64,000 nt of DNA from SAR202 cluster bacterium bin87 (lineage in GTDB: Bacteria > Chloroflexota > Dehalococcoidia > Lucifugimonadales > UBA3495), in assembly GCA_002238825.1 (NCBI GenBank), contig MPNC01000002.1, positions 177,180-241,179 on the forward strand, given 5' to 3'. The translations under genes and the position numbers were made by a program. Below the pieces are notes generated by a model. The model was not told where the DNA came from and searched no databases. It was given only the letters and a program-made list of their open reading frames with translations. This document shows, one piece after another, positions 1 to 64,000 of the stretch (positions are counted from its first letter, which is position 1; each line of letters begins with the position of its first letter).

Positions 1-395
1 CCAATGACGGAGCGGATCGCGCCGCCACTGAGTTCCAGCGAGTTCGCCAACACGGAGATGCCCTGAGTGGAGATATTCGGCTCCACCACCTGGTGGACGA
101 AAGTCAGGTTAGGCGTGCCGATGCCGCTCCCGTAGTTCGCCCGCTCCTCGCCCCGGTTCGCCGAGTCCATGTCAATTTTCAGTCTCGGCGTGCCAATCAC
201 GTCCACCGACTCGCTGGACGTCGGCGTTACCCGGATGTTCTCACCCAAGGCGTAGGTAGTGTCCGCCGGCCGAGCCGAGGAGCCCGCCACCCCGCTTTGA
301 CTGGACGCCGCCGGGGGGCCGACCAGCAGTGTCACCATCAACGAGAACACGATTGCGAACGCGCCGGTCAGATGCAAAAAACGATTGAAACGCAT
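1..395 (-). CDS. Exported surface repeat protein (N-terminal part, runs off the window)
   Basis: The reverse-strand ATG at 395-393 opens a frame that stays open to base 1, so only about the first 131 residues are present. The N-terminus is a classical signal peptide: MRFNRF, a hydrophobic stretch, then a PPAASSQS cleavage region. The mature part contains a pattern TYALGENIRV, then VDVIGTPRLKIDMD, then TPNLTFVHQVV and a later NSLELSGGAI. This matches the repeat often found in large bacterial surface or adhesin-like proteins (YAIGDTIxVTVTFSEAVDVTGTPQLxL). The family call is from memory of that motif. Function is probably cell-surface or extracellular; the missing C-terminus would show whether it has more repeats or an anchor. 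Confidence 0.7.
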   Translation of the reverse strand, partial: MRFNRFLHLTGAFAIVFSLMVTLLVGPPAASSQSGVAGSSARPADTTYALGENIRVTPTSSESVDVIGTPRLKIDMDSANRGEERANYGSGIGTPNLTFVHQVVEPNISTQGISVLANSLELSGGAIRSVI

Positions 396-871
396 TTATC
401 CCTTCTCTGCCAGCCATGGTTGAGGGCCCCGACGCTGGCGGTTTGAGAAGCTATTCAACCCGGCGGCGTCTGCCCGAACGCCGTAGCCTCGGCCCTTTTA
501 GCTCTCGTCCACCAGCATCAGAGCATCAGCGAGCAATGCCCTTACTCAAATGCCGGAGTAGTGAATCGCTGGGCTGGTTACAAGACCAACGACTCTGGCA
601 CGGCCAACTGACGGTGGCTAGGTTCGATGGTGTATTCGTTGATTTGACTTTGCGGCGTACTCGCTCCTCATTCTTTCGAATCACCTTGTACGTGACCCAT
701 AGGTATAAAGTGCTGCCGGAACGTACAGCCAGTGTGTCTTTGCGAACCTAGCGTGAGTGGGCCACGCGCGTTACATTTGCTGCGATGGCGCTGGAAAATT
801 GGTAATCTTCCCCCACGAGTTGGCGCCTGGCCCGGGCCGGCGCGCGAACCCCCAACCTTGATCATCGAATT
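396..871. other. Intergenic region between divergent genes
   Basis: No convincing gene is seen; the short ORFs here have atypical composition and no family resemblance. It must hold promoters for the surface protein (leftward) and the histidine kinase (rightward). A TATAAA at 704-709 is a possible rightward -10 element, but I see no well-spaced -35. Confidence 0.4.
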
Positions 872-2107
872 TTGCGGCGTTCCAAATTGAGCCATTACCA
901 GCGATTGCAACGGTTCGTCTGGGTCGAGCCCGACGTGGTGCGCCCGGCGGTGCGGGTCACGGTCTGGGGACGCTGGTTCCTGCTGCTCATTGGCGTTGCT
1001 CACCTCGCGTACCCTCTTGAGTTTTCGTACCCCCATGACTTGGAGCACGCGGTTCTGCACGTTCCGGTAGCCGCGCTGAACGGCTTGGTCCACCACCGGT
1101 TGCTCACCAACCGGTCGGTGACTTGGGGCTGGGCGCTGGCGTCGAGCGTCATGGACTTCGCCTTCACCACGTCCCATATCCTGATCCACCAGGGCGGATT
1201 TGATAACTACACCTTCCTCTACTACTATCCCGCCCTGGGCGCTTTCGTGGTCATCTTTTCCTCGTTCTCCCTCGTACTGGCGTGGACCACGACCGTCGCG
1301 GTCGCCTATGCCCTGGTGTGCCTGTTCGTGGGGCCCGGTCTGGACATCGGCGCCGGCGACGTGAAGGAGTTGGCGGCCCGGCTGGCGACGATGTATCTCA
1401 TGACCGTGGCCATCAGCCTCATCGTCCGCTTTGAGCGCGCTAGGCGGCAGGCGGCGATGGAGGGGGAGCGGCGGATGCAGCAGGAACGCATCGATCTCTC
1501 GCAGTCCATCCACGACACCGTGGCCCAGACTGCCTACATGATCGGTTTGGGGATTGACGGCGCCATCAGGCTGGCCGGGGATTCTAACCCGAGGTTGGTC
1601 GAGCGCCTCGCCGCGACGCAAGAGCTGTCGAAGTCGGCAATGTGGGAGCTGAGGCGACCCATCGACGTGGGCCGTCTCTTCGAGGGGCAGCAACTCGGAC
1701 CGGTGTTGCGGTCCCACACCGCGACCTTCTCGGCCATCACCTCGGTTCCAACCGAGATGGTTCAGTCTGGGGTGGAGCCGCCGCTGGCTGCGGAGGCGCA
1801 GGCCGGTCTCCTCACCATCGCGCACAACGCTATGACCAACGCCTTTCTCCACGCGCAGGCGGGAAGGGTTGAAGTCAAGCTCGACTTCGGGACCGACGCC
1901 GTGCGCCTGTCCGTCTCCGACGACGGGGTGGGGCTGCCGAGCGACTACGCCGAGCGGGGTCGTGGTTTTGGCGGTATGGAGAGAGACGCCCGGCGGCTGG
2001 GCGGCAGACTCATCGTGGAGACGGGCGAGCCGGACGGAGGGACCACCGTCACCTGCGTGGCTCCCTATTCGACAGTTCGAACAGGAGACTATGATGGCAG
2101 CGACTGA
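872..2107 (+). CDS. Sensor histidine kinase, HisKA_3 (NarL/DesK-type)
   Basis: This membrane sensor kinase phosphorylates the response regulator encoded just downstream. It is about 411 residues with the TTG start. Hydrophobic segments lie near residues 31-47, 85-105 and 115-157, with another near 172-185, so the input module is integral to the membrane. The phosphoacceptor is His214 in LSQSIHDTVAQ, the HisKA_3 H-box. An N-box-like AHNAMTNAFLHA and a G-box SDDGVGL mark the HATPase domain. No extracytoplasmic ligand domain of note is visible. The start is uncertain because no ATG or clear ribosome binding site lies upstream. The gene overlaps the next one by 17 nt, so the two are translationally coupled. 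Confidence 0.88.
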   Translation: MRRSKLSHYQRLQRFVWVEPDVVRPAVRVTVWGRWFLLLIGVAHLAYPLEFSYPHDLEHAVLHVPVAALNGLVHHRLLTNRSVTWGWALASSVMDFAFTTSHILIHQGGFDNYTFLYYYPALGAFVVIFSSFSLVLAWTTTVAVAYALVCLFVGPGLDIGAGDVKELAARLATMYLMTVAISLIVRFERARRQAAMEGERRMQQERIDLSQSIHDTVAQTAYMIGLGIDGAIRLAGDSNPRLVERLAATQELSKSAMWELRRPIDVGRLFEGQQLGPVLRSHTATFSAITSVPTEMVQSGVEPPLAAEAQAGLLTIAHNAMTNAFLHAQAGRVEVKLDFGTDAVRLSVSDDGVGLPSDYAERGRGFGGMERDARRLGGRLIVETGEPDGGTTVTCVAPYSTVRTGDYDGSD

Positions 2108-2762
2108 TGTGACCCGGGCAGATGTGATCCGGGTATTGGTGGTGGACGATCATCCCGTCACCAGGCGGGGGTTGCGCGACACCCTGGCAGACGAGACCGG
2201 CTTCGAGGTTGCGGGACAGGCTGCGAACGGGGTTGAGGCCGTTACCGTGGCGCGGGAAACGCGGCCCGACGTCGTCGTCATGGACCTGTTCATGCCCCAC
2301 AAGGACGGAGTGGAAGCCTGTAGGGAGATCACGGAGCTGCTGCCCGACACCAGGGTGCTGATGCTCACCGCCTCCGCCGAGGAGGACGACGTGATCCGCG
2401 CCGTGGCCGCCGGCGCCACGGGCTTCGTTCAGAAGTTCACGGGGAGCGAGGAGTTGGTCCACGCGGTGCACCAGGTGGCGGCGGGCAATCTGATGATCCC
2501 GGGAGACGCGGTGAGACGGGCGTTCCGGCTGTTGGGCGCGGGCGGCGCAGTGCAGCCGACTGCGGACGTGCTGTCAGCAAGGGAGCGGGAGGTGCTCACC
2601 CGGTTCGCTACGGGAAAAGCGTATGCGGAGATAGCCAGGGACATGGGCATCAGCAAGGTGACCGTGCGCAACGCCATCTACCGGGTTCAGAACAAGCTCG
2701 GGCTCGGGTCCCAGCAGGAGATCGTGGTGTGGGCGGTCCGCAACGGTCTGCTCGAGGAGTAG
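2091..2762 (+). CDS. NarL/FixJ-family response regulator
   Basis: A 223-residue two-domain regulator. The receiver domain (about residues 12-130) has the acidic pair Asp19/Asp20, the phosphoacceptor Asp65 in VVVMDLFMP and a Thr/Lys switch region (MLTAS, QKF). The C-terminal LuxR-type helix-turn-helix (about 158-218) begins LSAREREVL and carries EIARDMGISKVTVRNAI. The start at 2091 is supported by AGGAG at 2083-2087 and gives a 17-nt overlap with the kinase stop, so this is a cognate pair. Targets are unknown; neither flanking gene has an obvious operator. Confidence 0.92.
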   Translation: MMAATDVTRADVIRVLVVDDHPVTRRGLRDTLADETGFEVAGQAANGVEAVTVARETRPDVVVMDLFMPHKDGVEACREITELLPDTRVLMLTASAEEDDVIRAVAAGATGFVQKFTGSEELVHAVHQVAAGNLMIPGDAVRRAFRLLGAGGAVQPTADVLSAREREVLTRFATGKAYAEIARDMGISKVTVRNAIYRVQNKLGLGSQQEIVVWAVRNGLLEE

Positions 2763-3163
2763 CAGCTCAGGCACAACGGGGAGCGGCTCGGATTGACGAC
2801 GGGTCTACTCTGATTATAGAAGGGCCGGGGCAGAAGCGTTGAAGTTCAATCTTGGCGTCGTCGGTTCCGAAGCGCCAGTTGGTCGGGATGCGCGCGGCGT
2901 TGCGCCGGGTTTCGTAGGCGGTGCTTAACGACACTGAGGAATGCCTCCCCGCTGCGCCATTGAGAAATATTGCCGAAAAATCAGCGTTTGGGGATACCCA
3001 CAGACGGCAAGTTTTGGGAGCGCCGCCGCTAACCGTACGCAGTGATGTTGTGTTCGTGCGCCGTTCCGAAGCCATTCGCCCTATTGACACCGACTCTGGA
3101 GCGCTCAAGTTCATTACGTAAACCATCCCGTGCGGGAGGTGATCCCGCCGGTGCTATGATGCG
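2763..3163. other. Intergenic region, no gene recognised
   Basis: About 400 nt between the convergent response regulator and channel genes. Short ORFs on both strands show no domain and no good ribosome binding site. I see nothing definite in it. Confidence 0.4.
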
Positions 3164-4090
3164 TCAAACCCGGGCGCCGGCGGCCGGCGCGTTGGTCGCC
3201 AGATCGCCGCCGCAGTGAGGGCAAACGCCGGCTGAGTGGTCTGCATCGCTTTTGCCCTCATCGGCTGCGTTTGCCTCCATCATGGCGGCGCTTAGTATGC
3301 CGGCCGGCAGAGCGAACAGGCCGATGCCCAACACCGCAATCACGGCGGCCAGCATTCGCCCGATGCCCGTTACGGGCACGGTGTCACCGTATCCGACCGT
3401 CGTAAGGGTTACGACGCTCCACCACATCGCCGAGGGGATGCTGTTGAAAATCTCCGGCTGGGCCGCCGATTCCGCAAAATACATCAGCGCGGCGGCGATG
3501 ACCAACACCACCAGCAACCCCGCCACTGCGGTTAGCAACTGCCCCGCTTTCAGCCGGAGCGCCAACCCCAGCCGACGCCCGCCGGGGAAGTAACGGGCCA
3601 ACTTGGCCGAACGAGTCAACAGCCGTATCGCCAGCAGGAAAGAAAGGCTGAAGCTGTCGCCGAAGATCAGCAGCATCGCGATAGCAACCAGCGAGGGCAG
3701 GATGGCGGCCGCATCAATCAGCCCGGTGGGAGAAATCACGAATCGCAAGCGTTGCGGCCATGGCTTCCCTTCAGGGTTGGCCTCGGGGGACGACCACAAG
3801 CGCAATCCGTATTCCACTACGAACACTAATACGGTGCAATACTCCACCAGGTGGAACCAGAGGGAATAGGAGGCCTTCAGGGTGGGAACGGTCCAGAGGA
3901 TCAGCGACAAGGTGTTGATCAGGATGACGCACACCAGGAATATCTCCGGAATCACAGAACCCCGCAAATGCGGTCCCTCACCGGCGCCACCCTGCCGCAG
4001 CAGGTCGGGTGCTTCCAACGACGCGTACACTCTACCGCGCAAACCTGCCCGGCGGTCTGGGCGACTGTCGGAATTCGTAAGCGTGTCCAT
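3164..4090 (-). CDS. Voltage-gated-type potassium channel (6TM)
   Basis: An inner-membrane ion channel of 308 residues from the ATG at 4090-4088; a longer frame to 4201 exists but its extra 37 residues are not channel-like. Six hydrophobic segments are visible, including a charged S4-like stretch AIRLLTRSAKLARYF, then a pore loop with the K+ selectivity filter TLTTVGYGDTVP and a final inner helix. The short C-terminus has a single CPHCGGDL knuckle, half of a zinc ribbon. It is divergently transcribed from nspC. K+ channels recur, from general knowledge, in PspA/DUF350 neighbourhoods, so it probably belongs to the envelope island that follows. Confidence 0.9.
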   Translation of the reverse strand: MDTLTNSDSRPDRRAGLRGRVYASLEAPDLLRQGGAGEGPHLRGSVIPEIFLVCVILINTLSLILWTVPTLKASYSLWFHLVEYCTVLVFVVEYGLRLWSSPEANPEGKPWPQRLRFVISPTGLIDAAAILPSLVAIAMLLIFGDSFSLSFLLAIRLLTRSAKLARYFPGGRRLGLALRLKAGQLLTAVAGLLVVLVIAAALMYFAESAAQPEIFNSIPSAMWWSVVTLTTVGYGDTVPVTGIGRMLAAVIAVLGIGLFALPAGILSAAMMEANAADEGKSDADHSAGVCPHCGGDLATNAPAAGARV

Positions 4091-4248
4091 TCTGTTACCA
4101 TCCTTCACTGGGAGAATTGGGTATCCGCGCTGGTGTGGGTCAGCCCGTTCACTGTACGATTGCAGCCCGCGTCGCGGCAAACGACGTCGGTCCAGCGGCA
4201 CCCTGATTCATCAATGACAACTGAGCAAGATGGTCGAGTTGAAGGCAG

Positions 4249-5445
4249 ATGAACGTCGCCTCAGTGTGGTCTGAACAACTTGAAGCCGTTGTCTCCGGCG
4301 ACGTAGCGTTGGAAACCCCTGCCTTCATCTACGACGAATCCGGCATCGTCCGGCTCCTGGGAAGGGCAACAGACATCAGGGAACGGACCGGCTGCCGCGC
4401 GCTTTTCGCGGTGAAATCCTTCTGCTTTCGCGACGCGTTGGAGTTGATGGTTCCTTATCTGGATGGATTGGCCGTGAGTTCGCTCTTCGAAGCGAAGCTG
4501 GCGCGATCGGTCTTGGGCGACCGGGGCACGGTGCATTTCACCACTCCCGGCCTGCGGCCCCGGGATGCAGAGGAACTGGCCCGGCACTGCGACTACATAG
4601 CCTTCAACTCCGCCGGTCAGTGGCGTGCTTATCGAGACGCCCTGCACCCGTCGGTCCGGTACGGTCTGCGAGTTAATCCTGGATTATCTTTCATCGGCGA
4701 TGCCCGTTATGACCCATGTTCGCCCGGTTCCCGACTGGGCGAGTCGCTGGCGAGCGTTGCCCAAGTCCTCGATGAACCGGACTCCGTCTCGGGTCTACTG
4801 CTCCACACCAACTGTGACGCCACCGACTTTGGCCAATTGGAAGCCACCGTGAGTAAAATCCGTTCCTCTCTGGGCAACCGGTTGGAGGACGGCCGGCTGC
4901 GGTGGGTAAACCTGGGCGGCGGGTACCTGTTCGAGGATGAATCCACGGGCGACGTCCCCGACTTTACGCCCTTATACCGTACGATAGATTTGCTGCAACG
5001 GCGCTGCGGTCTGGAGACGATCATGGAACCCGGCGCCGCCCTGATACGCGCGGGGTGCTATCTCGTAGCCACTGTCCTGGAAGTCCAGACGCGGGACGGC
5101 CACCGAACGGCGATCCTGGACACCACGGTGAACCATATGCCGGAAGTGTTCGAATATCAATACGAGCCGGACGTTCTGGGGCACCGCGACACCGCGGAGT
5201 GGGCCTGCACGCTGGCGGGATGTTCCTGCCTCGCCGGGGACGTGTTCGGGGAGTACCGCTTTGACGACCCATTGGCGGTGGGAGACCGGGTCGTGTTTCT
5301 CAACATGGGCGCCTACACCCTCGTCAAGGCCCATATGTTCAACGGCGTCAACCTGCCGACGATTTACGCTCTGGACGCGGAGGGAAATCTGATCACCAAA
5401 CGACGGTTTACTTACGACGATTTCGCGTCGCGATGGGGAGCGTGA
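4249..5445 (+). CDS. nspC: Carboxynorspermidine decarboxylase
   Basis: A PLP-dependent fold-III decarboxylase (alanine-racemase-like barrel) that converts carboxynorspermidine or carboxyspermidine to norspermidine or spermidine, the last step of the alternative polyamine pathway. The 398-residue length is normal. It starts LETPAFIYDE, with the PLP lysine Lys56 in ALFAVKSFC, a glycine-rich PLP-phosphate region WVNLGGGYLF, EPGAALIRAG, and the characteristic GCSCLAGDVFGEYRF with the active-site Cys. The usual partner, carboxynorspermidine dehydrogenase, is not in the window. The downstream DUF3326 gene starts 8 nt after its stop, so the two are probably co-transcribed. The spacing to the divergent K+ channel is 158 nt. 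Confidence 0.9.
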   Translation: MNVASVWSEQLEAVVSGDVALETPAFIYDESGIVRLLGRATDIRERTGCRALFAVKSFCFRDALELMVPYLDGLAVSSLFEAKLARSVLGDRGTVHFTTPGLRPRDAEELARHCDYIAFNSAGQWRAYRDALHPSVRYGLRVNPGLSFIGDARYDPCSPGSRLGESLASVAQVLDEPDSVSGLLLHTNCDATDFGQLEATVSKIRSSLGNRLEDGRLRWVNLGGGYLFEDESTGDVPDFTPLYRTIDLLQRRCGLETIMEPGAALIRAGCYLVATVLEVQTRDGHRTAILDTTVNHMPEVFEYQYEPDVLGHRDTAEWACTLAGCSCLAGDVFGEYRFDDPLAVGDRVVFLNMGAYTLVKAHMFNGVNLPTIYALDAEGNLITKRRFTYDDFASRWGA

Positions 5446-5453
5446 GCAAGGTC

Positions 5454-6809
5454 ATGACGACTGTCGAACTGTACGAACGGGAGCTGGTGGTCCCCACCGT
5501 CGGACTTAACGCTGACCTGCTCCTGCAGTTGCGCGAAGCGGTGACGGAGCAGCTGAAATCGGACGAGATTCCGATCAGGCTCGCAGTGACGGGTAGGGCG
5601 ACGATCCCGAATTCCGATCGGGAAGGGAAGCACTGCGAAATCGGCCTGCTGCGGGGATTGGAGGGTTGTCGGCGGCCGGCGTCCATTTTTGACTTGGATC
5701 GCCGGCCCGTGGAAAACCCCGAGCAGTTCAACGCCGTTCTGCTGGTGCCCACCGGAGTGGGGGCAGAGATCGGTGGCCACGCGGGAGACGCGATGCCGGT
5801 GGCCGCCCTGCTCGCCGCGGTTTGCGACACGCTGGTCACCCATCCCAACGTGGTAAACGCGTCGGACGTGATCGAAATGCCGGCCAACTGCCTGTACGTG
5901 GAGGGCAGCGTCATTGCCCGGCTGCTGCAGGGCCAATTGGGTTTGCAGAGGGCCCGCAACAATCGCCTGCTGGTGGTGCTTGGTCCTCATGACGACGAGC
6001 TGTTCGTCCACGCTGCCATCAACTCCATCAACGCGGCCCGGACCTCCTATGGCCTGGCAAGGCCCCAGGTTCTCCGGCTGGAACAGGGCTTACAGATGGA
6101 CTCCCGGTATGCGCGGTCGGGGCGGGCGGCCGGTCGGGTGCGCGGGCTGGAGCCCCTGTTTGCGGAACTGGACCGGCGGCGAAATCAATATGACGCGGTG
6201 GCCATCACCTCTCTGATCGACGTGCCGGCCGGCTACCACTTTGAGTACTTTGACCGGATGGGCGAAATGGTGAACCCCTGGGGAGGCGTGGAGGCGATGC
6301 TGACGCACACGGTCTCGGCTCTTTATGACGTGCCGTCGGCCCACGCGCCCATGCTGGAGAGTCGGGAGGTAGCCAATGCTGACCCGGGCGTGGTCGATCC
6401 GCGCATGGCAGCCGAGGCCGTGTCGCTGGCAATGATCCAGTGCATCCTGAAAGGGTTGCAGCGCAGTCCCCGGCTGATCACCGACCCGGAAGCCCGGCGT
6501 CACCACAGCGTACTCAACGCGGCCGATATATCCTGCCTGGTGATTCCCGACGGATGCGTGGGTTTGCCGACTCTGGCGGCGCTGGAGCAGGGTATTGCTA
6601 CCATTGCGGTGAGGGAAAACCGCAACCTGATGAGCAACGACCTGACGGAACTGCCGTGGGGCCCGGGCCAGTTGCACATTGTGGAGAATTATTGGGAAGC
6701 CGCCGGCGTGATGGCCGCACTACGGGCCGGCGTAGACCCGGCGGCAGTACGCCGGCCGCTGGCCGGGGCTGAGATCACCGGGCCGGCAGAGACAACCGGC
6801 AGCATCTGA
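5454..6809 (+). CDS. DUF3326 family protein
   Basis: A 451-residue protein of unknown function, soluble as far as can be seen. The recognisable signature is VLLVPTGVGAEIGGHAGDA, which I associate with DUF3326, also found in cyanobacteria and plants; later conserved-looking blocks are VEGSVIARLL and CLVIPDGCVGLPTLAALEQG. The start at 5454 is chosen because AAGG lies at 5448-5451; an in-frame ATG at 5433 overlaps nspC but has no ribosome binding site. Tight linkage to nspC suggests a role in polyamine metabolism or use of its product, but this is inference. Confidence 0.8.
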   Translation: MTTVELYERELVVPTVGLNADLLLQLREAVTEQLKSDEIPIRLAVTGRATIPNSDREGKHCEIGLLRGLEGCRRPASIFDLDRRPVENPEQFNAVLLVPTGVGAEIGGHAGDAMPVAALLAAVCDTLVTHPNVVNASDVIEMPANCLYVEGSVIARLLQGQLGLQRARNNRLLVVLGPHDDELFVHAAINSINAARTSYGLARPQVLRLEQGLQMDSRYARSGRAAGRVRGLEPLFAELDRRRNQYDAVAITSLIDVPAGYHFEYFDRMGEMVNPWGGVEAMLTHTVSALYDVPSAHAPMLESREVANADPGVVDPRMAAEAVSLAMIQCILKGLQRSPRLITDPEARRHHSVLNAADISCLVIPDGCVGLPTLAALEQGIATIAVRENRNLMSNDLTELPWGPGQLHIVENYWEAAGVMAALRAGVDPAAVRRPLAGAEITGPAETTGSI

Positions 6810-6872
6810 CGGAGCAACCAACGGCGACGCGCGGGCTGCACGTCGCCCATCTCGGCTGCTTCCGCCGGACCG

Positions 6873-7151
6873 TTAGCCAGCCAGCAGGCCATCACCGATA
6901 AAGATGTGCTCCGCTTCGTCCAGCGTGAGATCGGTTTCAGGCAGGATAAGGTCCGATTCTACCAATTGATCCAGCGGCAGCGGCTCGCCCCGGTCGCGCA
7001 CCAGCTGGAACATCTCATCCAGCAGCGATTGGAATTGAACCTCGTCCTCAGCGGCCACCGCCTCCACCATGCGGTTATCAATTTCGTTGAGGTCATCGAT
7101 GACCGCCCCAGGCAGGTTGAACTGCCCCTCGCCAAGTATCCGTACAATCAC
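6873..7151 (-). CDS. pspAA: PspA-associated protein PspAA
   Basis: A small (92-residue) partner of PspA. The family pattern is clear: VIVRILGEGQF, then LNEIDNRMVEAV, LLDEMFQLVRDRGEPLP and a C-terminal DLTLDEAEHIFIGDGLL. I chose the GTG at 7151-7149 because the family normally begins at IVRILGEGQ and GGAG sits about 10 nt upstream. An upstream ATG at 7244 would add 31 non-conserved residues and overlap pspA. It lies directly downstream of pspA on the same strand, the usual arrangement in Gram-positive and Chloroflexota genomes. Confidence 0.85.
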   Translation of the reverse strand: MIVRILGEGQFNLPGAVIDDLNEIDNRMVEAVAAEDEVQFQSLLDEMFQLVRDRGEPLPLDQLVESDLILPETDLTLDEAEHIFIGDGLLAG

Positions 7152-7230
7152 GTTTTGCGCTCCAGTGCTGGGGAAAAGGGTGAGGTGATAACCGGGGGCT
7201 ATCGGCGACTGCGCCGCGGCAAACCCTCGG

Positions 7231-7953
7231 TCAGGCGCTTCCACCGCTGGGCGGAGTCGTCGCGCCGGAGTTTTTCAACGCGGCCAGTTCGGACTCCACG
7301 GTGCTGGAAGTGGAAATCTGCGCCAGTTCCCGGTCGATGTCGTCCCGGGGTCCGGTGATGTCGTCAAGCACGCCTGACTCCACCAACTCGTCGATAGCGC
7401 CGGCCTTGGCCCGCATCTGGTCCGTCTTGTTCTCGGCGCGTTGCACCGCCAGCGAAACGTCGCCCATCTCCTCGGAAATGCCGCCGAGCGCGGCGCCGAT
7501 GCGCACCTGGGCCTGGGCCGCCGTGTACTGAGCCTTGATGATTTCCTTCTGGTTGCGGAAGGCGTCCACCTTGGCCTGCAGGCGTTGCTCGGCCTGGGTC
7601 AACTTCTCCTGCTCCCGTTCCATGCCGGCGATCTGCTCGTCCAATCCCTCCAGTTCCATCAGAGCAGTCTGCTTGCGTTGCAGGGCCAGCCGGGCCAGGT
7701 CGTCCCGATCCGCGTCCACCGCTTGACGAGCCTGCCGGTCCAACCGGGCGATGTTTTCGTTGACCCGGTCGGCCTGCTGCTGGATGCGTCGCTTGGCGGT
7801 AACCATCTCGACCACGCCACGCTTCACGTTCTGGAGCATCTCCAGTTGTTTTTCATAGGAGTAGTCCAGCGTTTCCCGCGGGTCCTCCGCGGAATCCAGC
7901 ATGCGGTTCATTTTTGATTTTACAATGGTGGACATCCGGGAAAACATGCCCAT
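7231..7953 (-). CDS. pspA: PspA/IM30 (ESCRT-III-like) phage-shock protein A
   Basis: A membrane-stress effector that polymerises on damaged inner membrane. It is 240 residues and almost entirely helical, with the family N-terminus MFSRMSTIVKSKMNRMLDSAEDP and long charged coiled coils rich in Gln, Glu and Arg. The C-terminal tail is short (about 25 residues after the last helix). No PspF-type sigma54 activator or PspB/C gene is nearby. Its surroundings are instead PspAA, DUF4178, DUF350 and a K+ channel, which points to the polyamine-linked PspA context rather than the E. coli psp operon. Confidence 0.92.
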   Translation of the reverse strand: MGMFSRMSTIVKSKMNRMLDSAEDPRETLDYSYEKQLEMLQNVKRGVVEMVTAKRRIQQQADRVNENIARLDRQARQAVDADRDDLARLALQRKQTALMELEGLDEQIAGMEREQEKLTQAEQRLQAKVDAFRNQKEIIKAQYTAAQAQVRIGAALGGISEEMGDVSLAVQRAENKTDQMRAKAGAIDELVESGVLDDITGPRDDIDRELAQISTSSTVESELAALKNSGATTPPSGGSA

Positions 7954-8024
7954 GATCTCACTTTACTCCTTAAGGTATTTGGGTACGAAGTACCCCGGGT
8001 TCGGCCAGTCTATCAAACGGCAGT

Positions 8025-8201
8025 TCAATAGCCGCGTCTCGAACCGAAGAAGGCCATCCCCAACATCACCACCGCCGCAAGGATGCACAGCACACCGGCG
8101 ATGCGGAGCAGGAAGTCCAACACGCCAAGGACCATCAGGATGCCCAAGGCCAGCATGGCCAGTCCCAAAATAATTAAAGCCGCTTTACTCATACCACGCA
8201 T
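8025..8201 (-). CDS. Small two-helix membrane protein
   Basis: A 58-residue hydrophobic protein upstream of pspA on the same strand. After MRGMSKAAL come two transmembrane stretches (ILGLAMLALGILMVLGVLDF and IAGVLCILAAVVMLGMAFFG) and a basic end SRRGY. The ATG at 8201-8199 is chosen because GGAGG lies 7 nt upstream; an ATG three codons later is also possible. It may be a membrane partner of PspA, which is an inference from the 71-nt spacing and shared direction. Confidence 0.65.
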   Translation of the reverse strand: MRGMSKAALIILGLAMLALGILMVLGVLDFLLRIAGVLCILAAVVMLGMAFFGSRRGY

Positions 8202-8298
8202 CCCGCAGCCTCCATCGGAGGTTGATATAAACAGAGCATAATGGGCGTCGCCGGCGGCGGTCAAGCCGCGACGACCTCAAAGCACCGTGGCCCTGGGC

Positions 8299-8304
8299 TA
8301 TAAT
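8299..8304 (+). promoter_or_regulatory. Putative -10 element for the DUF4178-DUF350 operon
   Basis: A perfect TATAAT lies 71 nt upstream of the DUF4178 start. No good -35 was found at standard spacing. Confidence 0.4.
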
Positions 8305-8375
8305 GTGGCCCCTGACGACCACGCCGCTGCCTGGTTGCATTCGTTTCCATTCTTCCTCCGGCCGAGGAGGCCGCC

Positions 8376-9005
8376 ATGAGCAAACAATCATCGTTGGGCC
8401 GGCTGTTCGGCCGACTCACGGGCCGCGGAAACAGCCGGCCATCCGGCCTCGCCGATCGCCTGGCCGTCGACAACAGCATCCACGCGGCGCGGGCCGGAGA
8501 CGTCGTCGTAGTGCAGGGTCTGAACCTGGACGTAGATGATGCCTATCTGGTGGTGGAACAGGTCCATCGGTACGCCGGCAGCGGCGTTGAGTGGCGCGAG
8601 TTGGTGGCCTCGGACAGCCGCCGGCAGGTCTGGCTGGAGTGGTCAGGGAGCGGCGACAACCTGTTCGTCACCGCGACCACGGAACGCCGGCCCATGGGCC
8701 TGGATGCAATCGGTTTGACCGAGGACGACCTCATCGCGCTGGACGAGGAGCACTCGATCGACAACGGCGTGGTCATCGAAGAACGGCGTTACTCTTACCG
8801 CAACAGTTTCGAGGCGTTCTATTACCCGGGCGACCGCGCCGGCGAGGGAGAGGGCTTCTACATGTGGGAGTTCCTGGCGGACGATGGGCGCGATATGCTG
8901 GCCATTACCAAGTTCGAAGGCCTCCCCTTCGAAGCGCACTTCAGCGAAATAATTGACCCGGACAACGTGCTGCTATACCCGGGAGAGCGACCAGAGGTTC
9001 AATAA
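8376..9005 (+). CDS. DUF4178 domain protein
   Basis: A 209-residue soluble protein, mostly beta strand. The region from about residue 40 (GDVVVVQGLNLDVDDAYLVVEQVHRYAG) to the C-terminus (FYMWEFLADDG, DMLAITKFEGLPFEAHF) fits DUF4178, which from general knowledge co-occurs with DUF350, DUF4247, S-adenosylmethionine decarboxylase/spermidine synthase and PspA genes. AGGAGGCCGCC precedes the ATG. The gene is followed after 28 nt by the DUF350 gene and is surely co-transcribed with it. Confidence 0.72.
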   Translation: MSKQSSLGRLFGRLTGRGNSRPSGLADRLAVDNSIHAARAGDVVVVQGLNLDVDDAYLVVEQVHRYAGSGVEWRELVASDSRRQVWLEWSGSGDNLFVTATTERRPMGLDAIGLTEDDLIALDEEHSIDNGVVIEERRYSYRNSFEAFYYPGDRAGEGEGFYMWEFLADDGRDMLAITKFEGLPFEAHFSEIIDPDNVLLYPGERPEVQ

Positions 9006-9033
9006 CGATACGACTGAGTGTGGAGCGTGCCAG

Positions 9034-9915
9034 GTGGACATACTGATTGACATATTGACCTACCTTCCCCGCGGGCTGATCTACGTGGCGTTGGGGCTGG
9101 TGGTATTGACCCTGGCGAAACTGGCCCGGGACGTTGTCACTCGCCATCGCATCGAAGAGGAGATCGTAACCAAGGGCAACCTCGCGGTGGCGCTGCGCCT
9201 GTCCGGTTACCTGATGGGCGTCATCCTCGTGTTCCTCGGCGCCGTGTACGAGCCGATGGGTGGAGATGGCTATGTGGGGTTGGGAATCGACCGCGCCTTC
9301 GGCCTGGAAGTGCTGTGGGTTTTCCTGTACTCACTGGCCGGAATCGTCGCGTTGAACCTGATGCGGCTGGTCACGGACCGGTTGGTGCTGTATCGCTTCG
9401 AGCTGGAGCGCGAAATCATCCAGGATCAGAATGCGGGAGCGGCGGCAGCGGAGTTTGGCGTAAACATCGCTTCCGGCCTCGTCATCGCCGGAGCAATTGC
9501 CGGCCAGGGTGGCCCGCTCAACGCCCTGGCGTTCTTCGGCTTGGGCCTGGGCGTCCTGATCCTGTTCGCCCTGTTCTACGAATGGACCACGCCTTTCAAC
9601 ATCCACGACGAAATCGAGCGCGACAACCCGGCGGTGGGCATCGCCCTGGGAGGCAACCTGATCGCCATCGGCCTGGTCACCTTCAAGGCCACCTTCGGGG
9701 ACTTCGTCGGTTGGCAGTCTGGAATTTTGGAGTTTGCCGTCTACTCGGTGGTGGGCTTCGTTCTGTTGTATGTCCTGCGGGTGGCGGTGGACCTGGTGTT
9801 GTTGCCCCACACCCGGGTTTCCCAGCAGGTCGCAGGTGGGCGCAACGTGGGCGTGGCCTTCGTCGAAACTGCGGTGGTGGTCAGTTCCGCCCTGATACTG
9901 CTCATTGTCATCTGA
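9034..9915 (+). CDS. Double DUF350 (YjfL-like) membrane protein
   Basis: A 293-residue integral membrane protein with about eight predicted helices arranged as two copies of the DUF350 unit. Each unit has the block K/RGNxAVAxxLxG: TKGNLAVALRLSGYLMG near residue 50 and ERDNPAVGIALGGNLIAIG near 195, with a third related GGRNVGVAFVETAVV near the end. The GTG at 9034 is chosen because GGAG sits 8 nt upstream. E. coli YjfL is the single-unit homologue, encoded between PspA-like and glutathionylspermidine-synthase-like genes. It converges with the following gene. Confidence 0.8.
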   Translation: MDILIDILTYLPRGLIYVALGLVVLTLAKLARDVVTRHRIEEEIVTKGNLAVALRLSGYLMGVILVFLGAVYEPMGGDGYVGLGIDRAFGLEVLWVFLYSLAGIVALNLMRLVTDRLVLYRFELEREIIQDQNAGAAAAEFGVNIASGLVIAGAIAGQGGPLNALAFFGLGLGVLILFALFYEWTTPFNIHDEIERDNPAVGIALGGNLIAIGLVTFKATFGDFVGWQSGILEFAVYSVVGFVLLYVLRVAVDLVLLPHTRVSQQVAGGRNVGVAFVETAVVVSSALILLIVI

Positions 9916-9964
9916 ATCGGGACGTTGACGATGTCGCCGAGGCAGGCCATTCGGAGCGCCGGGC

Positions 9965-11056
9965 TCAATCCTCGGCATCAGTCTCGGCGGCAGATCGATG
10001 GGTCAGCAGGCGACGCTGAATTTCGGACTGTGCCTGGCTGTCGGCAGCTACTTCGGCCCGAGTTTCCAGCAACGAGTAGCCGTCCTCCATGATGGCCGTG
10101 AGCACCGCGTCCGGAGGCGGCGGCAGGGCGCGGTTCACCACCGGCTCCAACAGCCGGTCAAAACACGCCGGGTCGCCCACCAACTGTTTCCATTGGTCGG
10201 CATAGGGGTCCAGGGTGCCGTCGTAGAGCCGCAACAGGAACACGGCGCGCACTGGATCCAGACCCTCAGCAAGGATAGCTTCAACCCGCAGGTCGGCGCC
10301 ACGCCCGCTGTCGAACTCTGCCTCCTGCGCATCCTCGTTCCAGCGAGCATCCTTGAACAGGTCGAAACTGTCGATCAGCGCCTCCGTCTCCGCCAGCAGA
10401 GCGCCGATCATCTCCCGGCCGGCCGGCGCCAATTCCGATCCAGCGCCGTCTTCGCGAGGTCGCAGGCAACGGCGGCGGTACAGGCCGGACACCACGGGCA
10501 GGCAGGGGTCCGACCGGATGAGGTCGGCAGGCAGCGGCACGGCGCAGCTGTGCTTGTCCACGAAGTAGAGCAACACGCAGGACTGCATCCAGTCCAATAG
10601 CTGGTCTCGATTCGCCGCATACCCCCGCGCCACCGCCCAGTCTACTGGGCGATAAGCGGGAAGAATCGTCAGCGTCAGCTCGGCGTCGTCCCAGGCGCCG
10701 ACCCGGCGACGCAGCCACGGCGCTCGCAGGTGGGCAGACACCGGGTCGTCGAGGTGGGCCGGCCTCCCCCAACCGCGTCCCGAGGTCAGAGAGATCCGGC
10801 AGAGGCCGGCTCGCCACTGTTCCATCAGCGTCAGCAGCTCCGCGTAGCAGGCCGGCAGGTCGGGATTGGACCGCCGGTCCAACCGGGCTACGATTGGAGC
10901 GCGTTCGTCGACATCGGGCGGGAAGAGCCGGCCCAGCAACCGACGCAGCGTGAGGCGGCGGGATTCGCCCGGCAGTTCAATCTGCAGGGCGGTATCCGGC
11001 GGGAACCGGTTTGTCCACACCGATACCGAAAGGCCGGCGGCGTCACCGCCGTTCAT
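9965..11056 (-). CDS. Unknown protein, last gene of the SecA-like operon
   Basis: I do not recognise this 363-residue protein. It looks soluble and mainly helical in the second half, with no signal peptide or membrane span. Visible blocks are LRRLLGRLFPPDVDERAP, CVLLYFVDKHSCAVPLP and VRAVFLLRLYDGTLDPYADQWKQLV. The internal LLYFVDKHSCAVPLP resembles in tone the LLYWVDGEPLLVD strand-turn-strand of the operon's first gene, but no catalytic triad is evident. The ATG at 11056 is chosen because it lies 4 nt after the lipoprotein stop; a longer frame to 11149 overlaps that gene. It is translated last in the TGase-like, SecA-like, lipoprotein, this gene order. Confidence 0.7.
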   Translation of the reverse strand: MNGGDAAGLSVSVWTNRFPPDTALQIELPGESRRLTLRRLLGRLFPPDVDERAPIVARLDRRSNPDLPACYAELLTLMEQWRAGLCRISLTSGRGWGRPAHLDDPVSAHLRAPWLRRRVGAWDDAELTLTILPAYRPVDWAVARGYAANRDQLLDWMQSCVLLYFVDKHSCAVPLPADLIRSDPCLPVVSGLYRRRCLRPREDGAGSELAPAGREMIGALLAETEALIDSFDLFKDARWNEDAQEAEFDSGRGADLRVEAILAEGLDPVRAVFLLRLYDGTLDPYADQWKQLVGDPACFDRLLEPVVNRALPPPPDAVLTAIMEDGYSLLETRAEVAADSQAQSEIQRRLLTHRSAAETDAED

Positions 11057-11060
11057 GGGT

Positions 11061-11936
11061 TCAGGCCAGCCAGGCGGGACGCGTCGCGTCGTCGTCCTCC
11101 AACCGGTCCCGGAAGTCAACCCGGCCCCCGCCGCCGCTGAAACCACCAAAGCCGCCGCTCCGCGATATGGTCGATCCGGCGCCTCCTCCGATCGTGGAAC
11201 TGCGCGAAATGGACGAGCTGCCGCGCGTCAGCGAACTGCTGCTGCGGAAGGCGCCCGACGACCTCTGGGTCTGCTGATAGGTCTGACGCCCCGAACTCAC
11301 GTTGCGTCCCGCGTTCTGGTAGCTGGAACCGGCGTAGGTCTGCTGGCGGGAGGTGTACTGCCGGTTACGATTCAGTTGAGAATCGTAGCGACTGGAACCC
11401 CGGTACGAGGAGCGGTCCCTGCGGATGTCCGTCGCCCGGCCCGGAACGGTCTGGTAATAGTAGGGACCACGGCTCAGGCTGCTTATTATCAGGTAGGTGA
11501 AGAGGAAATCACCGGCGCCGAAGTTGCTATGGTAGTACGAATTGGCGTGGTAGCCCCGCAGTTCGTGCTGATCGTCCTGTTTGACGATGGCAAACAGCTG
11601 GTCGTCCACCGCATCTTCGATCTGATTGTTGGCGTCAAGGTCTTCCCAGCCCTCCAGCGTGAGGCTGTCGCCATCCTGGCGGGCGCGGATCAGAATCAGG
11701 CCGTCGCCTTCGTAAATTTCATTGACCCGGTCTTCGAATTCGGTGGCGCTGCTGGACTCCATGAACGCCTGCTGCACATCGTCCAGGTTAATGCGGCCGG
11801 CGGCGCCGTCGGTAGACGCCCACTGGCTGTAGCTGGCACCGCTGTCGGAAGGTCCGCAGGCGGCCAGCACCGGCGCACCCGCCAATAAACTGCCGGCGGA
11901 CACTGCCACAACGATTCGGCCGATTCGTGGCGCCAT
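11061..11936 (-). CDS. Exported lipoprotein with Gln/Ser/Arg-rich tail (possibly DUF4247-like)
   Basis: A 291-residue lipoprotein: MAPRIGRIVVAVSAGSLLAG then the lipobox LAAC at about residue 26. A folded region (about 30-135) with FEDRVNEIYEGDGLILIRA and FAIVKQDDQHELRGY is followed by a tail of about 150 residues rich in Ser, Gln, Arg, Tyr and finally Gly (GGFGGFSGGGG), with no lysine in the tail. The ATG at 11936 is preceded by AAGGAG with 9-nt spacing, which decides the start. The position and DRV...GxxLIR strand are reminiscent of the DUF4247 lipoproteins that accompany DUF350/DUF4178 elsewhere, but this match is weak. It sits in the operon 45 nt after the SecA-like gene. Confidence 0.72.
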   Translation of the reverse strand: MAPRIGRIVVAVSAGSLLAGAPVLAACGPSDSGASYSQWASTDGAAGRINLDDVQQAFMESSSATEFEDRVNEIYEGDGLILIRARQDGDSLTLEGWEDLDANNQIEDAVDDQLFAIVKQDDQHELRGYHANSYYHSNFGAGDFLFTYLIISSLSRGPYYYQTVPGRATDIRRDRSSYRGSSRYDSQLNRNRQYTSRQQTYAGSSYQNAGRNVSSGRQTYQQTQRSSGAFRSSSSLTRGSSSISRSSTIGGGAGSTISRSGGFGGFSGGGGRVDFRDRLEDDDATRPAWLA

Positions 11937-11981
11937 ATCAGTCAACTCCTTGGTGTTCGACGGGGTATCGGGGGGTGCGAC

Positions 11982-14900
11982 TCAAGATACGAGCTCGGCA
12001 AGCCGCGAGTCCACGGCCAACCGCGAGAGCCGTTCGGGGCTGTCCTCCGGTGCGTCGGTCAATCCGGCGAAGGGAAAATGCAACATCCGGGACAGGAAGC
12101 GATCAGATACTTCCTTCCGGAAAAGACGCCAGGCATCGGCGGCGGCGATTATGTATTCGGCTATCGCGGTCTTCGGCCCATGCGCATCCAATTGAGATGC
12201 GAACGCCATGCTCCTCAGGTCGGCCCGGTGATTTTCCCACAGTTCGTCCCCGGCCTGCAAAAGCAGCAACCGGACCAACTCGCCGAACTGTGCCGCCCCC
12301 AAGCGTTCCCGCCGCTCCGCCAGATGCTGCTCCATGAGCTCGGCCAAGACGCCGGCCAATGCAGTCAGGGGGTGGCCGCGCGCCGGCTCGGCATCCACGC
12401 CATATCGGACGCTCAGCTCCGTCGCCAGGGACGCGAACCGTCGCGCATAATCGTCAGCGGCCAGATTGGGGAAATGCCTGTCAACGAGACCGGCTGCTGC
12501 GGATCGTGCGGCGTCATGCACCCATTGGCCGAGTCGATCCGGTCTGGCAACCAGCGTCTCCTGCCGGGACCGATAGTAAGCGTCGGCGTGGGTGTCCAAC
12601 ACCGCAGCGTATTCCAGCAACAGCGCCCGCGCGCTGGATGCATCCTGCTGGGCTTCCTCCCGCCGGCGCCGCAACTGCCGTTCCAGGTCCGGCCCTTCCC
12701 AGCAAACCCGACCCGCCGAGTCCCGCGACGGACGTCCGTACTCCAGGCCGACCAGCCATCGATCAGATCTGACCAACAAGCTGCGGGTGGAGCCGAACGC
12801 GCCCTGCCGGCCGCTGCGTCCCTGCAGTTGCGACGCAACTCGAGGCGAATCGTTGAACTCGATGATGACGAGGTGAAGGCCCAGTCCAAACTCCAGCGTG
12901 CCAGTCTCCGGGAAGGCCGGCGTCATCGCGCGTGGGTGCACGATCAACCCGTCTCCACCGGCGCGGTGGGCAGACAGTTGGGGGTTGGCCTCAATGGCCT
13001 GGGCGAGCAGGTCGGCTTCTCCCGACGTGTTCGCCCGCACATCCACCGTCCGGCCGTCGGGGCCGGCCATTATCGTCTGTTCCAGCGCAGAGACGAAGCG
13101 ATGCAGGACGTGCTGGTCAAGGCCGGACGGTAAAATCACGTCCGTGCCGCGTCCGGCCATGTTGGTTGCTACGGTGACGGCGCCAGGCTGTCCGGCCTCA
13201 CGAACAGTGTCCGCTTCATCCTGAATGGTGGACGCGTTGAGCAGACGATGGACGATTCCGGCTTCCGTCAATCGTTGGCTGATCATCTCCGACTGGGAGA
13301 CCGTCCGTGTTGCCACCAGCGTTGGTCTTCCCCACTGCTGCCAGTAGCGGGCTTCGTCGACGACGGCGCCCAGCTGGTCGTCGGGATGAGCATACACCCG
13401 GCTGGGCAGGTCCCGACGGCCGAAATGCTCGAGCGCTGGGCGCCGACCATCCGGAACCACCCGCACCTCCAAACCGTACAGACGGCGGAACTCCTCGGCC
13501 GCCACTTGGGCGGTCCCGGTCAGACCGGCGACGCTGCGGTAGCGCTTGACGAAGCCCGGGACGCTGATCTCCCCAAGGTTGCGGTGGTCGGGATGGATTG
13601 GCACCCCTTCCTTGGCTTCCACCGCCGGATGCAATCCGTCCTGATAGTGAGTGTCGGGCCGGGGCCGGCCGGTGTCCCGGTCCACCAGCGCCACCTGGTC
13701 ATCTTCCACCACGTATTCGATGCCACGGCGCAGCAGGAGGTGGGCCCGCAGCAGCTGGTGCACCTGGTTGACCAAGTTGGCCCGCCGAACGGCCCGGCGA
13801 GAGCCTCCACCGACGTCCGCGTCGGCAGCGTTGGCGGAATAGAAGTCACCAAGACCAGTTTCCAGTAAAGCGGCGCCCTCGGGCAACAGGCTTACCGTGC
13901 CTCGCTCCGCATCCACCGCGCAGAGTAAGCCTCTCTCAATCTCAGGGTGGGGCCTGCCGGAGCCGTCCACATCCACCAGGGACAATGCACGGCGACGAAG
14001 GCGGGGATGGGCAGCGGCCAGTCGGCGTGTCGCTTCGTTGTCGGGCTGGGACAGCATTGCACGGGCCAAGAGCATTGCCGACCTGCCGTCGGCGTGGCCA
14101 CCCGCGACACGTCGTTCCAGTTCGTGCCGGCATTCGTCCGCCAACCTGGCCTGCTCCGCCACCAGATTCCGCACCGCCCGGTTCGCCCGAATGATCGTCC
14201 GCCGGCCCAGGATCGGCGCGCCGGCTATGACCAGCGGGGTGACGGCCTCATCCAGAAGCGTCTGGTCCGCTTCGTCGATGATGGCGACGTCCAGCGGCCC
14301 CTGGGTTTGCTCGCTGGTGGACATGACCAGCCGGTCCCGCAGGTAGTCGAAAGCGAACTCGCGTAAGGTGCCATAGACTATCCGGTGGGCGTAGGACTCC
14401 CGCCGCTCCGGTCCGGCCATGTGACCCAGAACCGGTCCCACCGTCAACCCCAACGCGTGATACACCGGCGCCAGCAGCCCGCAGTCCCGGCCAGCCAGGT
14501 AGTCGTTGGCGGTGACTACGTGAACGGTGCGACCCCTCAGGCCGTACAGCGCCGACGGGAAGGCGGCGGCCACGGTCTTCCCCTCGCCCGCAGCCATTTC
14601 CACGATTCGACCGTTGTACAGGTGCAGGCCAGCCAGCAATTGCTGATCGGTGGGGCGAAAGTGCAATCCTGCGGTGTCGCCACCCTCCCGGCGCCGGGCC
14701 GCCCGATAAAACTCTGCCGGAAGGAGCAGGTCACTTCCCGAGTAACGACCCCGGCCGGTGGCGGCCAGCTTCCTGCGGGGCTCTGCGATGCACGGTTCGT
14801 CGCACGAATCCGGCAGGTTGAAGACCTTCCATAACCCCAGGCGGCGGCGCATCGTCTCGTCAACCACCGCGAACGCGCGGACCAGCACGTCCTCCGGTAC

Positions 14901-15086
14901 GGACTCCGAGGATGCAGACCCATCACTCAGACCACTGACGGCCTCTCGTAGTTCTCGGTCTGACCAATCAGCGATCCGGCGCTCGCTCCGGAACGCCCGG
15001 ATGCGGCCCAGCATCCGGTCTTCCCACGAGCGCACGCGCCGCATTCCGTGTACCCGAAGTCGCGACTTCTCCCGACCAACCTTCAT
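11982..15086 (-). CDS. SecA-like preprotein translocase ATPase (paralogue)
   Basis: A 1034-residue SecA homologue. All motor motifs are present: Walker A EMAAGEGKT (about residues 163-171), VVTANDYLAGRD, IVYGTLREFAFDYLRD, the Walker B region AIIDEADQTLLDEAVTPLVI, a preprotein-binding region ending KEGVPIHPDH, then GLTGTAQ, ATNMAGRGTDV and SQLQGRSGRQG. It departs from housekeeping SecA in wording (MAAGEGKT rather than MxTGEGKT) and lacks the C-terminal zinc-binding CxCxGS tail. The ATG overlaps the stop of the upstream gene by ATGA, so translation is coupled. It is more likely an accessory SecA for dedicated substrates than the essential one; the motor-only evidence cannot settle this. Confidence 0.88.
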   Translation of the reverse strand: MKVGREKSRLRVHGMRRVRSWEDRMLGRIRAFRSERRIADWSDRELREAVSGLSDGSASSESVPEDVLVRAFAVVDETMRRRLGLWKVFNLPDSCDEPCIAEPRRKLAATGRGRYSGSDLLLPAEFYRAARRREGGDTAGLHFRPTDQQLLAGLHLYNGRIVEMAAGEGKTVAAAFPSALYGLRGRTVHVVTANDYLAGRDCGLLAPVYHALGLTVGPVLGHMAGPERRESYAHRIVYGTLREFAFDYLRDRLVMSTSEQTQGPLDVAIIDEADQTLLDEAVTPLVIAGAPILGRRTIIRANRAVRNLVAEQARLADECRHELERRVAGGHADGRSAMLLARAMLSQPDNEATRRLAAAHPRLRRRALSLVDVDGSGRPHPEIERGLLCAVDAERGTVSLLPEGAALLETGLGDFYSANAADADVGGGSRRAVRRANLVNQVHQLLRAHLLLRRGIEYVVEDDQVALVDRDTGRPRPDTHYQDGLHPAVEAKEGVPIHPDHRNLGEISVPGFVKRYRSVAGLTGTAQVAAEEFRRLYGLEVRVVPDGRRPALEHFGRRDLPSRVYAHPDDQLGAVVDEARYWQQWGRPTLVATRTVSQSEMISQRLTEAGIVHRLLNASTIQDEADTVREAGQPGAVTVATNMAGRGTDVILPSGLDQHVLHRFVSALEQTIMAGPDGRTVDVRANTSGEADLLAQAIEANPQLSAHRAGGDGLIVHPRAMTPAFPETGTLEFGLGLHLVIIEFNDSPRVASQLQGRSGRQGAFGSTRSLLVRSDRWLVGLEYGRPSRDSAGRVCWEGPDLERQLRRRREEAQQDASSARALLLEYAAVLDTHADAYYRSRQETLVARPDRLGQWVHDAARSAAAGLVDRHFPNLAADDYARRFASLATELSVRYGVDAEPARGHPLTALAGVLAELMEQHLAERRERLGAAQFGELVRLLLLQAGDELWENHRADLRSMAFASQLDAHGPKTAIAEYIIAAADAWRLFRKEVSDRFLSRMLHFPFAGLTDAPEDSPERLSRLAVDSRLAELVS

Positions 15087-16516
15087 GGCGTTTGCCCTGC
15101 ATCTGGGGCCATGGCAGACGGTTTCAGAGCGATCACGGCCAGGCCGGCCTGATGGCCCGGGCCATCCCACCAGTCGTAGCGGGCGATCAGTTTGTCCCGC
15201 GCTGCCAGCACGCGTGCCACAGCCGTGGGATTGTCGGCCACCAGTTCCCGGCCCAGCGGCCCGTCCAGGGTCCAATCCGCACTCAGGTCAGCCCGCAAAC
15301 CGGCTTTTCGACAGAGTTCCTCGTACCGGTGTGTCAAACGCCGGCATTCCCCTTCGCTGCGGTAGGGCAGCGGCATCACGTAGTGCCGATCGGACAGGTA
15401 GAGGCCAAGTTCGTTCTCGAAAACTTGCACCAGGTCGGTGTCGTCCAGCCAACCTTCCAAGGCGAAAAACAGGTTTTGGGGAATGTCCTGGTCGACCCGG
15501 TGGTAGTGGTAGTCTTCCGCCTCCGCCACCATCTGCACCGGCACGCTCGGGCGGTTTCCTTCCGCGTCGTTGGCCAACAGTCGGCTGGCGGCATCACCTC
15601 GGAGAAAGAGGAAGGGAATGTTGCCGTTGGTGGCGTCCACCAACAGAGGCTCGCCATCCACCCAGTACAGCAGGGCAGCGTGTTGCCAGTAGCGCATATG
15701 GCGCTTTGCGAAGCGGAAATCGAAGGTGTTCAGCATTTCCCGCAACCGGCTGGCCGGAAATGGTCCCGGCGCATCGGGGCCGCCCAGCAGGTATTCCGCC
15801 TCCAGTTCGTAATGGTCGGTGAGGAACTTCAACGCCTGTACCTTCTCGGTGCAGATTCCACCGGCGCCCGCCGCAATGTTGCGCACTGTCTCGTCGCCGG
15901 TCCTGAACCGCAAGCCATCATCCGAGAAACGGGAATAGCTCTCGAAATCGCTGTTCCAGATGTGCAATGCCAACGCGTGGATCAACTTTCGTTGCCGGCA
16001 GGGCGTATCCGCGCGCAACACCAGGTCGGCTTTCCTCGGACCGTAGGCCGCAGCCACCGCGTTGCGGACGAAGTGTTCGTAGCAATGGGAGTCGTGGTTC
16101 CAGCGGCGAAGGTGAAAACCGGTCCAGTTACGATCGTAACCAGCGTCGGTGCGGTCCACCGCCACATCGATCAATTGCAGCTGCGTGTCGCCGGCTGCCG
16201 CCGACTGAATTGATGCCGGCTGGGTCAGGCAAGCTGGTCGGTCCTCCTGGAGAAACTTCACGCCCGCGAAAACATCCGTCAGCCGGCCGGTGTCGTCGGA
16301 ACGGTACACCAGATCCTGCAGGTTTCGCATGGCCAGCAGGCCGTCGGTCGTAATGGCGCCGGTGCGAATCAACTGGTCGTCGTTGGGCACGTTCTTCAGG
16401 TACCGTTCCAGCAGGCAGCCCAACGGCGCCTCCTGGTCGGCGGGGTCGTCCAACCGCAGGGCAGCGGTTCGGCCGGAAACCGTATCTGTAATCCGCAGGA
16501 TCAGGGATGGCGGCAT
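15083..16516 (-). CDS. Transglutaminase-like fold protein, first gene of the SecA-like operon
   Basis: A 477-residue protein without signal peptide. I did not recognise a named family, but a transglutaminase-like catalytic layout is visible: Cys222 in GAGGICTEKVQALKFL, His279 in YWQHAALLYWVDG and Asp294 in PLLVDATNG. His and Asp are 15 apart and followed by A-T, the HAW...DPT geometry of the papain-like transglutaminase core. The N-terminal half (1-200) is unassigned. The ATG at 16516 is preferred because the sequence before it is not protein-like; a longer frame starts at 16588. ATGA overlap couples it to the SecA-like gene. Activity could be protein crosslinking, amine incorporation or proteolysis. 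Confidence 0.72.
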   Translation of the reverse strand: MPPSLILRITDTVSGRTAALRLDDPADQEAPLGCLLERYLKNVPNDDQLIRTGAITTDGLLAMRNLQDLVYRSDDTGRLTDVFAGVKFLQEDRPACLTQPASIQSAAAGDTQLQLIDVAVDRTDAGYDRNWTGFHLRRWNHDSHCYEHFVRNAVAAAYGPRKADLVLRADTPCRQRKLIHALALHIWNSDFESYSRFSDDGLRFRTGDETVRNIAAGAGGICTEKVQALKFLTDHYELEAEYLLGGPDAPGPFPASRLREMLNTFDFRFAKRHMRYWQHAALLYWVDGEPLLVDATNGNIPFLFLRGDAASRLLANDAEGNRPSVPVQMVAEAEDYHYHRVDQDIPQNLFFALEGWLDDTDLVQVFENELGLYLSDRHYVMPLPYRSEGECRRLTHRYEELCRKAGLRADLSADWTLDGPLGRELVADNPTAVARVLAARDKLIARYDWWDGPGHQAGLAVIALKPSAMAPDAGQTP

Positions 16517-17012
16517 GGCAACGGGGAGAACATCCCCACCATCTTCGAAATGTGTCGTCAGACAATAGTGAAATGCACCATACCACACTGCACGAATAGC
16601 GGGTTGGCGCGCTTTTGGCTGCGAGCACCGCGTATCGTCAGGGCTCGCGCATGTTTGTTTCCCGTACTATCCGCGGGCAGTCGGGCCAGGACAACGAAAG
16701 TGAATGCGGAATGGTTCAGATAAACACGCAGGGGGATCGTGCACCCATCATCCAACGTGCGAAAGGCGAACTCAAAGGATCCCTGTCAATTTCCAGGGAC
16801 TGGCTTGTTGAAACAGCCGCCGCGATTGCGGCGATATCAGCACCGGCCGGTGGACTCACGGGCAAATGTCCATGCTGATCCCGGGAACCGTGATCCGCGA
16901 TCCGCCTTCATCGGGCTAGTTGTTGTCCTGAAAATGATGACGCGGTGTCAATCCTCTCCATGACGGCGATCATGATCAAATGAGCGGTTATGCGGCGATG
17001 CTCTGTTCCACA
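16517..17012. other. Intergenic region between divergent operons
   Basis: About 500 nt separating the leftward TGase-like/SecA-like operon from the rightward glutamine-synthetase-like gene. A rightward ORF of 87 codons at 16615-16878 has no recognisable domain and no good ribosome binding site; I do not call it. Promoters for both sides are expected here. Confidence 0.4.
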
Positions 17013-17036
17013 TTTTGGGATAATGGTCGCCCAAAA
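17013..17036 (+). promoter_or_regulatory. Extended -10 promoter inside a perfect inverted repeat, upstream of the GS-like gene
   Basis: TTTTGGG at 17013-17019 and CCCAAAA at 17030-17036 form a perfect 7-bp dyad with a 10-nt centre. The centre holds an extended -10 element, TGG followed by GATAAT (GATAAT at 17019-17024). The dyad therefore covers the expected polymerase contact and start point, as an operator would. The gene starts 18 nt after the right arm. Confidence 0.5.
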
Positions 17037-17054
17037 CGTTAAGGCAGTGCAAAT

Positions 17055-18410
17055 ATGAAACCTGAAGACATCGTACAGAAGGCATTGGATGCGGGGGTCC
17101 GATTGGTCACCTTCGCCTACTGTGACAACAGCGGGATCATCCGGGGCAAGGCGACTCACATTGCCGGACTGGAGCGCAGGCTGGATTCGGGCATCGGCGT
17201 GACAACGGCGATGCAAGCCATGGGCGATATGGACCGGCTGCAGGTGGTGGACGGCATGGGGCCGGTTGGCGAGTTTCGCATGGTCCCCGACCTGGACACA
17301 TTCACCATGCTTCCGTATGCGCCGACCCGTGCGTTCGTAATTGCGGATATGATCACCATGGACCGGAAACCCTGGCCAGCCTGTCCGCGAGATTTTCTCA
17401 GGCGAATGCTCGCAAAGGGCGAGGGTATGGGCCTCACTTTCCAGGCGGCGCTGGAACCCGAGTGGTACCTGGCGCGCCGAGACGGCGATGCGTTCGTCCC
17501 CATGGACGAGAGCCTGGACAATTCCACCCTGGGGGCCACCCACGCACAGGAAGTGATCGACGAAGTCGTGTCGGCGCTGGAAGCCCAAGGACTGCAAATT
17601 GAGCAATACCACACCGAGGTCGGCCACGGTCAGCAGGAATTGAGCATCACCCACGCCGGCGCGATGCGGGCCGCCGATAACCATGTGGTCTATCGCGAGA
17701 CGGTGCGCAACGTGGCGTGGAAACACGGCTGGCTGGCGTCTTTCGCGCCCAAGCCGTTCCCTGACCAAGCCGGCAACGGTTGCCATACCCATCTCAGCGC
17801 GTGGGATGTGAACGGAGAGCGCAACCTGTTCTACGATGCCAGCGACAACCTGGAACTTAGTGAATTGGCATACCACTTCATCGGCGGCATTATGGAGCAC
17901 CTGCCGGGCCTCACCTTGCTCACCTGCCCCAGCATGAACAGTTACCGTCGCATATCTCCCGGATCCTGGAGCACCGCTTACATTTGCTACGGGCCGGACA
18001 ATCGGGAGGCGGCAGTGCGGATACCGTCGCGCTTCTGGGGATCCGAGATGGCTTCCACCAATCTGGAATTCCGGCCCGCCGATTCCAGCTCCAACCCGTA
18101 CATAGCGCTGGGAGGCATCATCGCCGCGGGGCTCGACGGCGTCCGGCGGCGATTGGCTCCGCCCAAGGGCCTCCTGATTGACACCGACCCGGGCCGGCTG
18201 ATGGTCGATGAACTGGCCGCCAGGGGGATCAAGCGGCTGCCCGCGACCCTCCAGGACGCCATCCGGGAATTGGAGGCCGACACCACGCTGACCGACGCAA
18301 TGGGCCCCTTGCTGGCGAACTCGTACCTTACCGTTCGCCGGTCCGATTGGGAGTTATTTTCGCAGCACGATGCCGATTACGAGATCCGTCACCACTTCTA
18401 CAAGTACTGA
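17055..18410 (+). CDS. Glutamine-synthetase-like amidoligase (possible gamma-glutamylpolyamine/amine ligase)
   Basis: A 451-residue GS-fold ATP-dependent amidoligase. It has the beta-grasp N-terminus (residues about 10-100, FAYCDNSGIIRGK) and catalytic blocks LEPEWYLA, YHTEVGHGQQELSI, NGCHTHLSAW, RRISPGSWS and STNLEFRPADSSSNPYIALG. It lacks the MFDGSS-type N-terminal signature and the adenylylation-loop context of classical GlnA; NGCHTHLS resembles the gamma-glutamyl-amine ligase branch (PuuA/GlnA3-like). With nspC and the YjfL-like gene nearby, a polyamine or peptide substrate is plausible, taking the role that the glutathionylspermidine-synthase-like ligase has in yjf operons. Substrate assignment is inference. 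Confidence 0.82.
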   Translation: MKPEDIVQKALDAGVRLVTFAYCDNSGIIRGKATHIAGLERRLDSGIGVTTAMQAMGDMDRLQVVDGMGPVGEFRMVPDLDTFTMLPYAPTRAFVIADMITMDRKPWPACPRDFLRRMLAKGEGMGLTFQAALEPEWYLARRDGDAFVPMDESLDNSTLGATHAQEVIDEVVSALEAQGLQIEQYHTEVGHGQQELSITHAGAMRAADNHVVYRETVRNVAWKHGWLASFAPKPFPDQAGNGCHTHLSAWDVNGERNLFYDASDNLELSELAYHFIGGIMEHLPGLTLLTCPSMNSYRRISPGSWSTAYICYGPDNREAAVRIPSRFWGSEMASTNLEFRPADSSSNPYIALGGIIAAGLDGVRRRLAPPKGLLIDTDPGRLMVDELAARGIKRLPATLQDAIRELEADTTLTDAMGPLLANSYLTVRRSDWELFSQHDADYEIRHHFYKY

Positions 18411-18527
18411 ACAACGACACCCCCGTCCGCCCGTTCGCCATCGCCTTGCCCAAATGACAACGATTACCGTAAGACGCCATACCATCCAGGCCCCAATGCC
18501 TGGTCTCCTGAGGCGCCGGAGAGGCGC

Positions 18528-21500
18528 TCAGTTGAGGTTGAACCGGTCGGCGGGTATGGATCCCAGGACTGCCTGATCCGGCAGCGACCAGGCCCGCTGC
18601 AATGAGTTCTGGCTCGTGTCAAAGGGCGGGCGCGGTTGCGGTCGGGCAGCCCGAATGGGACCATAAAGGAGATCAGCAGCCGCGGTAATGGCGTCAACAT
18701 CGGCGTTGGAGCGGTTGACTACGATGCCCTTTTCCAGCGAGGCCACCGGGATACCATCGCGGAACACGATCCGGTTGCCCGGCTGGGATGGGACCCGCTC
18801 GCCGGGCGTGATGATTCCCACCAGGTTCAGCGGATCGCAGGCGGAAACGACCTCCGACGTACCCGTGGCTGGAGCGCGGTGCGCTTCCCGCAGAGCGGTG
18901 ACGGCGTCGGGCAACGCGAACTGCTCGCCGACAAAACCGGACACGAACCGCCCTCCCCGAATTTCTCCTCTGGCTTCCAGGCGGCGGTATATCCGCACCA
19001 GATCCCGCCAGCGGGGAGCCATCCGCTCCCTCGCCATCAACTCGGGGAAAACCACGCCATACCGGTGGAGCAGTTGCATGGCTTTGGCTTCCAGCGGGTC
19101 TTCCACTGGGTCGAGGGCCTCCAGCAGGGACCACCGTCCCGCGCTGACTCGGCGTTGCGAACGTGGCCGCTGGGACGCCGGAGGTTGGCTCCCGTTGGTG
19201 TGGGTGCGCCGGGTATCGGATTCACGCTTCGCGTTGCGGCGAGAGCGATTGCGGTCCGGGCGGCCCCGGTTTGGTTTTCCGCCGATACGGGCACGGAGCG
19301 GGACAACGCTGTCCGATGTCACCAACCCGTTGGCCACCAGCATCCATAACGCTTCCTCCACGTCGGACGGCAGGCGCCGAGTACGGGCGATCAAGTCGCT
19401 CTGGAAGCAGGCGCCCCGGCTGGACAGGATTTCCAGTATCTCCGCCGCGGCTCCCTTGAGATTGTTGGCGCTCTCGGAAGCGGGATCCAACAGCCAGTCC
19501 AGGGACTCGCGTAGCGATATGGTGATCCCCGAAGCGCGGGTCAGGGGAGCGGAGCGCGGAACCGCCCCGACGGTTGATGCGGAGTTGCTGCCGCCGGACA
19601 AACGTCCCCAGACCACATCCCCCCCGGTGCACAGGCGATCCAGCAGCTCCGGACCGTAGTCGGAGACGCGGCGAGCCAGCAACTCCGACTCCCACACGGC
19701 CGCGGGCGTCTCGAATCCCTGGAGATTGTCGATGACGTCCAGCAGACCGCCCTCGCCGTTGGCCTCCCAACCGGTCGCGGCTTGTTGCCATCGGAACAGG
19801 AAGCGCATGAACGACGCTTGCGAAACGGGCTCGATCTCCCGCCGTAATCGGCCCACGGTGGCGCGGTGGATCCGAGCGAGTATGCGCCGATCACAGAACT
19901 CCTCCTCGTCGACGCCGGAACGAAAACTGCCCCGCAGCACCAACCCCTCGTTTTCCAGACCGGCAACGGCGGCCTGGACATCGGACCGGGACAGGTGGAG
20001 CAGCGCGGACATTTCGGCGACGGTGAAGGGTCCAGAGGACTCTGCCCATCCGCGCACGGCGTGCAGCACGGCTGTTTCGCGATCTATTTCATCCCCTCCA
20101 CGTCCGCCGGCCGGAGGCATCAGGCCGACCTTCCCTTCCAGCGTGGCGTGCGGGTAGACGGAAACTGCGAGGTCGCAGTGTTCGGCGGCCAGCCAGAAGG
20201 TCGCTCCATCGGGTTGGACGATGCGCAGCGCCCGACCCGCCTGGGCCAGGTCCTGCAGCCATCCCCGGAGCATCTCTCGGGAAGCCATCTCGGTGCGCGA
20301 CGCCAACTCGTCCTCTGGTACGACGCGCAGCGTCAGCAGGGCGTCGTGCAGTTCGTCCGCGTCGCGGATGGCCGGCCAGGCGAAGGCCGACTCGTCCCGG
20401 ATGGCGTCCGGATCCAGCGCGGACAGGTCGCGGGCATCCTCGGGCAGAGCGCGGCGCAGGGAGACGGCCCGGGCTCGCCGCTCCTCCAACGGCGCATCGT
20501 CCAGGAAGGCATAGGGCATGGCGTTGAGAATCTGGTGGGCAAACACCGAAGGCTGCACCGTGTCCTTGGCGAACACCTCGATCGCGCCGGATCGGATGGA
20601 CTCCAGGACGCTCTTCAGTCCTTCGAGGTTCATGGCCTCGGTGAGACAATCGCGGGTGGTCTCGAAAACCAGGGGGTGGTCCGGCGGCTCGATGTCCCCC
20701 GGCTCCGCGTTGTCCTGGCACTGAACCTGGGCGGGGAACACGGCGGCCAGCAGGTCATCTGAACGCATCCTCTGGAGCGGCGCCGGCACCTTCTTGCCCC
20801 CGGTGTGCCGCAGCAGGGCCAGAAAACGGGAAGCGTTCCAACGCCAGCGGGTGCCGTACAAGGGGGCCTGGAACACCGCCTGGGTCAGCACCTCGTCCAC
20901 CGTGTTGGGCGAAAGGTAATTGAACACGTCGCCCAGGGGGAAGGCCATGCTGGGACCCAGCGAAAAGTTCAACCCGTCGTCGGTAGCCGTGGCCTGAAGC
21001 TCGAAATCAAAAGCCCGGCAGATCCGCTTGCGCAGCGCCATGCCCCAGGCCCGGTTGATGGCCGCGCCGAAGGGAGCGTGGATGACCAACTGCATCCCGC
21101 CGCTCTCGTCAAAAAACCGCTCGGCGACCACCTTGTCAGCGGTGGGAACCACGCCCAGGACTCGCTTCCCTTCGATGAGATAGGCGACCAACTGCCGGGC
21201 CACCTCCCGCGACACGCCGGCTTCGGCCAGCAGCCATCCTTCGGCGTTCGCCGGATTATCGAGAAGCCGGTCAATGCCGTTCCGGAGCTGCGTGATCTCG
21301 TCGGAGAGTTCCCAGGTGCGGCCAGGGGCCTCGCCCAGCCAGAATGGGATGGTGGGCAAATTGCCATGGGCATCTTCGACCCGCACGCGCCCGCTTTCCA
21401 CGCGGCGGACTTTCCAGGGAGTGTTACCCAGCAGGAAGATGTCGCCCGCCATGCTCTCGATGGCAAAGTCCTCGTTGACGGTGCCCACGAAAGTTCCGTC

Positions 21501-23033
21501 CGGGTCGGCCACCACGTCGTAATCGGCGTTGTCGGGAATGGCCCCGCCGCTGGTCAGGGCGGCAATGCGCGCCCCCCGGCGTCCCTTCAGCCGATGATTG
21601 ATGCCATCCCGGTGCAGGTGCGCTCCGTTCCGACCCAGGCGTGGCGCAAATCCTTGTGAGAGGGACTCGACCACCTGGTCGAACCGGTCCCGGGGCAGAT
21701 TCCGGTAGGCATAAGCCCGCCGGCACAGTTCGAACAGAGCATCTTCGTCCCAGTCTTCAGAGGCGCAGGCGGCCACCATCTGCTGGGCCATCACGTCCAG
21801 CGGCCAGGACGGAATGACGAAGGTATCCAGGTTGCCCCGCAGTAGCGCACGGGACAGCGCGGCGCACTCCAGCATTTCGTCCCTGGTCAGAGGGAACAGC
21901 CTGCCTTTCGGAACGCCGCCGACAGTATGTCCCGACCGTCCCACCCGCTGCACCAGCAATCCGATGGATCGGGGAGAACCAATCTGGCAAACCAGGTCGA
22001 TGTCGCCAATGTCGATGCCCAGCTCCAGCGAGGCGGTGGCGACGCAGACCTTGACCTGCCCGTTTTTCAGCTTCTGCTCGGCATCCCACCGGGTCGCCCG
22101 CGACAGGCTGCCGTGGTGGGCGACGACTGCTGCTTCGCCCAGGCGTGAAGTAAGCTGGTGGGACACCCGCTCCACCAGCCGGCGGGTGTTGACGAAAACC
22201 AGCGTGATGGCGTGGGTCTCGGTGAGCCCGGCGATGGCGTCCAGGGTCTCGCCCCAGATTTCGTGGGTGGCGATGGGACCAAGTTCCTGCTCCGGCAGCG
22301 CCACGGACAGGTCAACCTTCCGGCGGCTGCCCGTGTCCACCACCACGCAATCCGGATTGCCGGCGGCATCGATGTGCCGGTTGCTCACCAGGAAGCGGGC
22401 CATCTCCGACAGGGGCCGCTGGGTGGCGGACAAGCCGATGCGGGTGATTGGCTCCTCCGAAAGCTCGCACAGGCGCTCCACCGAGAGGGCCAGATGCGCG
22501 CCCCGCTTGTCGTCGGCCACGGCGTGGATCTCGTCCAGAATCAACGTATGGACATGCTTCAGCCCCCGCCGACCGCTCTCCGAGGTCAGCAGGATGTACA
22601 GCGACTCGGGGGTGGTGATGAGGATGTGGGGCGGCCGCTTGGCCAGCTTCTGCCGTTCTGATGCCGGGGTGTCCCCGGTGCGTACCGCTGTGGTAATGCG
22701 AGGTATCGGCGTACCTGTCTCCTCAGCCAGCGCCGCTATCTCTTCCAGCGGAGTGGCCAGGTTTTTCTGGATGTCGTTGGACAGGGCTTTCAGTGGCGAG
22801 ACGTAGACCACCTGCGTGGCGTCGGGCAGGTCTGCATCCATCCCCTGCCGCACCAGTTGATCGATACAGGTCAGAAAGGCGGTGAGGGTCTTGCCCGACC
22901 CGGTAGGGGCAGCGATGAGCGTGTGTCGTCTCTGGGCGATGGCCGGCCAACCCGTGGCCTGGGCTTCCGTGGGGGCGTCAAACCGGCTGCGGAACCAGCG
23001 TTGGATGACCGGATGGAATGTGGACAGCGCCAT
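18528..23033 (-). CDS. lhr: Lhr-type large DEAD/DEAH helicase
   Basis: A 1501-residue helicase, the usual size of long Lhr proteins. The helicase core has Q-like FRSRFDAPTEAQATGWPAI, Walker A AAPTGSGKT, motif Ib LITTPESLY, the DEIH box LDEIHAVADDKRGAHLAL, motif III SATQRP, and VQRVGRSGH (motif VI). The long C-terminal region includes Lhr-core winged-helix/beta-barrel segments and a C-terminal DUF4910-like/AlkZ-like arm rich in Trp. Lhr proteins unwind 3'-tailed DNA/RNA hybrids and are linked to DNA repair. It stands alone, convergent with the GS-like gene. A Ser/Arg-rich linker near residues 1240-1290 joins the last domain. Confidence 0.9.
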   Translation of the reverse strand: MALSTFHPVIQRWFRSRFDAPTEAQATGWPAIAQRRHTLIAAPTGSGKTLTAFLTCIDQLVRQGMDADLPDATQVVYVSPLKALSNDIQKNLATPLEEIAALAEETGTPIPRITTAVRTGDTPASERQKLAKRPPHILITTPESLYILLTSESGRRGLKHVHTLILDEIHAVADDKRGAHLALSVERLCELSEEPITRIGLSATQRPLSEMARFLVSNRHIDAAGNPDCVVVDTGSRRKVDLSVALPEQELGPIATHEIWGETLDAIAGLTETHAITLVFVNTRRLVERVSHQLTSRLGEAAVVAHHGSLSRATRWDAEQKLKNGQVKVCVATASLELGIDIGDIDLVCQIGSPRSIGLLVQRVGRSGHTVGGVPKGRLFPLTRDEMLECAALSRALLRGNLDTFVIPSWPLDVMAQQMVAACASEDWDEDALFELCRRAYAYRNLPRDRFDQVVESLSQGFAPRLGRNGAHLHRDGINHRLKGRRGARIAALTSGGAIPDNADYDVVADPDGTFVGTVNEDFAIESMAGDIFLLGNTPWKVRRVESGRVRVEDAHGNLPTIPFWLGEAPGRTWELSDEITQLRNGIDRLLDNPANAEGWLLAEAGVSREVARQLVAYLIEGKRVLGVVPTADKVVAERFFDESGGMQLVIHAPFGAAINRAWGMALRKRICRAFDFELQATATDDGLNFSLGPSMAFPLGDVFNYLSPNTVDEVLTQAVFQAPLYGTRWRWNASRFLALLRHTGGKKVPAPLQRMRSDDLLAAVFPAQVQCQDNAEPGDIEPPDHPLVFETTRDCLTEAMNLEGLKSVLESIRSGAIEVFAKDTVQPSVFAHQILNAMPYAFLDDAPLEERRARAVSLRRALPEDARDLSALDPDAIRDESAFAWPAIRDADELHDALLTLRVVPEDELASRTEMASREMLRGWLQDLAQAGRALRIVQPDGATFWLAAEHCDLAVSVYPHATLEGKVGLMPPAGGRGGDEIDRETAVLHAVRGWAESSGPFTVAEMSALLHLSRSDVQAAVAGLENEGLVLRGSFRSGVDEEEFCDRRILARIHRATVGRLRREIEPVSQASFMRFLFRWQQAATGWEANGEGGLLDVIDNLQGFETPAAVWESELLARRVSDYGPELLDRLCTGGDVVWGRLSGGSNSASTVGAVPRSAPLTRASGITISLRESLDWLLDPASESANNLKGAAAEILEILSSRGACFQSDLIARTRRLPSDVEEALWMLVANGLVTSDSVVPLRARIGGKPNRGRPDRNRSRRNAKRESDTRRTHTNGSQPPASQRPRSQRRVSAGRWSLLEALDPVEDPLEAKAMQLLHRYGVVFPELMARERMAPRWRDLVRIYRRLEARGEIRGGRFVSGFVGEQFALPDAVTALREAHRAPATGTSEVVSACDPLNLVGIITPGERVPSQPGNRIVFRDGIPVASLEKGIVVNRSNADVDAITAAADLLYGPIRAARPQPRPPFDTSQNSLQRAWSLPDQAVLGSIPADRFNLN

Positions 23034-23717
23034 GGCCGGATTTTAACACAGCGCAGCCGGAGCGCATCCCCCGGAATGTCAGTATTGGAAACCGTTGAGG
23101 CTGCACCGCGCGCGCTCCGCTCCGATTTCCAGCCACGGGCGGCCCACGTTGACCGCTTCGAGTTGGAGTCCGACGGACAGCAGCGCGCCGTCGTCAACTG
23201 CGCGGGACGACTCCACCGTCAGTGCCCGGCAGCGGTGGTGAAACCCGGAGTCGGGCGGTCGCTGGAATTGCGCAGGCGCGTGTCTATCCCGTTGCGCTCC
23301 ACCCTCTCACGCCGCATCGGGCTACGGATGCCGATAACGGCGCGACGCATGGCGACGGGGGCAAGTGCATTTGTTATCCCGTCGTCGCCAGCCCGGTCGA
23401 GGGGACGTTCAAGACCGTTGACTTCCTTTTGCTTTGTCGTGGGACCGCGCCTATCGATAGGCGCATTGGACTGATTCCAGTGTCAAGTCCGGCCACACTG
23501 TCCCGCGCGCCGCCGAACAATCGCACCAGCGCGGCCCGAATATTCGCGAAACACCGCCTCATTTCAAGAATGTGGTCACAATAAATGAAAAGTAAACTAT
23601 TGGCCAGGATCGGGCGTTACACAATGTTACGGTTGCCAATCCACCGCACTTCAAACGTGGTATCGACGAACGGGACCAGAATAGAGGCTCAAATCGTCGA
23701 CCCATGGGAATGCTGAA
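23034..23717. other. Intergenic region, no gene recognised
   Basis: About 680 nt between divergent lhr and the fibronectin-III gene. Open frames exist on both strands but translate to Arg/Ser-rich sequence without domains or start signals. It may contain a decayed gene or long leader, but I see nothing that can be named. Confidence 0.4.
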
Positions 23718-26654
23718 GTGACTGTCGTCAAATCCATGAGGTTCAATATCCCTGTGTTCTTGGGTATCGGCGTAGCCTGCGCTGTGGCCCTGTTCGTGTT
23801 GGCTGACACCAGCCACGGCGCCAACCTCCCGGATTGCCCATCCGATTGGCCGGTGGTGGAGAGCGACGATACCGTCCTGGAAACCGACTACGGCGGCGGC
23901 TCGTTTGAAGGATTCCACACCGATTCCAACGGCGACGAGTGGTACATCATCCGCAGCGTCGACGACAACGGCTATTCCCTGGTTCGCGCATACCCTGCAT
24001 CAGATCAGCACGATTCTGGGTACGTGACCGACCAACCCAGCAAGGTCTGCTACCTCATCGTGCGAGGGCCCGACGAAACCGAGGACCGGGATCCTCCCAC
24101 GCAGATTGACTTCCCCAACGAGTCCGAGCCCGACATATCGACCACGACCAATTCCGGGTCGTCTCAAAACGGCACCGGCGGCACGCCGGGCACGGGCGGT
24201 ACCGGTGGGAGCGGTACCGGTGGTGGAGGAACGGGCGGTACCGGTGGGAGCGGTACCGGTGGTGGAGGAACGGGCGGCACCGGGGGCGGAGGTACTGGAG
24301 GCGGAGGAAGTGGCGGCACCGGAGGCGGAGGTACCGGAGGCGGAAACTGGCCCGGCTCTGGTCAATACCCCGGATGCGGAAACGCGGCAATGGGCAGCTC
24401 CGGAACTCCAGGCACCCCCACCGCTCCCACACTCACCGGCACGGTGGTCGCGACGTCCATAGGAGTCGCGTGGACCGCTCCGGCGAACAATGGCAACCCG
24501 ATCCTGCATTACGCCATCATGTACACCGCCCAAGGTGGCAGCAGCACCAAGGTCAGCGCCGGTGGAGACAGTGAGATAGTCACCGGGCTGAGCCTCGGAA
24601 CCACCTACGAGGTCCGTGTGGCAGCATGCAACTCGGTGGGATTCGGCCCATGGTCCGGCGGCGCTACCATCACCACCTCCGGCACTTCCGGCGCGGGCGG
24701 CACCGGTGTGACGGTGGGCTCCACGCCCAACAACGGTTGCGGCATCGCCGGACGGGGCACCGACGGAACCCCGGCCGCGCCGACTCAGCCCAGTGTCGAG
24801 AGGCGAATGGATACCCAGGCCTTCGTCGAATGGACCGCTCCGGACAACGGGGGTTCGCCGATCCTCGATTATTCCATCAAGTACACTCCGTCGGGGGGGA
24901 CCGGTACAGAAGTATCTGGGAACGGCGTAAGTGAGATCATCACCGGATTGACCGCAGGTACGGAGTATCTGATCCAGGTGGCCGCGTGTAATGCTGCCGG
25001 TTGGGGTGACTGGTCCCCGGGGACCATCCTTTCCGGCACGGCAAGTTCATCCAACAACGGCAACAACGGGAATAACGGCAACACTACCACTTGCGGAGAC
25101 GCAGCGCCTGGCAGCACCGGCACACCGGACGCGCCCACAGTTCCCACGCTCACCACACCGACCACTACCTCCATCGGCGTGACTTGGACGGCTCCGAACC
25201 AGGGATCCTCTGCCATCATTCGCTACGCCATCCACTACCTACCCGAAGGCGGATCCAGCAGTTGGACCGACGCCACCGGCACCAGCGCGACTCTCACGGG
25301 CCTGACGGCCGACACTCAATATCACGTGCGCGTCGCCGCGTGTAACGCCACCGGCTACAGCGACTGGTCGCCTACCGCATCGACACCAGCTAGCGCCAAC
25401 GGCAACGGCGGCAACGGCAACAATGGCAATAACGGCAACAACGGCGGCAATAGCAACAACGGCGGCAATAGCAACAACGGCGGCAATAGCAACAACGGCG
25501 GCAATAGCAACAACGGCGGCAATAGCAACAACGGCGGCAATAGCAACAACGGCGGCGGCACCAATACCGTGATCAGCGAGTGCGGCGATGCTAACCGAGG
25601 CAGCAACGGAACACCCGACCGTCCCTTGGCTCCGAGTCTGATCGTGACTCAGGACAACACGAGGGTCGGCGTCGAGTGGGTTGCGCCTGCCGACAACGGG
25701 TCCGACATCATTGGTTACTCCATCATGTATGTGCCGACCGGCGGGACCCGTGCGGTAGTCAATGCCGGTGGATCGAGCGCGATCCTCCAGGGCCTGTCCG
25801 CCAACACTGTCTACGAGATCAGCGTCTCGGCGTGCAATGGGGTCGGGTTTGGGAACTGGTCGCCGGGCGCGACCATCACAACCCAAAACACGGGCGGCAC
25901 CCCAGGCACCAACAGCGTAGGCAACACTAACAACGCCTGGTGCGGCGTGGCGATGGCGGGGAGCACGGGAACACCCGGCACACCCAACCCGCCGACCCAA
26001 ACCAGCAAAACCGACACCTCGATAACCGTGTCCTGGACGGCCCCGTCGAACAGCGGGGAGTCAGAGATCAAGATGTACGCGGTCCAGTGGACGCACAACG
26101 GCACTAGCCAAATGGAAAAGGTGATGACCGGGATGAGTTACACCATTGCCGGTCTGGAGGCCGACACCCCTTACACTGTCGCCGTGGCGGCGTGCAACGC
26201 AGTCGGAATGAGCAGCTGGTCCCCCAGCCTCGTCGTTCGTACCGAGCCAGGTACGGCGCAGTCCAACGTAGTTCCTCAGTCCGAACCAGCGTCGAACGAC
26301 AGCAACGGAGACGGTGACGGCGCCAGCGGCGCCAGCGACGACGCCGACGAAGACCGGGACCCTTACGACATAGTAGTCTACGGAACGTGCTCGGCTGGCG
26401 AGTGGCAGGGTCATACTCATACCAACACCGTCAATTACTGGGGCGGCACCGTCGGCTGCTTGGCGGAAGATCTAATAGACTCGATAGACCCCGCAGACGA
26501 TGTCGATGGGCGCGGCAGGATGTGGACCAAATCGAAGATGCATGATCACAAACACCCCGGTTTCACGGACGCGACTCATAGTGGCAACAGCTGCAATGCG
26601 CAACATGTTGCCGCCCACGCCAACCACACGCCGCTGTCCTGCTCGTCACAGTAA
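23718..26654 (+). CDS. Exported fibronectin type III repeat protein with Gly- and Asn-rich linkers
   Basis: A 978-residue secreted or surface protein. After the signal peptide (ending near HGAN, residue 36) comes an N-terminal domain (about 40-125), a Gly/Thr linker (about 150-220), then five FN3 domains at about 232-324, 350-439, 468-556, 631-723 and 751-844. Each domain is preceded by a Cys-containing CGxAxxGSxGTP lead and has a second Cys in the F strand (VAACN or VSACN), implying one disulfide per repeat. An Asn/Gly linker (about 560-620) is encoded by a minisatellite. The C-terminus is His- and Cys-rich (GHTHTNTVNYWGG, HDHKHPGF, AAHANH) and may bind metal. The GTG at 23718 or ATG at 23736 is the start. 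Function is probably adhesion or polymer binding. Confidence 0.85.
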   Translation: MTVVKSMRFNIPVFLGIGVACAVALFVLADTSHGANLPDCPSDWPVVESDDTVLETDYGGGSFEGFHTDSNGDEWYIIRSVDDNGYSLVRAYPASDQHDSGYVTDQPSKVCYLIVRGPDETEDRDPPTQIDFPNESEPDISTTTNSGSSQNGTGGTPGTGGTGGSGTGGGGTGGTGGSGTGGGGTGGTGGGGTGGGGSGGTGGGGTGGGNWPGSGQYPGCGNAAMGSSGTPGTPTAPTLTGTVVATSIGVAWTAPANNGNPILHYAIMYTAQGGSSTKVSAGGDSEIVTGLSLGTTYEVRVAACNSVGFGPWSGGATITTSGTSGAGGTGVTVGSTPNNGCGIAGRGTDGTPAAPTQPSVERRMDTQAFVEWTAPDNGGSPILDYSIKYTPSGGTGTEVSGNGVSEIITGLTAGTEYLIQVAACNAAGWGDWSPGTILSGTASSSNNGNNGNNGNTTTCGDAAPGSTGTPDAPTVPTLTTPTTTSIGVTWTAPNQGSSAIIRYAIHYLPEGGSSSWTDATGTSATLTGLTADTQYHVRVAACNATGYSDWSPTASTPASANGNGGNGNNGNNGNNGGNSNNGGNSNNGGNSNNGGNSNNGGNSNNGGNSNNGGGTNTVISECGDANRGSNGTPDRPLAPSLIVTQDNTRVGVEWVAPADNGSDIIGYSIMYVPTGGTRAVVNAGGSSAILQGLSANTVYEISVSACNGVGFGNWSPGATITTQNTGGTPGTNSVGNTNNAWCGVAMAGSTGTPGTPNPPTQTSKTDTSITVSWTAPSNSGESEIKMYAVQWTHNGTSQMEKVMTGMSYTIAGLEADTPYTVAVAACNAVGMSSWSPSLVVRTEPGTAQSNVVPQSEPASNDSNGDGDGASGASDDADEDRDPYDIVVYGTCSAGEWQGHTHTNTVNYWGGTVGCLAEDLIDSIDPADDVDGRGRMWTKSKMHDHKHPGFTDATHSGNSCNAQHVAAHANHTPLSCSSQ
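24198..24275 (+). repeat. Direct duplication of a 39-bp Gly-linker unit
   Basis: The unit starting GGTACCGGTGGGAGCGGTAC is present twice in tandem (24198-24236 and 24237-24275) within the Gly/Thr linker of the fibronectin-III protein, followed by degenerate GGCACCGGxGGCGGA units. Confidence 0.7.
25437..25544 (+). repeat. Minisatellite, six identical 18-bp units
   Basis: AACAACGGCGGCAATAGC repeats six times without a mismatch (25437-25544), followed by a partial seventh copy. It encodes NNGGNS units in the linker between the third and fourth FN3 domains. The 18-bp length keeps frame, so copy number can vary without breaking the protein. Confidence 0.95.
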
Positions 26655-26677
26655 GCACTGAACAGACGATGGACACC

Positions 26678-26707
26678 ATGGGGTGCCGGCAGCTGCCGGC
26701 GCCCCAT
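26678..26707 (+). terminator. Strong hairpin after the fibronectin-III gene
   Basis: ATGGGG, a T, then GCCGGCA pair with TGCCGGC, a G, then CCCCAT around a 2-nt centre. The stem is very GC-rich and lies 24 nt after the stop codon; the downstream tract is only moderately T-rich (GGTTTCC). Confidence 0.6.
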
Positions 26708-26898
26708 CTGGTTTCCGACTGATCCACCGGTGCCCTGGAAACTGCGCTGCCGAAGGGTCCCGGGCGGTCGGAGCTGACTGATTGCAGTCAGGGGCGCGCA
26801 GGCAACAATTGGTCGATGGTCCCTCACACTGCCAACTGGAAAAACGGACCAACGCTACCCCGAACAAACGGCAAGGAGGCGCCCGGAATTAGCCGAAC

Positions 26899-27219
26899 TC
26901 AGGAAAGGCAATCCGCCTTCTCAAGGTCCCTTTCAAAGTCGCCGAGGCCCTTTTCCAACTTTTCCAGCCCGGACATCTGATCCTTGGCGTCCTCGTCGTC
27001 GTAGGGCATCGCGTCAACCTCATGCTCTTCGGCGAATTCGGCGGCCAACTCGCGGCACTCCGCCTCCGGAGAGAAACTGGCTTCGAGCATCAACTCCTGC
27101 GTCCGCGGCACCACTTCCTCGGCTTTCCGCGCGATTTCGAACCTCGATGGCTCCCCGGCACAACCAACAAGGGACACCAGCGACAGGCCTATGATCAAGG
27201 TGAGTAGCAGAGTCTTCAC
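26899..27219 (-). CDS. Small lipoprotein, function unknown
   Basis: A 106-residue protein from the GTG at 27219-27217, chosen because GAAGGG lies upstream and the signal peptide then begins properly (KTLLLTLIIGLSLVSLVGC, lipobox LVGC). The mature part is acidic and helical, with three cysteines including the lipidated one: a SPEAECRELAAEFAEEHEVD helix and a C-terminal Cys (LEKADCLS). An ATG at 27252 or 27285 would give longer versions without a better signal. No family recognised. Confidence 0.7.
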   Translation of the reverse strand: MKTLLLTLIIGLSLVSLVGCAGEPSRFEIARKAEEVVPRTQELMLEASFSPEAECRELAAEFAEEHEVDAMPYDDEDAKDQMSGLEKLEKGLGDFERDLEKADCLS

Positions 27220-27335
27220 GGTAGCCCTTCCACTTCCAGGTGAGCGAATCATAACATTACTTGCCCGGGCTTCTGCGTGAGCCACACACGAGGTTACCGG
27301 CAGTGTGGTTCGTTTTCAAAACCACTGGCGGATGC

Positions 27336-27433
27336 TTTGACGTAAGCCCCTCACATCTACATCACCCGTGCGCGGGCGCATCGGTTTGACGTAAGCCCCT
27401 CACATCTACATCACCCGTGCGCGGTCGCATCGG
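27336..27433. repeat. 49-bp tandem duplication
   Basis: Two adjacent 49-bp copies, 27336-27384 and 27385-27433, beginning TTTGACGTAAGCCCCTCACA, differ at one position (G to T near the end). The duplication lies between divergent lipoprotein genes, immediately upstream of the rightward one, so it may duplicate a control site. Confidence 0.92.
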
Positions 27434-27492
27434 ATGGAATATCCCGGCGATGGTATACACTGACCGGGCGCAAGGTCTTGCAGAAGTCTGAT

Positions 27493-28365
27493 ATGACCAA
27501 CCCCATGAAAAGGTACCTCCGCCTGGCAGCGGCACTCTCCGCCCTGACGTGCCTGTTCTGGTTCGCCCTCGCCTGCGGCGGAGACGAACCGGAAACTGCG
27601 GACGCGCCTGACTACGAAGCAACCGTCGCGGCTGCGGTGGCGAATGCCAGCGTCTTCGCTCCAACCATTGAACCGACGGCCACCGCGGAACCGACACCGT
27701 CTCCAACTCCCACCGACATTCCGCCCACCCCAGCTACCCCCACTGCCGCGCCGGGCGCGCAATCCACCGGCGGCGCCGAACCGTTGGCTCCCCTGGCCAT
27801 CGACGACGCGAACGCTTTTCTGGCGGATCTTTCCGAGGCGGAGCGGAGTTGCCTGTCCGGAGCAATGGCTCCGGAACGCCTGGCGGCCGTGCTCTCGGAT
27901 CCGCAGCTGGCCGACGACGCGGAGCGGGCCACAGTTTTGGACTGTCTGCAGCACGAAACGTCGTTGCGACTGTTGCTGACACCCGTCCTGAGCGCCACCG
28001 GACCACTGAGCCCCGAATCATCCGAATGCCTGCGGAGCAGCTACGCGGCCACAGACCTGCGTGCGCTCATGGCCACCCTGACCGCCGCAAGCGACCCGGG
28101 CAGTCCCGGAGAAGCTTCGCAAGTGGCCGGCATGGTTACCTTCGTGGTCTCGCTGTCCTGCCTCAGCGAAGAGGAGTTCCAGGTGGCGGCGCCCGCCATG
28201 GGCATCGCCCCCGGGGAGCGCGAAAACTTCCAGTGCGTCCTGGAAAAGGTGGGCGGCCAGGACGCTCTAACGCTGCTGCTCACACCAGCAGCGGCGTTTC
28301 CGGCCGAACTGTTCGAAGCAATCGGACAGTGCCAGTTGCAGTTGGCAGGTCCACCGCCGGGATAG
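27493..28365 (+). CDS. Lipoprotein with Pro/Thr-rich linker
   Basis: A 290-residue exported lipoprotein. MTNPMKRYLRLAAALSALTC leads into FWFALACGGDE, so the lipidated Cys is in LAC. A short DYEATVAAAVA helix and a TPTATAEPTPSPTPTD-type linker follow, then a helical C-terminal domain (about 95-290) with six or more cysteines in spaced pairs (SCLSGAM, DCLQHE, ECLRSS, SCLSEEE, QCVLEK, QCQLQ). This architecture is common in Chloroflexota lipoproteins. ATG 27493 is preferred; a TTG at 27478 and an ATG at 27505 are alternatives. Function unknown, probably envelope. Confidence 0.75.
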   Translation: MTNPMKRYLRLAAALSALTCLFWFALACGGDEPETADAPDYEATVAAAVANASVFAPTIEPTATAEPTPSPTPTDIPPTPATPTAAPGAQSTGGAEPLAPLAIDDANAFLADLSEAERSCLSGAMAPERLAAVLSDPQLADDAERATVLDCLQHETSLRLLLTPVLSATGPLSPESSECLRSSYAATDLRALMATLTAASDPGSPGEASQVAGMVTFVVSLSCLSEEEFQVAAPAMGIAPGERENFQCVLEKVGGQDALTLLLTPAAAFPAELFEAIGQCQLQLAGPPPG

Positions 28366-28401
28366 GGGATCGCAAGGGCGCCAGGACGCCAAACAAGGAG
28401 C

Positions 28402-29199
28402 ATGAACATGGCCCGTCTGGACGGAAAAGTAGCTTTGATAACCGGCGCCACCGGCGGCATCGGTCGCGCGGCGTCCCGGCTGTTCGCCGACGAGGGCGCC
28501 CGGCTCACGCTGGTCGACCTCGACGAGTCGGCGCTGCGGGAAGTTGCGCAGTCGATCGGCGAAGATCGAGCCAGCTACGTCTCCGCCGACGTCACCTCGG
28601 CCGAGCAGACCCAGGCCTACGTGCAGGCGGCGGTGGACCGCTGGGGCGGCGTGGACGTCCTGCTGGCCAACGCCGGAATCGAGGGCTCGATATCTCCCAT
28701 CCCAGACTACCCGCTAGATGTATTCGACCGCGTGATGGCGGTGAACGTGCGCGGGGTGTGGCTGGGGATCAAGTACGTCGTTCCGGTCATGCGGGAGCGC
28801 GGCGGCGGCAGCATCGTCATTACGTCGTCCACGGCCGGCATCGGCGCCGGGCCCGACATGTCAGCCTACACGACCAGCAAGCACGCGGTGATCGGCCTGA
28901 TGCGCACCGCCGCCATGGAAGGCGCGGCGTCGGGCATCCGCGTCAACACGGTCAACCCGGCGCCCATCGAGACCCGGATGATGCGGTCCATCGAGGAGAT
29001 GCGGGTAGCCGCGCTGGACGACTCCGACATCACCGTGGAACAGACCTACCGGGCGACGTCCGCCCGCATTCCGCTGGGTCGTTATGGAAACCCAGAGGAA
29101 GTGGCGCGGATGATGCTGTTCCTGGGCAGCGACGACAGCAGTTTCTGCACCGGCGGGGTGTACATGGTGGACGGCGGAAGGTCGGCGGGAGGCCGGTAA
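28402..29199 (+). CDS. Short-chain dehydrogenase/reductase (SDR)
   Basis: A 265-residue classical SDR oxidoreductase. NAD(P) binding is through TGATGGIG near residue 17 and DVTS; NAG is present in LANAGIEG; the catalytic Ser-Tyr-Lys set is in ITSSTAG and YTTSKHA. The conserved C-terminal SDDSSFCTGGVYMVDGG closes the domain. AGGAG lies at 28396-28400 just before the ATG. It starts a run of three rightward genes with DUF917 and hydantoinase-type genes, suggesting catabolism of a cyclic amide, amino-acid derivative or ketone; the substrate cannot be deduced. Confidence 0.92.
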   Translation: MNMARLDGKVALITGATGGIGRAASRLFADEGARLTLVDLDESALREVAQSIGEDRASYVSADVTSAEQTQAYVQAAVDRWGGVDVLLANAGIEGSISPIPDYPLDVFDRVMAVNVRGVWLGIKYVVPVMRERGGGSIVITSSTAGIGAGPDMSAYTTSKHAVIGLMRTAAMEGAASGIRVNTVNPAPIETRMMRSIEEMRVAALDDSDITVEQTYRATSARIPLGRYGNPEEVARMMLFLGSDDSSFCTGGVYMVDGGRSAGGR

Positions 29200-29253
29200 T
29201 GGACGCCGACGGCCGGGGCACCCTGGCGCGTTGACCGGCTGAGGCCATTCGAC

Positions 29254-30324
29254 ATGTGGCAGGCTACCGAAAACGAACTGGAGTCCATCGCTATCGGCGC
29301 CGGAATCCTCGGCACCGGTGGCGGCGGAAACCCGTACATCGGGCAACTGCGGGCGCGGCAGGCCATCCGCCGGTGGGGACCGGTGGACGTGCTGGCGCCG
29401 GACGAGTTGCCGGAAGACGCCCGGGTCGTGTGCGTGGGCGGTATCGGCGCGCCAACAGTAGGAATCGAAAAGGTGCGCGACCTCCAGTCGTATCACGCGC
29501 TGCGGGCCATCGAGGACTTCACCGGTGAGCAAGCCACCGCACTCATCTCCAACGAGATCGGCGGCAGCAACTCGATGGAGCCGTTGATAGCGGCGGCCAT
29601 GGCCGGCCTGCCGGTGGTGGACGCCGACGGCATGGGCCGGGCGTTTCCAGAATTCCAGATGAAGACGTTCTTCGTGTACGGCGTGCCGTGCTGCCCCATG
29701 GCGGTGGCCGACGAGAAGGGCAACAGCGTGGTGATACGGGAGACGATAGATCCCCGGTGGGCCGAACGACTGGCGCGGTCGGTTACGATTCAGATGGGCT
29801 GCGTGGCCTGCTACGCCGTGGCGCCCATGTCCACGGAACAGGTACGGCGCACGGCGGTGCCCCTGACCCTGTCGCTGGCGCGCGACCTGGGGGACGCGGT
29901 CAAGTCGGCCCGTCAGCATGGCGACGACCCGCTGGATGCCATACTCAGCGTCTGCCCGGGCCGGGTGCTGTTCAGCGGCAAGGTGGTGGATGTGGAACGC
30001 CGCACCACGGCGGGATTCGCCCGGGGCGTGCTAACCATCGACGGGTTGGACGCCAACGCCGGCGAGCGCATGGTCATCGAGTTTCAAAACGAAAACCTCG
30101 TGGCCAGGCACGACGGCGCGATCGCCTGCGTGGTCCCAGACCTGATCTGCGCGGTGGCAACCGACCTGGGAGAGCCGGTCACGACGGAGTTGATGCGGTA
30201 CGGCCTGCGGGTCACGATACTGGGTTTTCCGGCTCCCGAGCTGTGGACAAGACCGGAGGGGTTGGCGGTCGCCGGGCCGCACGCGTTCGGTTACGACGTA
30301 GACTACACGCCGCTCGTGGTTTAG
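29254..30324 (+). CDS. DUF917 family protein
   Basis: A 356-residue protein of the DUF917 family. The N-terminal ELESIAIGAGILGTGGGGNPYIG, NEIGGSNSMEPLIAAAMAGLPVVDADGMGRAFPE and the C-terminal sequence LRVTILGFPAPELW are typical. DUF917 genes usually neighbour hydantoinase/oxoprolinase genes and are thought to act with them, as here. It is cytoplasmic with no signal peptide. The hydantoinase gene follows after 12 nt, so they form one operon. Confidence 0.88.
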   Translation: MWQATENELESIAIGAGILGTGGGGNPYIGQLRARQAIRRWGPVDVLAPDELPEDARVVCVGGIGAPTVGIEKVRDLQSYHALRAIEDFTGEQATALISNEIGGSNSMEPLIAAAMAGLPVVDADGMGRAFPEFQMKTFFVYGVPCCPMAVADEKGNSVVIRETIDPRWAERLARSVTIQMGCVACYAVAPMSTEQVRRTAVPLTLSLARDLGDAVKSARQHGDDPLDAILSVCPGRVLFSGKVVDVERRTTAGFARGVLTIDGLDANAGERMVIEFQNENLVARHDGAIACVVPDLICAVATDLGEPVTTELMRYGLRVTILGFPAPELWTRPEGLAVAGPHAFGYDVDYTPLVV

Positions 30325-30336
30325 CGAGAGCACGTA

Positions 30337-31890
30337 ATGTTAGTCGGGGTCGACGTGGGAGGCACGAACACGGACGCCGTCCTCATGGACGGACCGCGGC
30401 TGATCAACGCGGTGAAGCTGCCCACCACTCCCGACGTTACCACCGGAATTGTCGATGCCATGCGGGAATTGCTGGCCGAGTTGCCCGCCGGTGCACGTGC
30501 CGACGCGGTGATGGTGGGCACCACCCACTTCACCAACGCCCTGCTGGAACGCCGGGAACTGGCTCCGACCGCGGTACTCCGCTTATGTCTCCCGGCCACC
30601 CAACTGCTGCCGCCGTTGGTAGACTGGCCGGACGATCTTCGCGACGCCATTGGGGGCTTCACCTATATGGTGGGCGGCGGCCACGAATTCGACGGGCGGG
30701 AAATCAGCCCGCTGGACCGGGGCGAGATACGCCGCGCGGTGGCTGACATGCGCCGGCAGGGGGTGCGCTCGGTAGCCGTTTCGGGGGTATTCTCCCCGGT
30801 CAACGGAGAGCACGAATCTGCAGCGGCCGCGATGGTGCGGGAAGAAGCTCCCGACCTGCGGGTCTGCGTGTCCCACGAGAACGGGCGCACCGGGCTCCTG
30901 GAGCGTGAGAACGCGGCAACCCTGAACGCCGCACTGGGTGAACTTGCCCAACGCACCATACGCGGCATCGAGCGCGCCATCGAAGAGTTGGGGGTTGACG
31001 CCCCTCTCTACCTGAGCCAGAACGACGGCACCCTGATGGACGCGGATTTCGCCAGCAATTTTCCGGTGCTCACCATTGCTTCGGGGCCCACCAACAGCAT
31101 GCGCGGCGCCGCCTGGCTTTCGGGGATACGCGACGGCATCGTGGTGGACGTGGGCGGCACGTCCACCGACGTGGGCGCCCTGGTGAATGGCTTCCCCCGG
31201 GAAGCGGCCGTGGCTGTGGAGATGGCCGGCGTACGAACCAACTTCCGCATGCCGGATACCGTGTCGATACCGTTGGGCGGAGGCACAGTGGTGGAATCGG
31301 ACCCACTGCGCATCGGCCCGGAAAGCGTTGGATACCGACTGTTGGAATCCGGGCTCGTGTTCGGCGGAGGCACCCTCACCACCACCGACGTGGCAGTCGC
31401 CAGCGGCAGGGCACAGTTAGGCGACCCGCAATTGGTGGCTGGCATGGACGCATCGGTGGTGCGCCGGGTGAATACGGAGATCCAGCGCCGGGTGGAGACA
31501 GCGATTGACCGGGTGAAACTGAGCCGGGACGACGTGCCGGTGGCGCTGGTGGGCGGCGGCAGCATCCTGTTGGGCGACGAGCTGGCCGGAGCCTCTGAAG
31601 TGCTCAGGCCGGAAAACTCCGGCGTCGCCAACGCGATAGGCGCGGCCATCGCCCAGGTTGGCGGACAGGTAGAACGCGTCTACTCACTGGAGGGCATGGG
31701 GCGCGAGCAAGCGATCGCGGACTGCTCCGCCGCTGCCGTTGCCCGCGCCGTGTCTGCCGGAGCCGATCCTGCCACCATAGAGGTCGTGGAGATCGACGAA
31801 GTGCCGCTGACCTACGTCCCCAGCAATGCCACTCGGGTACGGGTGAAAGCGGTCGGCGATCTGGCCGGACTGGGCGGCAGCGCCAGGTGA
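30337..31890 (+). CDS. Hydantoinase/oxoprolinase family protein (HyuA-type)
   Basis: A 517-residue ATP-dependent hydantoinase/5-oxoprolinase A-type subunit. It has the sugar-kinase/actin-like phosphate loops MLVGVDVGGTNTDAVLMDG at the N-terminus and IVVDVGGTSTDVGAL near residue 268, plus VPVALVGGGSILLG near 405. The B subunit usual in oxoprolinases is absent, as often in DUF917-linked versions. It is tightly linked downstream of the DUF917 gene. The substrate is probably a cyclic amide or ureide, an inference from the family. Confidence 0.88.
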   Translation: MLVGVDVGGTNTDAVLMDGPRLINAVKLPTTPDVTTGIVDAMRELLAELPAGARADAVMVGTTHFTNALLERRELAPTAVLRLCLPATQLLPPLVDWPDDLRDAIGGFTYMVGGGHEFDGREISPLDRGEIRRAVADMRRQGVRSVAVSGVFSPVNGEHESAAAAMVREEAPDLRVCVSHENGRTGLLERENAATLNAALGELAQRTIRGIERAIEELGVDAPLYLSQNDGTLMDADFASNFPVLTIASGPTNSMRGAAWLSGIRDGIVVDVGGTSTDVGALVNGFPREAAVAVEMAGVRTNFRMPDTVSIPLGGGTVVESDPLRIGPESVGYRLLESGLVFGGGTLTTTDVAVASGRAQLGDPQLVAGMDASVVRRVNTEIQRRVETAIDRVKLSRDDVPVALVGGGSILLGDELAGASEVLRPENSGVANAIGAAIAQVGGQVERVYSLEGMGREQAIADCSAAAVARAVSAGADPATIEVVEIDEVPLTYVPSNATRVRVKAVGDLAGLGGSAR

Positions 31891-32040
31891 GGCGCGTGCA
31901 GACCTGCCCCGGCGCATACGACCTGCCCGACCGCAACCGGTTCGGCGCTGAGGAGCGCCGCGGCGGCTCCCGAGGGTCCACCCAAGTCCCGGAATTGCCA
32001 AGCGGGCGGTGAACCCCCAGCCTCCATCAGACCGGATCGA

Positions 32041-32553
32041 CTACCACTCGAAGCCAAGTTGGGCGTAGCGCACGAACACCGTGCCGAACGGATCGCCCAG
32101 GGGTCCATTCACGGCCAGAACGGCGATGGTGTGCTTGTCCCCGGGTTGCGCGCTGGTGGTCACCGGAACGCGCTGGGACACATTGAAGCCCTGGACGGTG
32201 CCGCGGTCGCGATTGCATTCGCCGTCGATCCATATTTCGCCGTAGTCATCCACGCAGGTCTCAAACTGGACCCGCATCCCGCTCGTCGGTTGGCCGTTGA
32301 TGGTCTCGGGTATGGTGACGGTGGCTCGATACCAGGCGAAGGTGAACCCGCCCGATACCCGTCCCGGCAGGTCGTTGCAAACCTCCCAACCGGAGTCGTC
32401 GTAATCGGGAAGCCGCGCCGGGCTGCCGCCCTGGGCTTCTCCCTGCAGACCGAGGTTGGGCTCGCCCGGAATGTAGCCGACGGCATAACGCCAGGTGGTG
32501 TCGGTGATCGCCTGACCGTCCGGTTCAGCGATATTGATGGTTGCTCGTGGCAT
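32041..32553 (-). CDS. Small jelly-roll (galactose-binding-like) beta-sandwich protein
   Basis: A 170-residue single-domain protein resembling the N-terminal sugar-binding sandwich of beta-galactosidases and related glycosidases. It has WRYAVGYIPGEPN, LPDYDDSGWEVCNDLPG and an FAWYRATVTIPE strand, followed by MRVQFETCVDDYGEIWIDGE. It has no signal peptide and no catalytic domain. The ATG at 32553-32551 is preceded by AGGCAGGTG; the longer frame to 32748 is not protein-like. A stand-alone carbohydrate or small-molecule binding role is possible. Confidence 0.7.
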   Translation of the reverse strand: MPRATINIAEPDGQAITDTTWRYAVGYIPGEPNLGLQGEAQGGSPARLPDYDDSGWEVCNDLPGRVSGGFTFAWYRATVTIPETINGQPTSGMRVQFETCVDDYGEIWIDGECNRDRGTVQGFNVSQRVPVTTSAQPGDKHTIAVLAVNGPLGDPFGTVFVRYAQLGFEW

Positions 32554-32712
32554 GTGTGCACCTGCCTTTTTGAGTTTCACCGGTGGAATTGACGCGCCAA
32601 TGGTACCGCAAAAATGGGCCTTACACTTCGCGGCGGGGTCAACCCGTGCTGAGTCCGGCAGGCCCGACCACAATCGACCGGGAGCAATGACTCCGAAATG
32701 ACCGTTGCACGC

Positions 32713-32741
32713 TTGACATGTAAGAACATGCGCTCTAATAT
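32713..32741 (+). promoter_or_regulatory. Consensus sigma70-type promoter for the radical SAM gene
   Basis: TTGACA at 32713-32718 and TAATAT at 32736-32741 are separated by 17 bp, the best promoter in the window. The spacer contains AGAACATGCGCTCT, an imperfect dyad close to the GAAC-N4-GTTC operator of Gram-positive-type LexA (one mismatch). Translation starts 42 nt after the -10. Confidence 0.75.
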
Positions 32742-32782
32742 AGGACACACGTTCCGAATATCAGTTTGCGGAGGCTCGAACA

Positions 32783-33760
32783 ATGGTTGCCGCCGAAGTC
32801 ACCGAAATCCGATGCAAGTCCCTAATCAACCGCGTCAACGCGCCGGACTTTCCTTTTCGCTGGACGATCAATCCCTATCGCGGTTGCCGTCATGCCTGCC
32901 GCTACTGCTACGCCAGATCGACGCATGAGTACTGGGGCATGGGCGCCGGCGCTGATTTCGAACGTCAGATTTTCGCCAAGATCAACGCCCCGAACGTGCT
33001 GCGCCAGGAGTTGTCCCGCCCGAAGTGGTGCGGCGAGCCTATAGCCATCGGCACGGCGTCCGACCCCTATGAGCCGGCGGAAGCCCAATACGCGCTGACC
33101 AGGCAGATCCTGGATACGCTGGTAGAGTTCAGGAACCCGGCCTCGGTAACCACCAAGGGCACGCTGGTGCGGCGGGACGTTGACCTGTTGCGGCGGCTGA
33201 ATGACGTTGCCGGCGCTCAGGTGGTGTTCAGCGTCGGGTCCATCGACGAAACTATCTGGAGGCAAACCGAGCCGGGGGCTCCGCATCCCATTGCTCGCCT
33301 GGAAGCCATGCAATACCTGGTGGAGCATGGCGTCCCGGCCGGGGTGTTGGCCGCTCCGCTATTGCCGGGATTGTCCGACAGCGCGGCCAGCATCGACGCC
33401 CTGGTGTCAGCGGCGGCCGAGCACCGGGCCCAGTTCCTGTCCGGCAACCTGCTGTTCCTGCGCCCCGGCAGCCGCGAATGGTTCATGCCATTCATCAGGG
33501 AATCGTATCCGCACCTGGCTCCCGGCTACGCCCGTCTCTACCGGAGCGAACACGCGCCGAGGGACTATACGAACTCCGTACTCGCCCTGGTCGACGACGC
33601 TCGACTCCGCTGGGAGTTGCCACGAATGCCGTCAGTGAAGAACTTGCAGCCAGCCACATTGCCCGGATTTGCAGAGGCAACCCAATCTGATATCGGAGCG
33701 CTTCCGATGGAGACGGCGCCTGGCGCGCCAACCCAGCTGGCGCTGCCCTTGGCTGCGTAG
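32783..33760 (+). CDS. Radical SAM protein, spore-photoproduct-lyase-like (Rv2578c family)
   Basis: A 325-residue radical SAM enzyme. The N-terminal NPYRGCRHACRYCYARSTHEYW carries the CxxxCxxC cluster motif in the Rv2578c-like form. GTASDPYEPAEAQYALTRQIL and VTTKGTLVRRDVDLL follow, and a GSID strand. The C-terminus ends in a low-complexity QLALPLAA. Members are related to SplB and are thought to act on nucleic acid, but the substrate is not established. Its stop abuts the stop of the convergent next gene. Confidence 0.88.
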   Translation: MVAAEVTEIRCKSLINRVNAPDFPFRWTINPYRGCRHACRYCYARSTHEYWGMGAGADFERQIFAKINAPNVLRQELSRPKWCGEPIAIGTASDPYEPAEAQYALTRQILDTLVEFRNPASVTTKGTLVRRDVDLLRRLNDVAGAQVVFSVGSIDETIWRQTEPGAPHPIARLEAMQYLVEHGVPAGVLAAPLLPGLSDSAASIDALVSAAAEHRAQFLSGNLLFLRPGSREWFMPFIRESYPHLAPGYARLYRSEHAPRDYTNSVLALVDDARLRWELPRMPSVKNLQPATLPGFAEATQSDIGALPMETAPGAPTQLALPLAA

Positions 33761-34219
33761 CTAGCCGGTCTCGGTCCACACCTGCCCACGCTGGCGGACC
33801 GGTTCCAGCAGCGATTCGTCGAACGGCAGCGGATCATAATCCGCGCGATTGGGCGGGCGATAACCCAGGACGCCACACACCGTCTCGTTGGTGTAATAAC
33901 CCCGATAGGTCTGGGTGACCAGCTCCTGGAAGAACTCCGGGCTTGACGCCTGGACCGCCCGCAGCGCATCGGTCTGGTCAGCATCCGCCAGCGCAGCGAA
34001 TGATCCCCCGCGTTCGCTTGCGGCAAGCTCGATCCGCACCAGGCCTTCCATCAGCAGCCTGCGCTTCCCGGTGGAGCCGGCGGCAACCGATTCGACGAAG
34101 CTCGCTATACCCAGGTCGCCGGCGCCGGGAAATTCTCCGGCAGGCGGGACAATACAGTTCAGCGCAGCGCCAAGCAAACCACGTTGGGCGTCGCTGAGGA
34201 TTGAGTTGTTCGAAGTCAT
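33761..34219 (-). CDS. Gluconate 2-dehydrogenase subunit 3-like protein
   Basis: A 152-residue helical protein matching the Gluconate_2-dh3 family: LSDAQRGLLGAALNCIVPPAGEFPGAGDLGIASFVE at the N-terminus and FFQELVTQTYRGYYTNETVCGVLGY near the end. In other bacteria this subunit accompanies a GMC-type or molybdopterin dehydrogenase and usually has a Tat signal. Here there is no signal peptide and no dehydrogenase next to it, so it may act with an enzyme encoded elsewhere. Confidence 0.78.
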   Translation of the reverse strand: MTSNNSILSDAQRGLLGAALNCIVPPAGEFPGAGDLGIASFVESVAAGSTGKRRLLMEGLVRIELAASERGGSFAALADADQTDALRAVQASSPEFFQELVTQTYRGYYTNETVCGVLGYRPPNRADYDPLPFDESLLEPVRQRGQVWTETG

Positions 34220-34309
34220 GATCGCGTCAGTCCTGATCCCGAAAATACGGCGATGATGATAGCACAGCGGAGACCCCCGCCAGCACGCCGGTGCTACCGA
34301 GTGTGCCGG

Positions 34310-34857
34310 TCAGAAGATGATGCTGAGCGCGACGTGGTCGGACAATTCTTTGAGGTCGAGGACGGTGCGCGTCCGGCAGATTTTGAGGCTGCCATCCACG
34401 CGGCGCAGGCGCAGGTCGCAACGTTGCACATAGGGTGACGCCTCCCCCGCGCGGAATCGCCATACCCCATCGAAGCGGTCGCATCGAGGTCGCTGCATAG
34501 TTCGGCGGTCACCATCACGTTGGAAATGAACCGGCGGGTTCTGGACCAGGGGTAATCCCGGTGAGCTGAAGGCTCTGCAAGCGCACAACCCGGACCTGAT
34601 TACGCCGGAAGTCATCGTCGATGAACACCAGGTCAGACGCCGGGTCGCCGTCAGGCAGGTCGGTGGTGGCAACGATGTGGCGAGCATCGGGCGTTTAGAG
34701 CGTCAGCCGCGCGTCGAGATTCTTATCGTCCAGCAACCTGGCTCCGAGGTAAAGCAATTGTTCCACTTCGTGCTGGAGCAACAGGGAATCAGCCGTCGCC
34801 GGCAGACCCACCGCGCAGGGCTCGACTGGGATGTTCTGGGCAACCGTGTAGGTCGCG
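34310..34857 (-). pseudogene. Decayed aromatic-ring-hydroxylating dioxygenase beta subunit
   Basis: Translating the reverse strand in three frames gives ordered fragments of a ring-hydroxylating dioxygenase beta subunit. First, SLLLQHEVEQLLYLGARLLD (ending at a TAA) in one frame; then FIDDDFRRNQVRVVRLQS; then DYPWSRTRRFISNVMVTAEL in another frame; and finally PYVQRCDLRLRRVDGSLKI with the end LSDHVALSIIF in a third. At least three frameshifts or deletions and one stop break the gene. It lies immediately downstream of the intact Rieske alpha subunit, where the beta gene is expected. Confidence 0.85.
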
Positions 34858-34866
34858 CTCCTGCGG

Positions 34867-36204
34867 CTAATCCTCGGCGGCGACGGTGAGTTCGGGCGAA
34901 GGCTGCACGTTGGGGACTTCGCCCGGCGTCAGGCCGCGCTCATACTGCTCAACGTGGGGGCGGTCGGCGACCAGCGACTGCCAGCGGCGCCAGAAAGAGC
35001 GCATCTGGAGCTCGTCGTTGCCCCGCGGATCCCGGTGGAAGCCGCGCGACAGGTCGGACCATTCCACACCTCCCGAACGGAACCCCTGCTGGCACGATTC
35101 CAGCGCCTCCATGTCGTCCGGCGTGGCGAACCCGCCGGGCCCGAGGAAGGTGAGGAAGGAGTCCAGGCGGCGGTTCAGCCGCGAGCCGGTCTCTCCGCCA
35201 GGCACGATTTGCCACGCGGTAACGTCCATGCTGTCCGGGCCCGTGGGCTGGAACACGCGGATGGTCACCGCCATGATGTCGTTGATAACCAGGTTGGGGA
35301 AGATCACCAGGTTCCGGGTCTTCTCGCACATCCGGAGGGCCTTCGTGGGGCCGTGGCGGGCTATCAACTCGTCCTTGATGGTGTTGATCTCGTCGCGGGC
35401 CGCCTCGCCGAAGTAGGGGTGCCACATGGCAATCGGGCGGCCGTAGATCGCGTCGTTTTCCATGACCCCGTGCCCATTGCCCAGCGCCCGGCCGAAACCG
35501 TGGCGGCGGTTGATCGCTGGAATGTCGCTGCCGGCTTCGCTGGCCATGTAGTCGAAATAGGTCTGGTGCGTGGGTAGCGCGTGGTAGCCGTCGATGCTGT
35601 TTTCGGCGAGCAGTTTCCAGTTGGCCTTGATGGTGTAGCGGTTGGAACCGGGGATCACCCTCATACCCCCCGGCGCCTGGTCGGCCACCAGGTCGAGGTA
35701 TTCGGCGGCGCCGGCCAGATAATCGCGCAGGGATCCCGCGTCATGGTCGAAACACACGAAGATGAAGCCCTTGTAGCTCTCGTAGCGAGGGGAGCGCAGA
35801 CTGTAATCGGCGCGGTCGAAATCAGGTCCGTAACCCTCAATATCAGGCATCCCGATCAGCTCGCCGGAGGTGTTGAAACTCCAGGCGTGGTAGAAACACT
35901 GGAGCACTTGGGCGTTGCCATGGTCGGTGCGGCAGATGAGCGCGCCGCGATGCGGGCAGGTGTTGTGGAACACCCGCAGCGCACCATGACGGTCCCGGGC
36001 GAAGAACAGGGGTCGCTCGGCAACCATGCGGCGGGCGTAGTCTCCCGGGTTGGGCACTTCCGACTCGTGCCCCAGGTAGAGCCAGCAGCGATCAAAGATG
36101 CGTTGTCGCTCGAGCTCGTAGATGTCGGGCGACGTCATACTCGAGCGGTGCACCTGGAACTTGCCCAGGTCCGGCCGGTCATACACGAGGTTTTCGACAT
36201 CCAT
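34867..36204 (-). CDS. Rieske non-heme iron oxygenase, alpha subunit
   Basis: A 445-residue aromatic-ring-hydroxylating oxygenase large subunit. The Rieske [2Fe-2S] ligands are in CPHRGALICR and CFYHAW (C-x-H...C-x2-H). The catalytic domain has NWKLLAENSIDGYHALPTH with the 2-His Fe(II) site. The start has GGGAGG just upstream. Its natural partner beta subunit downstream is a pseudogene, so the alpha subunit either works alone (alpha3 type), uses another beta, or is on the way to loss. No ferredoxin or reductase gene is adjacent. Confidence 0.9.
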   Translation of the reverse strand: MDVENLVYDRPDLGKFQVHRSSMTSPDIYELERQRIFDRCWLYLGHESEVPNPGDYARRMVAERPLFFARDRHGALRVFHNTCPHRGALICRTDHGNAQVLQCFYHAWSFNTSGELIGMPDIEGYGPDFDRADYSLRSPRYESYKGFIFVCFDHDAGSLRDYLAGAAEYLDLVADQAPGGMRVIPGSNRYTIKANWKLLAENSIDGYHALPTHQTYFDYMASEAGSDIPAINRRHGFGRALGNGHGVMENDAIYGRPIAMWHPYFGEAARDEINTIKDELIARHGPTKALRMCEKTRNLVIFPNLVINDIMAVTIRVFQPTGPDSMDVTAWQIVPGGETGSRLNRRLDSFLTFLGPGGFATPDDMEALESCQQGFRSGGVEWSDLSRGFHRDPRGNDELQMRSFWRRWQSLVADRPHVEQYERGLTPGEVPNVQPSPELTVAAED

Positions 36205-36264
36205 GGAAGGCCTCCCCGGTTATCTCCATCAAAGGGCCGCCGCGATTCGCAAACTCGGGACGTA

Positions 36265-38028
36265 TCAGCGCGGGATCACGGGGAGCGTTATGTGCGACGG
36301 GTAGCGGGCGGAGTGATGCACCGTCTGGCCTGCCGTTTCAAGCCGGGTGTCCACCCCGAGGGCCGCGCCCGTGTTCGGGTTGCGGTCGAAGCGCGGGAAG
36401 TTGCTGCTGGAGATATCCACCCGGACGCGATGGCCGGGCTTGATCACGTGGCTCGTGGCCCACAGGTCGATGGTGTAGCGATATACCTCGCCAGGAGTTA
36501 CGAAAGATGGTTCGCGGACCGAAGTGCGATAGCGGGCGCGGATGATCCCGTCCTGCAGGTTGTGGGCGAACCCGTCTGGCCGCACGTCGACCAGCTTGGC
36601 CGTGAAATCGGTGTCAACTGCAGTGGTCGCGGCATAGAGCGTCACCGAAATGGGCCCGGTCAGCTCCAGGTCGGACTCGACCGGATCGGAGGTGAACGAC
36701 AGGACATCCGGCCGGTCCTCGGCGGGAGCCTGATCAAATACGCCATACTCGATGATCAGGGTGTTGCCGCCTAGTGTGGGCACGGGATCCGCTGGATCGT
36801 AGGTGAACTGGTCCGCGGGTTCGTCCGGCGCCGGCGGCACCGTGGACAGTGAACCGTCGCCTCCGCGGGTGTTGGCGCCGCCTCCGGAGTGGAAATACCA
36901 CTTCGTGTACTGGGTTCGGGCCAGGGGCCACTCGTTTTCGTCGCGCCACTTGTTGTCGCCCATGACAAACAGGCGGACCGGCGGATCGTCCATGATGCCG
37001 CTCTCCTCGCCCTTGAGCCAGTAGCCGTACCAGCGCAGCAGATAATCGTGCAGCTCGATGGCGGCCTCGGAGCCGAAATCGATGTTGCCGGCGCCGCCCG
37101 TGGTGGGCTCGGTAAAGGGACGCAGATGGGCCCACGGGCCGATCAGCAACTTCTGGTTCTTCCGGGCCGTTTCGCTGCCTCCGTGCTTCCCGATGGCCTG
37201 GTAGGCGTTGAGAGCGCCCTCCAGGAAGATGTCGTACCACGCGCTTACGTGGAACATGGGAATGGTCACGTTGCCGGCCTGTCGCTGGAGGTTGATGCTC
37301 CACCAGTACGGGTCGTCCAGCTCCTCATCGAAGTACTCGTGAAAGTACGGGGCCGCCTCTTTGAGGCGATCAATCCAGTCACGCAGGGGCAGGTGCCGAT
37401 ACCATTCATCGGACAGTGGCTGTCCAAAGTTGCCGGGCTCGATGACGTATTCGTCGATCTTGGCCAACAATGCCTCGTGGCCACCGCGAGCCAGGGTGTT
37501 CCGTCCTTTGAGGATGGCGTACGGAACCGTCCAACCCCACTCCATGGCACCGCCGGTGTGGTAAACCCAGGACTGGTGGAAGTCGGACGACGCGGAAACG
37601 ACGGCCATGGTCTGCAGGTGTGGCGGCAGCGGATGCTTGCCGGCCAGCGTGTACTGCGTGGCGCCGAGGTAGCTCTGGCCCGTCGTGGCGACCCGGCCGT
37701 TTGACCAGGGTTGTCGCGCCGCCCACTCCACGGTGTCGTAGCCGTCCAGGGCTTCCTGGAACAGCGGGTCATAGTCCCCTTCGGAGTTGAAGCGCCCCCG
37801 TACATCCTGGCTCAGCATCACGTACCCGTTGCGCGGAAAGAACCAGATGGAATGGTCGGGGTTGTCCAGGTAGCTGTCTTTGCTGTATGGCCCCCGGTTG
37901 ATCAGCACTGGGAAGCGGCCCGGGGCGTCGGGGCGCACCACATCGGTGGCCAGCCTGGTTCCATCGCGCATGGGCACCATGACGTCAGGCTCGCGTATGA
38001 CCTGGTACTCGGTTCGCTGGGCGGTCAT
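36265..38028 (-). CDS. CocE/NonD family hydrolase (X-Pro dipeptidyl-peptidase-like)
   Basis: A 587-residue alpha/beta hydrolase of the CocE/NonD family. The N-terminal catalytic domain has MVPMRDGTRLATDVVRPD, PVLINRGPYSK, the nucleophile elbow GQSYLGATQY, and the C-terminal jelly-roll domain (from about residue 375) has VTLYAATTAVDTDFTAKLVD and HVIKPGHRVRVDISSSNFP. Substrates in the family include esters, acylated peptides and cocaine-like compounds. The ATG at 38028 has GGAGGTG 6 nt upstream, so the longer frame to 38121 is rejected. It is 60 nt upstream of the Rieske gene in the same direction. Confidence 0.9.
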   Translation of the reverse strand: MTAQRTEYQVIREPDVMVPMRDGTRLATDVVRPDAPGRFPVLINRGPYSKDSYLDNPDHSIWFFPRNGYVMLSQDVRGRFNSEGDYDPLFQEALDGYDTVEWAARQPWSNGRVATTGQSYLGATQYTLAGKHPLPPHLQTMAVVSASSDFHQSWVYHTGGAMEWGWTVPYAILKGRNTLARGGHEALLAKIDEYVIEPGNFGQPLSDEWYRHLPLRDWIDRLKEAAPYFHEYFDEELDDPYWWSINLQRQAGNVTIPMFHVSAWYDIFLEGALNAYQAIGKHGGSETARKNQKLLIGPWAHLRPFTEPTTGGAGNIDFGSEAAIELHDYLLRWYGYWLKGEESGIMDDPPVRLFVMGDNKWRDENEWPLARTQYTKWYFHSGGGANTRGGDGSLSTVPPAPDEPADQFTYDPADPVPTLGGNTLIIEYGVFDQAPAEDRPDVLSFTSDPVESDLELTGPISVTLYAATTAVDTDFTAKLVDVRPDGFAHNLQDGIIRARYRTSVREPSFVTPGEVYRYTIDLWATSHVIKPGHRVRVDISSSNFPRFDRNPNTGAALGVDTRLETAGQTVHHSARYPSHITLPVIPR

Positions 38029-38280
38029 GGGTGACACCTCCGGAGGCGGGCAGGCGGGCCAGGCCCGCGAAGACTGGTGGTCACGATAACCGCCGGCGTA
38101 CACACCGTCAACAAACGTCATCTCCTACACTCACGCCCTCTTCCGGGTTTCCCATACCGGTCACAAGCGGCGCACCGGAAGCCATGTGAGGTCCAACGGG
38201 CGATACGAGCGATTGACACCGGATAAGGCGGCTGATAGGATTTTGGCGCTTTTCAACACCATCATGGAGTAGTTGCAGCC

Positions 38281-38490
38281 GTGCCTGAACTTAACGATAG
38301 CAGTCGACCGGGACCTTCCCGCCGCCGCTTTTTGGGCGTGCTGGGTGCGGGCATTGCCGGAGCCGCGGTTGTGGCTTCGATACTCCCCTTCGGTCGGCGC
38401 AACAATACGGCCGAAGCTACGAACGAGTTCCCCGGGCCCGGGTCGATGTTCCATCCGGCGCAGGACCCGAGAACAGACCCCCGCCGATAA
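38281..38490 (+). CDS. Tiny Tat-signal protein
   Basis: A 69-residue product from a GTG start. PSRRRFLGVLGAGIAGAAVV is a clear twin-arginine (Tat) signal with a single hydrophobic segment, followed by only about 30 mature residues (SILPFGRRNNTAEATNEFPG and a charged end). No cofactor motif is visible. It could be a membrane-anchored accessory peptide, or the degenerate remnant of a Tat-exported enzyme. The GTG lacks a strong ribosome binding site, so confidence is moderate. Confidence 0.55.
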   Translation: MPELNDSSRPGPSRRRFLGVLGAGIAGAAVVASILPFGRRNNTAEATNEFPGPGSMFHPAQDPRTDPRR

Positions 38491-38559
38491 TCGGCCAACC
38501 GACATATGCGCAATTCACAGGGCAGCCGGGATGGCTGCCCTGACAATTTGGCCGGATAC

Positions 38560-40296
38560 TCAGCGCCTGCCGAACTCGCGCTCCAGCTGGTACTCGGTGA
38601 AATGGACCACCGTGGGACGGCCGTGGGGGCAGTGGTGCGGATTTTCGGTGGCCCGCAGTTGGCGGAGCAGCGCATCCATCTCCGCTTGCGCCAACGTCAT
38701 CCCCGCGCGCACTGCCCCATGACACGCGACCGTCGCAGCCAGCGCGTCCTCTCGCTCCATCACCACCTGCTCCACGGCGACGGCATCCAGCAATTCACGC
38801 AGAGCAACGGACGCATCCGGGTTGGCGCGGGCGGCCAGGCTGGCCGGGAGCGCGCGAACCAGCCACGCGCGATCCCCGAAGGGTTCCAACACGAAACCGT
38901 AGTCCGCAAGCAGACTGACGTAACTTTCCAGCGTACCCGACTGAGCGACGGACAATTCGGCCGTCTGAGGGACCAGCAGGGGTTGCGAGGGTCGCGCCTC
39001 TTCTTGCATCCGCTGACGGATCTGATCAAAAACCACGCGCTCATGTGCCGCATGCTGGTCGATCAGGTACATGCCGGATGGGCCCTCGGCCACGATGTAT
39101 GTCTGGCGGATCTGGCCCACAACACGCAGGTCTGCCAGAACATCCCGTAGAGAGCCTTCTGCCGGCGCCAGCGCAGTGGCAGACAGCGCCAGGCCGTCAG
39201 GCACCGGCACCGAAACATCCGGGGTCCACGGACGGGGTGGAGCCGGGGAGGTCGCCACCGGGGAAGGCGCGTGGGTCGGGGAAAATGATCGGGTCGCCGT
39301 CCGTACCGGGGCGTGGGCGATGAGCGCCTCTCGTACCGCCCGTTGCACCAGGGAGAACAACCGGTCCGCTTGACGGAAACGCACCTCTCGCTTGGTGGGA
39401 TGAGAGTTGACGTCAACCTGCTCGGGTGGCAAGCATAGGTTGACAATGGCGAGAGGAAAGCGGCGTTCGGGCAATGTTCCCTGGTAGGCCCGCTCAATGG
39501 CGAAATAAATGGAGCGGTCGTACACCCAGCGACTGTTGACCAGGAGGGTCGTGTAGGAACGGTTTCTCCGGTTCAGATCCGGGGCGCCGACGTACCCATC
39601 GACCGACACCTCACCGTCAGCAAGGGAAACCGGCAGCATGCGGCCGGCCACTTCAGAACCGTAAAGGGACAGGATGGCATCCTGCAGCCGGCCGGAGCCC
39701 GGCGCATTGACCGCTTCCCGTCCATCGACTGACAGAGTGAACCGGACCTCAGGATGAGCCAGCGCGTAGCGGGTGACCACTTCCTGAATGCGGGACGATT
39801 CAGCCGCAGCAGAGCGCAGGAACTTGCGACGAGCCGGCAGTGCCCCGAACAAATCCGACACCTCGACCGATGTGCCCGGAGGGCATCCTTCGGAGCGCTC
39901 GCCGAGGCTATTTCCGTAGCGAAACTCAATGCGGGCTCCCGCTTCCGAATCGGGCGTACGCGTGGCGCAAACCACCCGCGCAACCGCCGCCACGCTGGGC
40001 AGCGCTTCGCCACGGAACCCCAGGGTGGAAACGGTCTCCAGGTCATCAACCGTGGAGAGTTTGCTGGTCGCGTGATGGGTGAACGCCAGGCCCAGTTCGT
40101 CGGCGGCGATGCCGCGACCGTTGTCGGTGACCCGGATCTCGGCGACACCACCTTCGCGTATGGAGACGGAGATGCCCTTTGCGCCCGCGTCCAGGGAGTT
40201 TTCGACCAGCTCTTTGACCACCGATGCGGGACGCTCGATGACCTCACCGGCCGCGATCTGGGCCGCGACGTGCGGCGGGAGCTGTTGAATGGGCAT
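38560..40296 (-). CDS. mutL: DNA mismatch repair protein MutL
   Basis: A 578-residue MutL. The GHKL ATPase has AAQIAAGEVIERPASVVKEL, VTDNGRGI, THHATSKL and TLGFRGEALPSV; the transducer domain has NSHPTKREVRF. The C-terminal dimerisation domain begins near residue 385 after a Pro-rich linker and contains YLIDQHAAHERVVFD, CHGAVRAG and the zinc/endonuclease-site-like end CPHGRPTVVHFTEYQLEREF. No DQHA-x2-E-x4-E is needed to call it; the QHAAHER site supports latent endonuclease activity. The ATG at 40296 is set by the conserved MPIQQLPPHVAAQIAAG start. mutS is not in the window. Confidence 0.95.
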   Translation of the reverse strand: MPIQQLPPHVAAQIAAGEVIERPASVVKELVENSLDAGAKGISVSIREGGVAEIRVTDNGRGIAADELGLAFTHHATSKLSTVDDLETVSTLGFRGEALPSVAAVARVVCATRTPDSEAGARIEFRYGNSLGERSEGCPPGTSVEVSDLFGALPARRKFLRSAAAESSRIQEVVTRYALAHPEVRFTLSVDGREAVNAPGSGRLQDAILSLYGSEVAGRMLPVSLADGEVSVDGYVGAPDLNRRNRSYTTLLVNSRWVYDRSIYFAIERAYQGTLPERRFPLAIVNLCLPPEQVDVNSHPTKREVRFRQADRLFSLVQRAVREALIAHAPVRTATRSFSPTHAPSPVATSPAPPRPWTPDVSVPVPDGLALSATALAPAEGSLRDVLADLRVVGQIRQTYIVAEGPSGMYLIDQHAAHERVVFDQIRQRMQEEARPSQPLLVPQTAELSVAQSGTLESYVSLLADYGFVLEPFGDRAWLVRALPASLAARANPDASVALRELLDAVAVEQVVMEREDALAATVACHGAVRAGMTLAQAEMDALLRQLRATENPHHCPHGRPTVVHFTEYQLEREFGRR

Positions 40297-40312
40297 GTGA
40301 CGGGGGAAGCCG

Positions 40313-40750
40313 CTAGAACAGGGGTATCTTGGTGCCCTTGGCGCGATACTGACGGTCCTCGGAGTCTCCCGTTTCCTGGAAATCGCAGATGATCCTGTAA
40401 ATGCGATCCATCTCGTGGTCGACGCTCCGGGAGAAGAAGTAGGGCGGCACCCAAACCCCACCGAAAGCCGCAACGATTTCGGGATAATCGTCGATCACAA
40501 ACTCGGGTTCCACCGGGATTTGCAACTCGGGCAGACGCTCGTGGAAATGATGCGTGGGCTTTTCGTACACGCCGGATACGAAACGATGCAGGTCATGCTT
40601 TTCGATCACCTCCCAACGCTCTCCCATCCCGGACCAGATGTAAATTTCATGCCCGTCGTCAAGGAGTTTCTGGAAGGTATCCACGGTGCCGGGGCGAAGG
40701 GTATCGTCCAGGCCCAGGATGGTGTAGTCCACGTCAAAAAATATCTTCAT
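40313..40750 (-). CDS. HAD-superfamily hydrolase-like protein
   Basis: A 145-residue HAD-like phosphatase candidate. Motif I is FFDVDYTILGLDD (DxDxT), motif II IYIWSGMG, and motif IV is FVIDDYPE. It is short, with little room for a cap domain. It lies 16 nt upstream of mutL on the same strand and 48 nt downstream of the ArsC-like gene, so the three may be co-transcribed. Substrate unknown. Confidence 0.75.
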   Translation of the reverse strand: MKIFFDVDYTILGLDDTLRPGTVDTFQKLLDDGHEIYIWSGMGERWEVIEKHDLHRFVSGVYEKPTHHFHERLPELQIPVEPEFVIDDYPEIVAAFGGVWVPPYFFSRSVDHEMDRIYRIICDFQETGDSEDRQYRAKGTKIPLF

Positions 40751-40798
40751 GATCGGTTCGCTGTCCTGGCGGCGTTGGAATTACCGGCAATGATCGGA

Positions 40799-41161
40799 TC
40801 AAGAGCTGAGCGCTTCGGTCATGGCTTTGATGCTGGCCCCTACGATCAATCGATCTCCCAGGCGTACGATGGGGCGACGAACCAGCCGAGGTTCTTCAAG
40901 CATCAGGGCGAGCTTGCGCTCATCCGAGAGATCCGCCGCGTTCAGGCCCATCTTTTTCAGCGATGGGCTGCGGGCGGCGAACAACCCGGTTACGCCGGGT
41001 TCTCCCACTTCAGTGACCAGTTCGCGAAGCTCCATTTCCGTGAACTGTTCCTTGAAATAGTCGCGTTCTTCAACCGTGTAGCCGTTTTGAACGAGCAACT
41101 CTCGTACCTTGCGACAACTGCTTCAACGCGGCCACCAGTACATTGTTGCTGTAGCGCCCAT
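40799..41161 (-). CDS. ArsC/Spx-family thioredoxin-fold protein with in-frame TGA at the catalytic Cys (candidate selenoprotein)
   Basis: The family part is clear: CRKVRELLVQNGYTVEERDY near the start, VTGLFAARSPSLKKMGL, and LMLEEPRLVRRPIVRLGDRL, matching ArsC/Spx-like proteins in length (120 codons). The open frame is broken by a single TGA at 41125-41123. Read through, the N-terminus is MGATATMYWWPR-U-SSCRKV, placing the TGA exactly at the first Cys of the C-x-x-C active site. The ATG at 41161-41159 has GGAGG 5 nt upstream, so initiation before the TGA is well supported. Downstream, ACGAG-AGTTG-CTCGT (41105-41091) forms a hairpin whose loop starts 23 nt after the TGA and has a G in the second position, as bacterial SECIS elements do. 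Alternative: a nonsense mutation with restart at TTG 41098. Confidence 0.8.
41091..41105 (-). promoter_or_regulatory. Bacterial SECIS-like hairpin downstream of the in-frame TGA
   Basis: On the reverse strand ACGAG (41105-41101) pairs perfectly with CTCGT (41095-41091) around the 5-nt loop AGTTG. A further G-C pair forms beyond a U-U mismatch. The loop begins 22 nt after the TGA, within the 16-37 nt range used for bacterial SECIS prediction, and has G at loop position 2. Confidence 0.55.
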
Positions 41162-41307
41162 GGGACCCTCCCGACGTATCCAGTGAAAATATGCTGCGGC
41201 AATGGCTATTTTATAACGAACCGGGCTTTGACATAAGTGGGGAGCACGTAAATTTTGTGTAATGTCCAGGGCATTCCACGGCCCGCGGCACGCGCCAGCG
41301 TACGCTA

Positions 41308-41316
41308 TGCTATAAT
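41308..41316 (+). promoter_or_regulatory. Extended -10 promoter for rpmB
   Basis: TGCTATAAT, a perfect TATAAT (41311-41316) with an upstream TG dinucleotide, lies 30 nt before the L28 start. No -35 consensus at 17 bp, as expected for extended -10 promoters. The surrounding CTATGCTATAAT recurs upstream of two other genes in the window. Confidence 0.6.
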
Positions 41317-41346
41317 CTGCGATACCAACAGAGCAGGGAAAGAATC

Positions 41347-41559
41347 ATGCAGTGCCAGATATGCAACAAGTCCGGCATGACCGGAAACAACGTGAGCCAT
41401 TCCAACCGCAAGACCAAGACGCGGTGGAAGGCCAACGTTCACAAGCAGACGCTAGCAATCGACGGGAAACCCACGCGGGTCAAAATCTGCTCGCGGTGCC
41501 TGAGGACGATGTACAAGCCGCCCCGGGGCAAGAAGGCGCGAGCCAGGGCCGCCGCGTAG
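41347..41559 (+). CDS. rpmB: 50S ribosomal protein L28
   Basis: A 70-residue L28. It begins MQCQICNKSGMTGNNVSHSN and has RWKANVHKQTLAIDGKP, then the second knuckle ICSRCLRTM. The two Cys pairs (CxxC at 3-6 and 48-51) indicate the zinc-binding C+ form. GGGAAAG precedes the ATG. It is monocistronic, with a hairpin terminator downstream. Confidence 0.96.
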   Translation: MQCQICNKSGMTGNNVSHSNRKTKTRWKANVHKQTLAIDGKPTRVKICSRCLRTMYKPPRGKKARARAAA

Positions 41560-41589
41560 CGACGGGGAATCGTATTCAGCAGGCATTCG

Positions 41590-41611
41590 GGGGCGAAAGA
41601 TTTTTCGCCCC
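41590..41611. terminator. Hairpin terminator between rpmB and rpe
   Basis: GGGGCGAAA (41590-41598) pairs with TTTCGCCCC (41603-41611) around a 4-nt loop. It follows rpmB by 30 nt and touches the rpe stop codon, so it can serve both convergent genes. The same GGGGCGAA arm occurs in another hairpin at 50747-50770. Confidence 0.65.
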
Positions 41612-42309
41612 TACTCATTTCCCGGAGACATGCCGGACACCGTGTCGCGCAGCGCGGCCATCGCCTCCGCCACCGACTGTTCGCGGTTGAAAATCGCGGT
41701 GCCGGCCACCAGGATACCGGCGCCGGCAGCCACTGAGTCGCGGGCGGTATCGTCGGCCTTGACGCCCCCATCGACCTCCAGTTGCACACCGTAACCGTTG
41801 TCGGAGATCGTGCGATAAAGCCGTCGCAATTTCCCGAGCGCCGCTGGTATGAAGGACTGACCGCCAAATCCCGGATTGACGGTCATAACCAGCACGATAT
41901 CGAGGTCGGGAAGCACCTCTTCGACTGCGGTCAGCGGCGTTGCGGGGTTGATGGCGACACCCACCTGGCACCCCTGTTCCTTGATGTAGCCCACAGTGCG
42001 GTGCAGGTGCGTACAGGCCTCGGCATGCACCAGGACCTGATCGTTGATGTCCTTGACCAGGCCCTGCAGCAGTCGATCCGGTTCGTGGACCATGAGGTGG
42101 AGATTGAGCGGGAGGGACGTGGCTCCACGAATGGCGTCCACCACCACCTCGCCGAACGAGATGTTCGGGACGAAGCGTCCATCCATCACGTCAACATGGA
42201 TCAGGTCGGCGCCGGCCGCCTCGGCATCCGCCACCTGTTGCGCCAGGCGTCCAAAGTCGGCGGCGAGAACCGACGGCGCGATCTGGACGTGGGCGGCGGT
42301 GGAGGTCAC
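41611..42309 (-). CDS. rpe: Ribulose-phosphate 3-epimerase
   Basis: A 232-residue TIM-barrel epimerase of the pentose phosphate pathway. IAPSVLAADFGRLAQQV, HVDVMDGRFVPNISFG, LNLHLMVHEPDRLL, MTVNPGFGGQSFIP and LEVDGGVKADDT include the metal ligands (His and Asp pairs) and the phosphate-binding loop. Its start overlaps the argH stop by 4 nt (ATGA), so it is the second gene of an argH-rpe operon. Confidence 0.96.
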   Translation of the reverse strand: MTSTAAHVQIAPSVLAADFGRLAQQVADAEAAGADLIHVDVMDGRFVPNISFGEVVVDAIRGATSLPLNLHLMVHEPDRLLQGLVKDINDQVLVHAEACTHLHRTVGYIKEQGCQVGVAINPATPLTAVEEVLPDLDIVLVMTVNPGFGGQSFIPAALGKLRRLYRTISDNGYGVQLEVDGGVKADDTARDSVAAGAGILVAGTAIFNREQSVAEAMAALRDTVSGMSPGNE

Positions 42310-43652
42310 TGTGCCCCGGCAGTCGCAAGGATGTTCTTGGCACGGGCGAGACCTTCGGCGACGCGGTTGGGAGCCGTGCCTCCCGGGTTGTCCCGCGCGG
42401 CCACCGACGCGGCGGCCGTTATAGCGTACACGTCATCGTCGAACTGCGGCGCGAAACGCCGGTACTCGTCAATGGGGAGATCGGAAAGGGACAGCCCGCC
42501 GGCCTCGCAGTGCTGGCACAGCCGGCGCATGACGCCGTGGGCATCACGGAAGGGCACGCCCTTGCCTACGAGGTAATCGGCAAGGTCGGTGGCGAGCATG
42601 TAACTCTCGCCGGCCAAAAATTCGACGCGATCGGTGTTCAACTTCATGCCCGGCAGCATGTCGGCGAAGACGGACAGGGTCGACAGCAGCGTGTCTACGG
42701 TGTCGAAGAACCCCTCCTTATCCTCCTGCAGGTCCCGGTTGTATGTCAGAGGCAGTCCTTTGAGAACAGTGAGGATGCCCATCAGACTGCCGTAAACCCG
42801 GCCCGTTTTACCCCGGGCGATCTCGGCAAAATCAGGGTTTCGCTTCTGCGGCATGATGCTGCTGCCGGTGGTGAACTCGTCGGCCAAGCGCACGAAGTCG
42901 AACTCGCGGCTGGACCAGATGACGATCTCCTCGGATAGTCGGGACACGTGCATCATCGCGATGGCGGCGGCGGAGTGGAACTCGGCGAGAAAATCCCGAT
43001 CAGCCACGGCGTCCATGCTGTTCGGGCTTATCTCCGAAAATTCCAGGACCGAAGCCACCGCATTGCGATCAGTGGGGTACGGAACGCCGGCCAGGGCGCC
43101 GCTCCCCAGAGGCAACACATCCATACGACCGGCACAGTCGGCGAACCGGCCGACGTCACGTTCCAGCATTTCGAAGTATGCCAGCATGTGATGGGCGAAC
43201 AGGACCGGCTGAGCGCGCTGCAAGTGCGTGTAGCCCGGCATCACAACGTTGATGTATTGCTCCGCCAGGCCAACGAGCGCACGCTGTACGGATCGCAGAC
43301 CGGCAACCGTGTCGCCAACGGCGGCGCGGGTGTACAGGCGCATGTCCAGGGCAATCTGGTCGTTGCGCGAGCGACCGGTGTGGAGCCTTGCCCCGGCAGG
43401 ACCGATCAGGTCGGTCAGCCGGCGCTCGATGTTCATGTGCAGGTCTTCCAGAGCCGGATCCCACGGAAATTCGCCCTGCTCGATTTCCTCCTGCACCGCA
43501 GAGAGCCCGCTGATTATCGCGTCGGCATCTTCCCTGGGGATAATGCCCTGCGTCGCCAGCATGTCGGCATGGGCCTTTGAGCCGGCGATGTCCTGCCGGT
43601 AAAGCCTGCGGTCGTAGTGTATGGAGACGGTGTAGTCGCTGTGATCCTGCAT
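42306..43652 (-). CDS. argH: Argininosuccinate lyase
   Basis: A 448-residue member of the fumarase/aspartase superfamily catalysing the last step of arginine biosynthesis. HTGRSRNDQIALDMRLY, TSPNSMDAVADRDF-like SPNSMDAVADRDFLAEF, and the signature GSSIMPQKRNPDFAE with the catalytic Ser loop are present. The N-terminus begins MQDHSDYTVSIHYDRRLYRQDIAGSKAHA and lacks the usual LWGGRF lead, so either the start is shortened or the GTG at 43667 is used. Other arg genes are not adjacent. Confidence 0.95.
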   Translation of the reverse strand: MQDHSDYTVSIHYDRRLYRQDIAGSKAHADMLATQGIIPREDADAIISGLSAVQEEIEQGEFPWDPALEDLHMNIERRLTDLIGPAGARLHTGRSRNDQIALDMRLYTRAAVGDTVAGLRSVQRALVGLAEQYINVVMPGYTHLQRAQPVLFAHHMLAYFEMLERDVGRFADCAGRMDVLPLGSGALAGVPYPTDRNAVASVLEFSEISPNSMDAVADRDFLAEFHSAAAIAMMHVSRLSEEIVIWSSREFDFVRLADEFTTGSSIMPQKRNPDFAEIARGKTGRVYGSLMGILTVLKGLPLTYNRDLQEDKEGFFDTVDTLLSTLSVFADMLPGMKLNTDRVEFLAGESYMLATDLADYLVGKGVPFRDAHGVMRRLCQHCEAGGLSLSDLPIDEYRRFAPQFDDDVYAITAAASVAARDNPGGTAPNRVAEGLARAKNILATAGAQ

Positions 43653-43713
43653 TGGCGTAGAGACCACCGCCCGACTGGACGGTCAGACAGTCTGGTTGGA
43701 CGTGCCGGGTAGT

Positions 43714-44529
43714 TCAGGCGTCCAGGTAGGCGAAGGATGCGGCCAGGTTCTCGAAAACCGCGTCGTGCGGGGGGATTTCCATCACGGCCGGGCCGTCATA
43801 GGCCTTGCCCTGCAGGATCCGGCGCATGGCGCGACAGTCGAGGTCACCATCGTCAACGCTGCCGATGGCGACACCGTCGCGGGCCTGCTTGAAGTGGACG
43901 ATCTTGATGTAATCAGCAGGGAGGGCCGCCAATTCGTCCAACGGTAGGGTGTCCGGATGGCGACGCAGTTGGTTGGTTGGGTCGGGGCAAAGTCCGAGAT
44001 ACTGCCCTTCGGCCTCGGTCAGTTGAGCTCGGGCCTCGCTGACCAGCAGGGCCATCGAGCGCAGCGGCTGGCCCGAGTTTTCCATCGAGAAGATAACGCC
44101 CTGACGGGCAGCCTCACGCACCAGGGGAACAATCCGCCCGGCTGCCTCGGCGACATCATCAGCCGTCTCCCAAGGCGTATCGGACGCTCCGGGATCGACG
44201 GTGCGCAGGTGGGGCGAACCGCCGCCCACCAGACGCGCTGCTTCCAGCTGGGACTGGTAGAGCCCTCCCTCTGGATCAATGTCGGTGGTGATACACGGCA
44301 GCGCGACCGCCAGGTCGAACGTGAGATCGGGGAACCGGACCACCACGTCGGCGAGGGAGGTCAGGTTCGGACGCCAGTCCTGGCCTTCGCCAGATTCCGC
44401 GAGACCCAGGCAGGTCTGGCGCAGTTCGATATGGCGCGCGCCGTGATCCTGGGCGGTGGCGATGAGATCGGCAAGGTCAGCGTCGTCGAGTTGGTTGCGC
44501 CAGGAATTGGTAATTGCGCCGTAGATCAT
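43714..44529 (-). CDS. Sugar phosphate isomerase/epimerase-like TIM-barrel protein
   Basis: A 271-residue AP-endonuclease-2-like (xylose-isomerase-like) barrel. The start MIYGAITNSWRN, HIELRQTC, MENSGQP, CPDPTNQL, IKIVHFKQA and VMEIPPHDAVFE give the expected succession of strand-end acidic and His residues that bind a divalent metal. The start at 44529 is preferred over 44550 because the family begins at this strand. The substrate is unknown. It is 62 nt upstream of argH in the same direction. Confidence 0.82.
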   Translation of the reverse strand: MIYGAITNSWRNQLDDADLADLIATAQDHGARHIELRQTCLGLAESGEGQDWRPNLTSLADVVVRFPDLTFDLAVALPCITTDIDPEGGLYQSQLEAARLVGGGSPHLRTVDPGASDTPWETADDVAEAAGRIVPLVREAARQGVIFSMENSGQPLRSMALLVSEARAQLTEAEGQYLGLCPDPTNQLRRHPDTLPLDELAALPADYIKIVHFKQARDGVAIGSVDDGDLDCRAMRRILQGKAYDGPAVMEIPPHDAVFENLAASFAYLDA

Positions 44530-44688
44530 GGTGGTCTGTCTCCCTCGCAATTTGGCGTCGGTAGCCGTGGCCCGGAATCATTGCTGACGGGCGATCGATG
44601 CATCGCCAGCCGAAACTATACCGCAGCAAGGGATTGCGCTCAACAGCGCGTCTGCTGACACTTGCGCCGGCGAACTCAAAAATCGCTA

Positions 44689-44697
44689 TGCTAGAAT
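44689..44697 (+). promoter_or_regulatory. Extended -10 promoter for the pterin dehydratase gene
   Basis: TGCTAGAAT (TAGAAT at 44692-44697 with TG in front) within CTATGCTAGAAT, the same context as the rpmB promoter. It is 45 nt upstream of the start codon. Confidence 0.5.
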
Positions 44698-44742
44698 TAC
44701 GATGCGAACAAATGCCCACCAAAATCAGCAGGAGGCTATCCG

Positions 44743-45102
44743 ATGGCCGAGTTGTACAGCGAACGATGCACCGCCTGCCGGCGCGATTCTCCCCACGTCA
44801 CCGAAGCGGAGGTCGCGGAATTGCACCCGGCGGTAAACGATTGGTCATTGGTTGACGAATCGGGGATTCCGAAGCTGGACCGGCAGTTCAAGTTCCGGAA
44901 TTTCGTTCAGGCGCTGGAATTCACCAATGCGCTGGGCGAGCTGGCGGAATCTGAGGGGCACCATCCCCGGCTGACCACCGAATGGGGCCGGGTCAGCGTA
45001 ACCTGGTGGACGCACAAGATCCGCAACCTGCACCGTAACGATTTCATCATGGCCGCGAAGACGGACCAACTGTACGCGGAGCACGCGCCGGCGGAAGGGT
45101 AA
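44743..45102 (+). CDS. phhB: Pterin-4a-carbinolamine dehydratase
   Basis: A 119-residue protein of the PCD/DCoH family that dehydrates 4a-hydroxytetrahydropterin. The active-site block EGHHPRLTTEWGRVSVTWWTH is unmistakable, followed by LHRNDFIMAAKTDQLY. An unusual N-terminal CTACRRD knuckle precedes the domain. GGAGG lies 9 nt upstream of the ATG. No aromatic amino-acid hydroxylase is in the window, so the enzyme may support pterin cofactors generally. Confidence 0.93.
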   Translation: MAELYSERCTACRRDSPHVTEAEVAELHPAVNDWSLVDESGIPKLDRQFKFRNFVQALEFTNALGELAESEGHHPRLTTEWGRVSVTWWTHKIRNLHRNDFIMAAKTDQLYAEHAPAEG

Positions 45103-45136
45103 GCAAGAAAGTCGACCAAATTTTTCCGAGCGAACG

Positions 45137-45619
45137 ATGGACTCTAACACTCGCAAAGAAAGGTTCTCATTAGCGTACATCGGCGCTGTGGCATCGCACG
45201 CAGACTGTGAAGTTGTTGAACCGAAGGTGGACCGCGGCAGTGTCGACGGCATGCTCAAGAGAGCAAGTATCACGGAGCTGATCGGATTCCAAGCTAAGGC
45301 AACGTCTCGGGATCTAATTTCCTCGTCTGCTGATCACATAAATTTCCCGCTGCCCGTAACCGATTATGACAACCTTCGAAACGCAGGGCGTCCATTCATT
45401 CTGGTCGTTGTCCTGCTGCCGGACAAAGAGAGCCAATGGCTATCGCAAAGCAACGAAGAACTTTGCTTACGATATTGCGGGTACTGGCTCTCGCTTGAAG
45501 GTCGGTCAGGAGTGACGAACACTAGCACTGTGACAGTGCGTCTCCCTTTGGCAAACAGGTTCGGCAGCGTTCAACTCGGTACCTTAATGGACCGGGCCGC
45601 ATCAGGGTCCTCGCTATGA
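45137..45619 (+). CDS. DUF4365 protein (predicted PD-(D/E)XK-like nuclease)
   Basis: A 160-residue DUF4365 protein: KERFSLAYIGAVASHADCEV, then EPKVDRGSVDGMLKR, ITELIGFQAKATSRD and FPLPVTDYDNLRN. The Asp37 and Gln52-x-Lys54 arrangement fits the nuclease-like core proposed for this family. It is short compared with multidomain DUF4365 proteins. Base composition is visibly lower in GC than its neighbours. It overlaps the next gene by ATGA, forming a two-gene unit. DUF4365 often appears in mobile defence contexts, so a defence or toxin role is plausible but unproven. Confidence 0.78.
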   Translation: MDSNTRKERFSLAYIGAVASHADCEVVEPKVDRGSVDGMLKRASITELIGFQAKATSRDLISSSADHINFPLPVTDYDNLRNAGRPFILVVVLLPDKESQWLSQSNEELCLRYCGYWLSLEGRSGVTNTSTVTVRLPLANRFGSVQLGTLMDRAASGSSL

Positions 45620-46743
45620 TAGTAGAAATCCGTGACACGGCAGCGTTGTCGTCATTGACCACGCTAAATTTGCGGGCGTATTTGCAGTCACGTGACTGGA
45701 ACAATGTTGGCCGCTGGGGTAATCGTGCAACAGTTCACAGCAAAGCGAGTGGAGGCCGCACGTGGGAAATTTTGATACCTTTAAGTGATGCGATCAGTGA
45801 TTACGCTGAGTTCATGGGAGAAGCGATCGGCACTTTAGCTACCGCGGAACAACGATCCGAACTGGACGTGTTTAATGACGTGACCGGCGCTGGTGCAGAT
45901 GTCATTCGCATAACCTCTCTCAACGGTATGGGTAAGGAACCCCTGTCCTTGCGACAAAGTGCAGACATGCTTAGAGATGCGAATGACCTGTTGTCGGCAG
46001 CCGCAAGGGCCGTGACCAAACCACAGGCTGCTTACCGTGGTAGCCTGAGTTCCGAAATCGCTGAATATTTGAGCAGGATCAGGCCGCTGCCAGGCTATTA
46101 CCAAGGCTACGGATTGACCCTGCATTCGCCGGTTACGCCTGGGATCGGACCACAACCGGACTTAGGCGATGACGATTTGTACGCACCATTCCCAAGACGC
46201 GCCACCATTCGCCTTTCAGAAGCTTTGCAGTCAGCGAATTTGGCGGTCAATGAAGCTTCCGCGACAAGTTCGTTGGACACCTTTGAACAGGCAGTATCGG
46301 ATGGAGTCAGTGCCAACCTATGCGACGCAGTAGCCAAACTGGCCAAAAACGGCCATGGCGTAGAGATCGGCGTTGGTTGGGCGATGGTGCGATCGGCGAA
46401 AGGCTCTAGCTCAAATGTGCGCTTCACCAACAATTCTGCCGGTATTTTGGAGGAGGCAGCGAGGCATTTCCGTCAGAGATTACCTTCATTCGACGAACGA
46501 GTTACAGCCATTGTGGTGAGATTGGACAGAGAACCTGACGAATTTGACGGACGAGCGACCATTAGGCCAATTGGAGATGATCTCCCGCCACGAATGCAGG
46601 TCGAATTTGAGCCGGTTTCTTACAACGCGGTCATTAGTGCTTTCCAGAATCGCTCATTATTGACTCTGGACGGCGACATCTTTCCGGTCGCCAACGGTCA
46701 CCAACTGCGCAATCCAAGAAATATAGCAATAACGGCCGAATGA
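45616..46743 (+). CDS. Unknown protein coupled to the DUF4365 gene
   Basis: I do not recognise this 375-residue protein. It has no signal peptide or membrane span and looks alpha/beta, with blocks LNLRAYLQSRDWNNVGRWG, VHSKASGGRTWEILIPLSD, TIRLSEALQSANLA and a C-terminal VIRLDREPDEF-like VVRLDREPDEFDGRATIRPI. The start overlaps the DUF4365 stop by 4 nt. Like that gene it has lower GC (lines at about 47-53% against 65-68% just downstream), which suggests the pair arrived together by transfer. It may be the sensor, partner or antidote of the nuclease-like protein. Confidence 0.75.
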   Translation: MIVEIRDTAALSSLTTLNLRAYLQSRDWNNVGRWGNRATVHSKASGGRTWEILIPLSDAISDYAEFMGEAIGTLATAEQRSELDVFNDVTGAGADVIRITSLNGMGKEPLSLRQSADMLRDANDLLSAAARAVTKPQAAYRGSLSSEIAEYLSRIRPLPGYYQGYGLTLHSPVTPGIGPQPDLGDDDLYAPFPRRATIRLSEALQSANLAVNEASATSSLDTFEQAVSDGVSANLCDAVAKLAKNGHGVEIGVGWAMVRSAKGSSSNVRFTNNSAGILEEAARHFRQRLPSFDERVTAIVVRLDREPDEFDGRATIRPIGDDLPPRMQVEFEPVSYNAVISAFQNRSLLTLDGDIFPVANGHQLRNPRNIAITAE

Positions 46744-46771
46744 ATCGGCCAGTTCCGATGGGAGTTACCGT

Positions 46772-47794
46772 ATGCGAGTTGTTTATTCCCTGCGATCACG
46801 AGACCTCAACGCCGTTGCCGCCGAGGCAGCGTGGGCGGAGTCCATGGGCTACGACGGCGTTTCCACTAACGAGACGGCCCACGATCCCTTCCTGCCGCTG
46901 GCCGTGGCCGCCACGTCGACCAGTCGCGTCACCCTGGAAACGCACGTCGCAATCGCCTTCCCCAGGTCTCCCATGGTCGTGGCCAACACGGCGCGCGATC
47001 TGCAGGACAACAGCGGCGGGCGGTTCCGCCTTGGCCTGGGCACACAGGTGAAAGGCCACATCGAGCGCAGGTTCTCCACCCGCTGGACCGGGTCCGCCGG
47101 GCCCCGTCTGCGGGAATATGTCCAATCGTTGCACGCCATCTGGAACTGCTGGGACACCGGCAGCAACCTGGAGTATGCGGGAGACTTCTACCAGTTCTCG
47201 CTGATGACGCCGTTTTTCAGTCCGGGACCCAGCGAGTATCCTCATCCGGAGATCTACACCGCAGCGGTCAATGGATACAACTGCCTGGTGGCCGGAGAGT
47301 GCAGCGACGGACTGATGCTGCACAGCCTGGTGTCTCCAGAGTACGTGCGGCAGGTTGTACAGCCCAACGTCGCCGAGGGCGCCCGTCGCGCCGGCCGCAA
47401 TGCCGAGGATGTATCCGTGGTCGGCGGGGGGTTCATCGTCACCGGGCCGAACCGGAACGCCATCGCCGAGGCCGCCGAGGAGACCAAACGCCGCATCGCC
47501 TTCTACTCGTCTACGCGAACCTATTTCCCGGTTCTGGAGTGCCACGGGTTCGAGGACATCGGCCGACAGTTGCACGTCATGTCGCGAGAGGGCAAATGGG
47601 ACGAAATGGGCGATCTGGTCCCAGATGAGATGCTCAACGCCTTCGCCATCATTGGCGAGTACGACGAGATCTCCGGCATGTTCAAGGAGCGGTACGGCGG
47701 GCTGGTGGACGAGACGCACTTCTCCATCCAAACCTCCAATGACGCGGAGCAGGGGCAGTTGCGACGTATAGTCCGGGAGTTGCAGGAGCAGTAG
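46772..47794 (+). CDS. LLM-class (F420/flavin-dependent luciferase-like) oxidoreductase
   Basis: A 340-residue luciferase-like monooxygenase-fold protein. WAESMGYDGVSTNETAHDPFLPLAVAA, TLETHVAIAFPRSPMVVA and GRFRLGLGTQVKGHIERRF are typical of the TIGR03617-like branch, in which F420 is the expected cofactor. It is cytoplasmic. It starts 28 nt after the unknown gene of the DUF4365 pair, but its high GC content shows it belongs to the resident genome. Confidence 0.88.
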   Translation: MRVVYSLRSRDLNAVAAEAAWAESMGYDGVSTNETAHDPFLPLAVAATSTSRVTLETHVAIAFPRSPMVVANTARDLQDNSGGRFRLGLGTQVKGHIERRFSTRWTGSAGPRLREYVQSLHAIWNCWDTGSNLEYAGDFYQFSLMTPFFSPGPSEYPHPEIYTAAVNGYNCLVAGECSDGLMLHSLVSPEYVRQVVQPNVAEGARRAGRNAEDVSVVGGGFIVTGPNRNAIAEAAEETKRRIAFYSSTRTYFPVLECHGFEDIGRQLHVMSREGKWDEMGDLVPDEMLNAFAIIGEYDEISGMFKERYGGLVDETHFSIQTSNDAEQGQLRRIVRELQEQ

Positions 47795-47803
47795 GGTTCT
47801 TCG

Positions 47804-48589
47804 ATGGACGAGGCGCCGGCGGTCCCATCACTGGATCCGACGCGGTTCAAGCTGGGCAGCGAATCAGAGCAAGCCTACCGGCTGAAATGGGAAGCCTGGG
47901 AATGGCTTTACGCTGAAGCACGTTGCCGGTGCATCGGTCTCGAAGTGAGGCTGCAGGGCCCGTGGGGCTCGGTGGTGGACGTAGTGGGAGTGGGACCATC
48001 CAATACGATCTACGTCGTCGAGGTTAAGGCGTCACGGTCGGATTTCGCCCGAGACAACCACTCCGAAGCGGACATTGACCGCCTGCGGCAGCGTCAGGAT
48101 GCATTGGACCGGCGCATTACATTGACCCGTGCCCCGGGTTACCGCTCCTCGAACGGCGACGCAAGTCGGCTGGAACAGGAAGCCGAGCGATTGCGCGAGC
48201 GGCTGGCCACAGTCTCGACCAAATTCCACGACGGGCGTTTCCTGAGCATCGCCGACTACCACTACATCATGGCGCCGCAAGGCGTGGTGCTGGCGGAAAT
48301 GGTCCCACCCGGATGGGGTCTGCTGGGGCCGGGTCCCAGCGAAATTGTCGAGGCCCCGGCCAAAGCGATCCGCAAGAACACCGGCATCGTTTCCAACGTG
48401 CTGCGCGCCATCGCCCGCGCGAATACCACCGCCATGATGCGGGCGCATGGTGTCAAATTTGGTTCAGCCGGGCCTGCGTTTCCTCATTCCGTTGACCGCG
48501 CCGTTGGGGCCGAAGCAACCCCGGCGACAATTGAAAGCACGCCTGTTGAATTTGCCATGGAGGAAGAACATGCCGGAAATCACCATTGA
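47804..48589 (+). CDS. MmcB-like PD-(D/E)XK nuclease-fold protein
   Basis: A 261-residue protein whose N-terminal half has a restriction-endonuclease-like core: SVVDVVGVGPSNTIYVVEVKASRSDFARD, with Asp and Glu-x-Lys in the expected positions, as in the MmcB DNA-repair family and related VRR-type proteins. A coiled coil (about 105-135) separates it from a second segment with YHYIMAPQGVVL, and the C-terminal 60 residues are low complexity. It overlaps the isochorismatase-like gene by 20 nt. Confidence 0.68.
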   Translation: MDEAPAVPSLDPTRFKLGSESEQAYRLKWEAWEWLYAEARCRCIGLEVRLQGPWGSVVDVVGVGPSNTIYVVEVKASRSDFARDNHSEADIDRLRQRQDALDRRITLTRAPGYRSSNGDASRLEQEAERLRERLATVSTKFHDGRFLSIADYHYIMAPQGVVLAEMVPPGWGLLGPGPSEIVEAPAKAIRKNTGIVSNVLRAIARANTTAMMRAHGVKFGSAGPAFPHSVDRAVGAEATPATIESTPVEFAMEEEHAGNHH

Positions 48590-49172
48590 CCCCACGAACA
48601 CAGCGCTGCTGATTCAGGACATGCAGAACGAGTTGATCAAGGGCGGCGGGATGCCGGTCCAACCTCTGTCAGGCTCGGAAATCATTGCCAACAGCGCCCG
48701 CCTGCTGGAAAAAGCCCGGTCGTCAGGCATGGCGGTCATCTTCGTGGTGGTGAACCGCCGGCCCGACCGTCGGGACGCTCCACGGCCTCCTTTCGGAGCG
48801 CCGGCCACCGCCGCCGATTCGGGTCCCCGGCTGACCGCGGGAACCCACGACGCCGACGTGGTCGAAGAACTCTCCCCACGCCCAGAGGACCCGGTCGTCA
48901 TCAAGCACACAACAAGCCCGTTCAACACTTCCGACATCGAGGTCTATCTCCGACGGTTCGGGATAACCACGCTTATCCTGACGGGATACTCGACCACCGG
49001 AGTCGTGGAAGGATCACTGCGGGACGCCCGGGACAAGGACTACGACTGCATCGTGGTTCGGGATTGCTGCGCCGCCGGCACGCCCACCGAACATGACGTG
49101 TGCATGGACATCATCTTCCCACGCATGGCCTGGGTGGCGACGGCGGACGAGGTGATCGCGGCCATCGTCTAG
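48570..49172 (+). CDS. Isochorismatase-family protein lacking the catalytic cysteine
   Basis: A 200-residue cysteine-hydrolase-fold protein. Asp17 (LLIQDMQNE) and Lys112 (VVIKHTTSPF) of the usual Asp-Lys-Cys triad are present. The motif TGYSTTGVVEGSLRDA aligns with TGxxTxxCVxxTxRxA, but the nucleophile Cys is Val145. It therefore cannot use the standard amidohydrolase mechanism; isochorismatase-type vinyl-ether chemistry or a non-enzymatic role is possible. GGAGG lies 6 nt upstream of the ATG, inside the end of the previous gene. Confidence 0.82.
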   Translation: MPEITIDPTNTALLIQDMQNELIKGGGMPVQPLSGSEIIANSARLLEKARSSGMAVIFVVVNRRPDRRDAPRPPFGAPATAADSGPRLTAGTHDADVVEELSPRPEDPVVIKHTTSPFNTSDIEVYLRRFGITTLILTGYSTTGVVEGSLRDARDKDYDCIVVRDCCAAGTPTEHDVCMDIIFPRMAWVATADEVIAAIV

Positions 49173-49175
49173 CCC

Positions 49176-49862
49176 CTAACCTCCCGGCCTCGGTGTCCGG
49201 TCTTCGAGCTCGTACCAGTACACCTGGCCGTTATCGATAAGGTTCTGGATCTCCCGGTCGTTACGGATGCTGGCGACGGCCGGGTGGGCAGGATCCCCGG
49301 TGAACCGGGTCAGGAAGCCAGCGTTGCGGATGGCGCGGCCTGTGTCACGCCCGTCCGCGGTGTAAGAGACTTCCATCGCGATGTAATGGGTAGCCCCATC
49401 CCCGTCGGTGGCTTCGATAACCAGGTCGGCGAGGCGGAAGCTGCGCAGTTCTCCGGTTTCCAGATCGATAGTGTCGTTGCTGGTTACCATCGCGAGCAAA
49501 TCGCTGATACTGAGTGTTCTGACAAATTTATAACCCATGTCGTGAGCGATACCCTCAGCATCTCTAACGGTTTTGCTAATGGCATGGGTGTCTTTCATCT
49601 CGGAAATATCGCCCTCCATCCTCGCAAAACGTCGGTCAGTTCGGGCCATAAAGCCTTGCACCGAGGTGTTGAATTAGTGCTGCCCCTCGTTGAACTGACG
49701 CTGCTCGTCTATGGACTGCTCGGTTCTCGCCGCGAACCGGTCAAACCGGGCCGGCAGGCTCATCAGCTCCTCGGTAAGTATTTCCCTCCGGACCGCCTCT
49801 CTCCACTCCGGGTTATCCCGGAGCGCACGCAGCAGATCCTCAGATGTATTGATCGTCACCAC
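49176..49862 (-). pseudogene. Coiled-coil/nuclease-like protein interrupted by an in-frame TAA
   Basis: Two open pieces, 49862-49674 and 49673-49176, lie in the same frame and are separated only by a TAA (49674-49676). Read through, the sequence runs ...RQFNEGQH-stop-FNTSVQGFMARTDRRF..., a continuous coiled coil joining the N-terminal LRDNPEWREAVRREILTEEL to a C-terminal domain with LVIEATDGDGATHYIAMEVSYTADGRD. This layout is common in Chloroflexota and cyanobacterial proteins with a C-terminal nuclease-like fold. CAA to TAA (one transition) would explain it. The distal half could restart at GTG 49661 but has no ribosome binding site. Confidence 0.7.
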
Positions 49863-49905
49863 GGCAGTTTCTCGACGGGTCCATTATACGGCGTCCGGTC
49901 GACGC

Positions 49906-50718
49906 CTAACGATTCAGCAGCCACCATTCGTCGGTACCGAGGTTGAAGTCGATGCGCCGGAAACCTTCGGCGAAGGGCACTCCACAGCGTTCGCCCTGGA
50001 GACGGCAGCCCTCGGTCATGCGGTCCAGGCGCTGGGAGCGGGTGCGGGCGCTGATCTGTGACGCGTGCTGGCTCAGGGCTTCGGCCTTGCGGTGGATGTG
50101 CTCCTCGGTTATGGAGATAAAGGTGTCCGGCCGCTCCGAACCCCACAACAGCGCCTCCCTAACCCGGTGCGGCTCCAGTCCTTCCTCTTCGATCTGCTCC
50201 GGAAAATCCTGCCAGCTCCAGGCATACGAGAACGCGGCGTCCAACGCCGCCTGACCGCTGTGACGGTGGTCACGATGAGTGTGCGAGGTGACCCGGTAGG
50301 GGTCGATACCGAAAACCACCTCGGGTTTGTGCCGCCGAATTTCGCGGACGACCTGCCCTCGATAGGCGTGGGTGTCTTCCAGCTCACCGTCGCCGTAACG
50401 GAGGAACACCACCTCCGCGACTCCGAGCACGTCGGCGGCGTTTTGCTGCTCGATTTCCCGCGTTGCAGCCAGCGACTCGGGCGTGAACGAGCGGTCGCCG
50501 GTGCCTTTGTTGCCGTTGGTGCACATGAGGATGACCACCTTGGTCCCGGACTCGGCGATCCATTTGGCCATGGTGGCTCCGCACCCGCCCTCGGCGTCGT
50601 CGGGATGGGGGGTAACTACCAGGGCGCTGCTTGGCGCTTCAGTCATCACTCTAGGCTCCGGGGCGTACTCCTGATTGGGGTATCCCCAGCCGTCGATTCC
50701 GTGCGGTCTGCTGGTCAT
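49906..50718 (-). CDS. PIG-L family deacetylase
   Basis: A 270-residue LmbE/PIG-L zinc-dependent N-deacetylase. The zinc site is in VVTPHPDDAEGGCG (His and Asp-Asp) and the later His in THRDHRHSG; MCTNGNKGTGD and VFLRYGDGEL follow. Family members deacetylate N-acetylglucosaminyl conjugates, such as in mycothiol, bacillithiol or glycolipid synthesis. The partner glycosyltransferase is not in the window. Standalone, with the ATG at 50718. Confidence 0.92.
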   Translation of the reverse strand: MTSRPHGIDGWGYPNQEYAPEPRVMTEAPSSALVVTPHPDDAEGGCGATMAKWIAESGTKVVILMCTNGNKGTGDRSFTPESLAATREIEQQNAADVLGVAEVVFLRYGDGELEDTHAYRGQVVREIRRHKPEVVFGIDPYRVTSHTHRDHRHSGQAALDAAFSYAWSWQDFPEQIEEEGLEPHRVREALLWGSERPDTFISITEEHIHRKAEALSQHASQISARTRSQRLDRMTEGCRLQGERCGVPFAEGFRRIDFNLGTDEWWLLNR

Positions 50719-50746
50719 ACTGGCGCTCCCTCGTGCTGGAATGGGT

Positions 50747-50770
50747 AGGGGCGAATGATTATTCGCCCCT
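50747..50770. repeat. Palindromic hairpin of the GGGGCGAA family
   Basis: AGGGGCGAAT pairs with ATTCGCCCCT around a 4-nt centre, between the PIG-L start and the aldehyde dehydrogenase end. The arm is shared with the hairpin at 41590-41611. It may act as the terminator of the aldehyde dehydrogenase gene. Confidence 0.7.
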
Positions 50771-50812
50771 GAGTGGTCTGGGTCCGGGTTTTTCGGCGCG
50801 AACGCGCCTGCG

Positions 50813-52231
50813 CTAGCCCCCGAGGTGGAACACGACCATCTTGAGCTCGGTCATTTCCTCGATGGCGTAGGCGGGACCTTCCTTCCCCATACCGCTGTCC
50901 TTGAGCCCACCGTAAGGCATGACGTCGGCGCGCCACCCTGGGGAGGAATTGATATGCAGGTTGCCCGAATGAACTTCCTGGGCAAACTTCATTGCCCAGT
51001 CCACGTTCTGGGTGAAGATACCTGCCGACAGCCCGAAGCGGGTGTCGTTGGCCTTGGCGATGGCGTCATCGATGTCGTCGAACGCGCTGACCGCGACCGC
51101 AGGACCAAACAGTTCTTCGCGGGAAATCAGCATTTCCGGACGCGCATCCGCCACTACGGTGGCCGTGTGCATTGTCCCTTCGCGCCCACCGCCGGCGATG
51201 ACCCGGGCGCCCTGACTCACGGCTTCAGCAATCCAGCCTTCGACACGCTCGGCGTCGGTTTGGCGGATCATCGGACCCATCTTCACGTCTTCGTCGAAGG
51301 GGTTGCCGACGCTGAACTCCTGCGTGGGTTTGACCAGCGCGTCGAGCAGGTCGGCGTATATGGTGCGCGCAGCGAAGACGCGCTGCGTGGAGATGCAGAC
51401 CTGGCCGGCATTGGCGAAGCCGCTGGAAACCGTGGCGGCCGCCACCTTCTCGATGTCGGCGTCAGACATGATGATCAGGGGGCTGTTGGACCCCAGTTCC
51501 ATCGTCACCTTCTTGATGCCAGCATTGCGGCAGATCTGGTCGCCCACCTCCATGCTGCCGGTGAACGTGATCTTGCGGACGTCGGAAGAACCCGTGATGG
51601 CGTCACCAATCTCCGCGCCGGAGCCGGTGATGGTCTGGATGGCTTCTCCGGGCAGTCCGGCTTCCAGTAGTATCTCGGTCAGCTTCAAAGCGGACAGCGG
51701 AGTGTCGCCGGCGGGCTTGAGGATGACGGCGTTGCCGCCCGCCAGGGCGGGCCCCACCTTGTGGCACACCAGGTTGAGCGGGAAGTTGAACGGCGCGATG
51801 GCTGCCACAACGCCCACGGGTACGCGGATGGTGAAGCCGAACTGATTGACGACCCCGGGAGCCGAGTCCAGCGGGACCGTTTCACCATGCAGGCGCTTGG
51901 CTTCTTCAGCCGACAGCGTGATGGTCTGGATGGCGCGCTGGACCTCAACGCGGCCTTCGGCAATGACCTTGCCCTCTTCCCGGGTTATGGTCTCCGCCAG
52001 GTCGTCAGCGCGTTCTTCCATGAGGTCGGCGGCGCGCTTGAGGATCGTATATCGTCGGTGGGAAGGCAGCTTGGCCATCACCGCGGCGCCGCGCACGGCG
52101 CTGGCGATGGCGGCCTGCACGTCGGCCGCCGAACCGCGCGGGACGGTATCGAACGCTGACTGATCGAAGGGATTGATGACGGGCATCTTTTCATCGCGGT
52201 CGACCCACTCGCCGCAGATGTACATGCGCAT
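50813..52231 (-). CDS. Aldehyde dehydrogenase family protein
   Basis: A 472-residue NAD(P)-dependent aldehyde dehydrogenase. The cofactor fold has IAPFNFPLNLVCHKVGPALA and FTGSMEVGDQI; the catalytic Glu is in VTMELGSNSPLI and the nucleophile Cys in NAGQVCISTQR. C-terminal EELFGPAVAV and MPYGGLKDSGMGKEGPAYA complete the signature, in the style of lactaldehyde/succinate semialdehyde dehydrogenases. The ATG at 52231 is preferred (MRMYICGEWVD). Substrate not predictable. Confidence 0.95.
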   Translation of the reverse strand: MRMYICGEWVDRDEKMPVINPFDQSAFDTVPRGSAADVQAAIASAVRGAAVMAKLPSHRRYTILKRAADLMEERADDLAETITREEGKVIAEGRVEVQRAIQTITLSAEEAKRLHGETVPLDSAPGVVNQFGFTIRVPVGVVAAIAPFNFPLNLVCHKVGPALAGGNAVILKPAGDTPLSALKLTEILLEAGLPGEAIQTITGSGAEIGDAITGSSDVRKITFTGSMEVGDQICRNAGIKKVTMELGSNSPLIIMSDADIEKVAAATVSSGFANAGQVCISTQRVFAARTIYADLLDALVKPTQEFSVGNPFDEDVKMGPMIRQTDAERVEGWIAEAVSQGARVIAGGGREGTMHTATVVADARPEMLISREELFGPAVAVSAFDDIDDAIAKANDTRFGLSAGIFTQNVDWAMKFAQEVHSGNLHINSSPGWRADVMPYGGLKDSGMGKEGPAYAIEEMTELKMVVFHLGG

Positions 52232-52321
52232 GGCGAAACTCCTAATACGAGAATCGGAATAAAGGCGCCGACGCACTTCTCACGGCAGCGGCCATAATTG
52301 TACTACACGAGCCGGGGCCGA

Positions 52322-53011
52322 TTATTCGGCTTCGGTCTTGACCTCGCTCTCCCCGAGGACGATGCTGCGGCCGGTATTGGTCACCTTGTAGTGGCCCGAC
52401 AGGCCGGGGATGCGCTCCAGCCACCGGAACTTGGTGCGCGCAGCGTTGCGCAGCGTCTGCACGAAGCTGTGCGGGATGGGCCATCCGGCCAGAGTGAACA
52501 GATTTGCCAGACTGTCGGGATCGACGCTGCTTATGTTCAGGTATCGGTGCGCTGCTTCTGCGGCAACCACCACGCGGCGCATGTCGCCCAATGGGTTGAC
52601 GCGCTGACAGAATGCGATGTACTCGTGCTCCGAAGGGGTCATCGTCTCCGGCGTGGTTACAGAGGACGGAGGCAGTGCGGGTTCGCCATTCCGGGCCGCG
52701 GCGGGCGGAGCCGCTGCCACGTGTGCAACGGCCACGGCGGGTGCGACTGGTGGAGGAGCATGGTTTTCGGTGGTTGCGATCGCGACCGGTGGCGTCTCCG
52801 CAACGTGCTGGGCAGCGCCATTGTTCGTGGAATGACCGTTGGCATGCGCCGGCGGATCCACCGTTTTGATGACGGCCTCCTCCACCACCGAACCGTTGGA
52901 TCCAATGAGCTGCGGCATGAACGAATACAGGACTTCGCGAACGAGTCCGGCATCGTCAGATTCGATGCAAATCTGGCTTCCGGCTGGCAACGTGATGCTG
53001 AGCTTGTTCAT
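52322..53011 (-). CDS. Unknown two-part protein with Ala/Pro linker
   Basis: A 229-residue protein I do not recognise. Residues 1-45 form a small domain (LSITLPAGSQICIESDDAGL, REVLYSFMPQLIG), followed by a long Ala/Pro/Val linker (about 60-120) and a C-terminal helical region (about 125-229). That region has FCQRVNPLGDMRRVVVAAEAAHRYL and ends KVTNTGRSIVLGE, a strand-turn that could be a winged helix wing. It may be a DNA-binding or adaptor protein. Start uncertain (53011 or 53020). Confidence 0.65.
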   Translation of the reverse strand: MNKLSITLPAGSQICIESDDAGLVREVLYSFMPQLIGSNGSVVEEAVIKTVDPPAHANGHSTNNGAAQHVAETPPVAIATTENHAPPPVAPAVAVAHVAAAPPAAARNGEPALPPSSVTTPETMTPSEHEYIAFCQRVNPLGDMRRVVVAAEAAHRYLNISSVDPDSLANLFTLAGWPIPHSFVQTLRNAARTKFRWLERIPGLSGHYKVTNTGRSIVLGESEVKTEAE

Positions 53012-53107
53012 CCTGCACATCCCAGGGCACGCCTGCGCCCGGTTCAATAGTAAAGTAACGCCGGGATTTATGGCAAGGCGGGAGAGCGGCGGGGTTAGAC
53101 AGATCCG

Positions 53108-54532
53108 TCACCCGAGCTCCCGGACCAGGAAACCACCAGCGGCGAGGAATATCAGGAACCCGAATACATCGGTGAACGTGGTCACGAACACCGCGGAAGA
53201 TACCGCGGGATCGATGCCCAGCCGGCGGAGCAGCAAAGGCACGCCGGCGCCAGCCAGGGCAGCCACCAGGAGGTTGCCCACCATGGCGATAGCGAGGGCA
53301 ACGCCAAGCCCGATGCTCCCCTTCCAAACCCAACCCAGCAGGCCGGTTACCAGCGCCAGGACCAGGCCGTGTAACAAACCGAGCAACAATTCCCGCCCGA
53401 GCAGGCGCAAGCCGGCGTGGCGGGGAACATCTCCGAGAGCCAGTCCACGCACAACCAGGGTCACGGTCTGGGTCCCAGCGATACCGCCCTGCCCGGCTAC
53501 CACTGGCAGGAACACTGCCAGCATGGCCACAGCGGCAATGGTGGACTCGAACAGATTGACCACTGCAGCCGCAGCCAGGACCGTACCGAGATTAACTACC
53601 AACCACGGGAGACGGTGCTGGATTGACAGCCGAAGGGGACCGAATACCCTCTCGCCAGGCGCGGACGCGACGCGCAGCATGTCCTCGGTGGCCTCCTCTT
53701 CGCCGATCTGCATCGCTTCCTCGGCGCGAGCCACGCCCAATACCCTTTGGTTCTCGTCGACCACGGGGATGATGCCCATCGAGTACCGGGACATCAGGTG
53801 GTGGACCTCTTCGCGGTCGGTGTCAGGCGAAACCGATACCAGACGATGCCCATACTGGTCAGCGAGCTCGCCTGCAGATCGTGCGGGGCTCGCCAGAGCC
53901 AACTGGGCGATGCTGACCGCGCCGGACAGGCGCCTTTGATCATCCAGCACGCACACCCATCCGAAGCCCTCCGCGTCCTCACCGAACAACCGCAGCGCGT
54001 CGAGAGCATTGCCTGCGGTGATGCCCCGTCGGACGCGCGGAAAATCTGGTGTCATCATCCCGCCGGCGGTGTCCGGAGGATACTGGAGCAGCGACACCAC
54101 GTCCTGGGGGCGGTGCAGCGCCCCGATAATTGCGGCGGCTCCTGCGTCGGTCAACCCTTGGAGAATATCGGCGACCGTGTGGGAATCTACGTCGTCCAGT
54201 AGCTCCGCGGCTCGCGCCGCCGGCAACTCGCTGACGATGGTGGCGGCCGCCTCCGTGGGGGCCTCGTCCAGAATGTCCGACAGTTCGGCGGCTGACAACT
54301 GCGAGACCAGAACACGCCGCTCGGCGCGTGAAACCCGCGCCAGAAGAACGCCCTGGTCCGCAGACAGCATCTCGCGGAGCATCGCCACCGCGACCCCCGC
54401 ACGACCTTGGTCCAGCAAGGCGCGAATACGCTCGCCGGTGGCGTTGGGGTCCGCAGGGGAACCGGCGCCCGCGGGAGCAGCCGATACGCGAACGAACTGG
54501 GCAACAGGTTCGGGGTCGGTCTGGCGGTTCAT
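53108..54532 (-). CDS. mgtE: Magnesium transporter MgtE
   Basis: A 474-residue Mg2+ channel. The N-terminal superhelical domain (about 30-140) has LLDEAP-like ILDEAPTEAAATIVSELP repeats, followed by the CBS pair (about 150-280, MTPDFPRVRRGITAGNALD and MGIIPVVDENQRVLGVA), and a five-helix membrane domain. The membrane domain has FLPVVAGQGGIAGTQTVTLVVRGLALG, the conserved selectivity region, and ends DVFGFLIFLAAGGFLV. No Mg riboswitch was recognised upstream. It is leftward, following uvrC by 40 nt. Confidence 0.94.
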   Translation of the reverse strand: MNRQTDPEPVAQFVRVSAAPAGAGSPADPNATGERIRALLDQGRAGVAVAMLREMLSADQGVLLARVSRAERRVLVSQLSAAELSDILDEAPTEAAATIVSELPAARAAELLDDVDSHTVADILQGLTDAGAAAIIGALHRPQDVVSLLQYPPDTAGGMMTPDFPRVRRGITAGNALDALRLFGEDAEGFGWVCVLDDQRRLSGAVSIAQLALASPARSAGELADQYGHRLVSVSPDTDREEVHHLMSRYSMGIIPVVDENQRVLGVARAEEAMQIGEEEATEDMLRVASAPGERVFGPLRLSIQHRLPWLVVNLGTVLAAAAVVNLFESTIAAVAMLAVFLPVVAGQGGIAGTQTVTLVVRGLALGDVPRHAGLRLLGRELLLGLLHGLVLALVTGLLGWVWKGSIGLGVALAIAMVGNLLVAALAGAGVPLLLRRLGIDPAVSSAVFVTTFTDVFGFLIFLAAGGFLVRELG

Positions 54533-54572
54533 GGGATCACCTCTGAGACCGACACCTGATGCGGCGGTCCGG

Positions 54573-56429
54573 TCAGATGGTCTGTTTCAGTCGGACCGCG
54601 AGCGACCTGGTCAAGCCGGGCACGGCGGCTATCTCCTCGACGCTGGCCTCCTTGATGCCCTGGAGGGAGCCGAACCGACGGAGCAGCATGCGCTTCCGCT
54701 TGGGGCCGATGCCGGTGACCATGTCTATGGGAGATTTCAGGCTGCTCTTGGATCGCAGGTTGCGGTGGAAACTGATGGCGAACCGGTGCGCCTCGTCGCG
54801 GATGCGTTGCATCAGGTACAGCGCCTGGGAATCCCTGGCCAGGACGATGGGTTCGGGAGTATGCGGAACGAATATCTCCTCATTCTCCTTGGCCAGCGAG
54901 CACAAGGGGATCTGTTCCAGTCCCAGGTGAAGCATCACCTCCTGAGCCGCCGAAAGGTGGCCCTTCCCGCCATCGATTATGACCAGGTCCGGCACAACTC
55001 CCCACGTATCAACCTTGCCATCGGGATCAGGGTTGGCGATGGCCTGGCTCAGGCGCTTGAACCGGCGAGTCAACATCTCCTTCATGCTGGCGTAGTCGTC
55101 CACGCCGTCCACCGCCTTGATCTTGAACCGACGATAATCGCGGGTGCGGGGTTTGCCGTCATCAAAGACGACCATGCTGCCCACCAGGTTGCTGCCCTGG
55201 ATGTGGGAGATGTCGTAGCACTCCATGCGACGCGGCGCCGTGGGCAGGCTCAGTTCCTCCTCCAACTCCGTCAACGCGCCCTGGATGGCATCGGAGCGGT
55301 TAAGCCACTTGACCCGATGCTGCGCGAGGCCCTCGGCGGCGTTCGCGGCCACCACTTCCATCAACTGGCGGTTCTCACCGCGTTGGGGCCTATAGAGGCG
55401 AACTGCGCCGCCGCGTCGGCCACGCAGAAACTCCTGGAGGAACTGGGCGTCCTCGGTGGGAGGATCGTGCTGCACCATGACGACGGGGGGTACTTCAAGC
55501 GCAGTGGCGTAGAACTGTTGGACAAATTGAGCAATGATCTCGCCGGCCTCGCCATCCTGGGGTCCCTCCATGAAGAAGTGATCGCGGCCAATCATCTTCC
55601 CGCGCCGGATGAAGAACACCTCCACCCAGGTCTCGTTGGCAGCGACGGAGATGGCAATGGCGTCGAGATCCGTGGAACGGCCGGAATCCACCTTGACGGT
55701 ACGTTCCTCCTCGAACTTCTGAATGGCGCCCATCTGATCACGGAGCACGGCGGCGCGCTCGAATTCCAACTCCTCGGCGGCGGCTTGCATCTTGTCACGC
55801 AGTTGGCCCGTGACGGTTTCGGTGTTGCCCTCCAGAAACAGGATCACCTGCTTTACAACCTCGGCGTACTCATCCTGGCTGGCAAGACCGGCGCAGGGTC
55901 CGACGCAGCGATGAATGTAATACTCGAGGCAGGGCCGAGGATCGGTCCCCGTAATCTTCTTGGTGCAGGAGCGGTAGGGGAACAGTTTCTTGACCAGGTC
56001 CATGGACTGGCGGACGCTGCCGGCGCTGGCGAATGGCCCGAAGTAACGGGCGCCATCCTTGTGGACCCCTCGCGTGATGTACACCCGGGGGAAATCCTCG
56101 GACAGGTCCACCTTAAGGTAGGGATAGGTCTTATCGTCTTTGAGACGGACGTTGAAGTAGGGCCGGTGGCGCTTGATGAGCGTGTTCTCAAGGATGAGCG
56201 CCTCGGCCTCGGTGTCCGTGACGATATACTCGAAGTCGGCCAGTTCGCTGACCATGCGTCGGGTCTTGCGATCCAGGCCAGACGGGGATCCGAAGTAGGA
56301 ACGCAGGCGATTCCGCAGGACCGCGGCCTTGCCGACGTATATCACCCCGCCAGCGGCGTTCTTCATCAGGTAGACGCCGGGGCGTTCCGGCGTCACCAGC
56401 ACGCGATGGTCGAATTCCTGCCGAACCAC
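54573..56429 (-). CDS. uvrC: Excinuclease ABC subunit C
   Basis: A 618-residue UvrC of nucleotide excision repair. The GIY-YIG nuclease domain begins RPGVYLMKNAAGGVIYVGKA; a Cys-rich region CPYRSCTKKITG-like (FPYRSCTKKI), and C-CVGPC-like RCVGPCAG follow. The UVR domain (about 205-240) has LRDKMQAAAEELEFERAAVL. The C-terminal RNase H-like nuclease has ECYDISHIQGSNLVGSMVVF and VIDGGKGHL, and two helix-hairpin-helix motifs (IPGIGPKR-like VTGIGPKRKRMLLRRFG) end it. GTG start at 56429. Confidence 0.97.
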   Translation of the reverse strand: MVRQEFDHRVLVTPERPGVYLMKNAAGGVIYVGKAAVLRNRLRSYFGSPSGLDRKTRRMVSELADFEYIVTDTEAEALILENTLIKRHRPYFNVRLKDDKTYPYLKVDLSEDFPRVYITRGVHKDGARYFGPFASAGSVRQSMDLVKKLFPYRSCTKKITGTDPRPCLEYYIHRCVGPCAGLASQDEYAEVVKQVILFLEGNTETVTGQLRDKMQAAAEELEFERAAVLRDQMGAIQKFEEERTVKVDSGRSTDLDAIAISVAANETWVEVFFIRRGKMIGRDHFFMEGPQDGEAGEIIAQFVQQFYATALEVPPVVMVQHDPPTEDAQFLQEFLRGRRGGAVRLYRPQRGENRQLMEVVAANAAEGLAQHRVKWLNRSDAIQGALTELEEELSLPTAPRRMECYDISHIQGSNLVGSMVVFDDGKPRTRDYRRFKIKAVDGVDDYASMKEMLTRRFKRLSQAIANPDPDGKVDTWGVVPDLVIIDGGKGHLSAAQEVMLHLGLEQIPLCSLAKENEEIFVPHTPEPIVLARDSQALYLMQRIRDEAHRFAISFHRNLRSKSSLKSPIDMVTGIGPKRKRMLLRRFGSLQGIKEASVEEIAAVPGLTRSLAVRLKQTI

Positions 56430-56457
56430 GATCCGATCCCTGCCTCGTGCGGAGGAT

Positions 56458-56787
56458 CTAAAGTACGAAGGAAACTGCGACGAGCACTACCACCAACACG
56501 CCGGAAAAGATGCCGATCCGCGTGAGCTCGGAACCGACGTAGTTGTACGCCGCGGGTCGATCGAAACGGCGCCCTCTGGAACCCGAAGCGGGCCGTCCAA
56601 TGGCGGCAGTTGCCGGAGCCGGAGCCGTGGCAGTTGTCGCCGGACGATCATTCTCGGCTTCGGCCACCGATGCGGCCACTGGCGACGCCGCGGCGGGATT
56701 TCGCACCGCAGTCGCGCGGTTGGCCCCACCACGACGGCGGCGCAGGTCGTTCTGTCGGGCCGCCACCCGTTTGCCCTTGCTCGGCAT
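56458..56787 (-). CDS. Small tail-anchored protein
   Basis: A 109-residue protein upstream of uvrC. The basic N-terminus MPSKGKRVAARQNDLRRRRGG, an Ala/Pro/Thr linker, and a C-terminal segment YNYVGSELTRIGIFSGVLVVVLVAVSFVL with one transmembrane helix match a pattern I have seen in Chloroflexota. Probably inserted into the membrane by its C-terminus with the basic part in the cytoplasm. Function unknown. 28 nt separate it from uvrC, so co-transcription is likely. Confidence 0.7.
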   Translation of the reverse strand: MPSKGKRVAARQNDLRRRRGGANRATAVRNPAAASPVAASVAEAENDRPATTATAPAPATAAIGRPASGSRGRRFDRPAAYNYVGSELTRIGIFSGVLVVVLVAVSFVL

Positions 56788-56980
56788 AACCCACCTCCTG
56801 GCGCCGCGACCCGGCTACCGACGTCGTCAGCGCGGCATTGGACTTTATTGTCATTCGAACCAGCCGCTCGCGGCCGGATCGTACCTGAATCCATGATACC
56901 AGCATGGTCCCGACACACGGTCCATACCGAACCACAACTTATGTCAATTTACCTCTGATAGTCGGCGTCCCCCGGGGGCG

Positions 56981-57580
56981 TCACCCGATTGAGATCCCCA
57001 GTTCGGCCTGCATATCGGCGACGGCCTGGTTGCGGCTCTTCCGCTGCCACTGCGGACGGGCGTTGATGGGCTCGTTGATGATTTCGGGGTCGATTTTCAA
57101 GGCGACGAACACCGGGCCAGGCTGGCTGAGGATCTCTTCAATCTGGCTCGCGAAATCTTCCAGGTTGTCGATGGCATAGGTGGCGGGGTAGCCGCAGCCC
57201 TGGGCGACCACGTCGTATTCCATCTGTTCAGAGTTGGGCACCGGCTGCCCGCCGGTGGTGGCATAAACGCCGTTGTCCAGCATGAAATGGTACAAATTCG
57301 ACGGCGCCTTTTCGGCGACAGTGGGGAGAGCGCCCATGCCCATCAGCACGTCTCCTTCGGAATCGAACAACACAACCCGCTGGTCCGGGATGGCGAGGGC
57401 AAGGCCCAGCGCGAAAGAAGCGTGCCCACCCATAGCCGGGTCGCCCAGGGGCAGGTCTCGATTGGGTTGCTCGCTCATCTCGACCCAGAACCGACCGCCG
57501 CGGCCGGGTATCACCACAGCGTCGCCGCGATGCCTGTTGAAAATTTCCAGCATTTCCGCCGTTTTCATCATGATGGTCAC
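56981..57580 (-). CDS. TPP-dependent decarboxylase, C-terminal (TPP-binding) subunit
   Basis: A 199-residue subunit like the beta chain of sulfopyruvate or phosphonopyruvate decarboxylase (ComE-type). The TPP/Mg motif is in LFDSEGDVLMGMGAL and HFMLDNGVYATTGGQPVP; LGDPAMGGHASFALGLALAIP precedes. It pairs with the upstream gene that supplies the pyrimidine-binding domain. Substrate is probably a 2-oxo acid, not necessarily sulfopyruvate. Gap of 18 nt to its partner. Confidence 0.8.
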   Translation of the reverse strand: MTIMMKTAEMLEIFNRHRGDAVVIPGRGGRFWVEMSEQPNRDLPLGDPAMGGHASFALGLALAIPDQRVVLFDSEGDVLMGMGALPTVAEKAPSNLYHFMLDNGVYATTGGQPVPNSEQMEYDVVAQGCGYPATYAIDNLEDFASQIEEILSQPGPVFVALKIDPEIINEPINARPQWQRKSRNQAVADMQAELGISIG

Positions 57581-57598
57581 ATCCGTTATCTGCGTTGA

Positions 57599-58108
57599 TC
57601 AGCGGCTGACGTTGAAGCCGTGGTACTCGTCGCCAACGAGGACGGCCACGGGGCGTTTCTCCCGTTGCGCCTCGGCAAAGGCAATCGATATCCGGTCGGC
57701 GTCCTCGTCGGACTCGACCAGGTAATAGTTGATGTTGAACGCGTGAAGGAAGCGTTCCGTGTAGAAGGCGGCGGTGTCGGTGATAACGCCGTGTCGGGTC
57801 CAGCCCCGATACCCGACCATCATCACCACCGGAACGTTCATGCCCAGGCCCCAACCGCGCAGCGAATCGCCGGACTCCATCATGCCGGTATTCTGGATGA
57901 GAATGACCGGCTTCTGGCCACCGGCGGCCAGCCCCGCGGCAGTGGAGAAAGCGTGACCCTCCCGACTGACGGGCACGAGGTCTATGCTGGGCTCCTCGCT
58001 CATCAACACGTACAGGAAGTTGGTCTCGCTGTCGGGAAGCCAGACAACATGGGTAGCGCCATTGTTCTTCAATTCCGCCAAAATGCGGGCGGGACTCAAT
58101 TCGGCCAT
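57599..58108 (-). CDS. TPP-dependent decarboxylase, N-terminal (pyrimidine-binding) subunit
   Basis: A 169-residue ComD-type subunit: VVWLPDSETNFLYVLMSEEP, then VPVSREGHAFSTAAGLAAGG, which carries the catalytic Glu, ILIQNTGMMESGDSL and VGYRGWTRHGVI. The ATG at 58108 is preferred because residues before it are not domain-like. The two subunits together reconstitute a full decarboxylase. The following upstream gene is a substrate-binding protein, so uptake and breakdown of one carboxylic acid may be linked. Confidence 0.82.
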   Translation of the reverse strand: MAELSPARILAELKNNGATHVVWLPDSETNFLYVLMSEEPSIDLVPVSREGHAFSTAAGLAAGGQKPVILIQNTGMMESGDSLRGWGLGMNVPVVMMVGYRGWTRHGVITDTAAFYTERFLHAFNINYYLVESDEDADRISIAFAEAQREKRPVAVLVGDEYHGFNVSR

Positions 58109-58272
58109 GGGTGATACCTGCCTCGAGATGTTTGGGGCAAACGGCAGCGCCGGGTTGCCGTCAACAGGTATACCCGGCGCGCTATTTGGCGTCAACCGGT
58201 CGTGCCGGCGACGCTTGATATTGAGATGTTCGACGTAAGGAGCCGACCGGCTGTGTCGGCGCTGCCGCCCGA

Positions 58273-59196
58273 CTAATCGTCGGCGGCGACGGCAGGTTCA
58301 GCCAGGCGATTGTCCACGAGGTCGGCGCTGCAAGCCGCTCCATCCAGCAAGCCCCAGCGCACCATCCAGTGGTAGGTGTCCTCGACTATCTCGTCGGTGT
58401 AGGGGGTGTTGTAGGAGTAGCGCAGGCGCGGCAGGTGGAAGTCTTCGGGCGTGATGCCACCGTAGCGGGCCGCCACCGCCGCGAACCGCGGTTCGTCAAT
58501 GAGATACCGGAGGTACTTGCGCTTGTCGGCATTGATCCGGTCCACCGCTTTCGCCACGGCGCGATTGATGGCGGCGAACGTTTCCTCGTCCATGTTGTCG
58601 CTGGCGTTCTCGGCGCCCAGGTAGTGGCCCTCGCACACCGGACGGCAACCCAGTTTTTCGGCCAGGGTGATCCAGGGCTCCATCAGCGCGGCGGCCGCGA
58701 CCTCGCCGTTCATGAGCGCTTCGAAACGGAATTGGGGAGAGCCATAGTGGACGAGTTTCAGCTTGTCCTCGGGCAGATAACCCGACAGCAGCCTGATCGC
58801 AACGTAGTGGGACCCGGCGTGAAACTGCACGGCAACCGGTTTGTCGCCCAGCGTACCGGGGTAATAGTGCGGAGAGTCCGGATGCACCAGGATGGCCTGA
58901 GTGGCAACCGCGGAACGGAGGGCGATGATGCGCGCGCCCTGTTTGCTTTCATAGGCCCGACGGACCTGACCCTCTTCTCAAGCGCGGTAGATTGATACCT
59001 GCGCATCCTCGAAAGCCACATGGCCGAGGATCGGGTTGACGTCTTCCGGGTTTTCAGTAGGGGTGACCCGTCCACTGCTCAGTGCGGTGACGAATTCCAT
59101 GTCTATGCCCTCGGCTTCGAACAGGCCTTCGTCTCGGGCCACCATCCAGGGCAGACTGAATACCACGCCGCTGATTTCGCTTACGACTTTTTTCAT
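58273..59196 (-). CDS. Substrate-binding protein (NMT1/THI5-like) interrupted by an in-frame TGA
   Basis: A 307-residue ABC-type binding protein if the TGA at 58980-58978 is read through. The N-terminal piece (from ATG 59196) has VVFSLPWMVARDEGLFEAEGIDMEFV, typical of NMT1-like proteins, and ends VSIYRA-stop; the same frame continues EEGQVRRAYESKQGARIIA, then PDSPHYYPGTLGDKPVAVQ and LMNGEVAAAALMEPWI. No second start or ribosome binding site lies after the stop. A hairpin AGGTCC-GTC-GGGCCT follows 13 nt after the TGA, with loop start at nt 20 and G first, so a selenocysteine reading is conceivable; a simple nonsense mutation is equally possible. No signal peptide is seen. Confidence 0.75.
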
Positions 59197-59278
59197 TGCG
59201 GACGCTCCTCGGAGTGCAACACAGAGTGCGGGGCAGTGTAGCAAAATCACAATGCACCGTCTATTTGAGACCCTGACA

Positions 59279-59437
59279 GTAACTGTTCAGAGTTGTGGGG
59301 GAAGTGTCATTGCGAGCGAAGCGCGGCAATCTCGTTAGCGCCGGGGAGTCCTTCAGGACAGACGTTGCTGCTACAGCATCGAGATTGCCACGGCGCAAGC
59401 GCCTCGCAATGACAACCTCTTGAATTCTGAACAGTTA
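59279..59437. repeat. MITE/REP-like element with nested inverted repeats
   Basis: Outer arms GTAACTGTTCAG (59279-59290) and CTGAACAGTTAC (59426-59437) are perfect inverted repeats. Inside them, GTCATTGCGAGCGAAGCGCG (59306 on) and its diverged inverse (59377-59412) form a second pair. No ORF lies between. The element is about 160 bp and may fold as one long hairpin. Confidence 0.75.
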
Positions 59438-59478
59438 CCCCTGCCACTGCAGGGCAATCGCATTTCAATAATCCACAC

Positions 59479-59584
59479 CCGTCACTCCGGCGAAAGCCGG
59501 AGTCCATTGATCGTAAAGAGCATCCATCGTCGACGAGGCTTGTCATTTCGACCACTGGATTCCCGCTTTCGCGGGAATGACGGG
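59479..59584. repeat. Pair of facing palindromic units (REP/BIME-like)
   Basis: CACTCCGGCGAAAGCCGGAGTCCA (from 59479) and, inverted, TGGATTCCCGCTTTCGCGGGAATGACGG (to about 59584). Each is itself a short hairpin (CTCCGG..CCGGAG and TTCCCGC..GCGGGAA), arranged head-to-head about 50 nt apart. Confidence 0.7.
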
Positions 59585-59844
59585 AGACAACCGTTCCAAA
59601 TGCGATTGCCCTGCCCGCCACTGCATTCGCAGCCGTTGCAGCGCCCAACCGACTTTCGAATGAAATCGGGCCGACGTTCCGGTTTGCCGGTGGCCCGCCC
59701 TCCCACGGCAATCGCGTCTTCAATAAATTGGATACAAGGCTCTGGATTTAGTCCAGGCAAGCCATAACGCGCTGACATGTCCCCGCCTGAAAGTCCCAGA
59801 AACCCCTCATGCGTACCCATTCTGTGATCGCTCGCACCCATTCT

Positions 59845-59935
59845 GTCATCGCGAGGAGCGCGGCGACGTGGCGATCTCGTTCCCGCAGCAACGTTCCCTG
59901 CCCCAACGAGATTGCCGCGCTTCACTCGCAACGAC
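59845..59935. repeat. Second copy of the GCGAG...GCGCGGCAATCTCG inverted-repeat element
   Basis: GTCATCGCGAGGAGCGCGGC (from 59845) and the inverted CAACGAGATTGCCGCGCTTC...GCAACGAC (59904-59935) are related to the arms at 59306 and 59377, giving four copies of one approximately 32-bp unit in 640 bp. Confidence 0.75.
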
Positions 59936-60142
59936 ACTTCGAGTGAAACTGGGTACGCGTGAGCCGAAAATCCTCCCGTTTCTCAAAAACCCGCGTCGAA
60001 ATATCCGGTACATCCCGTCCATCCTGTTTATCCCGGTAAATTTCACCGTTCACTGCTGCCAATCTCAACTCCAGCGCCATCGCTGATTATGACGCGATTG
60101 ACCTGCACGCCCCCGCACCGGGTAGGGTCGCACGCCCTATGC

Positions 60143-60191
60143 TATACTCCCGCCAGACCCCAAAGCCTGTAGATTGGGGCCGTTACCGGCC
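60143..60191 (+). promoter_or_regulatory. Promoter and double-hairpin leader of the FIST gene
   Basis: An extended -10 (TGC before TATACT, 60143-60148) is followed by two hairpins. CCCCAA (60158-60163) pairs with TTGGGG (60174-60179), and GGCCG (60178-60182) pairs with CGGCC (60187-60191). They share two G residues, so they cannot fully form together, as in a leader switch. The ATG is at 60209. Confidence 0.5.
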
Positions 60192-60208
60192 CTTCAGAGG
60201 TGTTGATC

Positions 60209-61399
60209 ATGCAGTGGGCTTCTGCGCTATCTCAACAGAACAGCCTGCGCGCCGCTCTCTCCGAATGCGCAGCTTCCATACGCGAGAACATGGGAGACAC
60301 GGCGGCAGACCTCGTGGTTGTTTTCGCATCGTCGGAATACTCTTCGGACTACGCCAACCTGCCCGAGCTGGTGGCTGAACTCTACGGACACCAGGCCCTG
60401 GTACTGGGTTGCTCCGGCGGTGGGATCATCGGCGGTGGAACCGAGATCGAACAGGAACCGGCGGTGTCCGTAACTGCCGCCAGCCTGCCGGGCGTTGCCA
60501 TCCACCCGATCCGCCTGGAAGGCGACGATCTCCCCAGCCTCGACGCCGCTCCGGACGACTGGCACCAGGCGTTGAGCGTGGATCCGGCGGACCAGCCACA
60601 GTTCGTACTGCTGGCCGACCCGATGTCGTTCCCCGCGCAGAACCTGTTGCTGGGAATGGACTACGCCTATCCCGCCGCCGCCAAGATCGGCGGATTGGCC
60701 AGCGCCGCACAGGGCGCCCGTCAGAACGGGCTGTTCCTGGGCCGCGACTACCACGACTCCGGGGCGGTAGGCGTGGCGCTGTCGGGAAACATTATCGTCG
60801 AAACGGTGGTGGCCCAGGGGTGCCGGCCCATCGGCTCCCCGATGCACATCACTCGCAGCGACCGCAACTTCCTCGTCGAACTGGACGGACAGCCTCCCAT
60901 GAACGTGCTCCGCACCCTTTTCCAGGGCGCAGACCAACGTGACCGGGATCTGATGCAGAGTTCCCTGTTCCTGGGTGTCGTGATGGATGCGCTTATCGAC
61001 GAGCCTCAGCAGGGCGATTTCCTGATACGCAACGTCATGGGAATGGACCAGAGGAGCGGTGTCCTTGCCATCGGCGAGATGTTGAAGGAAGGCCAACTGG
61101 TGCAGTTTCACCTGCGGGACGCCGACACCTCGGCCGACGACCTGTCTGCAGTGCTGGAACGCTACGCGGTGGACAACCGGGAGAATCCCGCTCACGGGGC
61201 GCTGCTGTTTTCGTGCCTGGGCAGGGGAAAGTACCTGTACGGCCGTCCCAATCACGACACCGAGGTGTTCCACGACAAGGTCGGCGCGGCCGTGCCGCTG
61301 GGCGGTTTCTTCTGCAACGGAGAAATCGGGCCGGTGAGCGGGACCACTTTCCTGCACGGTTACACCAGCAGTTTTGGGATTTTCCGCCCGCGCGCGTAG
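60209..61399 (+). CDS. FIST-domain sensor protein
   Basis: A 396-residue cytoplasmic protein with FIST_N (about 20-215; ADLVVVFASSEYSSDY, ALVLGCSGGGIIGGGTEIE, FLLLAD-like FVLLADPMSFPAQNLL, GGLASAAQGARQNGLFLG) and FIST_C (about 225-385; LVELDGQPPMNVL, LFSCLGRGKYLYG, VPLGGFFCNGEIGPV). FIST domains are thought to sense small molecules, perhaps amino acids. It has no kinase or cyclase output domain. ATG 60209 is preferred (AGAGG upstream) over GTG 60200. The next gene follows after 12 nt. Confidence 0.9.
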   Translation: MQWASALSQQNSLRAALSECAASIRENMGDTAADLVVVFASSEYSSDYANLPELVAELYGHQALVLGCSGGGIIGGGTEIEQEPAVSVTAASLPGVAIHPIRLEGDDLPSLDAAPDDWHQALSVDPADQPQFVLLADPMSFPAQNLLLGMDYAYPAAAKIGGLASAAQGARQNGLFLGRDYHDSGAVGVALSGNIIVETVVAQGCRPIGSPMHITRSDRNFLVELDGQPPMNVLRTLFQGADQRDRDLMQSSLFLGVVMDALIDEPQQGDFLIRNVMGMDQRSGVLAIGEMLKEGQLVQFHLRDADTSADDLSAVLERYAVDNRENPAHGALLFSCLGRGKYLYGRPNHDTEVFHDKVGAAVPLGGFFCNGEIGPVSGTTFLHGYTSSFGIFRPRA

Positions 61400-61411
61400 G
61401 AGATCAGGTCG

Positions 61412-62551
61412 ATGGCGGCAACCGTTAAAGCCGGGATTTCAGCATCGCTGACCGGTCAATTCTCTACGCAGGGCCAGCAGGCCCTGGCTGGCCTCACCGC
61501 GTGGGTTGATTACGTTAACCAGCAGGGCGGACTTGCAGTGGGAGACGCCAAACTTCCGGTTACCCTGGTCAGCTACGACGACGGCAGCACGGCGGACAAT
61601 ACACGGCGGGCCACGGAACGGTTGATCACCGATGACAACGTTGACCTGTTGTTCGGACCCTATTCCGCCGGATTGACCACGGCAGCGGCGGAGGTCGCCG
61701 AGTCCCACGGCAGGGTCATCTGGAACCACGGCGGCGCCGGCGACGCGCACTACGCCCGCGGGTTTCGCAAGGTGATCAGCATCCTGACGCCGGCCGACCA
61801 GTACCTGGTAGGAGCGCCGGAATTGGTTCGGCAGGCGAACCCCGAGGCCAACCGGCTGGTGATACTGCGGATAGACACGGGCGCTTTTGCCCGGCTGGTG
61901 GCGCGGGGAGCCGAAACGGCGGCTCACGACCTTGGGTTCACCACGGTACTGGATCTGCGCTACCGTCCGACGCAGGTGAGTTTTACTGAGATAGCCCGGC
62001 ACGTGGCCGAACAGCAACCGGACCTGGTCGTAACCGTGGGGCGCATCCGCCACGACATTGGCACCGCCCGGGCGCTGGCGAGGCTCCCGAACCGGAGCAA
62101 CATCGGGCTCGCCGCCGTGATCGCGACTCCCATCGCCGGGTTTGAAGAACTGCTGGGCGAAGCAGCCGACGGGTTCGTGGGCCCCAGCCAATGGGAACCG
62201 GCCTTCAGCATACCTACGCCCGACGTGGGCCCCGGCGCTGCCGACGCGCTGCGGATGCTGAACGACGGGGCCTCGGCCGCAGACGTACCGGTCGACTACG
62301 CGATGGCGCAAGCCATGGCGGCGGGACTGGTCGCCGAGCGTTGCGTCGCTCTGGCGGGAGACCTGGACGACGACGCGCTCTTGAACGTGGCGGTGAACGC
62401 GGACTTCACCACGTTCTATGGTCGCTTCAAGATCGACGAGGCGGGCCGGCAAATCGGCAGGTCGGTAGCGCTGGTACAGCGTCAGCACGGCCGCAAAGTG
62501 GTGGTATGGCCGCAGGAGTTGGCCGAAGGGGAACTGCAGTACCCGTTCTGA
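61412..62551 (+). CDS. Type-I periplasmic-binding-fold protein without signal peptide
   Basis: A 379-residue Leu/Ile/Val-binding-like (Peripla_BP_6) protein. AATVKAGISASLTGQFSTQG, LVSYDDGSTADNTRRATERLI, DLLFGPYSAGLTTAAAEVAE and FVGPSQWEPAF are typical of amide/branched-chain amino-acid receptors. It begins directly with the first beta strand and has no signal peptide or lipobox, so it should be cytoplasmic. Being 12 nt downstream of the FIST gene, it may be a cytosolic ligand sensor partner rather than a transporter component. No permease or ATPase is nearby. Confidence 0.85.
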   Translation: MAATVKAGISASLTGQFSTQGQQALAGLTAWVDYVNQQGGLAVGDAKLPVTLVSYDDGSTADNTRRATERLITDDNVDLLFGPYSAGLTTAAAEVAESHGRVIWNHGGAGDAHYARGFRKVISILTPADQYLVGAPELVRQANPEANRLVILRIDTGAFARLVARGAETAAHDLGFTTVLDLRYRPTQVSFTEIARHVAEQQPDLVVTVGRIRHDIGTARALARLPNRSNIGLAAVIATPIAGFEELLGEAADGFVGPSQWEPAFSIPTPDVGPGAADALRMLNDGASAADVPVDYAMAQAMAAGLVAERCVALAGDLDDDALLNVAVNADFTTFYGRFKIDEAGRQIGRSVALVQRQHGRKVVVWPQELAEGELQYPF

Positions 62552-62557
62552 ATTGAC

Positions 62558-62591
62558 GAAGCCTCCGGGTCCATTGGATCCCGGAGGCTTC
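62558..62591. terminator. Bidirectional hairpin terminator
   Basis: GAAGCCTCCGGG pairs perfectly with CCCGGAGGCTTC (12 bp) around a 10-nt centre, 6 nt after the stop of the binding protein and 22 nt before the stop of the convergent glyoxalase-fold gene. Confidence 0.85.
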
Positions 62592-62613
62592 TTGCATCAG
62601 CGGGGTTTGCCCT

Positions 62614-63003
62614 TTAGTCGGGGCGCTGGATGATCTCCAGGCTGACCTTGTCGGGCGCCTCCACGAACATCACCTGAGAGCCTGACGGCATGGTCCACGG
62701 TTCGCAGATGATATTGGCTCCATTGGACTTGAACCTCTCGAAGGCTTCCTGGATGTTGTCGGTCTGGAAGCCGAAATGGTCGAGGCCAAAGCGCGGGTGG
62801 GTCGACCCGGCCACGGCGTTTTCGCCTTCCGCCTCGCCGGACACCGTGAGCAGGGGCTGCCCGTCCAACTCCAGGGTGTGAGAGATCGTGTTGGACAGCG
62901 GCCTGGTGGAGACGATCTCTGCGCCGAAGTTGTCAACGTAGAACTTGGCGGCGTTGTCCGGATCTTCGCTCCGCAGGTGCAGGTGGTTACAAACAAAAGC
63001 CAT
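62614..63003 (-). CDS. VOC (glyoxalase/bleomycin resistance) fold protein
   Basis: A 129-residue single VOC domain: NHLHLRSEDPDNAAKFYVDNFG, then HTLELDGQPLLTVSG, GLDHFGFQTDNIQEAFERF and a C-terminal VMFVEAPDKVSLEIIQR. His9, the His of DHFGF and the Glu of LEII are the likely metal ligands. Members include lyases, dioxygenases and resistance proteins; the substrate is unknown. Leftward with the next gene, 51 nt apart. Confidence 0.85.
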   Translation of the reverse strand: MAFVCNHLHLRSEDPDNAAKFYVDNFGAEIVSTRPLSNTISHTLELDGQPLLTVSGEAEGENAVAGSTHPRFGLDHFGFQTDNIQEAFERFKSNGANIICEPWTMPSGSQVMFVEAPDKVSLEIIQRPD

Positions 63004-63054
63004 GATTGCTTTCCTCCTTGAATGTTGGTGACCGATAGATTGCCAGCCGACTGA

Positions 63055-63909
63055 TTAATTCAGGTAATCAGCAATTTGCTGGTCGTAGTCGTCCTTCCGC
63101 GTGACCTGGGCGATCAGTTCGGTGGAGGCACACTGGTCACGCAGGTCTCCGGGGGCGACGCCGTCACGCAGGGCCTTCATAACGTCGTACACGGCCTTGA
63201 TGGAAGCCTGGAATGAAAGGTGGCCCTGCAAGGCAACGCGCACACCGTTCTGGCCGAGCCATGCCTTGTCGGACAACTCGCCGCCGGCTCCGCCAAGGAG
63301 CAGCGGAATGTTCAGCTCGGCATTGACCGCTTCCACTTGCGCTTTGGTGCTGGCTCCGGCCAGGAAGAGGGCGTCAACGCCGGCAGCCTCGTAGGCCTTC
63401 GCGCGGCGGATGCACTCGTCGAGCCCCTCGCTGATGCTGCTGGTGCGACCGGCAACCACCAGGTTCGGATCGGTTCGGCCGGAAAGCGCGGCTTTCATCT
63501 TGCCGACGCCTTCCTCAAGCGATATGTAGCGAGGGCCGTCGCCGAATTGCATCGGGAGCACGGTATCTTCTATGGTCAACGCCGCGACGCCCGAGGCTTC
63601 CAGTTCCTCAACCGTGCGCTTTACGCTCAGGGCGTTGCCGTAGCCGTGGTCAGCGTCGACCATCAGCGGCAGTGTGCCGGCGCGGCAGATGCGGTAGATC
63701 TGCTGGGCGAACTCGCTGAGTGTCAGCACCACGTAGTCGGGTGCGCCGAGCACCGTCCCGCTGGCGATGGAGCCGGCGAACATGCCGACCTCGAAACCCA
63801 GGTCCTCGGCAACACGGGCCGAAATCGGGTCAAACACGGAGCCGGGATGCACACACACATCCCCGCCCAGAACGGCGCGATACCGCTCCCGTCGCTTGGT
63901 GTAATCCAT
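63055..63909 (-). CDS. Isocitrate lyase/PEP mutase superfamily enzyme (oxaloacetate decarboxylase-like)
   Basis: A 284-residue TIM-barrel C-C/P-C lyase. GSVFDPISARVAEDLGFEVGMF, MVDADHGYGNALSVKRTVEEL, the Mg-binding IEDTVLP, VAGRTSSISEGLDECIRRA and DALFLAGASTKAQV fit the family. The normal catalytic Cys loop (KKCGH) of isocitrate lyases is replaced by a PMQFGDGP region, as in oxaloacetate decarboxylase/PEP-mutase-like members. AAAGGAG lies upstream of the ATG. It may work with the VOC protein downstream. Confidence 0.87.
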   Translation of the reverse strand: MDYTKRRERYRAVLGGDVCVHPGSVFDPISARVAEDLGFEVGMFAGSIASGTVLGAPDYVVLTLSEFAQQIYRICRAGTLPLMVDADHGYGNALSVKRTVEELEASGVAALTIEDTVLPMQFGDGPRYISLEEGVGKMKAALSGRTDPNLVVAGRTSSISEGLDECIRRAKAYEAAGVDALFLAGASTKAQVEAVNAELNIPLLLGGAGGELSDKAWLGQNGVRVALQGHLSFQASIKAVYDVMKALRDGVAPGDLRDQCASTELIAQVTRKDDYDQQIADYLN

Positions 63910-64000
63910 ACGCTTTTGGCTCCTTTGATTGCGCGAATGAGGGTGACCGGTGACGGTGTGCTAACATCCGCCCCGTGTATTCTAACCAATTCGTGCGGGG

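What the first reader, a model, noticed from the sequence alone, without database searches (positions are those of the whole stretch)
40799..41161. Candidate selenoprotein: ArsC/Spx-like gene with UGA at the catalytic cysteine
The reverse-strand frame starts at an ATG with a strong GGAGG site and reads MGATATMYWWPR-TGA-SSCRKVREL before continuing as a normal ArsC/Spx-family protein. The TGA falls exactly where the first Cys of the PRCxxC active site belongs. A hairpin with a 5-bp stem and the loop AGTTG follows (loop 22 nt after the TGA, G at loop position 2), as bacterial SECIS rules require. TGC or TGT to TGA is a transversion, less likely as random decay. ArsC-like selenoproteins have, from memory, been reported in marine metagenomes.
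Basis: partly seen in the sequence, partly recalled or inferred. Interest (0 to 1): 0.85.

Follow-up and report, generated by a model that had tools for sequence, protein, structure and literature searches.

The report
ArsC/Spx-like selenoprotein of sponge-symbiont Chloroflexota
This gene really does use the 'stop' codon UGA to insert the rare amino acid selenocysteine at the active site of a small redox protein; the same arrangement is conserved in dozens of related marine Chloroflexota bacteria, but selenoproteins of this general kind were already known.

Summary
The finding holds. Window 40799-41161 (-) encodes a 120-aa ArsC/Spx-fold protein whose codon 13 is TGA, at the first Cys of the CxxC motif (UxxC).

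The genome has selA, selB, tRNA-Sec (anticodon UCA) and selD; selD itself carries a TGA at its usual Sec position. 174 of 250 genomes of the same order encode a relative. I read 90 of these loci in full: 82 have exactly one in-frame stop, always TGA at this column, and 8 have Cys there. All 14 members of the genus keep TGA.

The SECIS-type hairpin is real but longer than reported: a 7-bp stem with a 5-nt loop. It shows compensatory changes (96.4% of pairs kept) that synonymous recoding cannot explain (547 paired cells against 321±9), and Cys homologues lose it. Taken from the window alone the hairpin would be unremarkable (P≈0.18).

ArsC-like selenoproteins, including a UxxC/Spx-type one, were already listed in 2006, 2008 and 2022, so this is a new member of a known kind. 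Apparently unreported: its conservation across these Chloroflexota and its place in a mutS–[gene]–HAD–mutL cluster in about half of the loci. Its substrate is unknown; I favour a thiol/selenol oxidoreductase.

The parts
40799..41161 (-). Selenoprotein gene, ArsC/Spx fold, 120 aa, Sec at residue 13 (U13xxC16); its own terminator is also TGA
41123..41125 (-). In-frame TGA read as selenocysteine, at the first Cys of the CxxC motif
41089..41107 (-). Bacterial SECIS-type hairpin: 5' arm 41107-41101, loop AGTTG 41100-41096, 3' arm 41095-41089; 7-bp consensus stem (6 of 7 paired here)
41167..41171 (-). Shine-Dalgarno-like GGAGG, 5 nt before the ATG
   Evidence: read directly
40313..40750 (-). Downstream HAD-like protein (DVDYT motif, 145 aa), conserved neighbour
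   Evidence: weak Cof-type HAD match
38560..40296 (-). mutL (start at 40296 inferred from homology; the mechanical ORF runs to 40473), conserved neighbour

Best explanation
The gene is a true selenoprotein gene. A ribosome reaching UGA codon 13 is supplied with Sec-tRNA by SelB, which is recruited by the hairpin that begins 15 nt downstream of the UGA. The product is a small, presumably cytosolic thioredoxin-fold protein of the ArsC/Spx superfamily with a U13-x-x-C16 active site. Most likely the selenolate attacks a disulfide (or an oxidised substrate) and C16 resolves it as a selenenylsulfide, so the protein acts as a thiol/selenol oxidoreductase. Sec insertion is inferred from strong comparative evidence and not shown biochemically. 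The chemistry follows from the fold and motif. The substrate is unknown, and the mutS/mutL neighbourhood is only a hint of a link to DNA repair or oxidative stress. The confidence given is for its being a true selenoprotein; for the oxidoreductase role it is about 0.55.
For: The Sec machinery is complete: SelA 442.9 bits, SelB 352.7 bits, SelD 373 bits with its own TGA in HCAGU, tRNA-Sec 66.4 bits with anticodon TCA. Of 90 loci read, 82 have a single in-frame stop, always TGA at the same column, and 8 have Cys there. The stem keeps 96.4% of pairs across 80 distinct sequences; covariation is 0.442 against 0.259 shuffled and at most 0.21 for slid controls. Synonymous recoding gives 321±9 paired cells against 547 observed; loop G is 78/81 and loop U 74/81. 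Cys homologues lose the stem. Fold: AlphaFold pLDDT 89.9, PDB matches to Spx and ArsC, mostly TM 0.75-0.84.
Against: There is no peptide, mass-spectrometry or selenium-labelling evidence. The hairpin in the window itself has one mismatch and is not significant alone (P 0.18). Five Cys-form genomes in one genus still have SelA, so Sec is not indispensable to the protein. The oxidoreductase role is not tested.
Confidence: 0.96

Rival explanations
1. Decayed gene or sequencing error: the TGA is a nonsense mutation and the gene is a pseudogene or makes a truncated protein from the downstream TTG.
For: A TGA interrupts the frame, and a mechanical ORF starts at TTG 41098.
Against: The same single TGA occurs in 82 loci from many genera, with the protein conserved on both sides of it and no other stop. 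The truncated form would lose the strand and active site that are among the most conserved parts.
Confidence: 0.01
2. UGA is read as another amino acid (Trp or Cys) by a general or suppressor code, not as Sec.
For: Cys homologues exist at the column.
Against: The same gene ends with TGA. A SelA/SelB/tRNA-Sec(UCA)/SelD set is present. The hairpin goes with the presence of TGA. The column never shows Trp.
Confidence: 0.02
3. A true selenoprotein that acts chiefly as an Spx/MgsR-type redox-sensing RNA polymerase regulator, with a U-C switch in place of the C10-C13 disulfide of Spx.
For: The best PDB sequence matches are Spx (E 3e-23), and all 22 scanned members hit TIGR01617. The U/C spacing equals that of the Spx CxxC switch.
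Against: P0001 falls below the TIGR01617 cut-off (64.7 against 75.05). The RNAP alpha-CTD contacts were not examined. The fold is shared with reductases that match equally well in structure.
Confidence: 0.2
4. A true selenoprotein that is a glutaredoxin-coupled arsenate reductase.
For: Pfam ArsC; structural matches to E. coli ArsC, TM about 0.8.
Against: Far below the TIGR00014 cut-off (51.9 against 106.05). The profile match to 1i9d ends at residue 99, before the C-terminal part of ArsC. A second resolving Cys at UxxC is not needed in that enzyme (from memory). No ars genes were recognised among the recurrent neighbours.
Confidence: 0.1

Closest known systems
GOS 'Arsenate reductase 2' (cd03032, UxxC), PMC2398784; listed as 'Arsenate reductase-like protein COG1393 UxxC' in PMC9312934
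   Same: Same domain family, same UxxC motif, marine bacteria; cd03032 is the Spx-type branch (name from memory). Probably the same kind of protein.
   Different: Described there from metagenomic reads or one example accession, without (in the passages read) the Chloroflexota lineage, the covarying SECIS or the mutS/mutL neighbourhood. Their sequences could not be compared here.
NCBIfam NF041106 ArsC_rel_Se_1
   Same: ArsC-family (seleno)protein; weak match.
   Different: 30.5 bits against a cut-off of 85, so not a member.
ArsC-like selenoproteins of Desulfotalea and Desulfuromonas (PMC1794560)
   Same: ArsC-fold selenoproteins.
   Different: Deltaproteobacteria; sequences not compared here.
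Bacillus subtilis Spx (1z3e, 3gfk)
   Same: Same fold, CxxC at the same place.
   Different: Cys, not Sec; transcription regulator; about 29% identity.

Membership tests
Bacterial selenoprotein (SelB/SECIS type) | In-frame UGA aligned with a redox Cys of homologues | tested here: met
   82 TGA, 8 Cys at one column
Bacterial selenoprotein (SelB/SECIS type) | selA, selB, selC, selD in the genome | tested here: met
Bacterial selenoprotein (SelB/SECIS type) | Conserved hairpin about 16-37 nt after UGA with G early in the loop (rule from memory) | tested here: met
   loop 22 nt after UGA, G 78/81; covariation
Bacterial selenoprotein (SelB/SECIS type) | Selenium present in the product | not testable with these tools
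   needs mass spectrometry or 75Se
ArsC/Spx superfamily (PF03960) | Profile match over the gathering score, and the fold | tested here: met
   59.8 bits against 24; top PDB matches are Spx and ArsC
Spx/MgsR regulators (TIGR01617) | Score over the curated cut-off | tested here: not met
   64.7 against 75.05 bits
Spx/MgsR regulators (TIGR01617) | Binds RNA polymerase alpha-CTD | not testable with these tools
   no binding data
ArsC arsenate reductase, glutaredoxin type (TIGR00014) | Score over the curated cut-off | tested here: not met
   51.9 against 106.05 bits
NF041106 ArsC_rel_Se_1 | Score over the curated cut-off | tested here: not met
   30.5 against 85 bits
GOS Arsenate reductase 2 (cd03032, UxxC) | UxxC motif in a cd03032-type ArsC domain | tested here: inconclusive

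The most novel reading that the evidence does not exclude
The selenoprotein is a functional partner or redox switch of DNA mismatch repair in these bacteria, which would explain why it sits between mutS and mutL in many genera and is still beside mutL where mutS has moved away.
Probability: 0.08. Interest if true: 0.75.

Novelty: new member of a known kind. Interest (0 to 1): 0.42.

Why it matters
Standard gene callers stop at, or start after, the UGA, so this protein is likely missed or truncated in most of these genomes. It shows that Sec is a stable, order-wide feature of a redox protein in marine and sponge-associated Chloroflexota, with a textbook covarying SECIS. It also gives a testable link, so far only positional, between a selenoprotein and mismatch-repair genes.

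Tried and rejected
A tree-based test of independent compensatory changes was underpowered: few starred branches and under 6 informative pairs, although no pair went the wrong way. Strict coupling of Cys forms to SelA loss was rejected: G245, G244, G151 and G069 lack a full-length SelA match, but G068, G070, G072, G073 and G074 keep one. A scan of the window for other frames interrupted by TGA, with UxxC, CxxU or UxxS/T motifs, gave no candidate that looked like a redox protein by eye. No paper was found that joins selenoproteins with mutS/mutL or reports this gene in SAR202; the library lacks most subscription journals.

Full report
Observation. The reverse-strand frame 41161-40799 starts at ATG, preceded by GGAGG at 41171-41167 (5 nt spacing), and reads MGATATMYWWPR-TGA-SSCRKVRELLVQNG... 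to a terminal TGA. The in-frame TGA is at 41125-41123. With TGA read as a residue, the protein matches Pfam ArsC (PF03960, 3.4e-16) and NCBIfam Spx/ArsC models below their cut-offs. Solved-structure relatives are Spx proteins (3e-23) and ArsC-like proteins. An AlphaFold model from an alignment of 40 own-locus sequences has mean pLDDT 89.9, and its top PDB matches are Spx and ArsC structures, mostly at TM 0.75-0.84.

Machinery. The genome (G000, 4.96 Mb, 67 contigs) encodes SelA (442.9 bits), SelB (352.7 bits), SelD (373 bits) and a tRNA-Sec found by both Rfam and ARAGORN with anticodon TCA. SelD has an in-frame TGA in HCAG-U-AAK, the classical Sec site of that protein from general knowledge. 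So the genome has at least two predicted selenoproteins.

Comparison. 174 of 250 genomes of the order encode a relative, and all 14 genomes of the genus keep the TGA. Titles of matching contigs name Dehalococcoidia/Chloroflexota. The family extends beyond the order in the class, again mostly with one TGA. I read 90 loci in full: 82 have exactly one in-frame stop, TGA at the same column, and 8 have none and carry TGC or TGT there. This is the pattern of a Sec/Cys protein family and not of gene decay.

SECIS. After the UGA the gene is collinear, so the hairpin could be compared without gaps. The stem pairs positions 18-24 with 30-36 (counted from the U of UGA as 0) and the loop is 5 nt. Across 80 distinct sequences 96.4% of cells pair, four pairs have changes on both sides, and the covariation score is 0.442 against 0.259±0.014 for shuffles and 0.05-0.21 for slid pairings; RNAalifold predicts six of the seven pairs without being told. 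The changes link codons: Val GTA goes with Leu TTA, Ala GCA with Leu TTG, Val GTG often with Ser TCA, Ala GCG with Ser TCG; and in all 8 cases where Arg becomes Lys (AAR) at codon 7, the Leu at codon 10 is CTT (CTC in all but one of the rest). Recoding each protein with synonymous codons drawn from the same genes gives 320.8±8.7 paired cells, against 547 of 567 observed. Loop position 2 is G in 78 of 81 and position 3 is U in 74 of 81, the two bases known (from memory) to matter for SelB binding in E. coli. The 8 Cys homologues have lost the stem. In the window itself one pair is U-U, and a hairpin that good would arise in 18% of recodings, so the window alone would not have proved it. These sequences share ancestry, so counts are not independent events; the phylogenetic pairs test was underpowered but one-sided.

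A side effect is visible in the protein: a Gln after the 3' arm is in 73 of 82 Sec forms but only 1 of 8 Cys forms. Its codon CAR supplies the C that closes the stem, so the RNA structure probably fixes this residue.

Neighbourhood. In 46 of the 90 loci mutS ends just upstream on the same strand; an uncharacterised HAD-like gene lies downstream in 51 and mutL in 50, and 40 loci show all three. The flanks fetched were short, so these are minimum counts. In the window's own genome HAD (40313-40750) and mutL (38560-40296) remain downstream, while mutS is on another contig. In family f27 the gene instead lies by a ribose-phosphate pyrophosphokinase-like gene and, further downstream, secA (read by eye). 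The linkage is conserved but says nothing certain about function.

Known or new. ArsC-like selenoproteins were listed in 2006 for Deltaproteobacteria (PMC1794560). The 2008 ocean survey lists 'Arsenate reductase 2, cd03032, UxxC' with the counts 42, 21 and 238 (read as Sec sequences, samples and Cys homologues; PMC2398784), and the 2022 review lists an ArsC UxxC selenoprotein (PMC9312934). The window protein is therefore a new member of a known kind, very probably of that GOS family, although the sequences could not be compared. It is not a member of NCBIfam's ArsC_rel_Se_1.

Function. Shown: homology, fold, UxxC motif, comparative evidence for Sec. Inferred: selenolate chemistry with C16 as resolving residue. 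Of the roles considered I favour thiol/selenol oxidoreductase (about 0.55), then Spx-like redox regulator (0.2), then arsenate reductase (0.1). The confidence of 0.96 given with the best explanation refers to its being a true selenoprotein, not to this choice of role.

Source of the window. Contig count (67), a contig of 269,076 bases equal to the reported N50, and size over completeness (4.958/0.9099 = 5.45) match SAR202 bin87 of the sponge Aplysina aerophoba, MPNC00000000 (PMC5649159). That paper also reports SelA and SelB as enriched in sponge symbionts. This identification is an inference.

Noticed in passing
window 38560-41161 and loci L048-L099: Conserved cluster mutS - Sec ArsC/Spx gene - HAD-like gene - mutL; in the window's genome mutS is elsewhere (G000:C21:67887-70484).
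   Followed up: partly
L021:1501-2421: selD of the same genome has an in-frame TGA in HCAGUAAK and so is itself a predicted selenoprotein.
   Followed up: yes
L116-L120 (G074, G068, G069, G070, G073): One genus has the Cys form although four of these five genomes keep a full-length SelA: Sec was replaced without loss of the Sec trait.
   Followed up: partly
window 41347 onwards, + strand: A divergent frame beginning MQCQICNKSGMTGNNVSH looks like ribosomal protein L28 (rpmB); read by eye only.
   Followed up: no
L034:3001-3348: A contig labelled Flavobacteriales encodes a form almost identical to Chloroflexota ones (L036, L037); probably a misbinned contig.
   Followed up: no
window (whole genome G000): Assembly statistics match sponge (Aplysina aerophoba) SAR202 bin87, MPNC00000000.
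   Followed up: partly
window residue Q25 of the protein (codon 41089-41087, - strand): Gln is conserved in Sec forms and not in Cys forms, probably because its codon closes the SECIS stem.
   Followed up: partly
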